Source: a virus
Length of the DNA: 22,529 nt
Virus record (IMG/VR): IMGVR_UViG_3300022602_000462
Coordinates: 1 to 22,529 of that record
Reading direction: 5' to 3' (one strand)
Shown: positions 1 through 22,529 of the stretch, one piece after another
Layout of the letters: each line of letters begins with the position of its first letter
Position numbering within the stretch: the first letter of the stretch is position 1
Position numbers and translations under genes: made by a program
The notes under the pieces: model-generated
The model's input: the letters and a program-made list of their open reading frames with translations, nothing else
Told to the model about the DNA's origin: nothing
Databases searched by the model: none

Positions 1-309
1 ATATTTGATAGTTCTCACTAAATCACCTTCTTTACACCATGCGCCCTCAGGCCATGATTCAAGTGTGAACGGATCCTTGTACGCCAAAGGTCCAATTTGG
101 ATCACTTTAGCCACAGTTTCGTTAAACTTAATTGTTTGTCTCGTTTCGTCTACCAAAATAATCCCACCCTTGCTTGTTACCTTTTCTCGTCTTAACTGCA
201 CAAGTACTCGATCACCCGCAACTTCAATGCCTGGATCTATTACTGGAAAACACTCTAGTTCAGAACGTAAATCTGGTTCTGATTTTGTTACAATATCAAA
301 TGCTGCCAT
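1..309 (-). CDS. GroES-like co-chaperonin, C-terminus beyond left edge
   Basis: The reading frame is open from an ATG at 309 down to base 1, giving 103 residues without a stop. After about 27 residues comes AGDRVLVQLRREK followed by TSKGGIILVDE, which matches the Cpn10/GroES pattern of a beta strand with RVLV and then the mobile loop and GGIILP-like segment. Later residues (VAKVIQIGP) match the GroES strand usually written as V.AVGPG. Such proteins cap the host GroEL ring and help fold capsid proteins. A strong ribosome site (GGGAGG) lies 7 bases before the ATG. It is the last visible gene of the leftward morphogenesis block, 27 bp after its neighbour. The family call is fairly sure; the rest of the gene lies outside the window. 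Confidence 0.8.
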   Translation of the reverse strand, partial: MAAFDIVTKSEPDLRSELECFPVIDPGIEVAGDRVLVQLRREKVTSKGGIILVDETRQTIKFNETVAKVIQIGPLAYKDPFTLESWPEGAWCKEGDLVRTIKY

Positions 310-336
310 TCGGCAACCTCCCTTCAACTTTACAGT

Positions 337-531
337 TTAGTTATTGTTTTCTTCATCGTTTTCAGTCATGATGTCATCAAGGAAGTTTAATGTTGCTTGT
401 AATCCTTGATAATTACCTACTAAACGCTGATATGACTCAATGTTTATGGCATGACCTGCGGTTAACGATTCCGCAATTCTTGATTGCTCAGTCTTTACAC
501 GACCGATAAGTTCTGTTACTATATCTTTCAT
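337..531 (-). CDS. Small hypothetical phage protein (64 aa)
   Basis: This encodes 64 residues with a helical, amphipathic look and an acidic, Asn-rich tail (ENDEENNN). No family is recognised. It has a good ribosome site (AAGGGAG, 8 bases before ATG). It is the first gene after a promoter-like motif at 549-581 and lies directly before the GroES-like gene, so the two are probably co-transcribed. The conserved position between the portal-side genes and a chaperonin suggests a morphogenesis accessory role, but that is only inference. Confidence 0.75.
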   Translation of the reverse strand: MKDIVTELIGRVKTEQSRIAESLTAGHAINIESYQRLVGNYQGLQATLNFLDDIMTENDEENNN

Positions 532-548
532 TGCATATCTCCCTTGAA

Positions 549-581
549 ACTACTAATGCAACAATATATGGCAATCCGCCC
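549..581 (-). promoter_or_regulatory. Phage promoter-like motif, GGGCGGAT-N13-TGCATTAGTAG
   Basis: On the minus strand, GGGCGGAT (581-574) is followed after exactly 13 bases by TGCATTAGT (560-552). The same pair with the same spacing occurs at 3717-3748 and, as GGGCGAAA, at 21977-22008. It lies just after the stop codon of the 587-802 gene and about 20 bases before the next start codon. Confidence 0.7.
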
Positions 582-586
582 CTAAA

Positions 587-802
587 TTAATAGAAGTTTC
601 CGCCTTCTAATTCATTAAGATTTTTGCCTGGACCAATTTGTTTAGCATTTCTAAGCTTAGCTTGTGAAGCGCCAATCTTCCAGTTGTTGTCTCTATGAGA
701 ACCAGAATTACCTGATTCTACTTTTTGATCAGGTCCGCCAGCATAGCCAGGGGTGCCTGTCATTTTATAAGCTTTACGAAAGCCTAATTCTTTTTCTGCC
801 AT
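587..802 (-). CDS. Small hypothetical protein (71 aa), Gly/Asn/Lys-rich
   Basis: This encodes 71 residues, rich in Gly, Asn and Lys with no hydrophobic segment, and ends in GGNFY. No family is recognised. The low-complexity, basic character is common for small virion-associated or head proteins. It follows the portal gene by 8 bp with a TAGGA ribosome site, so it is probably translated from the portal mRNA. The next promoter-like motif begins right after its stop codon, suggesting it closes the portal transcription unit. Confidence 0.75.
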   Translation of the reverse strand: MAEKELGFRKAYKMTGTPGYAGGPDQKVESGNSGSHRDNNWKIGASQAKLRNAKQIGPGKNLNELEGGNFY

Positions 803-810
803 GATTATTC

Positions 811-3675
811 CTAAGTGGTTGGTTGTTGAGGTTCTTGTGGTGCTGCAGGTTGTTGAGCCTGTTGCATTTGTTGCTGTTGCATCGCAGCTTTATTGTCTAG
901 CTGCTGTTGTACCAAGTCGACAACGTGTTGTCTTCTTTGTTGATCCACCTGTGCGGCTTGTTGAGCAGCGGCTTGTGCCATTTGCGCTTGGTGCGTAAAT
1001 GCTTGCTGTTCAATTTCTAAGCCATGTTGGCGAATATCTTGTTGCGCTTCATGGGATGCCATGCGTGCTGTTTGTTCTTGTTCATGCTGCATTGCCATCT
1101 CATCAGCAGTTAACTGCGCATGTGCATTGATAGCAGCTACGCGTTCGCGTGATGAATTGTTAATGTCGGCCAATGCAATTTGTGTTGCATTCTTTTGTGA
1201 ATCCACTGTAGATTGTGTTTGATACTTAGCTTGAAGTTCTGCCATTTGTTGTTGTAACTTAGCCACTTCAATTTGGTATTTCTGTTTATCTTGACCCATT
1301 TCAAGTTGCATCTTAGCTTGAGCTTCAGATGCTTTACGTTGAGTCTCTGCCATTTGTGTTTTAAGAATGACTTGAGCTGTTGGATCTGCATTAGCTGCTT
1401 GTTGTTGCTGAGCTTGTTGCATTTGTTGTACTTTTTGAGCCAATGCACTAATTTGTTGTGTGTATTGTTGCATAGATTGTGAATCTTGATCTACTAATTC
1501 AGAAGCCACGGCTAAAGCTTGTTGTGCTTCTAAGTCCATTGGTTTTTCTTCATGGAGACCAAATACATCTTTACCACCTGCTGCTTGTGCAACATATGCA
1601 CGCATAGATTGTAAGTAGTGTAGTGTTAAGTGTTGCTTAATATGTTCTAGCGCCAATGGTGAGAATGATGGACCAATGACTGGGCTGCTACCGTAGTTTG
1701 GATTGTTTGCATATTCTAAGTGGATCTTAATGTGAGACATATGATCTTGGTCAGGGTATGCTGCTGCAGGACGACCCATAGTCATCGCTACGTTTTCCAA
1801 TGCAGGATTTGCTTCTGCTGCACCTTGTGGATTTGGTAATATTTCCTCAATCGCTGGGATCTTTAATTGTTTAAGAATGCGATAATATGCTTCTCTTAAA
1901 TTAAACATGCCAGGTGGTGCTGATGTAGCCATTTGTAAAATAGCTTGGTTTTGTGCTAGGCGTTGTGTTTCTGAGAATATGTTTGGATCTGAAACAGGAC
2001 GCACATCATTGTTGTATGAAAAGTCACGTACTTCAATCTCTTCACCACATTGGTTGTCCATCTCATTGAGATACCAATGATTAAGTCTTGAGATGATTGC
2101 TAATGACTTAGCTTGTGATCTATGTAATCTTGCATGGATGCTTGAGAATACTTTAGCACCTTGTTCAATTAACGCTTGTGTTGTTCCAACCGGTGTGTTT
2201 GAATTTACATCGCCAATTTTTTCTTCTGCTGTGGTTACAACACCTTTAGCTGCATTAGTTAACCAGCCTAATAAATTAAATAAGGTTGGTGATGGTGGAT
2301 TGAATGGCATAGGCATTGCAATCTTACGAACATCATCAACACCTGGCGCACCTTCAATCTCTATGACTTGCGTTGGCTCAATGCGATCACTTTGTCCGCC
2401 AATTCTTCCGCCTTTAAGCTTAAGCATAGTCTGACTGTTGTTAATATGCGCTGCGTCCAACAGAGCACGTAAAGAACCAGTAAGAGCGGCACTAAGACCA
2501 CCAATAAGGTGAGGTAGGCCAATAGCGTAAGCACCACGCCATGGAATGAATTTGAACTCCACGTACCAGTCCAATTTTTCAAGTTTTTCATCATTAGATT
2601 CCCAGTTACGATATAGACCTAATACTTTACTGCTTGATTCATCGACCATCAAAATGTAAGGAGCACGTTTGCCTTCAGTGAGTGGATCATCTTCCAATCT
2701 CATGAAGCAAGTAATTTCGTACACTCTACGTAAGCCGTCGATATTCTTAGAAGGCATATCCTTGCCTTCAATCTTATCGTTAGCTTTCTCTGATCGTGTT
2801 TGTTCTGTAAGTGGAGTGTCTGATGTTGTGTAGTAAGCTTCTGTATCGCGATAGATACCTTGCTCTATTCTTTGGCGATATACATCTTCTGTAATATCTT
2901 GAACTTCTGTAACACGTTGTGCTGTGTAAAAATTGGTTGAAGAGTACGGTAGATAAATATTATCAATCGGTACCCATTCGCAAGTTGGGCGTTTTTGTTC
3001 TGAATCATAACGCCATTTAAGGAACTGTGATCCACCAAGTGGAAGTTGTGTGAGAAGTTGTTCCATCTCATCACGGTACTCTTGTACTTGTTCAGTAAGT
3101 TGCCAGTTAAGGAAAGATACTTTGCGGTTAGCGGTATCTTCTTTAATTGTATCTGCGTCACCCTTGATATTAGATTTTACAATACCATCGGGTGGTAATA
3201 GTTCTTTAGCAGATGAAGCAGCGAAGTCAACACATGACTCTGCCATAACAGGGTGGACGACTTTAGACGCGCCGTCAAAAGTGGCCCCGCCAGGCGCGTC
3301 CTTGCCTAAGCCTGTTCTACGTAAACCTTCTTCATATTGTTTATCACGTTCTTTTCTTGATTCTTGATCAACCTCGATGTAGTCAAGATATTCCATGGCA
3401 ATACTATTGAGCTCATCTTCGTCAAATATTTCTGCTAAGTTTTCATAAAACTCTGGATCTTCTTGTGGGCTTTTTTTATCTTGAAGATTAACAATCACTG
3501 AACCATCGTCTAGTTCAATAACTTCGTTTTCTGCTTCGTTTTCATCTAAGCCTAATGCATCAGCAAGAGCTTCTGTTTCATGTTCTTCTTTTAATGAGTC
3601 TTTCACTTGATCTTCATGATCATCAAGTGCTGGAAGATTGCCGCCTAGTTGAATTGGAATTGTGGGTTGTGCCAT
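811..3675 (-). CDS. Portal protein, P22 type, with long Gln-rich tail
   Basis: This 954-residue protein is the head-to-tail connector through which DNA is packaged. Residues 1-110 are very acidic (runs such as ELDDGSVIVNL and DEDELNS). The portal core follows, with GGATFDGASKVVHPVMAES, EWVPIDNIYLPYSST and the stretch LPHLIGGLSAALTGSLRALLD, all typical of P22-gp1-like portals. From about residue 700 the chain turns into long Gln/Ala/Met-rich helices reaching nearly to the C-terminus, probably the coiled barrel inside the capsid. P22 gp1 is 725 residues, so both ends are extended. It lies 73 bp after the terminase gene and has its own promoter-like motif at 3717-3748; no clear ribosome site precedes the ATG. 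Confidence 0.9.
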   Translation of the reverse strand: MAQPTIPIQLGGNLPALDDHEDQVKDSLKEEHETEALADALGLDENEAENEVIELDDGSVIVNLQDKKSPQEDPEFYENLAEIFDEDELNSIAMEYLDYIEVDQESRKERDKQYEEGLRRTGLGKDAPGGATFDGASKVVHPVMAESCVDFAASSAKELLPPDGIVKSNIKGDADTIKEDTANRKVSFLNWQLTEQVQEYRDEMEQLLTQLPLGGSQFLKWRYDSEQKRPTCEWVPIDNIYLPYSSTNFYTAQRVTEVQDITEDVYRQRIEQGIYRDTEAYYTTSDTPLTEQTRSEKANDKIEGKDMPSKNIDGLRRVYEITCFMRLEDDPLTEGKRAPYILMVDESSSKVLGLYRNWESNDEKLEKLDWYVEFKFIPWRGAYAIGLPHLIGGLSAALTGSLRALLDAAHINNSQTMLKLKGGRIGGQSDRIEPTQVIEIEGAPGVDDVRKIAMPMPFNPPSPTLFNLLGWLTNAAKGVVTTAEEKIGDVNSNTPVGTTQALIEQGAKVFSSIHARLHRSQAKSLAIISRLNHWYLNEMDNQCGEEIEVRDFSYNNDVRPVSDPNIFSETQRLAQNQAILQMATSAPPGMFNLREAYYRILKQLKIPAIEEILPNPQGAAEANPALENVAMTMGRPAAAYPDQDHMSHIKIHLEYANNPNYGSSPVIGPSFSPLALEHIKQHLTLHYLQSMRAYVAQAAGGKDVFGLHEEKPMDLEAQQALAVASELVDQDSQSMQQYTQQISALAQKVQQMQQAQQQQAANADPTAQVILKTQMAETQRKASEAQAKMQLEMGQDKQKYQIEVAKLQQQMAELQAKYQTQSTVDSQKNATQIALADINNSSRERVAAINAHAQLTADEMAMQHEQEQTARMASHEAQQDIRQHGLEIEQQAFTHQAQMAQAAAQQAAQVDQQRRQHVVDLVQQQLDNKAAMQQQQMQQAQQPAAPQEPQQPTT

Positions 3676-3716
3676 ATGATATATCTACGTGATTAATTGA
3701 TAGGTAACACCTAAGC

Positions 3717-3748
3717 ATACTAATGCATAGGATTTTAAATATCCGCCC
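3717..3748 (-). promoter_or_regulatory. Phage promoter-like motif before portal gene
   Basis: On the minus strand GGGCGGAT (3748-3741) begins at the base after the terminase stop codon. It is followed after 13 bases by TGCATTAGTAT (3727-3717). If TAGTAT acts as the -10 element, the start site would be about 30 bases before the portal ATG. It is identical in both elements and in spacing to the motif at 549-581. Confidence 0.75.
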
Positions 3749-5188
3749 TTATTGCGCATACGGATTAACAAACTTTTTATTGTGGTCATCTGCGTACGAA
3801 TAGTCCCTTGGTGGCAGGTAGTCTAATTGAATCCAGCCTGAGTCACGAAGGACTCGTAGCGCTTGTGATAATGAATCCACATAGTCATCATGTCCGCCTG
3901 CTTCTGGGAATGAACACACTTGACGCAAGAAACGTTTTGCCCAGTCTGCAAACTCACCAGGACGTTGTGGATCTTCTGGTATCCAGATCTTGCCTTTTGC
4001 AACTAGTGGTGCTACAATGTTCAAGCGTTGAACTTTATCAGCGCGGCCTGGATTGTATCCACGAACTTCGATACCAGATCCTTGGAGCTCTTGAATGAGG
4101 GAGATACCTGCTGACTTATCTTCCATCAATACGAGATCGGCTTTCCTTCCTTTCCCGAAATCGTTATCAGCTCCATAGACAACTTCTTTGAAGTCATCGA
4201 TGACTTTACGTCGGAGTTCTGGATAAGCTAGGTGTCCGTCCCAAGCATCAAGTAATATCACTGCGGTGCCTGCATCTTCTTGTTCAAAGATTCCCCAGAT
4301 GGTACATGCTGTCGGATCGTTCATTGTCTTTTCAGATGTGGCTGGATCGTATGATGCAATCACATATTCTAAGTTAGGCGTGGGTTTGTTAGCAGGCCAC
4401 ATACGGAATTGTTTACGCTTGATGATACCTGCTTGCTCAGGATCTAAGATTTCACCATAAATTTCTTGGCGACCAATGTCAGTGCCATCGTAAGTCTCTA
4501 ACTGTTTGAAGAACGTTTGAGATAGATTCTCTTTGTTGTCGTACGATGATGCGTTGACCACATAAACATCGCCACCCACTTTACCTTCGTTAAGATCAAC
4601 GATAAGCTCTTTAGGTTTTGGCGTTGTGGTAATAATCTGTTGTACACGAGGAATGCGTGGATCTTTAAGACGCAATGTAAACTGAACGCCATCGTATGCA
4701 TCGTCTAAGTATTCAAACGCACATAACTCGTCGAACCAAGCGCCATGGAATTGTTTACCTCGATAACGTTCTGGTTCGGATGCTGGGATACCTTGGATCA
4801 AAGATCCATTGGTCAAAGTAATCTCAAAGAGTGATTTGTTATAATCTTTGATGAGTGATGGCGGTATGATGTTAAGAAGACCTGAGTCCCCTTCGAAACA
4901 TGTTGCGCGAATATCATTAGACGTTGGTGCTGTGACTAACCAACGTGTGTTGTTAAACTTCCATGCACGAATACCAATCCAGTGTGATGCCGTGTGAGTT
5001 TTACCTGATCCTCGACCTGCCAACATAAGGAACGTATCATACTCGCCATCGTCTGGTTCACGTTGGTGAGGTAGCGCTTGCATTTGCCAACGAACTTGCC
5101 ATAGGGCAGCTTCTAGTTGTTGCTTTGGCCAGTGGCGGTTCTTTTCCGCAAACTGTTTTAATATGGCTTCTTGTTTTGGGTTTAGCAT
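3749..5188 (-). CDS. Terminase large subunit (packaging ATPase/nuclease)
   Basis: This 479-residue protein cuts and pumps phage DNA into the prohead. The ATPase half has Walker A GRGSGKT (residues 58-64), Walker B WFDE (151-154) and the coupling motif TTTP (187-190). The RNase H-like nuclease half has its acidic residues in ASYDP (D281), LMEDKS (E356) and GGHDDYVD (D434/D435). Length and order fit a complete enzyme. Its ATG lies inside the last codons of the upstream Hint gene (shared ATGCTAA), so the two are translationally coupled. Transcription is leftward towards the portal. Confidence 0.95.
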   Translation of the reverse strand: MLNPKQEAILKQFAEKNRHWPKQQLEAALWQVRWQMQALPHQREPDDGEYDTFLMLAGRGSGKTHTASHWIGIRAWKFNNTRWLVTAPTSNDIRATCFEGDSGLLNIIPPSLIKDYNKSLFEITLTNGSLIQGIPASEPERYRGKQFHGAWFDELCAFEYLDDAYDGVQFTLRLKDPRIPRVQQIITTTPKPKELIVDLNEGKVGGDVYVVNASSYDNKENLSQTFFKQLETYDGTDIGRQEIYGEILDPEQAGIIKRKQFRMWPANKPTPNLEYVIASYDPATSEKTMNDPTACTIWGIFEQEDAGTAVILLDAWDGHLAYPELRRKVIDDFKEVVYGADNDFGKGRKADLVLMEDKSAGISLIQELQGSGIEVRGYNPGRADKVQRLNIVAPLVAKGKIWIPEDPQRPGEFADWAKRFLRQVCSFPEAGGHDDYVDSLSQALRVLRDSGWIQLDYLPPRDYSYADDHNKKFVNPYAQ

Positions 5189-6177
5189 GCCTGTATAAAT
5201 CCTTCGCCGACTAAGATTGAGTTATCTTCATCGTGCGTTTCAATATGAACACACATCTGAGATTGAATAGGTTGGATGTCTTTGATGTAGCGTCTACCAT
5301 AATGAACTTTGACCGGTGGCGAGATCTGATGTTCCATAATGCGTGACTTAGTTCTGAAGAAGATTGTGTAGTCCTTCTTAAAGTCATCTGACGTGACGCT
5401 TGATTTATTTCCAAGAGATTCTACCAGTCCTTGAATTTGTTTAACGGTCCCGTAATGCTTGGACGAAAATCTAAACAAATCACGTGCGGGTGAATATTGT
5501 CTTGATTTAGAATGCATGATGCCTGATAGCAGATTAAGTCTCTCTTCAACCGAGCCTAATAAATAACTGTCAGGTATTTCTCTTGGGATGTTGGGGGCCA
5601 GTTGTGATTCTATGGTAGGCGATACTGTAAAGTAACGCTCACCATTGTCTCCATGTTTACCCTCGGTGATCTTGTATCCGGCGTTCTTAAATTGGTCGTG
5701 GATATATTTTGCTAGTCTAGGTGGTGGCAGTAATTTGTTTTTATTATTTCGATTAAAGAACCAGAACCCAAAGATAAAAGATGGGACGGATAAATACTGG
5801 TGGGGTAATTCTATGGGCTGAGTTGTGGGGATAGAATAGGCCGATCTATTTCTCTTATCCTTGAGTGATAAATTTTTAAGATGGTCTATTTTAGTAAATC
5901 GTAACGGACGTCTGAATCTTTTTTGGATGCCCTTGTACTCATCCAAGCGCTTACGATATTTTCTATCTTCTATTAGGAAGCCTAAATGTTTGTCACCTGC
6001 TATGGTGAGGTAGTCGTCAAACATAATCTCGTAGCAATCTTCTGAGAAGTATTGCTGGACCAATTTGATTTGGGTCAACTTACCATCCTTATTGAAAACA
6101 TAGTCGCCTTCTTTTAATTTGGAGGCTGGTTTCCAATAGTCGTAGGTTAACACTTTTTGAGTTGCTAGTATTGCCAT
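5182..6177 (-). CDS. Free-standing intein-like Hint protein with degenerate LAGLIDADG domain
   Basis: This 331-residue protein looks like an intein without exteins. Residues 7-31 match intein block A (TQKVLTYDYWKP, LKEGDYVF, KDG). Residues 49-68 match block B, with T58 and the GDKH stretch (61-64). The C-terminal 24 residues (from CVHIETHDEDNS to ILVGEGFIQAC) match blocks F and G. The middle resembles a LAGLIDADG endonuclease (LLSGIMHSK, FRFSSKHYGTV, LVESLGNKSSV), but the catalytic Asp positions are not Asp. The chain starts MAILATQ, so the nucleophile at intein position 1 is absent, and the usual terminal His-Asn is Gln-Ala before a final Cys. Splicing is therefore doubtful; a degenerate or repurposed Hint is likely. 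Its final codons overlap the terminase start. Confidence 0.75.
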   Translation of the reverse strand: MAILATQKVLTYDYWKPASKLKEGDYVFNKDGKLTQIKLVQQYFSEDCYEIMFDDYLTIAGDKHLGFLIEDRKYRKRLDEYKGIQKRFRRPLRFTKIDHLKNLSLKDKRNRSAYSIPTTQPIELPHQYLSVPSFIFGFWFFNRNNKNKLLPPPRLAKYIHDQFKNAGYKITEGKHGDNGERYFTVSPTIESQLAPNIPREIPDSYLLGSVEERLNLLSGIMHSKSRQYSPARDLFRFSSKHYGTVKQIQGLVESLGNKSSVTSDDFKKDYTIFFRTKSRIMEHQISPPVKVHYGRRYIKDIQPIQSQMCVHIETHDEDNSILVGEGFIQAC

Positions 6178-6201
6178 CTAAACTTAATCCTAAGTTTGTA
6201 T

Positions 6202-6232
6202 AAAAAAGAAAGGGACGTTTTAAGCCCCTTTC
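6202..6232 (-). terminator. Rho-independent terminator after pqqA
   Basis: Read on the minus strand, GAAAGGG(G) (6232-6225) pairs with CCCTTTC (6214-6208) around a 10-base loop and is followed directly by a run of six T. It sits 24 bases after the pqqA stop codon and before the Hint gene, so it can end a short pqqA transcript or limit read-through into the packaging genes. Confidence 0.85.
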
Positions 6233-6255
6233 CAAAAATACCACAGAAGCAGTAT

Positions 6256-6330
6256 TTATTTGTTCATCACGTACATAGTTACTTCAAAGCCAAAACGCAT
6301 TTCAGTAGCTGCTGGTTTAGTCCAAGCCAT
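6256..6330 (-). CDS. pqqA: PqqA, precursor peptide of pyrroloquinoline quinone
   Basis: This 24-residue peptide begins with MAWTKPAATEM and continues RFGFEVTMYVMNK. It carries the PqqA hallmark: Glu16 and Tyr20 in E-V-T-M-Y, the two residues that PqqE cross-links and that become the PQQ skeleton. The flanking WTKPA, the R.GFEVTMY core and the 22-24 residue length also fit beta- and gamma-proteobacterial PqqA. A perfect ribosome site (AGGAG, 6 bases before ATG), two promoter-like motifs upstream (6376-6386, 6431-6461) and a terminator downstream show an intact expressed unit. PqqB, C, D and E are absent here, so the peptide would have to be processed by host enzymes. PQQ serves periplasmic methanol and other quinoprotein dehydrogenases. 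Identification is by motif alone but the match is hard to explain otherwise. Confidence 0.9.
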   Translation of the reverse strand: MAWTKPAATEMRFGFEVTMYVMNK

Positions 6331-6352
6331 GTTGTTCTCCTTTTTAGATCAA

Positions 6353-6373
6353 ATGTACTCGATATAAGTACAT
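6353..6373. promoter_or_regulatory. Perfect inverted repeat in the pqqA leader
   Basis: ATGTACT and AGTACAT form a perfect 7-bp inverted repeat separated by 7 bases. It lies between the nearer promoter-like motif and the pqqA ribosome site. It could be an operator or a leader hairpin; the sequence alone does not say which. Confidence 0.45.
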
Positions 6374-6375
6374 CT

Positions 6376-6386
6376 TCACTAATGCA
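6376..6386 (-). promoter_or_regulatory. TGCATTAGT motif, nearer copy before pqqA
   Basis: The minus strand reads TGCATTAGTGA from 6386 to 6376. The 9-base core matches the phage promoter family, but the last bases differ from TAT and no GGGCGRAW element lies upstream, so it may be a weaker or decayed copy. Confidence 0.45.
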
Positions 6387-6430
6387 GCAATCAGAATTGT
6401 TTGGCTGAGTAAAACCATGAATCTTCCATA

Positions 6431-6461
6431 ATACTAATGCAAACTTTGAGGCTTTTTGCCC
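6431..6461 (-). promoter_or_regulatory. Phage promoter-like motif, distal copy before pqqA
   Basis: The minus strand reads TGCATTAGTAT from 6441 to 6431, with GGGCAAAA at 6461-6454, 12 bases upstream. It has the full 11-base core and a partial upstream element. It is the most likely promoter of the leftward pqqA unit. Confidence 0.6.
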
Positions 6462-6502
6462 GGAATTGTTTTTATATATCACTTTTTCCAATTTAATTGT
6501 TT

Positions 6503-6784
6503 GTAAGTCATTGATTTCATTCAGTTTGTCAGGGTACAAAATTTGTAAGTCATTGATTATAAAGGATTGTTACAATTTAGAAACAATTTTGTGTCAGGGT
6601 ACGACCTCTGTAACCCATTGATTTTAAACACATTGTCACAGTAGTACCAGTAGTTTACACTTTTTTTCTTTTTTTTTAAAAAAATAAAATAAAAAGATAG
6701 AGACAAAAGTGAAATAAAGGGGTACTACTAGTACTACTATGACAATCTGTTTAGAATCAATAACTTACAAAGGTCATTTTTGCC
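6503..6784. repeat. Left copy of a 282-bp inverted repeat
   Basis: This stretch matches the reverse complement of 13027-13310 almost end to end. A block of about 46 bases is identical (6561-6606 against the reverse of 13205-13250), and the rest differs by scattered substitutions and one- or two-base gaps. It contains two TGTCAGGGTAC sites (6527-6537, 6592-6602), several GTAAGT-CATTGATT units and GTAGTAC/GTACTAC units. Its second half is itself a near palindrome around an A/T-rich centre (about 6660-6720): the arm at 6610-6653 returns inverted at 6724-6770. No gene is supported inside it. Confidence 0.9.
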
Positions 6785-7025
6785 AGAATTTTTAAAAAAA
6801 ATTTTAGAAGTCGACTTTTTGTAAAAAAGTACGCAACCCATAAAAACTTGAGGTCTTAGGGGCCCGGCCGCCACCCTCTTGTCAAGGGACCCAAAAGGGG
6901 TGATAGGGTTGACAGAAAGCCCCCCACGTAGTAAGCATGCTTAAGAGATTCCTATGCCGGCAACGCGCCCGCTCAGTCGCGCCCGCAATCAAATGTCCTG
7001 GCATATCACAGGACACCACATCACC

Positions 7026-7066
7026 AGGCGTCCACATACCCCTACTGCCAGTGTGGGTATTTGCCT
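7026..7066. repeat. Hairpin repeat, copy 1
   Basis: ATACCC (7036-7041) pairs with GGGTAT (7055-7060), and an outer AGGC/GCCT pair encloses it. The loop holds CTACTGCCAGTGT, shared with copy 2. Confidence 0.65.
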
Positions 7067-7081
7067 AACATACTTTGATGC

Positions 7082-7135
7082 GCCGGTCAAGTAGCTAATA
7101 CCCCTACTGCCAGTGTGGTTATTAGGAGGGCTGGC
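7082..7135. repeat. Hairpin repeat, copy 2
   Basis: CTAATACC (7095-7102) pairs with GGTTATTAG (7117-7125) with one bulge. An outer stem GCCGGTC (7082-7088) with GGCTGGC (7129-7135) adds seven pairs, two of them G-T. The loop is nearly identical to copy 1 and the right arm to copy 3. Confidence 0.65.
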
Positions 7136-7197
7136 ATGATTCTTGCTAGGCCTTCGGCCACACAACCACATTAGGTCGCCGCCGTCAAGCCGTTTCG

Positions 7198-7224
7198 AAT
7201 ACCCATGATAGCAGTGTGGTTATT
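7198..7224. repeat. Hairpin repeat, copy 3
   Basis: AATACC (7198-7203) pairs with GGTTATT (7218-7224). The loop (CATGATAGCAGTGT) differs from the other copies, but AGTGTGGTTATTAGG is shared with copy 2. An outer CGCC/GGCG pairing is possible. Confidence 0.55.
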
Positions 7225-7485
7225 AGGTAGCGTGGCGAGTAGCAAGAATCGTGCCAAGCTCATAGACATCACTGCAACGCGCTACAACGCACGATTGAAT
7301 TTCGTAGCCATGATGGTATTAAGTAGGGCACGATCGTTTGCCTATGACGCAAACAGGTGGGTTGGCGCGTCCTATGCGCGTGCGAGGGTGAGAGGTGGGG
7401 TGGCGCGGGATAGTGATCAATTTGGGTGGGACTGCGCCCCCAATAAATATGTTGACACCAATTAAAAGATCAACGACAATTCACT

Positions 7486-7494
7486 TGTTATAAT
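7486..7494 (+). promoter_or_regulatory. Extended -10 promoter for the rightward early block
   Basis: TGTTATAAT is a perfect extended -10 element (TG-N-TATAAT) 30 bases before the first rightward start codon at 7525. TTGACA occurs at 7452-7457 but is too far upstream (31 bases) to serve as the paired -35. It probably uses the host housekeeping sigma factor. Confidence 0.65.
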
Positions 7495-7497
7495 TTA

Positions 7498-7517
7498 TTT
7501 TAACCACCACGAAGGAG
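7498..7517 (+). promoter_or_regulatory. Conserved translation leader, copy 1
   Basis: The repeated element TTAACCACCACGAARGGA, here with GAAGGAG as ribosome site, stands just before the gene at 7525. Near-identical copies precede 7759, 8574, 8807 and 9811, and a rearranged one precedes 11470. Confidence 0.7.
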
Positions 7518-7524
7518 TAATAAC

Positions 7525-7737
7525 ATGGCAACACTAAATGACATCAAGCAAGAGATTTTCAATAACATCGATCCGGAAGCGATCCGCATGTTCGGCGCGC
7601 AGTCAATCAAAGATTGGATCGAAGACTTTATGATCAATCTCAAAACACCCGCAACAATGGATGATCTATCAGACTACGTCTCTGAAATCCATTACATCTG
7701 CGGTGAAGCAAGCATGCCAACAGATCAAGATTATTAA
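7525..7737 (+). CDS. Hypothetical protein (70 aa), first gene of the early block
   Basis: This encodes 70 acidic residues, probably all helical, beginning MATLNDIKQEIF. No family is recognised. It is the first gene after the extended -10 promoter and has leader copy 1, so it is likely expressed at once on infection. The next gene follows after 21 bases, and its own leader overlaps this stop codon. Early position and small acidic character suit a host-takeover or inhibitor protein, but nothing in the sequence proves this. Confidence 0.75.
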   Translation: MATLNDIKQEIFNNIDPEAIRMFGAQSIKDWIEDFMINLKTPATMDDLSDYVSEIHYICGEASMPTDQDY

Positions 7738-7751
7738 CCACCACAAAGGAG
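7734..7751 (+). promoter_or_regulatory. Conserved translation leader, copy 2
   Basis: TTAACCACCACAAAGGAG precedes the ArdC-like gene and includes the stop codon of the gene before it. It differs from the consensus at one base. Confidence 0.7.
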
Positions 7752-7758
7752 TAACACC

Positions 7759-8541
7759 ATGAATAAGAAAACAATGCCATACGCAGAGCTACTCAAAGAA
7801 GCAGTATCAAAGAAGGGCGTGCTCAGCTCATGCTACTCACGCTTCCACCGCTATAGTTTTGCCAATCAGATTTGGGCTTGGAGTCAATCATGCGAGATGA
7901 ATATTCCGCTCGCACCGATCGCTACACTCAAGCAATGGAACGCAATGGGTCGCAAGGTCAAGAAGGGCGCTAGTGCGATCTTCTTAAACATGCCAGTCAT
8001 GATTGACGTTAAAGATCCAATCACAAAAGAAAAGACCGGCGAGGTGAAGCAGTTATTCATACCACGCAAGAATTGGTTTTTCTTATCTCAAACCGAAGGC
8101 GACGACTACGTCCAAGAAGAAAAGATCGCAGAGTGGGACAAAGATCTCGCGCTAAAAAATCTCAACATCGATGAAGTGCCATTCACATTGGCAGACGGCA
8201 ATTGTCAAGGCTATGCAGAAGGCCGTAGCATCGCGATCAATCCGGTCGCAGTGTTACCTCATAAGACACGCTTCCATGAGATCGCTCACATCGTGCTAGG
8301 CCACACGCTCGAGCACAAGATGGCTGATAGCGAGCTCACACCTCGAGACATCCGCGAGGTCGAAGCAGAGTCAGTGGCTTACATCCTATGCCAAGTGTTA
8401 GGGCTCAAGGGCGAAGAAGAGTCACGCGGGTATATTCAGTCATGGCTCAAAGATAAAGACATCGAGGACGCAAGCGCACGCAAGATCTTTTCAACCGTTG
8501 ATAAGATCTTGAAGAGCGGTCAAAAAGACGCTACAATATAA
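7759..8541 (+). CDS. ArdC-like antirestriction protein with metallopeptidase domain
   Basis: This 260-residue protein has the ArdC layout. The N-terminal half (about 1-120) contains NQIWAWSQ, TLKQWNAMGRKVKKGA and a WFFLSQT strand, as in the ssDNA-binding domain of ArdC and TraC-type proteins. The C-terminal half carries a zinc peptidase motif HEIAH (173-177) within RFHEIAHIVLGH, and the downstream Glu in VEAESVAYIL (about 203), as in ImmA/IrrE-like peptidases. Plasmid ArdC protects incoming DNA against host restriction and binds single-stranded DNA. Being second in the early block fits a protein needed as DNA enters. The fold call is firm; the protease target is unknown. Confidence 0.85.
   Translation: MNKKTMPYAELLKEAVSKKGVLSSCYSRFHRYSFANQIWAWSQSCEMNIPLAPIATLKQWNAMGRKVKKGASAIFLNMPVMIDVKDPITKEKTGEVKQLFIPRKNWFFLSQTEGDDYVQEEKIAEWDKDLALKNLNIDEVPFTLADGNCQGYAEGRSIAINPVAVLPHKTRFHEIAHIVLGHTLEHKMADSELTPRDIREVEAESVAYILCQVLGLKGEEESRGYIQSWLKDKDIEDASARKIFSTVDKILKSGQKDATI
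8509..8537 (+). promoter_or_regulatory. Sigma-70-like promoter at the end of the ArdC-like gene
   Basis: TTGAAG (8509-8514) and TACAAT (8532-8537) are spaced by 17 bases. An overlapping TATAAT lies at 8537-8542. The pair precedes the leader and gene at 8574. Confidence 0.5.
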
Positions 8542-8547
8542 TTTTAC

Positions 8548-8565
8548 TTAACCACCACGAAAGGA
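8548..8565 (+). promoter_or_regulatory. Conserved translation leader, copy 3
   Basis: TTAACCACCACGAAAGGA, the consensus form, lies 8 bases before the ATG at 8574. Confidence 0.7.
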
Positions 8566-8573
8566 AAAGCAAC

Positions 8574-8732
8574 ATGGAAGCAAACAACCCACCAAGCAAA
8601 GTAAAAGAATTAATAGAAGTTAGGGAAAAGCTCTTCGAATTGAGAAGGCAAATAACCGACATGCAAGACAAAGAAAATGAGTTAGAGTATTACATGATGA
8701 TACTTTATCAAGATATAAAGAATGGATTCTAA
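8574..8732 (+). CDS. Hypothetical coiled-coil protein (52 aa)
   Basis: This encodes 52 residues with a strongly heptad-like run of Leu, Ile and charged residues (KELIEVREKLFELRR, then MQDKENELEYY), so a short coiled coil or helical hairpin is likely. No family is recognised. Leader copy 3 directly precedes it, and a promoter-like pair and a hairpin bound it, so it may be a one-gene cassette. The leader and the clear ribosome site are the main reasons to accept such a short gene. Confidence 0.7.
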   Translation: MEANNPPSKVKELIEVREKLFELRRQITDMQDKENELEYYMMILYQDIKNGF

Positions 8733-8746
8733 AGAATAGATTCTTC

Positions 8747-8769
8747 TAGCGCATTCACTGAGTGCGCTA
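8747..8769. repeat. Intergenic hairpin (AGCGCA...TGCGCT)
   Basis: TAGCGCA (8747-8753) pairs with TGCGCTA (8763-8769), and the inner bases allow one to three more pairs. No T run follows directly, so it may act as an mRNA processing or stability element rather than a full terminator. A sister hairpin lies at 9740-9763; both are followed by the conserved leader. Confidence 0.5.
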
Positions 8770-8783
8770 TTGGAAGTATATTT

Positions 8784-8800
8784 TTAACCACCACGAAAGG
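8784..8800 (+). promoter_or_regulatory. Conserved translation leader, copy 4
   Basis: TTAACCACCACGAAAGG stands 6 bases before the ATG at 8807. It decides the start of that gene: an earlier in-frame start at 8762 would lie upstream of the leader. Confidence 0.7.
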
Positions 8801-8806
8801 CAATTT

Positions 8807-9121
8807 ATGAAAGCATCAAAAGAATTAATTGAATACGTTGTAGAGATGAATTATTTTAGGATGATCAGATCGCAACCCACGATGGACGCTAGAAATCTAT
8901 CGTGGAACGAGGTGCTAGATCTTCTTGAAAAGCTCGAGAACGATCTCAGCCCCGAGAACCTAACATGCGATGGCGAGATACCATACGCAAAGCTCATGCC
9001 ACGCATGGCTTACTTGAACGCGGTTCGAGACGAGCTCGACAAAATAAGTGAGCGCTATCAGATCGACTTCGAGCTCAATGCCGAGATCGATCAAGAGCTT
9101 GCTAACGAAAGGAGCGTATAA
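8807..9121 (+). CDS. Hypothetical helical protein (104 aa)
   Basis: This encodes 104 residues, predicted mostly helical with many Glu and Asp (LSWNEVLDLLEKLENDL, ELNAEIDQELANE). No family is recognised. The start at 8807 was chosen because the conserved leader with its GAAAGG site stands just before it. The stop codon overlaps the next start in TAATG, so the two genes are translationally coupled. Function is unknown. Confidence 0.75.
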   Translation: MKASKELIEYVVEMNYFRMIRSQPTMDARNLSWNEVLDLLEKLENDLSPENLTCDGEIPYAKLMPRMAYLNAVRDELDKISERYQIDFELNAEIDQELANERSV

Positions 9122-9621
9122 TGGACTTCTTTACATCTCAGCAACAACCCGTCGAGACGGCAGGATCGCACGGCATCGGCGTGTTCGAAGCATCTTACAA
9201 CATGATCAAGACGGCCTTCGGCGATCCATGCGGTAGCGATGACTACAAGGTGCAAGTCGAGTGGGCTATCCAATTTGAAGACGGCACGATCGCCACGATC
9301 TATGATTGGAAGCAAGGCGATCTATACAACGGCGAGGGCAACGGAACGCATTTTAGCAAGGTCGAAGAGTGGCACGTTGGCGGATTCAATGACAATGCAG
9401 AGCTCAGAGTGCTCGAGGTGCTTACTGGCATTCAAGACATGGTCAACACTGGCACACCGCTCGAAGACATACCGCCAAGGGTATTCGATGAAGCAAGACG
9501 TAAAGAAGAGTTAAGACAAGAGCTGATAGATATCGACGTGCAGATCGAAGAGCTTCAAGTAAGACGTGATCAACTAGAAGATGAATACTATTCAATGGAA
9601 GGCGAGTCAACTTATGGATAA
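9121..9621 (+). CDS. Hypothetical protein (166 aa) with C-terminal coiled coil
   Basis: This encodes 166 residues. Residues about 20-105 look like a mixed alpha/beta domain with several aromatic-rich strands (YKVQVEWAIQFEDGTIATIYDWKQ is split by turns). Residues about 125-160 form a charged coiled coil (EARRKEELRQELIDID, QIEELQVRRDQLEDE). The N-terminal part recalls small phage proteins of unknown function that describe a beta domain with WxVGG, but no family can be named. It is coupled to the gene before it by TAATG and overlaps the next one by 8 bases. Confidence 0.75.
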   Translation: MDFFTSQQQPVETAGSHGIGVFEASYNMIKTAFGDPCGSDDYKVQVEWAIQFEDGTIATIYDWKQGDLYNGEGNGTHFSKVEEWHVGGFNDNAELRVLEVLTGIQDMVNTGTPLEDIPPRVFDEARRKEELRQELIDIDVQIEELQVRRDQLEDEYYSMEGESTYG

Positions 9622-9730
9622 TAAGTTTATATGTAACGGGCACGTTTTTGATACTTTAGAGCTCGCAATTAAATACGAGCGCTTTATGAGATCAATAACA
9701 GGTATTTTTTACGCTATAGAACGCGCGTAA
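9614..9730 (+). CDS. Hypothetical small protein (38 aa)
   Basis: This encodes 38 residues beginning MDNKFICNGHVF. It overlaps the end of the gene at 9121 by 8 bases (ATGGATAA arrangement), a common sign of coupled translation, and is followed by a hairpin at 9740-9763. No ribosome site stands out. No family is recognised; accept with moderate confidence because of its length. Confidence 0.5.
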   Translation: MDNKFICNGHVFDTLELAIKYERFMRSITGIFYAIERA

Positions 9731-9739
9731 TGCCATCTT

Positions 9740-9763
9740 AAAGCGCATTTTATCGTGCGCTTT
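9740..9763. repeat. Intergenic hairpin (AAAGCGCA...TGCGCTTT)
   Basis: AAAGCGCA (9740-9747) and TGCGCTTT (9756-9763) form a perfect 8-bp stem with an 8-base loop. A second small hairpin (TTAGC/GCTAA, 9768-9782) follows, then leader copy 5. No T run follows, so termination would be inefficient. Confidence 0.55.
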
Positions 9764-9787
9764 AGGGTTAGCATTAGGCTAATCATT

Positions 9788-9805
9788 TTAACCACCACGA
9801 AAGGA
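9788..9805 (+). promoter_or_regulatory. Conserved translation leader, copy 5
   Basis: TTAACCACCACGAAAGGA lies 5 bases before the ATG at 9811. Confidence 0.7.
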
Positions 9806-9810
9806 CTTAT

Positions 9811-10074
9811 ATGTCAAAGCAAGACTTAATCGAGTATACAACCGAGCACTTCGGAAAAGCGCAATCACTCGAGCTACACCTAAGCGCTAATTTTTATCCA
9901 CCGCTACCAAGCTACGTTAAAAAGATATTCGTCGATGCATTCAATTTATATTGGAGTGGCATGACTGATATCAACGGGCTACAAAAAGAATTGTCACGAG
10001 TTTATCGTGGCACGCTTGATCAATACGGCTTCTACAATTATCTCAACGAAGATGATCTCGTGGAGGACTATTAA
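9811..10074 (+). CDS. Hypothetical protein (87 aa)
   Basis: This encodes 87 residues, with an N-terminal helix (SKQDLIEYTTEHFGKA), a Tyr/Pro-rich middle (YPPLPSYVKKIF) and an acidic end (NEDDLVEDY). No family is recognised. It has a conserved leader and starts a tight run of five genes (9811-10931) that overlap or abut, so it probably heads an operon segment. Confidence 0.75.
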   Translation: MSKQDLIEYTTEHFGKAQSLELHLSANFYPPLPSYVKKIFVDAFNLYWSGMTDINGLQKELSRVYRGTLDQYGFYNYLNEDDLVEDY

Positions 10075-10076
10075 TC

Positions 10077-10253
10077 ATGAAAGAAAGAAAAGTAATTACA
10101 GGCTACGATCTGGTCGCAACATGGAACGACGGCGAGACTCAGATCATTGACATACCGAATCATATCGCTAGCGACATTGATTATCTTTTAACACTTATCG
10201 AGGACGAAGAGAACGAAGACCTCGACAACGAAGAGGAGGACGACGATGAGTAA
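10077..10253 (+). CDS. Hypothetical acidic protein (58 aa)
   Basis: This encodes 58 residues: a short basic start (MKERKVITGYDLV), a beta-like middle and a C-terminal tail that is almost wholly Asp/Glu (about 17 of the last 18 residues acidic or Asn). Such tails are typical of phage DNA-mimic or inhibitor proteins, but that is only suggestive. It starts 2 bases after the previous stop and overlaps the next gene by 8 bases. Confidence 0.65.
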   Translation: MKERKVITGYDLVATWNDGETQIIDIPNHIASDIDYLLTLIEDEENEDLDNEEEDDDE

Positions 10254-10392
10254 CCAACTACAAAGCATGCCATTAAAACAACTCAGAGCTATGCTCAAGC
10301 AATTTAAGAGCGGTTATGTAGGCATGGGTATCAAAGATATTTTTTTAATGCACACAATCGAAGACGAAATTTTAAGAAGGGAGTCAAAATGA
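10246..10392 (+). CDS. Hypothetical small protein (48 aa)
   Basis: This encodes 48 residues, basic and helical (PLKQLRAMLKQFKSG, then HTIEDEILRRESK). Its ATG lies in the last codons of the acidic protein gene, after a GAGGAGGACGACG stretch that supplies a strong ribosome site. It overlaps the next gene by four bases (ATGA). No family is recognised. Tight coupling on both sides supports it as real. Confidence 0.65.
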   Translation: MSNQLQSMPLKQLRAMLKQFKSGYVGMGIKDIFLMHTIEDEILRRESK

Positions 10393-10646
10393 GCTTATTA
10401 CAAGAGATGGAAAAGCATGGACTAGCAAACTGCGAATTCAATCGCAACCTAGTAAAAGAATCTTACGGCACGCTATGTCACATAAGCGAATACTACAACG
10501 ATAAAAACAATGGCTATCAGCACGGCATCAATCTTTATGATAATGAAGATCTCGACGAACCAATAGAATGTATATGGTTCAAAACAGAATCAGAGCGCCA
10601 AAAATTTATCGATGATGAAAACATAACCATTATGGAAGGAGAGTAA
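10389..10646 (+). CDS. Hypothetical protein (85 aa)
   Basis: This encodes 85 residues, acidic, with several Tyr, Asn and His residues (YYNDKNNGYQHG) and a strand-like end (ECIWFKTESE). No family is recognised. It is joined to the previous gene by an ATGA overlap and has an AAGGGAG ribosome site inside that gene. Confidence 0.7.
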   Translation: MSLLQEMEKHGLANCEFNRNLVKESYGTLCHISEYYNDKNNGYQHGINLYDNEDLDEPIECIWFKTESERQKFIDDENITIMEGE

Positions 10647-10649
10647 AAA

Positions 10650-10931
10650 ATGAGCACCAATAAACAACTCGAAGTATTAGCAAAGCTAGGCATCGACACA
10701 TTGACCGAAGACGAGTACGAAGTGCAAGAATGGACGCTCTGCGACGGATGGACTAATACTTGGTCAACATACGATGACAACGACAATGAAGTACCAAGTA
10801 CTTTTAGATCAGCTCAAGAAGCGCAAGCAGAATTGGATGACTTCTTTTATCAATGCGAAGAAGCCGTCGAAGATGGACACATGGAAGACGTTCCGGATCG
10901 TGAAGATTTTAGAATTGTAAAGATCGCATGA
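10650..10931 (+). CDS. Hypothetical protein (93 aa), acidic
   Basis: This encodes 93 residues with a high share of Asp and Glu and several Trp (EWTLCDGWTNTWST). The middle (VPSTFRSAQEAQAELDDFF) reads like a strand followed by a helix, a layout common in small phage proteins that annotate queries of the form field-value-helix. No family can be named. The ribosome site GGAGAG lies 8 bases before the ATG; the previous stop is 3 bases upstream. Confidence 0.7.
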   Translation: MSTNKQLEVLAKLGIDTLTEDEYEVQEWTLCDGWTNTWSTYDDNDNEVPSTFRSAQEAQAELDDFFYQCEEAVEDGHMEDVPDREDFRIVKIA

Positions 10932-10993
10932 TGGAGCAACTTTTATTTTTTATCTTCGTGATCTTTTATATATTAATCTGCAATAAGATATAA
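10928..10993 (+). CDS. Possible membrane micropeptide (21 aa)
   Basis: The frame overlaps the previous stop by four bases (ATGA) and encodes 21 residues that are almost entirely hydrophobic (LLFFIFVIFYILI), enough for one membrane span. Its TAA is part of a TATAAT box. It could be a real membrane micropeptide or just A/T-rich chance; the ATGA coupling is the only positive sign. Confidence 0.35.
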   Translation: MMEQLLFFIFVIFYILICNKI

Positions 10994-11025
10994 TTTTTAA
11001 ACTAACATTAAAAGGGAGCATCAAA

Positions 11026-11184
11026 ATGAAACAACTCAGCAAAACAAAATATCTCAAAGGCAAAGAGCTCAGAAAAGTAACCGAGCTCAATGATCATATG
11101 AGACAGGCAGAATCTATCGACGCGGTTGCATGGTACGTGATCGTGCTTTGCGTTATCTTATTCATTTTATTTGGAGCACTATAA
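11026..11184 (+). CDS. Small membrane protein (52 aa)
   Basis: This encodes 52 residues: a basic, soluble N-terminal half (MKQLSKTKYLKGKELRK) and a single C-terminal membrane span (WYVIVLCVILFILFGAL). The layout suits a tail-anchored inner-membrane protein. AAAGGGAG lies 9 bases before the ATG, and a TATAAT box occurs at 10989-10994. The stop overlaps the next start in TAATG. Function is unknown. Confidence 0.7.
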   Translation: MKQLSKTKYLKGKELRKVTELNDHMRQAESIDAVAWYVIVLCVILFILFGAL

Positions 11185-11420
11185 TGATCAACTTAGAATT
11201 GTCATGGGATCAGACAGAAAAGATCGTCGCAGAAGCGTTGCAAGAGTCGCTACGGCTCGAATTAAGATTCAATGAAGGTCAGGATAGGATCGATGCATAT
11301 AAACTCGTCCTAAGCGATTTTATGCTCGCTCAAGACTTCCAAAAATTCATGCACGACATCGCTAAAAAAGAATCAAAATACAACGCAAAAAGATTAGCGG
11401 AAGCTGGTAACGGATTATAA
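11184..11420 (+). CDS. Hypothetical helical protein (78 aa)
   Basis: This encodes 78 residues, helical throughout (SWDQTEKIVAEALQESLRLE, FMHDIAKKESKYNAKR). The start at 11184 is preferred over one at 11130 because it couples to the membrane protein gene through TAATG. No family is recognised. Confidence 0.7.
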   Translation: MINLELSWDQTEKIVAEALQESLRLELRFNEGQDRIDAYKLVLSDFMLAQDFQKFMHDIAKKESKYNAKRLAEAGNGL

Positions 11421-11425
11421 AAGCA

Positions 11426-11434
11426 TGCTATAAT
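11426..11434 (+). promoter_or_regulatory. Extended -10 promoter before 11470
   Basis: TGCTATAAT is a perfect extended -10 element 36 bases before the next start codon. No good -35 box lies 17 bases upstream, which extended -10 promoters do not need. Confidence 0.55.
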
Positions 11435-11458
11435 CTAATTTTAAACTTAAATAGAAAG

Positions 11459-11469
11459 GTAACCACCAT
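11459..11469 (+). promoter_or_regulatory. Rearranged conserved leader, copy 6
   Basis: GTAACCACCAT precedes the ATG at 11470, with AGAAAGG just before it. The two halves of the usual leader (AACCACC and GAAAGG) are in swapped order. Confidence 0.4.
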
Positions 11470-11739
11470 ATGAAAACATTAAAAATAGTCGATGAATTAG
11501 GCGTCGTAAACGCTCAACTCAAAGCATTAGAAGAAACTGCAAGAAAGCTCAAGCAAGAGCTCATTAAACGTGGCATCGGTATCTATCAAGGTAACGACTA
11601 CTTCGTCGAGGTTCAACACTATGACAAAGAAGTGATCTCACCTAAGCTAGTCCGAGAGCTAGCTGACAAAGACTTCGTGTCATCCGTGACTCAAGTTCAG
11701 TCAGTCGACGCCGTCGTCGTAAAACCATTATCAATTTAA
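11470..11739 (+). CDS. Hypothetical protein (89 aa)
   Basis: This encodes 89 residues: an N-terminal coiled-coil helix (VNAQLKALEETARKLKQELI) followed by a short beta-rich part (GNDYFVEVQHYDKEVISP) and a helix. The arrangement recalls small phage proteins with a helix pair and a Gam/RecT-like accessory look, but no family can be assigned. It has its own extended -10 promoter and is followed by a hairpin at 11754-11771. Confidence 0.75.
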   Translation: MKTLKIVDELGVVNAQLKALEETARKLKQELIKRGIGIYQGNDYFVEVQHYDKEVISPKLVRELADKDFVSSVTQVQSVDAVVVKPLSI

Positions 11740-11753
11740 TATGGGAGTCGTGA

Positions 11754-11771
11754 GGGCAGAACAATCTGCCC
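11754..11771 (+). terminator. Strong hairpin, possible attenuator or weak terminator
   Basis: GGGCAGA and TCTGCCC form a perfect 7-bp stem with the tetraloop ACAA. A run of five T follows only after seven bases, so termination is uncertain. It lies in the leader of the 11788 gene and the sigma-like gene and could also govern their translation. Confidence 0.5.
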
Positions 11772-11787
11772 AAAGCGATTTTTAATC

Positions 11788-11976
11788 ATGAGTAAATTTT
11801 CAGTCCAACGCCGTTATGTCATCACGGATCTATTTGAAGAACCCATTCGCGCATTCTACACAAAGGATGAAGCGCTTCCATACCTCACACCACAAACAAA
11901 ACTTATCGTATTACCTAAGCAACTATCCGGTTATAAACTAGCAATCACACTTGTGAAAGGGGAAGCAACATTTTGA
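11788..11976 (+). CDS. Hypothetical protein (62 aa) before sigma-like gene
   Basis: This encodes 62 residues, basic, probably beta-rich (RRYVITDLFEEPIRAFYT, TKLIVLPKQLSGYKLAITLV). No family is recognised. There is no clear ribosome site, and a strong hairpin lies 16 bases upstream, so its translation may be regulated. Its TGA overlaps the TTG start of the sigma-like gene (TTGA), so the sigma-like protein is probably coupled to it. Confidence 0.65.
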   Translation: MSKFSVQRRYVITDLFEEPIRAFYTKDEALPYLTPQTKLIVLPKQLSGYKLAITLVKGEATF

Positions 11977-12545
11977 ATGACACTACAGACACGCTCACAG
12001 AATACTTACAATCACTCTACGGCATCGATATTTTGCCACTGAGCGAAGAGCACGCGCTCGCTAAAAGAATCGCTACAGGCGACCAAGAAGCCCTCGAAAA
12101 ACTCATCCGGCACAACTTAAGGTTCGTGGTATACGTCGTTCGTAAAATGACGGCGTGGGGCTACGGCAAAATGCCGGTGGAGGATCTTTTGGCGATGGGT
12201 AACGAGCAACTACTTATCGCCGGACGCAGATGGACACCGACCAATAACGCGCGCTTTGCGACCTACGCTCGATCATTCATAGAAAAGGGCGTGCGCCGTG
12301 AGCTCGATAACACTGCCAACATCATACGACTGCCGGTCAACATCATGGAGTCGATCAAAAAGATGAACTACACCGAGAAGACACTCACGCAGAAGCTAGG
12401 TCGTAAGCCGAAAGAATCAGAGCTCGCAACTGAGCTCAACATCGAGGAAGATCGCGTCCGGCAACTGCAAGGTTACCTGTCGAGAGAGCCGGTGTCACTC
12501 GATCACATCAACGAAGAAAAATTTTTGGAGGAATCAGATGAGTAA
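11973..12545 (+). CDS. Sigma-70-like factor lacking region 4
   Basis: This 190-residue protein reads through sigma regions 1.2 to 3. Region 1.2 is about 7-35 (LPLSEEHALAKRIATGD), region 2.1 about 40-62 (EALEKLIRHNLRFVVYV), regions 2.3-2.4 about 93-123 (RFATYARSFIEKGVRREL then IIRLPVNI), and region 3 about 125-170 (KLGRKPKESELATELNIEED). It ends soon after EPVSLD, where a normal sigma factor would go on to region 4, the part that binds the -35 box. It should direct host polymerase to -10-type elements. The start is TTG at 11973, with GGGGA nearby and coupling to the previous gene. A region 4-like domain is encoded separately at 21019-21342. Confidence 0.85.
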   Translation: MNDTTDTLTEYLQSLYGIDILPLSEEHALAKRIATGDQEALEKLIRHNLRFVVYVVRKMTAWGYGKMPVEDLLAMGNEQLLIAGRRWTPTNNARFATYARSFIEKGVRRELDNTANIIRLPVNIMESIKKMNYTEKTLTQKLGRKPKESELATELNIEEDRVRQLQGYLSREPVSLDHINEEKFLEESDE

Positions 12546-12930
12546 AGATCCAGATTTAAAAAATGAATCGATTGGGGAGTCATTACCCAAATTTCCAGAA
12601 AATGAATCGATTGGGGAGTCATTGATTCAATTTCCGGTAAAAAATGAATCGACTGGGGAGTCAGAAACTAAAATTTCAGTTGAACAGTTCATAAAGAACT
12701 TCCAAAGTGAAAAAGGCATTTCTTATCCGACCGAGATATATTCCCTGGACGGAAAGCTAGAAAAGATAGAATTCCATGATGTTGATAACAATTTCATCAT
12801 CGAAGCATTATGGGATCCAAGAGATAAGCACACGCTGCCGAACTACAACACGTTTAGGAAGTGGGCTTATGGTGTGATAAGCCAAAAAGGATATACTGTA
12901 GAACTAACCAAGGAGGTCAAAGATGAATGA
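12538..12930 (+). CDS. Hypothetical protein (130 aa) with three NES-GES repeats
   Basis: This encodes 130 residues. Residues 8-45 consist of three copies of NES(I/T)GES followed by short spacers, two of which end in FP. The rest (about 46-130) is a mixed domain with DGKLEKIEFHDVDNNFIIEA and a Trp-rich helix (FRKWAYGVIS). No family is recognised, and no HTH is seen that could replace the missing sigma region 4. A GGAGG ribosome site lies in the sigma gene, whose stop it overlaps, so the two are co-expressed and might work together. Confidence 0.75.
   Translation: MSKDPDLKNESIGESLPKFPENESIGESLIQFPVKNESTGESETKISVEQFIKNFQSEKGISYPTEIYSLDGKLEKIEFHDVDNNFIIEALWDPRDKHTLPNYNTFRKWAYGVISQKGYTVELTKEVKDE
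12562..12663 (+). repeat. Three in-frame tandem repeats, AATGAATCGAYTGGGGAGTCA
   Basis: Copies start at 12562, 12601 and 12643. The first two are identical over 23 bases and the third has one change (ATT to ACT in the middle) and a shorter match. Spacings of 39 and 42 bases keep the reading frame. Confidence 0.85.
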
Positions 12931-13027
12931 AAAAACATGGTGGCAAGTCACAAAGTGGTACATAGCCATACTGTCTGCCTATTTTTTAGGCAGAATAGCA
13001 TATGACTATATAGTGTGTTATTTATAG
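12923..13027 (+). CDS. Small membrane protein (34 aa)
   Basis: This encodes 34 residues with a hydrophobic, aromatic span (WYIAILSAYFLGRIAYDYIV). The ribosome site AGGAGG sits 6 bases before the ATG, inside the previous gene, which it overlaps by 8 bases. Its stop codon touches the edge of the right inverted repeat, so it is the last gene of the enclosed block. Function is unknown. Confidence 0.65.
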   Translation: MNEKTWWQVTKWYIAILSAYFLGRIAYDYIVCYL

Positions 13028-13310
13028 GCAAAAAGGGGGTCTGTAAGTGATTGATTTTAAACACATTGTCACAGTAGTACTAGTAGTACCAGTATAAATC
13101 ACTTTTATCCCTATCTTTTTATTTTTATTTTTTTTAAAAAAAAGAAAAAAAGTGTAAACTACTGGTACTACTATGACAATGTGTTATAAATCAAGGACTT
13201 ACAAAGGTCGTACCCTGACACAAAATTGTTTCTAAATTGTAACAATCCTTTAAAATCAAGGACTTAGCTACAAACGTACCCTGACAATGTGTTTAAAATC
13301 AATAACTTAC
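13027..13310. repeat. Right copy of the 282-bp inverted repeat
   Basis: This is the reverse-complement partner of 6503-6784. It contains GTACCCTGACA twice (13210-13220, 13276-13286), the reverse of TGTCAGGGTAC, and a palindromic first half with a central A/T tract near 13115-13150. The region 13028-13353 holds no gene. The primase-helicase gene starts about 740 bp further on. Confidence 0.9.
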
Positions 13311-13353
13311 GATACTTTTGTGCTTAATTTTTAATCAGATGTAAAGGCAAACT

Positions 13354-13899
13354 ATGAAGAACTTCAAACTTATTGGCATTTTGACAGACATCAACGCTGT
13401 CAAAAAAGAGATCGAGGACAATAATATATGGTGGAACTGGATGTCAGTCCGCAAGAAAGGATTCTCGTCCCGTCATATTTATGTCAACGACATCGTGCTA
13501 AGATTCCAATCACTCATACTGGAAGATCAGCCCAAGACCAACATGAACGACAACCTAGAGTGCGTCAACTACTTCGTGCAGGTCAAATTTCCAAAGACCA
13601 TGGAGCTGGTCAACAAACTGGCGGCAGGCAAGACGCTAGGGCGCATTATGATCGCATCTTTGGGCGCAGGTGATACGATATCATCTCACGTTGACGAAGG
13701 CGCATACTGCCGGATCTATGATCGGTACCATATTGTCATTCAGACCAATTCACTTGTAACGTTTAAGTGCGAGGATGAAGAGGTACATATGGCGGAGGGG
13801 TCAATTTGGTGGTTTGATAATAAAAGAGTACACTCAGTAGAAAATCATGGTAATATACCGCGAATACACATTATCTTGGATATTAAAAGGGGAACATAA
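13354..13899 (+). CDS. Aspartyl/asparaginyl beta-hydroxylase-like 2OG-Fe(II) oxygenase
   Basis: This 181-residue protein carries the iron-binding HxD in GDTISSHVDEGAY (H112, D114), followed by RYHIVIQT, the distal histidine in WWFDNKRVHSVENHG (H160) and an arginine in PRIHIILD (R170) suited to bind 2-oxoglutarate. These match the Asp/Asn beta-hydroxylase family, which hydroxylates protein side chains in eukaryotes and has phage members of unknown target. It is the first gene outside the right inverted repeat, with AAAGG before the ATG, and is coupled to the next gene by TAATG. Confidence 0.85.
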   Translation: MKNFKLIGILTDINAVKKEIEDNNIWWNWMSVRKKGFSSRHIYVNDIVLRFQSLILEDQPKTNMNDNLECVNYFVQVKFPKTMELVNKLAAGKTLGRIMIASLGAGDTISSHVDEGAYCRIYDRYHIVIQTNSLVTFKCEDEEVHMAEGSIWWFDNKRVHSVENHGNIPRIHIILDIKRGT

Positions 13900-14021
13900 T
13901 GGAACTAAGATGGATCGTCAGACACTACGGTGAGTTTAAAGACCAACCCATATTGCAGTATAGAACCTCAGCCAATGAAGAATGGCAGGATGTACCAACT
14001 ACCATTGTGTCCATGAAATAA
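13899..14021 (+). CDS. Hypothetical small protein (40 aa)
   Basis: This encodes 40 residues (MELRWIVRHYGEFKDQPILQ and on), probably a short beta sheet: it reads like the small phage proteins that contain W-x-V-R, L-Q-Y-R and W-x-D-V-P. The upstream AAAGGGGAAC is a ribosome site and TAATG couples it to the oxygenase gene. The promoter-like motif for the primase starts 12 bases after its stop codon. Confidence 0.65.
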   Translation: MELRWIVRHYGEFKDQPILQYRTSANEEWQDVPTTIVSMK

Positions 14022-14032
14022 TTTTTGAAATT

Positions 14033-14043
14033 TGCATTAGTAT
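14033..14043 (+). promoter_or_regulatory. TGCATTAGTAT motif before primase-helicase
   Basis: The full 11-base core, followed by AG as in the copy at 21002, lies 10 bases before the primase ATG. No GGGCGRAW element lies upstream. If it is a promoter, the start site would be very close to the start codon, so the mRNA would have a very short leader. Confidence 0.55.
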
Positions 14044-14052
14044 AGGAAAGCT

Positions 14053-16368
14053 ATGGAAAACACCACTACAAAACCAAACAGCCTGTCAGTCCAATTTGAC
14101 AAGATACCACTCGACCTCAAAAAAGTACCAAGGTGGGTACTCTGGCGTTTAGTCGAGGTGGGTGACCCTCCGCGATGGAGCAAACTGCCAATGCAGATCA
14201 ATGGTCAGTCAGCCTCATCAACCAACCCATCATCATGGACAGACTTTAACTCAGTCCAGTATGAGTACCAAGCCAACCCAACAAAATGGGACGGCGTGGG
14301 TTTCGTGTTTTCTGACGCAGACAACTTGGTAGGCATAGACCTAGACGACTGCTTAGATCCAACCACACATCAATTCACCAACCCAGCATCAGAACAAATT
14401 GCTCTGCGACTCAACGGGTACATGGAAGTGTCGCCCTCTGGCACGGGCGTTAAGATATTCACACGCGGCAACTTTTCCAACGCACACGTAGACCACTCGA
14501 TTGGTTTGGAAGTTTATGCCAAAGCGCGGTATTTTACTGTGACAGGTCATTACATCTCAGGCACGATCCCAACAGAAGAACAAGACCTAACATCCATCAT
14601 ACCACCGCGTCAGTTTAACAAGACTGGCGACGCGTTCGCGGACTACACGCCGCCGCTCGAAGGGTACGACATCCACCGAGTCGAGACAGAGATCCTGTCA
14701 CAACTTGATCCGGACTGTCACTACGCAGAGTGGCTCAAGATAGGCGCGATACTGCACCACCAATTCCAAGGTGACATCGAGGCGTGTGAGATGTGGGACA
14801 GATGGTCGGCACAGTCGCACAAGTACCAATCGACCGGCATCAACTCATGCGAATCGAAGTGGAGAACGTTTAAGGGTTCGGGCGCCACGCTCCGGTCCTT
14901 ACTCTTCAACATCACGCAAAAGGTGAAAGCACAAGCGCTCGCCAGTGGTGAGACCATACTTGATAATAACACCATGGAGAACGCGCGTGTGTTCCTAGAC
15001 AACTTCTACGCCAGTGAAGAAGGTTACAAGTTAGTACACTACGCGGACGATTTTTATGTACACGTCGGCACGCACTACGAAGACATAGAAGAACAAACGA
15101 TCAGGGCTAAGCTCTACACCTTCCTGGACAAGTGTAAGAAGATGGGCAAGAAGAACGTCATCATGCCGTTCAACCCAACACCTGCCGTGGTGTCGGCCGT
15201 ATTGGACGCGGTGAAGTCGATCGTGCACCTACCCAACCATCCCAACACTAAACCGCCGATCTGGTTTGAACAGTATCGCGCAAACAAACCGCAGGCGTCC
15301 AAATTAGTATCACTACAGAACGGGTTGTTTCACCTAGAACAGAACGTGCTGATACCACACTCGCTAGGATTCTTTACACAGAATGCGTTAGCGTTTAATT
15401 ACGACAAGGATGCAGAGTGTCCAGTGTGGCATTCATTTTTGAAATCATTATGGGAGAAAGACCATGAGTCAATCGAAACCCTGCAAGAGATGTTTGGTTA
15501 CATCTTATCGGGCGATACAAGGCAACAGAAATTCTTTAACATCATCGGACCGCGTAGATCTGGCAAAGGCACTATCAATAAAGTGTTGGTATCACTCCTT
15601 GGTCAGCATAATACAGTCGCGCCTGAACTGGGTGAACTGTGTGACACTTTTGGGCTACAGCCTTGGCTCGGTAAACTTCTTGCTTCCTTCACTGATGCCA
15701 GAGCTCCCGAACGCAATCGCAATGCTGTTGTATCTCAACTCCTTCGTATTGTTGGTGGCGATACAGTCACTGTTAACAGAAAGAACAAGGAGTCATGGAA
15801 TGGATATCTTCCTACACGAATTGTCATCTACTCAAACGAGGTCTTACAACTCACGGAAAACTCGAACGCGCTTACAGGACGTATGATCGTATTAAGAATG
15901 ACAGAATCATTCTACGACCATGAGGATACAGAACTATCACACAAGCTTGAAGCTGAACTGTCAGGTATCTTTAACTGGGCGATGGAGGGATTGAAGCGTA
16001 GACTTGCACGTGGAGGTCACTTCTTACAACCTAAGTCAGGCGCATCATATTTAGAACTGATGGAAGAGATCGGCAATCCAATCGGATCATTCGTTGAAGA
16101 GACACTCATATTTGATCCAGAAGCAACTGTATCTAAGGATGATGTGTTTGCATGCTACTCACACTGGGCGTTGAAGAGGAAACTTAGCCCAGGATCAGAG
16201 CTCGCATTTAAGCGTAGATTCTTGGCAGCAACTCAAGAGCATCGTATTGAGATTGGCCTCGATAGATCCAACAACTCACGCAATCATATTTACAGGGGCG
16301 TACGACTTAATGATAGAGCTCAAACGCATGTTAACAATAATGTTATATCAAACGGAGATGTATACTAA
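14053..16368 (+). CDS. Primase-polymerase/SF3 helicase, NrS-1 and P4-alpha-like
   Basis: This 771-residue protein is the main replication enzyme of the phage. The N-terminal archaeo-eukaryotic-type primase has GIDLDD (D96, D98), SPSGTGVKIFTRG and GLEVYAKARYFTVTGH. Residues about 205-285 match the PriCT-2 linker (LDPDCHYAEWLKIGAILHH). The SF3/D5 helicase has Walker A GPRRSGKG (499-506), Walker B LLASFTDAR (D548) and the sensor YSNE (593-596). This layout occurs in the NrS-1 phage primase-polymerase and, with a different primase, in P4 alpha, which is 777 residues and binds repeated sites at two origins. A promoter-like motif precedes it. No separate DNA polymerase is visible in the window. Confidence 0.9.
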   Translation: MENTTTKPNSLSVQFDKIPLDLKKVPRWVLWRLVEVGDPPRWSKLPMQINGQSASSTNPSSWTDFNSVQYEYQANPTKWDGVGFVFSDADNLVGIDLDDCLDPTTHQFTNPASEQIALRLNGYMEVSPSGTGVKIFTRGNFSNAHVDHSIGLEVYAKARYFTVTGHYISGTIPTEEQDLTSIIPPRQFNKTGDAFADYTPPLEGYDIHRVETEILSQLDPDCHYAEWLKIGAILHHQFQGDIEACEMWDRWSAQSHKYQSTGINSCESKWRTFKGSGATLRSLLFNITQKVKAQALASGETILDNNTMENARVFLDNFYASEEGYKLVHYADDFYVHVGTHYEDIEEQTIRAKLYTFLDKCKKMGKKNVIMPFNPTPAVVSAVLDAVKSIVHLPNHPNTKPPIWFEQYRANKPQASKLVSLQNGLFHLEQNVLIPHSLGFFTQNALAFNYDKDAECPVWHSFLKSLWEKDHESIETLQEMFGYILSGDTRQQKFFNIIGPRRSGKGTINKVLVSLLGQHNTVAPELGELCDTFGLQPWLGKLLASFTDARAPERNRNAVVSQLLRIVGGDTVTVNRKNKESWNGYLPTRIVIYSNEVLQLTENSNALTGRMIVLRMTESFYDHEDTELSHKLEAELSGIFNWAMEGLKRRLARGGHFLQPKSGASYLELMEEIGNPIGSFVEETLIFDPEATVSKDDVFACYSHWALKRKLSPGSELAFKRRFLAATQEHRIEIGLDRSNNSRNHIYRGVRLNDRAQTHVNNNVISNGDVY

Positions 16369-16745
16369 TGTGGAACAATTTAGCAGAATTTAAAAAGTGG
16401 TGGCTTGATCTAAGACATTTAAGACCGCCATTCAAAGATCCTATCCATGTCACTGAAACTATGTACGAAATGGTTTTATATAAGGAAGGGCGTTATCAAG
16501 TACGTTTGTGCATTTGTAAAGCTAACTCTGAAAATAAAATAAGACTAATTGATGGTGCAGAACAAATCTTAATTTATATATCAGGCAACTTAACATTTAA
16601 CGATGACATATCAGCACTTCAAAAAGCATCACCCGATGGAACGTTCCATCAACTATTAGGCATGGAGATTAAACCTCCGCACGATAAAGTCATAGCTAAG
16701 GATGAGGCAGGCACGTTTATCATCTTTGAGAAACTTGGAGAATAA
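16368..16745 (+). CDS. Cupin-like protein, paralogue 1, metal ligands lost
   Basis: This encodes 125 residues clearly related to the next gene: both begin with W-N-x-x-x-E-F-x-x-W-W-L, then R-P-P-F-K-D, then an LYKEGRYQVRL-like strand. Where paralogue 2 has MHSHPDVDSSFIYLGG, this one has RLIDGAEQILIYISGN, so the His-x-His of a cupin metal site is gone. A PPH remains near residue 105. It is probably a cupin-fold protein without metal-based activity. It is coupled to the primase gene by TAATG. Confidence 0.7.
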   Translation: MWNNLAEFKKWWLDLRHLRPPFKDPIHVTETMYEMVLYKEGRYQVRLCICKANSENKIRLIDGAEQILIYISGNLTFNDDISALQKASPDGTFHQLLGMEIKPPHDKVIAKDEAGTFIIFEKLGE

Positions 16746-16747
16746 CA

Positions 16748-17242
16748 ATGAACTGGAATAGCGTAGAAGAATTTCAAAACTGGTGGCTGACCAACGGCAA
16801 GCCTATTCGTCCACCATTTAAAGACGCCGCATTTACCACAGACATAGCGTACTCACTATGCTTATTCCGTGAGGGTAAATTTCAGGTAGAACTTTATATC
16901 TCAAAACCAAACACACAAGCGCCCATGCACTCACACCCAGATGTAGACTCGAGCTTTATCTACCTCGGCGGCAACCATGAGTTTGGCGAACCCGATGGAT
17001 CATTCAGAGATCTAAAAGATTACCAAAAAGAAAATCCAGAGAACGGTGCGCATATCTTATTAGGCACAACATTGTTAGCGTTATCTGCAACTCCACATCG
17101 ATTAAGAGTAGGCCCCGAAGGTGGCTCATTCTTGAGCTTTGAAATGTGGCGTGAAGATAAGCCAACATCGGTGACAGTACACTGGGACGGTGAACCTGTC
17201 GGTGAACAACACATTGAAACAATGAATAAACATCATGCTTGA
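16748..17242 (+). CDS. Cupin-like protein, paralogue 2, intact metal site
   Basis: This encodes 164 residues with a cupin-type metal motif in MHSHPDVDSSFIYLGG, which has two His and a later Asp, and a matching histidine in ATPHRLRVGPEGG. The double-stranded beta helix is followed by a tail (FEMWREDKPTSVTVHW). It arose with the previous gene by tandem duplication; they are separated by two bases. GGAG lies before the ATG. The substrate is unknown; the setting among 2OG-Fe(II) oxygenases suggests a role in modification chemistry. Confidence 0.7.
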   Translation: MNWNSVEEFQNWWLTNGKPIRPPFKDAAFTTDIAYSLCLFREGKFQVELYISKPNTQAPMHSHPDVDSSFIYLGGNHEFGEPDGSFRDLKDYQKENPENGAHILLGTTLLALSATPHRLRVGPEGGSFLSFEMWREDKPTSVTVHWDGEPVGEQHIETMNKHHA

Positions 17243-17369
17243 ACTACTTGTAGCGTTTTCGTTATATCATTATAAAGCTAGCTATCTATGGTGGATTGGA
17301 TATATCATAGTCATGCTAATCGAAATACTGCAGGACTTAAATCATAAGGGATACTACGAAAATGAATGA
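17235..17369 (+). CDS. Small membrane protein (44 aa)
   Basis: This encodes 44 residues with a hydrophobic stretch (YLWWIGYIIVMLIEIL) and short polar ends. It overlaps the previous gene by 8 bases and the next one by 8 bases, the same spacing seen elsewhere in this genome, which supports it as real. No family is recognised. Confidence 0.6.
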   Translation: MLELLVAFSLYHYKASYLWWIGYIIVMLIEILQDLNHKGYYENE

Positions 17370-17979
17370 ACCAAACTTTGAATTACTATTTCCAACGCCT
17401 GTGATGTTTAACAGTTTGGATCGAGACTTTACAAAAGCTGAACTGGATTACATGCACAGTCACGATACTAAGACATACCAAAATCAAGGCAATACAACTA
17501 GTTTAAATAACTACATCCTTGATGAACCAGAGCTCAAAGATTTAAAAGATTTTGTGCAAAGTCAAATTCAGTTATACATGGATAAAGTTTATAAACCAAA
17601 GCACGATGTAAAGCCTTACATTACACAGTCATGGCTTAACTGGACAAAGACAGGCGAGTATCATCATACGCATGAGCATCCGAATAGTTTTATCTCTGGC
17701 GTGTTATATATTAATGCAGACCCCAAAGAAGATAAGATTAAATTCCATGCTAAAGGATATCAACAAATAAGTTTAGAGACAGATCAGTATGACATATTTA
17801 ATTCTAGGTCGTGGTGGTTTAATGTAAAAACTGGCGGTATTGTCATGTTCCCGTCATCTTTAACGCATAATGTAGAAGCTGTAACTGCAGGTGAAACACG
17901 TATCAGTCTTGCATTTAATACATTCTTAAAAGGCACGATTGGCGATAACAGAATGCTAACGGAATTAAAGAATGACTAA
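17362..17979 (+). CDS. 2OG-Fe(II) oxygenase-like protein (TIGR02466 type)
   Basis: This 205-residue protein starts with ELLFPTPVMF, the hallmark opening of the TIGR02466 family of putative 2OG-Fe(II) oxygenases. The iron-binding region is GEYHHTHEHPNSFISGVLYI (97-116), with the HxH/HP cluster at 101-107. The distal histidine is in SSLTHNVEAV (H169), followed by an arginine in GETRISLAFN (R180). Members of this family are common in marine and freshwater phages; the target is unknown. It overlaps the next oxygenase gene by 8 bases. Confidence 0.85.
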   Translation: MNEPNFELLFPTPVMFNSLDRDFTKAELDYMHSHDTKTYQNQGNTTSLNNYILDEPELKDLKDFVQSQIQLYMDKVYKPKHDVKPYITQSWLNWTKTGEYHHTHEHPNSFISGVLYINADPKEDKIKFHAKGYQQISLETDQYDIFNSRSWWFNVKTGGIVMFPSSLTHNVEAVTAGETRISLAFNTFLKGTIGDNRMLTELKND

Positions 17980-18538
17980 ACTAGAAGATTATATTAACGT
18001 TTACAAGGGTTGGCTAACACCAGAGTTTTGTAATGAAGTGAGATCTGAGATTGATAAAACCCAGTGGCAACAACATACATTCTACAATCCACAAGATGGA
18101 TCATATAAAGATCGTAGTGGTGATCGTGAGCTAGATGTATCCTGGGGCAACATAAAGAACCGCGATGCATTAACTCAAAGAGTATGGGAGGCAATTAGCC
18201 AGTACATACTTGTGGATCATAAAGCTGATTACTTTAATGGTTGGTCTGGTTTTACTCACATCAGATTTAATCGCTACAAAGAAGGCAAACTTATGGCAAA
18301 GCACGTTGATCATATCCATTCTATGTTTGACGGCACAATGAAAGGCATACCTATCTTATCCGTGGTAGGAGCCCTCAATGATGATTACAAAGGCGGTGAG
18401 TTTATAATGTTTGACGACACAACGATAGAACTAAAACAAGGAGATATATTAATGTTCCCATCAGTATTTTTATACCCGCACAGGGTAGCACCAGTCACCG
18501 AGGGCGTACGCGATACGTTTGTATCATGGGTTTGGTAA
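17972..18538 (+). CDS. Prolyl 4-hydroxylase-like 2OG-Fe(II) oxygenase
   Basis: This 188-residue protein has the complete ligand set of P4H-like oxygenases: HVD (H111, D113) after RYKEGKLMAK, the distal histidine in LYPHRVAPV (H170) and an arginine in GVRDTFVSW (R180). The GGEFIMFDD and KQGDILMFPS strands are typical of the family. Related proteins hydroxylate proline in protein or modify other substrates; the phage substrate is unknown. It is coupled to the preceding oxygenase by an 8-base overlap. Confidence 0.88.
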   Translation: MTKLEDYINVYKGWLTPEFCNEVRSEIDKTQWQQHTFYNPQDGSYKDRSGDRELDVSWGNIKNRDALTQRVWEAISQYILVDHKADYFNGWSGFTHIRFNRYKEGKLMAKHVDHIHSMFDGTMKGIPILSVVGALNDDYKGGEFIMFDDTTIELKQGDILMFPSVFLYPHRVAPVTEGVRDTFVSWVW

Positions 18539-18681
18539 AAAGACTTAAAGCAAAACCGCTCACAGAAGAGCAAATCGAATACATCTGGATTGCTATCTCA
18601 GAACAATACGCCGATGAGTTTGATGAGATAAGCGTCATTGATTTAGTCAGAGCTGTTGAGGAATACCATGGGATCAAGTAG
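18526..18681 (+). CDS. Hypothetical small protein (51 aa)
   Basis: This encodes 51 residues, helical and acidic towards the end (LTEEQIEYIWIAISEQYAD, DLVRAVEEYHGIK). It begins inside the end of the oxygenase gene (13-base overlap) and its end overlaps the start of the membrane protein at 18668. Start and stop fit the overlapping style of the region. No family is recognised. Confidence 0.65.
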   Translation: MGLVKRLKAKPLTEEQIEYIWIAISEQYADEFDEISVIDLVRAVEEYHGIK

Positions 18682-18889
18682 TATTTATCCAAACACTTTT
18701 TTAGTGATGTTGTTTTTGTTTTTCTTTATACTAGGCGTACTACTAGGATGGAACATAAGAGGAGAATTTAATGAGAGTGTTGAGAAACGCGCACAGGAAC
18801 TACGCAATAGAAATATCAAGAAAAGACAAGTGGACAACGTTAGTGCTTGGATGGTGTCCAACTATCCGGATAAAAATATTAAACAGTGA
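18668..18889 (+). CDS. Small membrane protein (73 aa)
   Basis: From the ATG at 18668 this encodes 73 residues with one membrane span (TFLVMLFLFFFILGVLLGW) and a charged, basic cytoplasmic tail. The track start would be a TTG at 18656, but ATG at 18668 is preferred. The last 119 bases overlap the gene at 18771 in another frame. One span plus basic tail resembles a small spanin- or holin-like protein, but no family is sure. Confidence 0.55.
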   Translation: MGSSSIYPNTFLVMLFLFFFILGVLLGWNIRGEFNESVEKRAQELRNRNIKKRQVDNVSAWMVSNYPDKNIKQ

Positions 18890-19037
18890 TGTTGATCGTG
18901 AGTGGACAGAGACTGATCTTGACTACATTACAACAGTTAAGAAATTTCTTAATCCTAAATTGGAAAGTAGCTACATGGAAGAAACTGCAGAACGTGAATT
19001 AAGGAAGGTGTTAAATGATAAAAAAGAAAAAGTATAG
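18771..19037 (+). CDS. Hypothetical protein (88 aa), overlapping frame
   Basis: This encodes 88 residues. A strong ribosome site (AGGAG, 6 bases before the ATG) supports the start, although the first 119 bases lie inside the membrane protein gene in another frame. The C-terminal half (DREWTETDLDYITTVKKFL, EETAERELRKVLNDKKEK) is charged and helical. Its end overlaps the metallopeptidase gene by 23 bases. No family is recognised. Confidence 0.5.
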   Translation: MRVLRNAHRNYAIEISRKDKWTTLVLGWCPTIRIKILNSDVDREWTETDLDYITTVKKFLNPKLESSYMEETAERELRKVLNDKKEKV

Positions 19038-19617
19038 CTACTACCAAATTGATCCTGGGTGCTATCCAAACATTTTTAAATTGTGCTTCAACAAAGATCA
19101 GTACAACGAGATCATTGAAGATCACAAAATAAAAGATCCATTAGGCCCGCTTGAAGTGGGATGTGCCGAGACACATATCTTAGAAATTAATAGCAACACA
19201 AAGATGATTGTATTAATCTTTGATCTTGATTACATCGTAGATCATTTTGGTATTGAGGGATTAGCAGGTACTGTAGCACATGAAGTATCACACGCAATCG
19301 ATCACCTAGCCGAATATATTGGCGAGGAATCAAACCTAACAGGTGGAGAAACACGCGCTTATTTAACAGAACATTTTGTGAACCAGATATTTAAAGCATC
19401 CATATTAGAAAGACAGAAAAATGATAGAAAAGGACTTGGAGAAAAAATTAAAAAAGGCAGTGGAATCAAAGGGTGGAGTAACATTCAAATGGATTTCAAC
19501 AGTCTCTGGAGTGCCGGACAGAATAGTCTTTTTAAGAAGGAACGTGTGGTTCGTGGAGATGAAGACAAAGTCTGGGGTGATATCCCAAAGACAGGCACTC
19601 GTATTCAAGATACTTGA
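19015..19617 (+). CDS. Putative zinc metallopeptidase (HExxH)
   Basis: This encodes 200 residues. The active-site motif is AHEVSHAIDH (H89, E90, H93), and a candidate third ligand is E112 in GGETRAYL. The N-terminal 80 residues form strands of an unclassified domain (THILEINSNTKMIVLIFDLD). It resembles phage proteins annotated only as metallopeptidases. From about residue 136 the sequence overlaps the VRR-NUC gene in another frame for 197 bases and looks less natural there (KKGSGIKGWSNIQMDF), so the ancestral protein may have ended earlier. The ribosome site is GGAAGG. Confidence 0.7.
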   Translation: MIKKKKYSYYQIDPGCYPNIFKLCFNKDQYNEIIEDHKIKDPLGPLEVGCAETHILEINSNTKMIVLIFDLDYIVDHFGIEGLAGTVAHEVSHAIDHLAEYIGEESNLTGGETRAYLTEHFVNQIFKASILERQKNDRKGLGEKIKKGSGIKGWSNIQMDFNSLWSAGQNSLFKKERVVRGDEDKVWGDIPKTGTRIQDT

Positions 19618-19687
19618 GAACCATGGATTTCCAGTACTAGTCATTCGATCAGAAGAGGACATAGAAAATTTTGTTAACCCGCAATAA
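19421..19687 (+). CDS. VRR-NUC domain nuclease
   Basis: This 88-residue protein is a minimal VRR-NUC nuclease of the PD-(D/E)xK type. Catalytic residues are in GVPDRIVF (D33) and WFVEMKTKSG (E46, K48), with a following SQRQ that matches the family's Q. It likely acts on branched DNA during replication or recombination. Phages often carry it just before an SNF2-type helicase, as here, where the stop overlaps the helicase start. It lies in another frame inside the end of the metallopeptidase gene, with a weak ribosome site. Confidence 0.88.
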   Translation: MIEKDLEKKLKKAVESKGGVTFKWISTVSGVPDRIVFLRRNVWFVEMKTKSGVISQRQALVFKILENHGFPVLVIRSEEDIENFVNPQ

Positions 19688-21014
19688 CTTGCATCAATAT
19701 CAAAAAGATATTATTGAGAAGGCCAAAGAGCTTCCAAGCGTCGGCCTATTCTTGCCCCCTGGTCTTGGCAAAACAGCAACGACCCTGACCATCATCAAGG
19801 AACAATGCAAAGGTCGCACGCTGATCATTGCACCAAAGAAGGTGGCAGAGTCGGTGTGGTCGGAGGAGATAACAAAGTGGGATCATCTCAAAGAGCTCCG
19901 CGTCTCAACGGTGCTAGGCAATCCAAAAGAACGCGTGGCTGCCATTCAGGCAGATGCTGACATTTATATCACCAACTTGGAAAATGTAGTGTGGCTGACA
20001 GAACTTAAAATACCCATGGCCAAGTTTAGTAACTTAGTCATCGATGAGTCATCACGCTTCAAAGATCCATCAACTAAAAGATTCAAAGCGTTAAAACCAT
20101 TCCTTAAAACATTCAAGCGTCGCATCATTCTCACAGGCACACCGACACCTCAGGGATATGCTGATCTGTGGTCGCAGATTGGTATATTAGATCTAGGTGT
20201 AAGACTAGAGACAAGCATCACAAAATTCAGGGACAAGTACATGATGCCAGTAGAACGTAACCGTCACACTGGCGTGATTTATAAATGGGGGCTTATACCC
20301 AACGCTGACAAAGTGATTGAGGACAAGATCAAGGACATCTGTTTCTCACTAAAGGCAGAGGACTATCTCACATTACCATCGTTGAGCAAGGTGTACCACA
20401 AGGTACTCTTAGGCATGGAATCCAAGGTGCAGTACAAGAAACTACTCAAGGACATGGTGTTGGAAGTCGACGTTGAAACCATAACGGCACCAACCGCCGC
20501 GACTCTAACAAACAAGCTACTACAGTTCACCTCCGGATCACTATACAAAGAAGATGGTTCCTGGGTATGTATCCACGAAGCTAAGATAGACTTCTTGGTC
20601 GACATGGTTGACGAGAACACACCCACACTTATCTTTTATCACTTCAAGTCATCGCTAGAAAAGCTAAGAAATAAATTTCCAAACGCTAAACTATTAGACG
20701 AGATTGATCATCAGGACTGGCGTGATGGTAAGGTGCCTATTCTTCTCTGTCATCCACAGTCAGGCGGTATAGGTATCAACTTACAATGTAATGCCAAGGA
20801 GACAGCTCAGATTGTGTGGTACGACTTACCATGGTCAAGTGAGAACTATATCCAAGCTAATGCCAGAATACATCGCCAAGGACAAACAAAGCCAGTAATT
20901 ATTCACCACTTGGCTATTGAGAACAGCATCGACTATCAAGTGATTGACGTTTTAGAGGGCAAAATTAATATTCAAAATGCTGTCCTAAATGCCCTAAATT
21001 TTGCATTAGTATAG
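19671..21014 (+). CDS. SNF2-type DNA helicase/translocase
   Basis: This 447-residue protein has the SF2/SNF2 motifs in order: Q-like HQYQKDII, Walker A PPGLGKT (29-35), Ia IIAPKKVAESVW, II VIDESSRFKD (DESS 125-128), III LTGTPTPQG, V GGIGINLQ and VI QANARIHRQGQTKP (about 395-408). It probably remodels or unwinds branched DNA with the VRR-NUC nuclease encoded just before. The start is a TTG at 19671, overlapping the nuclease stop; another TTG at 19689 is possible. The end overlaps the next promoter-like motif. Confidence 0.92.
   Translation: MLTRNNLHQYQKDIIEKAKELPSVGLFLPPGLGKTATTLTIIKEQCKGRTLIIAPKKVAESVWSEEITKWDHLKELRVSTVLGNPKERVAAIQADADIYITNLENVVWLTELKIPMAKFSNLVIDESSRFKDPSTKRFKALKPFLKTFKRRIILTGTPTPQGYADLWSQIGILDLGVRLETSITKFRDKYMMPVERNRHTGVIYKWGLIPNADKVIEDKIKDICFSLKAEDYLTLPSLSKVYHKVLLGMESKVQYKKLLKDMVLEVDVETITAPTAATLTNKLLQFTSGSLYKEDGSWVCIHEAKIDFLVDMVDENTPTLIFYHFKSSLEKLRNKFPNAKLLDEIDHQDWRDGKVPILLCHPQSGGIGINLQCNAKETAQIVWYDLPWSSENYIQANARIHRQGQTKPVIIHHLAIENSIDYQVIDVLEGKINIQNAVLNALNFALV
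21002..21012 (+). promoter_or_regulatory. TGCATTAGTAT motif before sigma-region-4-like gene
   Basis: The 11-base core plus AG lies 7 bases before the next ATG and partly inside the end of the helicase gene. It has no GGGCGRAW upstream, so it resembles the copy at 14033. Confidence 0.55.
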
Positions 21015-21018
21015 TACT

Positions 21019-21342
21019 ATGAATAAAGACACCAAAACAAAACATATCGTAATGGCATCAATCCCGAGATTATCGGACGAGGAGCCTGATCTATTAGAAC
21101 GTGATGACTCCAAGGAGGGTAACTTCTCGGCTACATTGGTTGATGGTTGGGTGCCCTGGTCAGAAGAAGACATTGAAGATATTAGGAAGATTATCACCGA
21201 GAAATTAGACCCAAAAGAAATGTTTATATTTGAGGCATACCTTGACGGTTTAACGTATAATGATATTTCGGTAACTGAGAAATATTGGCGTTACCATTTT
21301 CAAAAAGGTTTAGAGATTATCAAAAGGGAGCTAGGCGTATGA
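21019..21342 (+). CDS. Sigma region 4-like HTH protein (107 aa)
   Basis: This encodes 107 residues. The first 55 are polar and acidic with a WVPWSEEDIEDIRKI helix. The last 50 read LDPKEMFIFEAYLDGLTY then NDISVTEKYWRYHFQKGLEI, which matches sigma-70 region 4 (L-x-x-x-E-x-x-V-x-x-x-Y-x-x-G-L-S-Y-x-E-I and a recognition helix). The protein lacks regions 2 and 3, which are encoded at 11973-12545. It may therefore be the -35-reading half of a split sigma or a transcription co-activator. The next gene overlaps it by ATGA. Confidence 0.7.
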   Translation: MNKDTKTKHIVMASIPRLSDEEPDLLERDDSKEGNFSATLVDGWVPWSEEDIEDIRKIITEKLDPKEMFIFEAYLDGLTYNDISVTEKYWRYHFQKGLEIIKRELGV

Positions 21343-21590
21343 GTGGAGCTGGAACAAACTATGAATGGTTGTTAGATTATAATAAAACTAATGATCCGGT
21401 CAATCATCCTAAACATTACACAGAACATCCAAGCGGTGTAGAGTGCATTCAAATTACAGAACATATGAACTTCTGTCTTGGGAATGCAGTGAAATATATC
21501 TGGCGTGCAGATCTAAAACACGATGCTATAGAAGATATAGAAAAAGCAATTTGGTACTTACAACGAGAATTAACAAAGAGGAGAAAATAA
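21339..21590 (+). CDS. DUF3310-family protein (83 aa)
   Basis: This encodes 83 residues. From about residue 19 it has the DUF3310 pattern: DPVNHPKHYTEHPSGVECI, then ITEHMNFCLGNAVKYIWRA, then DIEKAIWYLQREL. The family is common in phages and is annotated variously as a nucleotide kinase-like protein; its activity is not settled. The start at 21339 is chosen for the ATGA coupling and AAAGGGAG ribosome site; the earlier in-frame start at 21285 lies within the preceding gene. Confidence 0.88.
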   Translation: MSGAGTNYEWLLDYNKTNDPVNHPKHYTEHPSGVECIQITEHMNFCLGNAVKYIWRADLKHDAIEDIEKAIWYLQRELTKRRK

Positions 21591-21796
21591 TGGCAGACAA
21601 AGACTTATCAAAAGAAATTATTAAACTAGAACTTACAGTGGATCAAATCAATTCATTGCTCGCAGTATTAGGCAATGCACCATTTGTTCAATCTGCTAAT
21701 CTAGTGAACGAAATCCAAGCACAAGGTACGCCACAATTTTTAGCGATTCAAGAAGCTAACAAAGAAGACGAACCTGCAGAAGAGGCCAAAGCATAA
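21590..21796 (+). CDS. Small hypothetical protein (68 aa)
   Basis: This encodes 68 residues with the pattern KLELTVDQINSLLAVLGNAP, found in many small phage proteins where a beta strand and helix are followed by an acidic tail (EANKEDEPAEEAKA). No function is known. The ribosome site AGAGGAG lies 6 bases before the ATG, and TAATG couples it on both sides. Confidence 0.75.
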   Translation: MADKDLSKEIIKLELTVDQINSLLAVLGNAPFVQSANLVNEIQAQGTPQFLAIQEANKEDEPAEEAKA

Positions 21797-21993
21797 TGGC
21801 CTCTGATCTATTAAACAAAATGATGGAATCAGGCGGTTTTTCCAACGCAGAACATATTGAGAAAAAGCGTCAAGAACTAGCTGCAGCAGTAACCCGTGTT
21901 GTCATCAACGAGGCTATGGCTGAGATGCGTGCAAGGAAAGCTGAGATTGAGCGCATGTCAATCAAGACCGATGATGGGGCGAAAAAAGACTAG
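21796..21993 (+). CDS. Small hypothetical helical protein (65 aa)
   Basis: This encodes 65 residues, helical with many Ala, Glu and Arg (HIEKKRQELAAAVTRVV, MAEMRARKAEIERM). No family is recognised. It is coupled to the previous gene by TAATG. A promoter-like motif overlaps its last codons, so it closes this transcription unit. Confidence 0.7.
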   Translation: MASDLLNKMMESGGFSNAEHIEKKRQELAAAVTRVVINEAMAEMRARKAEIERMSIKTDDGAKKD

Positions 21994-22008
21994 TTTGTGC
22001 ATTAGTAG
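21977..22008 (+). promoter_or_regulatory. Phage promoter-like motif, GGGCGAAA-N13-TGCATTAGTAG
   Basis: GGGCGAAA (21977-21984) is followed after exactly 13 bases by TGCATTAGTAG (21998-22008). It matches the copies at 549-581 and 3717-3748 and is the only rightward copy with the upstream element. It precedes the DUF1289 gene and the probable packaging genes beyond the edge. Confidence 0.7.
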
Positions 22009-22022
22009 GAATAGAACCCACC

Positions 22023-22187
22023 ATGTCTACTCTTAGTCCCTGTAAAGGAATTTGTCGATTAGACAAAGACTATTGCGTTGGGTGCAAACGCCACGTTGAT
22101 GAAATTGTCGAGTGGTACAATCTATCTGAAAAGAAAAAACAAGCAGTCATTGAAAGAATAAGCAAAGGAAAACCATATGGCAACTAA
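22023..22187 (+). CDS. DUF1289-family Cys-rich protein (54 aa)
   Basis: This encodes 54 residues with SPCKGICRLDKDYCVGCKR, then DEIVEWYNLSEKKKQAVIER, the signature of DUF1289, a short protein with four conserved Cys that probably bind a metal or an Fe-S cluster. Host versions are widespread in proteobacteria with no assigned function. It is first after the promoter-like motif. It overlaps the next gene by 11 bases. Confidence 0.85.
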   Translation: MSTLSPCKGICRLDKDYCVGCKRHVDEIVEWYNLSEKKKQAVIERISKGKPYGN

Positions 22188-22329
22188 ACCTGGACTATAC
22201 GCAAACATCCATGCAAAACAAAAACGCATCGCTGCGGGATCTGGCGAGAAAATGAGAAAGCCTGGAACTAAAGGCGCACCTACTGCAAAAGCTTTTAAAG
22301 AGTCTGCTAAAACCGCTAAGGTAAAATAA
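22177..22329 (+). CDS. Small basic protein (50 aa), phage-conserved type
   Basis: This encodes 50 residues, very basic, with GLYANIHAKQKRIAAGSGEK followed by MRKPGTKGAPTAKAF. The pattern is familiar from small proteins next to the packaging genes of many podoviruses; its role is unknown, and binding DNA or RNA is a reasonable guess. AAAGGAAAACC gives a ribosome site. It is coupled to the next gene by TAATG. Confidence 0.75.
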   Translation: MATKPGLYANIHAKQKRIAAGSGEKMRKPGTKGAPTAKAFKESAKTAKVK

Positions 22330-22529
22330 TGGCACAACCTACCAATAAGAAATTTAAATTTACAGAAGAGCACGCCAAGATCATTATTGATCTAGGCAAA
22401 CAAGGTGCATCTCAAAAGTCTATGTATGCTGCAATTGGCATAAGTAAAAGCACTGGTATTAAACTTAAAAAAGAAGATCCAGCATTTGCAGAAGCTATGG
22501 ATTTAGCTTCAACATATTCTCAGTCTTAC
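22329..22529 (+). CDS. Probable terminase small subunit, C-terminus beyond right edge
   Basis: The frame is open from the ATG at 22329 to the window end (67 residues). It has an N-terminal HTH-like part (EEHAKIIIDLGKQGASQKSM, AIGISKSTGIKLKKED) followed by AFAEAMDLASTYSQSY, which resembles the DNA-binding domain and linker of phage small terminases, where F-x-E-A-x-D-x-A-x-x-x-S-Q-x-Y is common. The gene continues outside the window, so length and oligomer domain cannot be checked. The large subunit lies far away on the other strand, an unusual arrangement. Confidence 0.65.
   Translation, partial: MAQPTNKKFKFTEEHAKIIIDLGKQGASQKSMYAAIGISKSTGIKLKKEDPAFAEAMDLASTYSQSY

Follow-up and report, generated by a model that had tools for sequence, protein, structure and literature searches.

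The gene that precedes terL, the gene for the terminase large subunit, in a genome of an uncultured phage clade raises the question of what an intein does once it stands alone, with no host protein to be spliced from, and why it should be kept at that place. The window, i.e. the whole stretch of DNA analysed here, comprises 22,529 nucleotides, and the features on which the argument rests are collected in Table 1. A preliminary description made from the sequence had proposed that the product of this gene (hereafter the Hint gene) is an intein-like protein with a LAGLIDADG-like core, possibly a terminase intein turned into a gene, a domain joined to the terminase by frameshifting or a protein with a new role such as self-cleavage or packaging control. 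The coordinates of the open reading frame, its terminal residues (GEGFIQAC before the stop; last codons GGA TTT ATA CAG GCA TGC TAA) and the ATGCTAA overlap with the terminase start were all borne out on the sequence.

Table 1. Features of the terL locus and its surroundings, in positions of the window.
Feature	Position	Strand	Remark
Terminase large subunit gene (terL), 479 aa, uninterrupted	3749..5188	-	
Overlap of 7 nt, ATGCTAA, terL start within the last codons of the Hint gene	5182..5188	-	Forces Cys331
Free-standing gene of intein origin, Hint + LAGLIDADG, 331 aa	5182..6177	-	Without splicing and nuclease residues
C-terminal Hint half, residues 290-331	5185..5310	-	Class 3 Cys position is H311; without terminal Asn
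GAAGGA, Shine-Dalgarno-like site for terL within the Hint gene (Glu325-Gly326 codons)	5200..5205	-	Putative, from sequence and conservation
LAGLIDADG domain, residues 125-285	5323..5805	-	Catalytic Asp positions are N142 and K224
N-terminal Hint half, residues 2-71	5965..6174	-	Ala2 probably intein residue 1
PqqA-like 24-aa ORF, MAWTKPAATEMRFGFEVTMYVMNK, upstream of the Hint gene in the window's subclade	6256..6330	-	
Direct and inverted GTAAGTCATTGATT repeats in a divergent intergenic region	6485..6771	.	Candidate regulatory, origin or binding sites
Start of a TerS-like gene (phrog_309), truncated at the end of the window and some 16 kb away from terL	22329..22529	+	

The identity of the protein was addressed by profile, sequence and structure comparison. 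The Pfam and NCBIfam profiles gave no match to the Hint ORF and a search of the PDB by sequence returned no related chain; on the other hand, the family comparison proposed earlier succeeded with PHROG, in which families of intein-bearing terminases matched (phrog_15, E 4.9e-11; phrog_36964, E 2.2e-07). In tblastn searches phage inteins aligned along the whole length of the ORF in 299 records, all below 60% identity and with a best E of 7e-15 among the matches listed. An AlphaFold2 model built on an alignment of 46 relatives (pLDDT 92.7, pTM 0.88) has the predicted fold of a full intein, with blocks A, B, F and G in a Hint horseshoe, the feature for which structure prediction had been suggested as a check, and a LAGLIDADG domain with both of its motif helices. 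A Foldseek search of the model against the PDB led to PI-SceI and other LAGLIDADG inteins, and VIA-align placed it on PI-SceI with a Z of 24.7 and 3.7 A over 315 aligned residues, and on mini-inteins, including the class 3 inteins MchDnaB1 and MsmDnaB1, with a Z of about 19 and 1.9 A. In these structure alignments residue 2 pairs with the first residue of the inteins, and residue 331 falls on their last position but one (144/145 in MchDnaB1), so that the terminal Asn of an intein has no counterpart in the Hint protein. The Hint/LAGLIDADG identity, including the intein blocks and the LAGLIDADG-like core claimed at the outset, is confirmed by the PHROG matches, the tblastn matches to phage inteins and the predicted fold.

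It has been established that class 3 inteins are without a nucleophile at residue 1 and carry Trp B12, Cys F4 and Thr G5 as their signature (PMC3196547, PMC5050341), the class 3 residues of MchDnaB1 being His65, Trp67, Cys124 and Thr143 (PMC7664689). The five nearest inteins aligned with the Hint protein (Rousseau DnaB, LittleE TerL, B23 TerL, RaK2 TerL and Shaqnato gp205) all possess HxW, the block F Cys and THN/T, where the slash marks the intein boundary, and the four that have a clear N-terminal boundary (GK/ALxxxT, FK/ALAIDT, GK/AISNNT) start with Ala. Ala2 is invariant in 137/137 distinct Hint genes, a non-nucleophile as in class 3 inteins, and because the nearest inteins are of class 3 with Ala1, it probably represents residue 1 of the ancestral intein; the ORF as a whole is, as judged from its sequence, best read as Met followed by an intein trimmed at its ends. 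Thus, the first-position nucleophile reported as missing is indeed absent, but the loss of a Cys1 was set aside as an explanation since this absence is normal in class 3 inteins. An intein origin of the gene is well supported by sequence and predicted fold. The proposal of a terminase intein turned into a gene accordingly stands insofar as an intein is now a separate, terL-linked gene, but that it once resided as an intein in this same terL is unproven; TerL inteins in publications are located in the ATPase domain (PMC5050341), a region across which the terL of the window is uninterrupted. Among loci with enough upstream sequence no intermediate with intact splicing residues was found, and an examination of the odd locus L351 and of the TerL-like split pieces in L246 and L269 brought up no intein-bearing intermediate either.

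The extent to which the catalytic residues have been lost was counted over 137 distinct full-length relatives, each of which has its own start and stop instead of being embedded in a host protein. The block B His is kept in only 45/137, the Trp B12 position (66) holds Gly, Ala, Glu or other residues and Trp in 0/137, and the Cys F4 position (311) is His in 128/137, Tyr in 8/137 and Thr in 1/137, never Cys, while Thr at position 330, corresponding to Thr G5, occurs in only 16/137; the W/C/T triplet of class 3 inteins is therefore not found in this family. Two residues N-terminal to the F4 site there is a Cys, Cys309, that hardly varies and that, by alignment, is not the class 3 nucleophile. A terminal His-Asn is seen in 0/137, one gene ending in ACN without an extein. 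Likewise, neither LAGLIDADG acid position has Asp or Glu in any relative (0/137 each): position 142 varies among Asn, Ser, Ala, Gly and Arg, with Asn in 109/137 (80%), and position 224 among Lys, Arg, Tyr and Asn, with Lys in 129/137 (94%). That these substitutes are themselves conserved is as expected of a re-used surface, not of decay. Loss of the catalytic residues, stated before for one protein as a missing terminal His-Asn and missing nuclease Asp residues and now extended to the family, is well supported at the level of sequence, and the Hint protein is apparently incapable of both splicing and DNA cutting. Self-cleavage, which had also been considered, is not supported, as the class 1 and class 3 nucleophiles, the Trp and the terminal Asn of inteins are absent in every relative examined.

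Despite these losses the gene is retained with great regularity. Hint is present directly upstream in 171/171 distinct terL at 80% identity or more with enough upstream sequence and in 0/46 sister-clade terL (50-55% identity, again with enough upstream sequence), suggesting one gain and fixation at the base of the clade; terL between 55 and 80% identity, with or without Hint, offered nothing informative with enough upstream sequence. The patchy, mobile distribution of homing endonucleases is not observed. Median dN/dS values of 0.04-0.09, taken over non-independent pairs whose dS is below 1, indicate from coding sequences that the family is under purifying selection. Hint distances reach 0.64 vs 0.21 for TerL, i.e. 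by distance the rate of Hint exceeds that of TerL roughly three- to fourfold, and the two sets of distances correlate with a Mantel r of 0.69, as expected from shared ancestry alone. The GenBank phage collection contained no record with a close family member. Three diverged members (L096, L097 and L098) occur in one betaproteobacterial MAG (CAIPQU01), reflecting several prophages or mixed binning.

The junction with terL is as constant as the presence of the gene. The Hint stop overlaps the terL start in a different frame, and this arrangement is not due to chance, because 135/137 relatives overlap the terL start likewise, with the Cys codon lying over ATG in 131 and over GTG in 4; the comparison of terminase neighbourhoods proposed earlier revealed a related gene overlapping terL in all but two of the relatives, and the overlap implies coupled synthesis of both proteins. 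Hint genes end in GFIxxC (33 genes) or in GFIxC plus one residue, which is L, R, H, S or N (104 genes), and the place of the Cys relative to the conserved GFI consequently shifts by one codon between the two subgroups. A start codon in the overlap frame encodes only Cys, Trp or stop, NCA-TGY giving Cys, and the Cys at the end of the protein is there because the overlapping terL start codon imposes it; it was correctly noticed, but it is not the residue that follows an intein, a role as catalytic or +1 extein residue being rejected, as the start-codon overlap accounts for the Cys. The Cys persists in L053 and L124, where an HNH-type gene separates Hint from terL, and the insertion may be recent. 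These junction genes (1480-2040 in L053), assigned to the HNH type by eye with no match from Pfam, are related, free-standing and about 450 nt long, and they lie exactly between Hint and terL in two different lineages, both of which have kept the two flanking genes. In the window the terL frame opens just 33 nt 5' of the terL ATG, and synonymous conservation goes up only in the final few Hint codons, the site of GAAGGA and the ATG.

In MW202545 and Caulobacter phage RW, whose terL genes are the nearest among sequenced ones, a small subunit gene (phrog_1482 TerS) lies upstream of terL. Replacement of TerS by Hint was considered and rejected: the position of the sister terS is suggestive, but Hint phages possess a TerS-like 131-aa protein elsewhere, in 8/8 records of at least 50 kb and in 5/12 smaller ones, and one begins near the end of the window, so that Hint is not the sole TerS. 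The sister-clade TerS as sole query found no TerS in Hint phages, and no TerS families were among the PHROG matches of the Hint protein. In related Hint-less phages a shortened second TerL ATPase-like gene is located 5' of the full terL (L083, 2445-3113; L246, 755-1289).

Taken together, the reading that we favour, to which a probability of about 0.5 is given, is that of a domesticated class 3 intein, dead in both of its activities, that serves as a non-cutting, DNA-binding accessory of the terminase. A class 3 LAGLIDADG phage intein would have become a free-standing gene before terL, apparently once and at the base of the clade, by gaining a start codon ahead of residue 1 and a stop codon short of the terminal Asn. 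The residues needed to splice proteins and to cut DNA would have been lost and the protein domesticated. Being basic, it would bind DNA with its LAGLIDADG saddle within the terminase complex and, made in step with TerL, would help TerL/TerS to engage or choose phage DNA. We infer coupled translation, DNA binding, contact with TerL and a role in packaging, the last being possible; the pI of Hint is 9.1-9.9 vs 5.3 for TerL, a high value that may be no more than a legacy of the nuclease. Two observations count against a terminase accessory, namely that a TerS-like gene for the usual DNA-recognition subunit is present, as the large records all show, and that the rate of Hint relative to TerL is unusual in a core motor part. 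The more demanding version, in which the domesticated intein is a true part of the packaging motor that provides the terminase with DNA specificity or control, a separate TerS existing alongside, can only be put forward tentatively and is somewhat doubtful.

The region upstream of the gene bears on the first of two serious rivals. A 102-aa ORF without Pfam or PHROG match precedes Hint in 100/120 relatives (e.g. L007 5733-6035, L028 5667-5969) and overlaps the Hint start by 38 nt in 80 of those 100, so that dual coding accounts for part of the conservation seen at the Hint N-terminus. In the window's subclade its place is taken by the PqqA-like ORF (PQQ precursor), which 12 family records contain; PqqA has been reported from Lake Baikal phages of methylotrophs (PMC7678222), and this hints at methylotroph hosts. 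Sequences matching GTAAGTCATTGATT with at most two mismatches are found upstream in 63/96 relatives, frequently some 450-490 nt ahead of the Hint gene, and may be a replication element. The same intergenic region holds three 39-nt direct repeats (ATACCCCTACTGCCAGTGTGG...) at window positions 7035-7236, and an ArdC N-terminal-like anti-restriction protein with a zincin-like domain is encoded at 7759-8541 (+). The rival reading holds that the dead LAGLIDADG domain is a transcriptional autoregulator that binds repeats 5' of its own operon and controls the terL-led late genes, much as WhiA, which derives from an endonuclease, regulates genes. The position of Hint as second gene after the intergenic region of the window, the recurrence of GTAAGTCATTGATT, with direct and inverted copies in the window, and the basic nature of the protein all agree with this, but a regulator has no need of specific coupling to terL beyond the promoter, GTAAGTCATTGATT may belong to replication by the D5/PriCT primase and one third of the relatives have no match to it; autoregulation is considered unlikely. 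The second serious rival, next in order and unlikely too, is a chaperone or inhibitor that binds TerL, not DNA, through the Hint horseshoe and holds the motor in an inactive state up to assembly. Coupled synthesis and the pairing of an acidic TerL with a basic Hint would suit such a role, as would the higher conservation of the Hint halves (0.69 and 0.71) vs 0.60 for the LAGLIDADG domain; however, the N-terminal value is partly due to the upstream overlap in most relatives, and the two LAGLIDADG helices also show high conservation (0.84 and 0.70).

A selfish element or decaying relic, that is, an intein or homing gene in the course of being lost as in the Arth_1007 pseudogene, might be read from the disappearance of all catalytic residues and from the entry of a free-standing HNH-type gene into the same junction in two relatives, but it is very improbable given the low dN/dS, the 137 intact full-length genes and the occurrence in 171/171 terL without patchiness. 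Least probable of all is a Hint-TerL fusion made by ribosomal frameshifting, as the preliminary description had envisaged, and cleaved later. The constant overlap in one relative frame would permit a fusion, but against it stand a terL with its own start and a frame open for so short a distance, a junction without extended synonymous constraint, an overlap geometry of two different kinds, two relatives that retain both genes around an intervening one and the absence of cleavage residues.

The favoured reading, a domesticated intein acting beside TerL, can finally be set against known systems. Class 3 phage inteins (Brevibacterium phage Rousseau DnaB, LittleE/B23 TerL, Shaqnato gp205, MchDnaB1) share the fold, length and Ala1 and include the closest sequences, but they are embedded and use W/C/T/H/N in catalysis, whereas Hint is free-standing and these residues are lost or not conserved. 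Yeast HO/WHO resemble Hint as stand-alone, intein-derived proteins without exteins and with motif G lost, HO being domesticated, but they retain nuclease activity and a zinc finger, whereas Hint is without the nuclease Asp residues and without a zinc finger (PMC7282813). WhiA, a DNA-binding regulator, likewise has a homing-endonuclease-type domain (PMC11701221). It carries an HTH, while Hint keeps a whole intein and is tied to terL. To our knowledge, WhiA has no Hint domain. Arth_1007 of Arthrobacter FB24 is class 3-like, has almost no exteins and cannot splice, as in Hint, but is a single decayed pseudogene and not a large family under purifying selection (PMC3196547). Phage TerS (phrog_1482, phrog_309) is comparable in that the sister terS slot just 5' of terL is the place of Hint; however, its fold is unrelated and Hint genomes have a TerS-like gene elsewhere. 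We know of no domesticated intein that does not keep at least one activity, and HO, the best example, still cuts DNA. The open-access literature, of which coverage is incomplete, provided no report of a doubly inactive stand-alone intein. In conclusion, domesticated inteins (HO, PMC7282813), regulators derived from homing endonucleases (WhiA, PMC11701221) and a dead class 3 pseudogene (PMC3196547) are already known, whereas a conserved intein without the residues for both activities, fixed before terL, appears to be new. Across a large phage clade strong selection maintains the intein fold in full though the residues for both activities are gone, and the family thus constitutes a natural test of what an intein is capable of without catalysis and perhaps an unrecognised partner of the terminase.

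Follow-up and report, generated by a model that had tools for sequence, protein, structure and literature searches.

A 24-codon pqqA gene, encoding the precursor peptide of PQQ, in a tailed phage and in Methylophilales phages

Methanol-oxidation genes in phages were previously known only from rare T4-like phages of Lake Baikal. In one of them, the T4-like Methylophilaceae phage VP_266, PqqA together with methanol dehydrogenase was reported by Coutinho et al. 2020 (PMC7678222), who also stated that phage P19250A encodes none of those genes. Papers on cultured Methylophilales phages report no such genes; viral pqqA is unmentioned in the main texts of those on Venkman, MEP301, MEP401/402, Melnitz, and MG-MTP1, and the main text of a survey of viral methane metabolism (PMC10904782) has no viral pqqA. 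Virus-encoded pqqA, pqqD, and pqqE have also been listed from metagenomic contigs of reservoir sediments (PMC13188868, 2026), but they were read as phosphate-solubilising genes, without a link to methylotroph phages. The Methylophilales (OM43, Methylopumilus) oxidise methanol and are abundant in oceans and lakes alike. We find a 24-codon pqqA in all nine Methylophilales phage records that our search recovered, which contradicts the picture of a rare trait. Phage pqqA as such is already known (once, 2020), and its breadth across Methylophilales phages appears to be the new part.

The gene discussed here lies in a virus record of 22,529 bases, which was analysed over its whole length and is referred to as the window. 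The features that the discussion needs are the following (all on the minus strand).

6256-6330, minus strand: pqqA, encoding the 24-residue PQQ precursor peptide MAWTKPAATEMRFGFEVTMYVMNK; above the curated cut-offs of PF08042 and TIGR02107; dN 0.035 and dS 0.48 in its clade
6331-6350, minus strand: ribosome-binding site region GATCTAAAAAGGAGAACAAC, from the sequence, directly upstream of the ATG; identical in relatives L252-L254
6207-6233, minus strand: terminator-like hairpin with a T-run, GGAAAGGGGCTTAAAACGTCCCTTTCT-TTTTT, 22 bases past the pqqA stop
5182-6177, minus strand: intein-like (Hint-type) protein; matched in PHROG by terminase profiles; conserved in every relative inspected
3749-5188, minus strand: terminase large subunit (TerL; PF03237, PF17289), the query used for fetching relatives

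The pqqA reading frame runs from the ATG at 6330-6328 through 24 codons to the TAA stop at 6258-6256, and the plus-strand frame over the same bases is unrelated. The peptide scores 42.8 bits against the Pfam profile PF08042 (curated cut-off 21.1, E = 4.9e-11, model positions 1-19 of 19) and 40.2 bits against the NCBIfam profile TIGR02107 (cut-off 20, E = 2e-10, model positions 1-21 of 21); it is also the single PqqA match in a six-frame search of the window (E = 9.9e-12). The Glu-x-x-x-Tyr pair is present as E16 and Y20. Upstream, a Shine-Dalgarno sequence (AGGAGA) stands at good spacing to the start codon, AAAAAGGAGAACAAC-ATG, and downstream the hairpin recurs 3' of pqqA in relatives L242-L247 and L252; a promoter and terminator scan of the window was overall not above its shuffles. 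The first-pass annotation had placed a pqqA gene at exactly these coordinates, leaving the strand unstated, and its proposals of PqqA identity, a ribosome site, and a terminator of its own hold. Two results that it named as refuting, a missing profile match and loss of the key Glu and Tyr, did not occur; both residues are kept in every relative examined. PHROGs has no family matching the phage peptide, which in part explains why phage annotation misses the gene, and no other pqq genes were found around it. A chance open reading frame is ruled out by the profile scores and dN/dS. Host contamination is likewise ruled out, both for the window, where the terL, portal, and primase genes flank pqqA, and for the cultured phages discussed below, which are complete genomes. 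With its PqqA identity and the selection on it established, pqqA is, as judged from sequence, a working stand-alone gene that would presumably bring a physiological benefit.

The window belongs to a tailed phage with a terminase, a 954-residue portal, a D5-type primase, and a helicase, to which are added two 2OG-Fe(II) oxygenases, an ArdC-like protein, and a sigma-factor-like protein. On the minus strand the order is pqqA, the free-standing intein-like protein, terL, and portal, with the replication genes on the opposite strand. The intein-like protein, located between pqqA and terL and overlapping terL, presumably owes its PHROG terminase matches to intein parts of those profiles; it is context, outside the function of pqqA.

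How pqqA is distributed and conserved was addressed with 80 relatives fetched by terminase rather than by pqqA, which makes for an unbiased conservation test. A degenerate DNA pattern was also used to find pqqA loci, but this pattern fixes RFGFEVTMY; hence, conservation inside that motif is not counted and the terminase-fetched set is used instead. There, pqqA occurs in 16 of the 80 relatives, on the same strand and 1.1-1.5 kb ahead of terL, and all of these bearers keep the Glu and the Tyr. Presence of pqqA follows the terminase tree among the TerL relatives of this phage, needing 2 changes where shuffled data need 14.7 on average. The 11 distinct DNA versions in the clade of this phage give a mean dN of 0.035 and dS of 0.48, and the comparison across lineages gives 0.10 and 1.2 (22 codons per gene in both cases). 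The ribosome sites are kept in the relatives. The window TerL shares 99% identity with that of L241, but its pqqA cassette (MAWTKPA... with the ribosome site) matches L252, whose TerL is 92% identical; this suggests, on sequence comparison, that the cassette is exchanged between relatives.

Relatives without pqqA carry something else at the same place. Among the 50 with readable flanks, 49 have a different conserved open reading frame of 101-109 residues in the pqqA slot (L319:4744-5049, L258:4744-5049, L267:4768-5076, and 46 further loci; motif Y.YQIQGALE...APLGRWLDQWVLENFYGN). It is found in none of the 15 pqqA-bearing relatives tested, so that the two are mutually exclusive, and one relative, L249, has neither. 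The slot frame has no match in Pfam, PHROG, or the phage records. Mean GC is 0.40 in the pqqA-bearing contigs versus 0.46 in the others. We read the position as a putative host-tuned cargo slot.

The distribution beyond these relatives was followed by tblastn of the PqqA peptide against 50,697 phage records, which matched 12. Nine of them are Methylophilales phages: Venkman, P19250A, MEP301, MEP401, MEP402, and four Melnitz isolates. The published negative for P19250A is hereby corrected, as it does encode pqqA (28085-28150, minus strand). "All" refers here to the Methylophilales phages that the search found, and Venkman EXVC038S, MEP431-434, phiMB624-A, HIM624-A, MG-MTP1, and RSA-MFP1 are not among them. 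The tenth record is a podovirus from Manatee Spring (spring water), related to Venkman, and the remaining two bear the label Acinetobacter phage. The one examined, Acinetobacter phage MD-2021a (L327, GenBank CAKLQF020000010), was rejected as a phage carrier, being mislabelled bacterial DNA in which a pqqA-pqqBCDE operon stands with ppk and further chromosomal genes. In plasmids, this peptide query reaches PqqA of below 60% identity; the restriction to methylotroph phages is therefore not merely a matter of sensitivity. In the five records of Venkman, P19250A, MEP301, MEP401, and MEP402, no feature is annotated over the gene; for Melnitz and the podovirus, the annotation has an antisense reading frame covering it.

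The carriers fall into six groups (the window; Venkman and the podovirus; P19250A; MEP301; MEP401/402; Melnitz). Portal similarity between them is absent, and TerL gives a single match at 19.5% (Melnitz/Venkman). The position of pqqA differs in each group; in Melnitz it adjoins a tRNA gene. Moreover, the pattern scan of viral contigs returned at least 120 stretches with pqqA, and among the matches listed, 91 share two or more proteins with a cultured methylophage, the podovirus, or this phage. That the gene travels alone, as the first-pass annotation had it, also applies more widely: pqqB-E matches were found in 0 of 200 viral loci versus 34 of 119 host loci in the fetched stretches. A PQQ alcohol dehydrogenase is also encoded in 1 of the 30 viral records tested. 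One 72 kb viral record (L036, G594) holds pqqA and a PQQ-dependent alcohol dehydrogenase, as in the reported Baikal phage. The present phage resembles VP_266 in its phage-borne pqqA, its predicted methylotroph host, and the proposed rise of PQQ for methanol oxidation. In VP_266, however, a phage methanol dehydrogenase accompanies pqqA and a single T4-like population is concerned, whereas here the gene is stand-alone and the phage unrelated. On balance we favour, with some reserve, the view that stand-alone pqqA is a near-universal trait of Methylophilales phages that was acquired repeatedly and independently; it would represent a class of auxiliary genes that supply a consumed precursor peptide instead of an enzyme, and whose cargo slot is taken by another gene in relatives that infect other hosts.

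On the host side, pqqA was found in 149 of 150 Methylophilaceae genomes and in at least two copies in 141 (mean 4.2, median 4, maximum 12); genomes of about 1 Mb are among them. Between 3 and 12 copies have been described, versus typically single copies of the remaining pqq genes (PMC4109929). Precursor supply therefore looks amplified in the Methylophilaceae, and the phages add one more copy. The host peptides are near-identical to that of the phage, e.g., MWTKPAATEMRFGFEVTMYVMNK, and the host copies are dispersed; host genomes differ in also holding pqqB-E, while in the window copy an additional Ala follows Met1 and the gene sits ahead of packaging genes. A methylotroph host, suggested earlier from the gene alone, agrees with the finding that all nine pqqA-bearing phage records with a known host are Methylophilales phages. 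As pqqA itself points to it, this phage probably infects methanol-eating bacteria. A search with the window TerL gave only partial matches of 32-35% in 187 Methylophilaceae genomes, with no close relative there or among the cultured phages, and the TerL of a pqqA-lacking relative matched nothing close in 398 genomes of another family. These searches thus yield no independent host assignment for the phage or for its relatives lacking pqqA.

In PQQ synthesis, PqqE together with PqqD cross-links the Glu and Tyr of PqqA, and PqqF/G, PqqB, and PqqC complete the cofactor (PMC10906245). We hold it to be quite probable that phage pqqA replenishes the consumed precursor peptide for the host PqqB-E during infection. 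The gene would be translated into PqqA upon infection, host PqqD/PqqE would cross-link the phage peptide at Glu16 and Tyr20, and PqqF/G, PqqB, and PqqC of the host would finish PQQ for the host methanol dehydrogenase; higher or sustained PQQ might then benefit the phage. Only PqqA would need new translation after the phage has taken over, because it is the sole member of the pathway that is consumed, one peptide per PQQ, and the enzymes can persist. Cyanophage psbA follows a similar logic. It encodes the photosystem II protein D1 and replaces a fast-turnover protein, such that the phage supplies the component used fastest and the host keeps the remaining machinery. The two differ in that D1 is a subunit and PqqA a precursor destroyed to make the cofactor, and they share no sequence relation. 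The profile matches, the key residues, the expression signals, the purifying selection, the lack of other pqq genes, the restriction to Methylophilales among phages of known host, and the occurrence in unrelated lineages all argue for this role, as do the agreement of pqqA presence with the terminase tree and the amplification of the gene in the hosts. Moreover, added PqqA is converted to PQQ in a cell-free setting, at 70-80%, according to work cited in PMC9851590. The same paper also cites a limited rise in PQQ only upon overexpression of pqqABCDE in Methylovorus, which counts against it. The need for a phage pqqA is not proven, because the host already has several copies, and extra synthesis may matter little, because PQQ may outlast the infection cycle.

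The low dN against dS bears on the idea that a fragment with host pqqA was captured by chance and is carried without effect. Such a capture would be easy, since the gene is tiny and cheap and each host genome offers several copies, and the apparent exchange of the cassette between relatives is in line with it. A passenger of this kind is possible, but it fits poorly with the low dN/dS and with carriage by six unrelated lineages, and the retained ribosome sites and the tie between presence and clade also speak against it; we give it a small chance.

The conserved cross-linking pair, in turn, makes it unlikely that the peptide acts as a decoy or regulator, titrating PqqD/PqqE or otherwise lowering or redirecting host PQQ synthesis. 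A stand-alone substrate peptide in excess could occupy PqqD. However, a decoy is expected to lose its reactive residues, and here both of them and the whole motif are kept in a peptide nearly identical to host PqqA; the cell extract cited in PMC9851590 converts added PqqA to PQQ. We consider such a function very improbable. Least probable of all is a role of pqqA as a stretch common to phage and host at which recombination or integration takes place, like that of tRNA genes: the Melnitz copy does lie beside a tRNA gene, but the genes are complete reading frames with ribosome sites, their many synonymous differences spoil the homology yet keep the peptide, and none of the ten window proteins scanned gave an integrase-like match.

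Existing phage-host pairs (Venkman or Melnitz on Methylophilales sp. H5P1, P19250A on IMCC19250) allow a clean test of whether cofactor supply, and with it methanol oxidation, is sustained by viruses in infection; the medium published for H5P1 includes 1 nM PQQ (PMC9004378). For viral contigs that lack an assignment, the gene may also double as a cheap marker of the host. These data further illustrate how functional phage genes escape gene calling that applies a minimum length.

Some other parts of the window deserve mention. The region separating pqqA from the divergent gene block contains, at 6485-6771, four copies of a repeat of the type TTTGTAAGTCATTGATT, three of them direct and one inverted; this is a possible control region. 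Three 39-nt direct repeats of the type AATACCCCTACTGCCAGTGTGGTTATTAGG follow at 7035-7236, with a 17-nt inverted pair nearby. The neighbouring proteins encoded at 16368-16745 and 16748-17242 resemble tandem paralogues, with ...F..WW... at the start of each and RPPFKD in common. Finally, the protein encoded at 11973-12545 has sigma-70 regions 2 and 3 and is probably a phage sigma factor.
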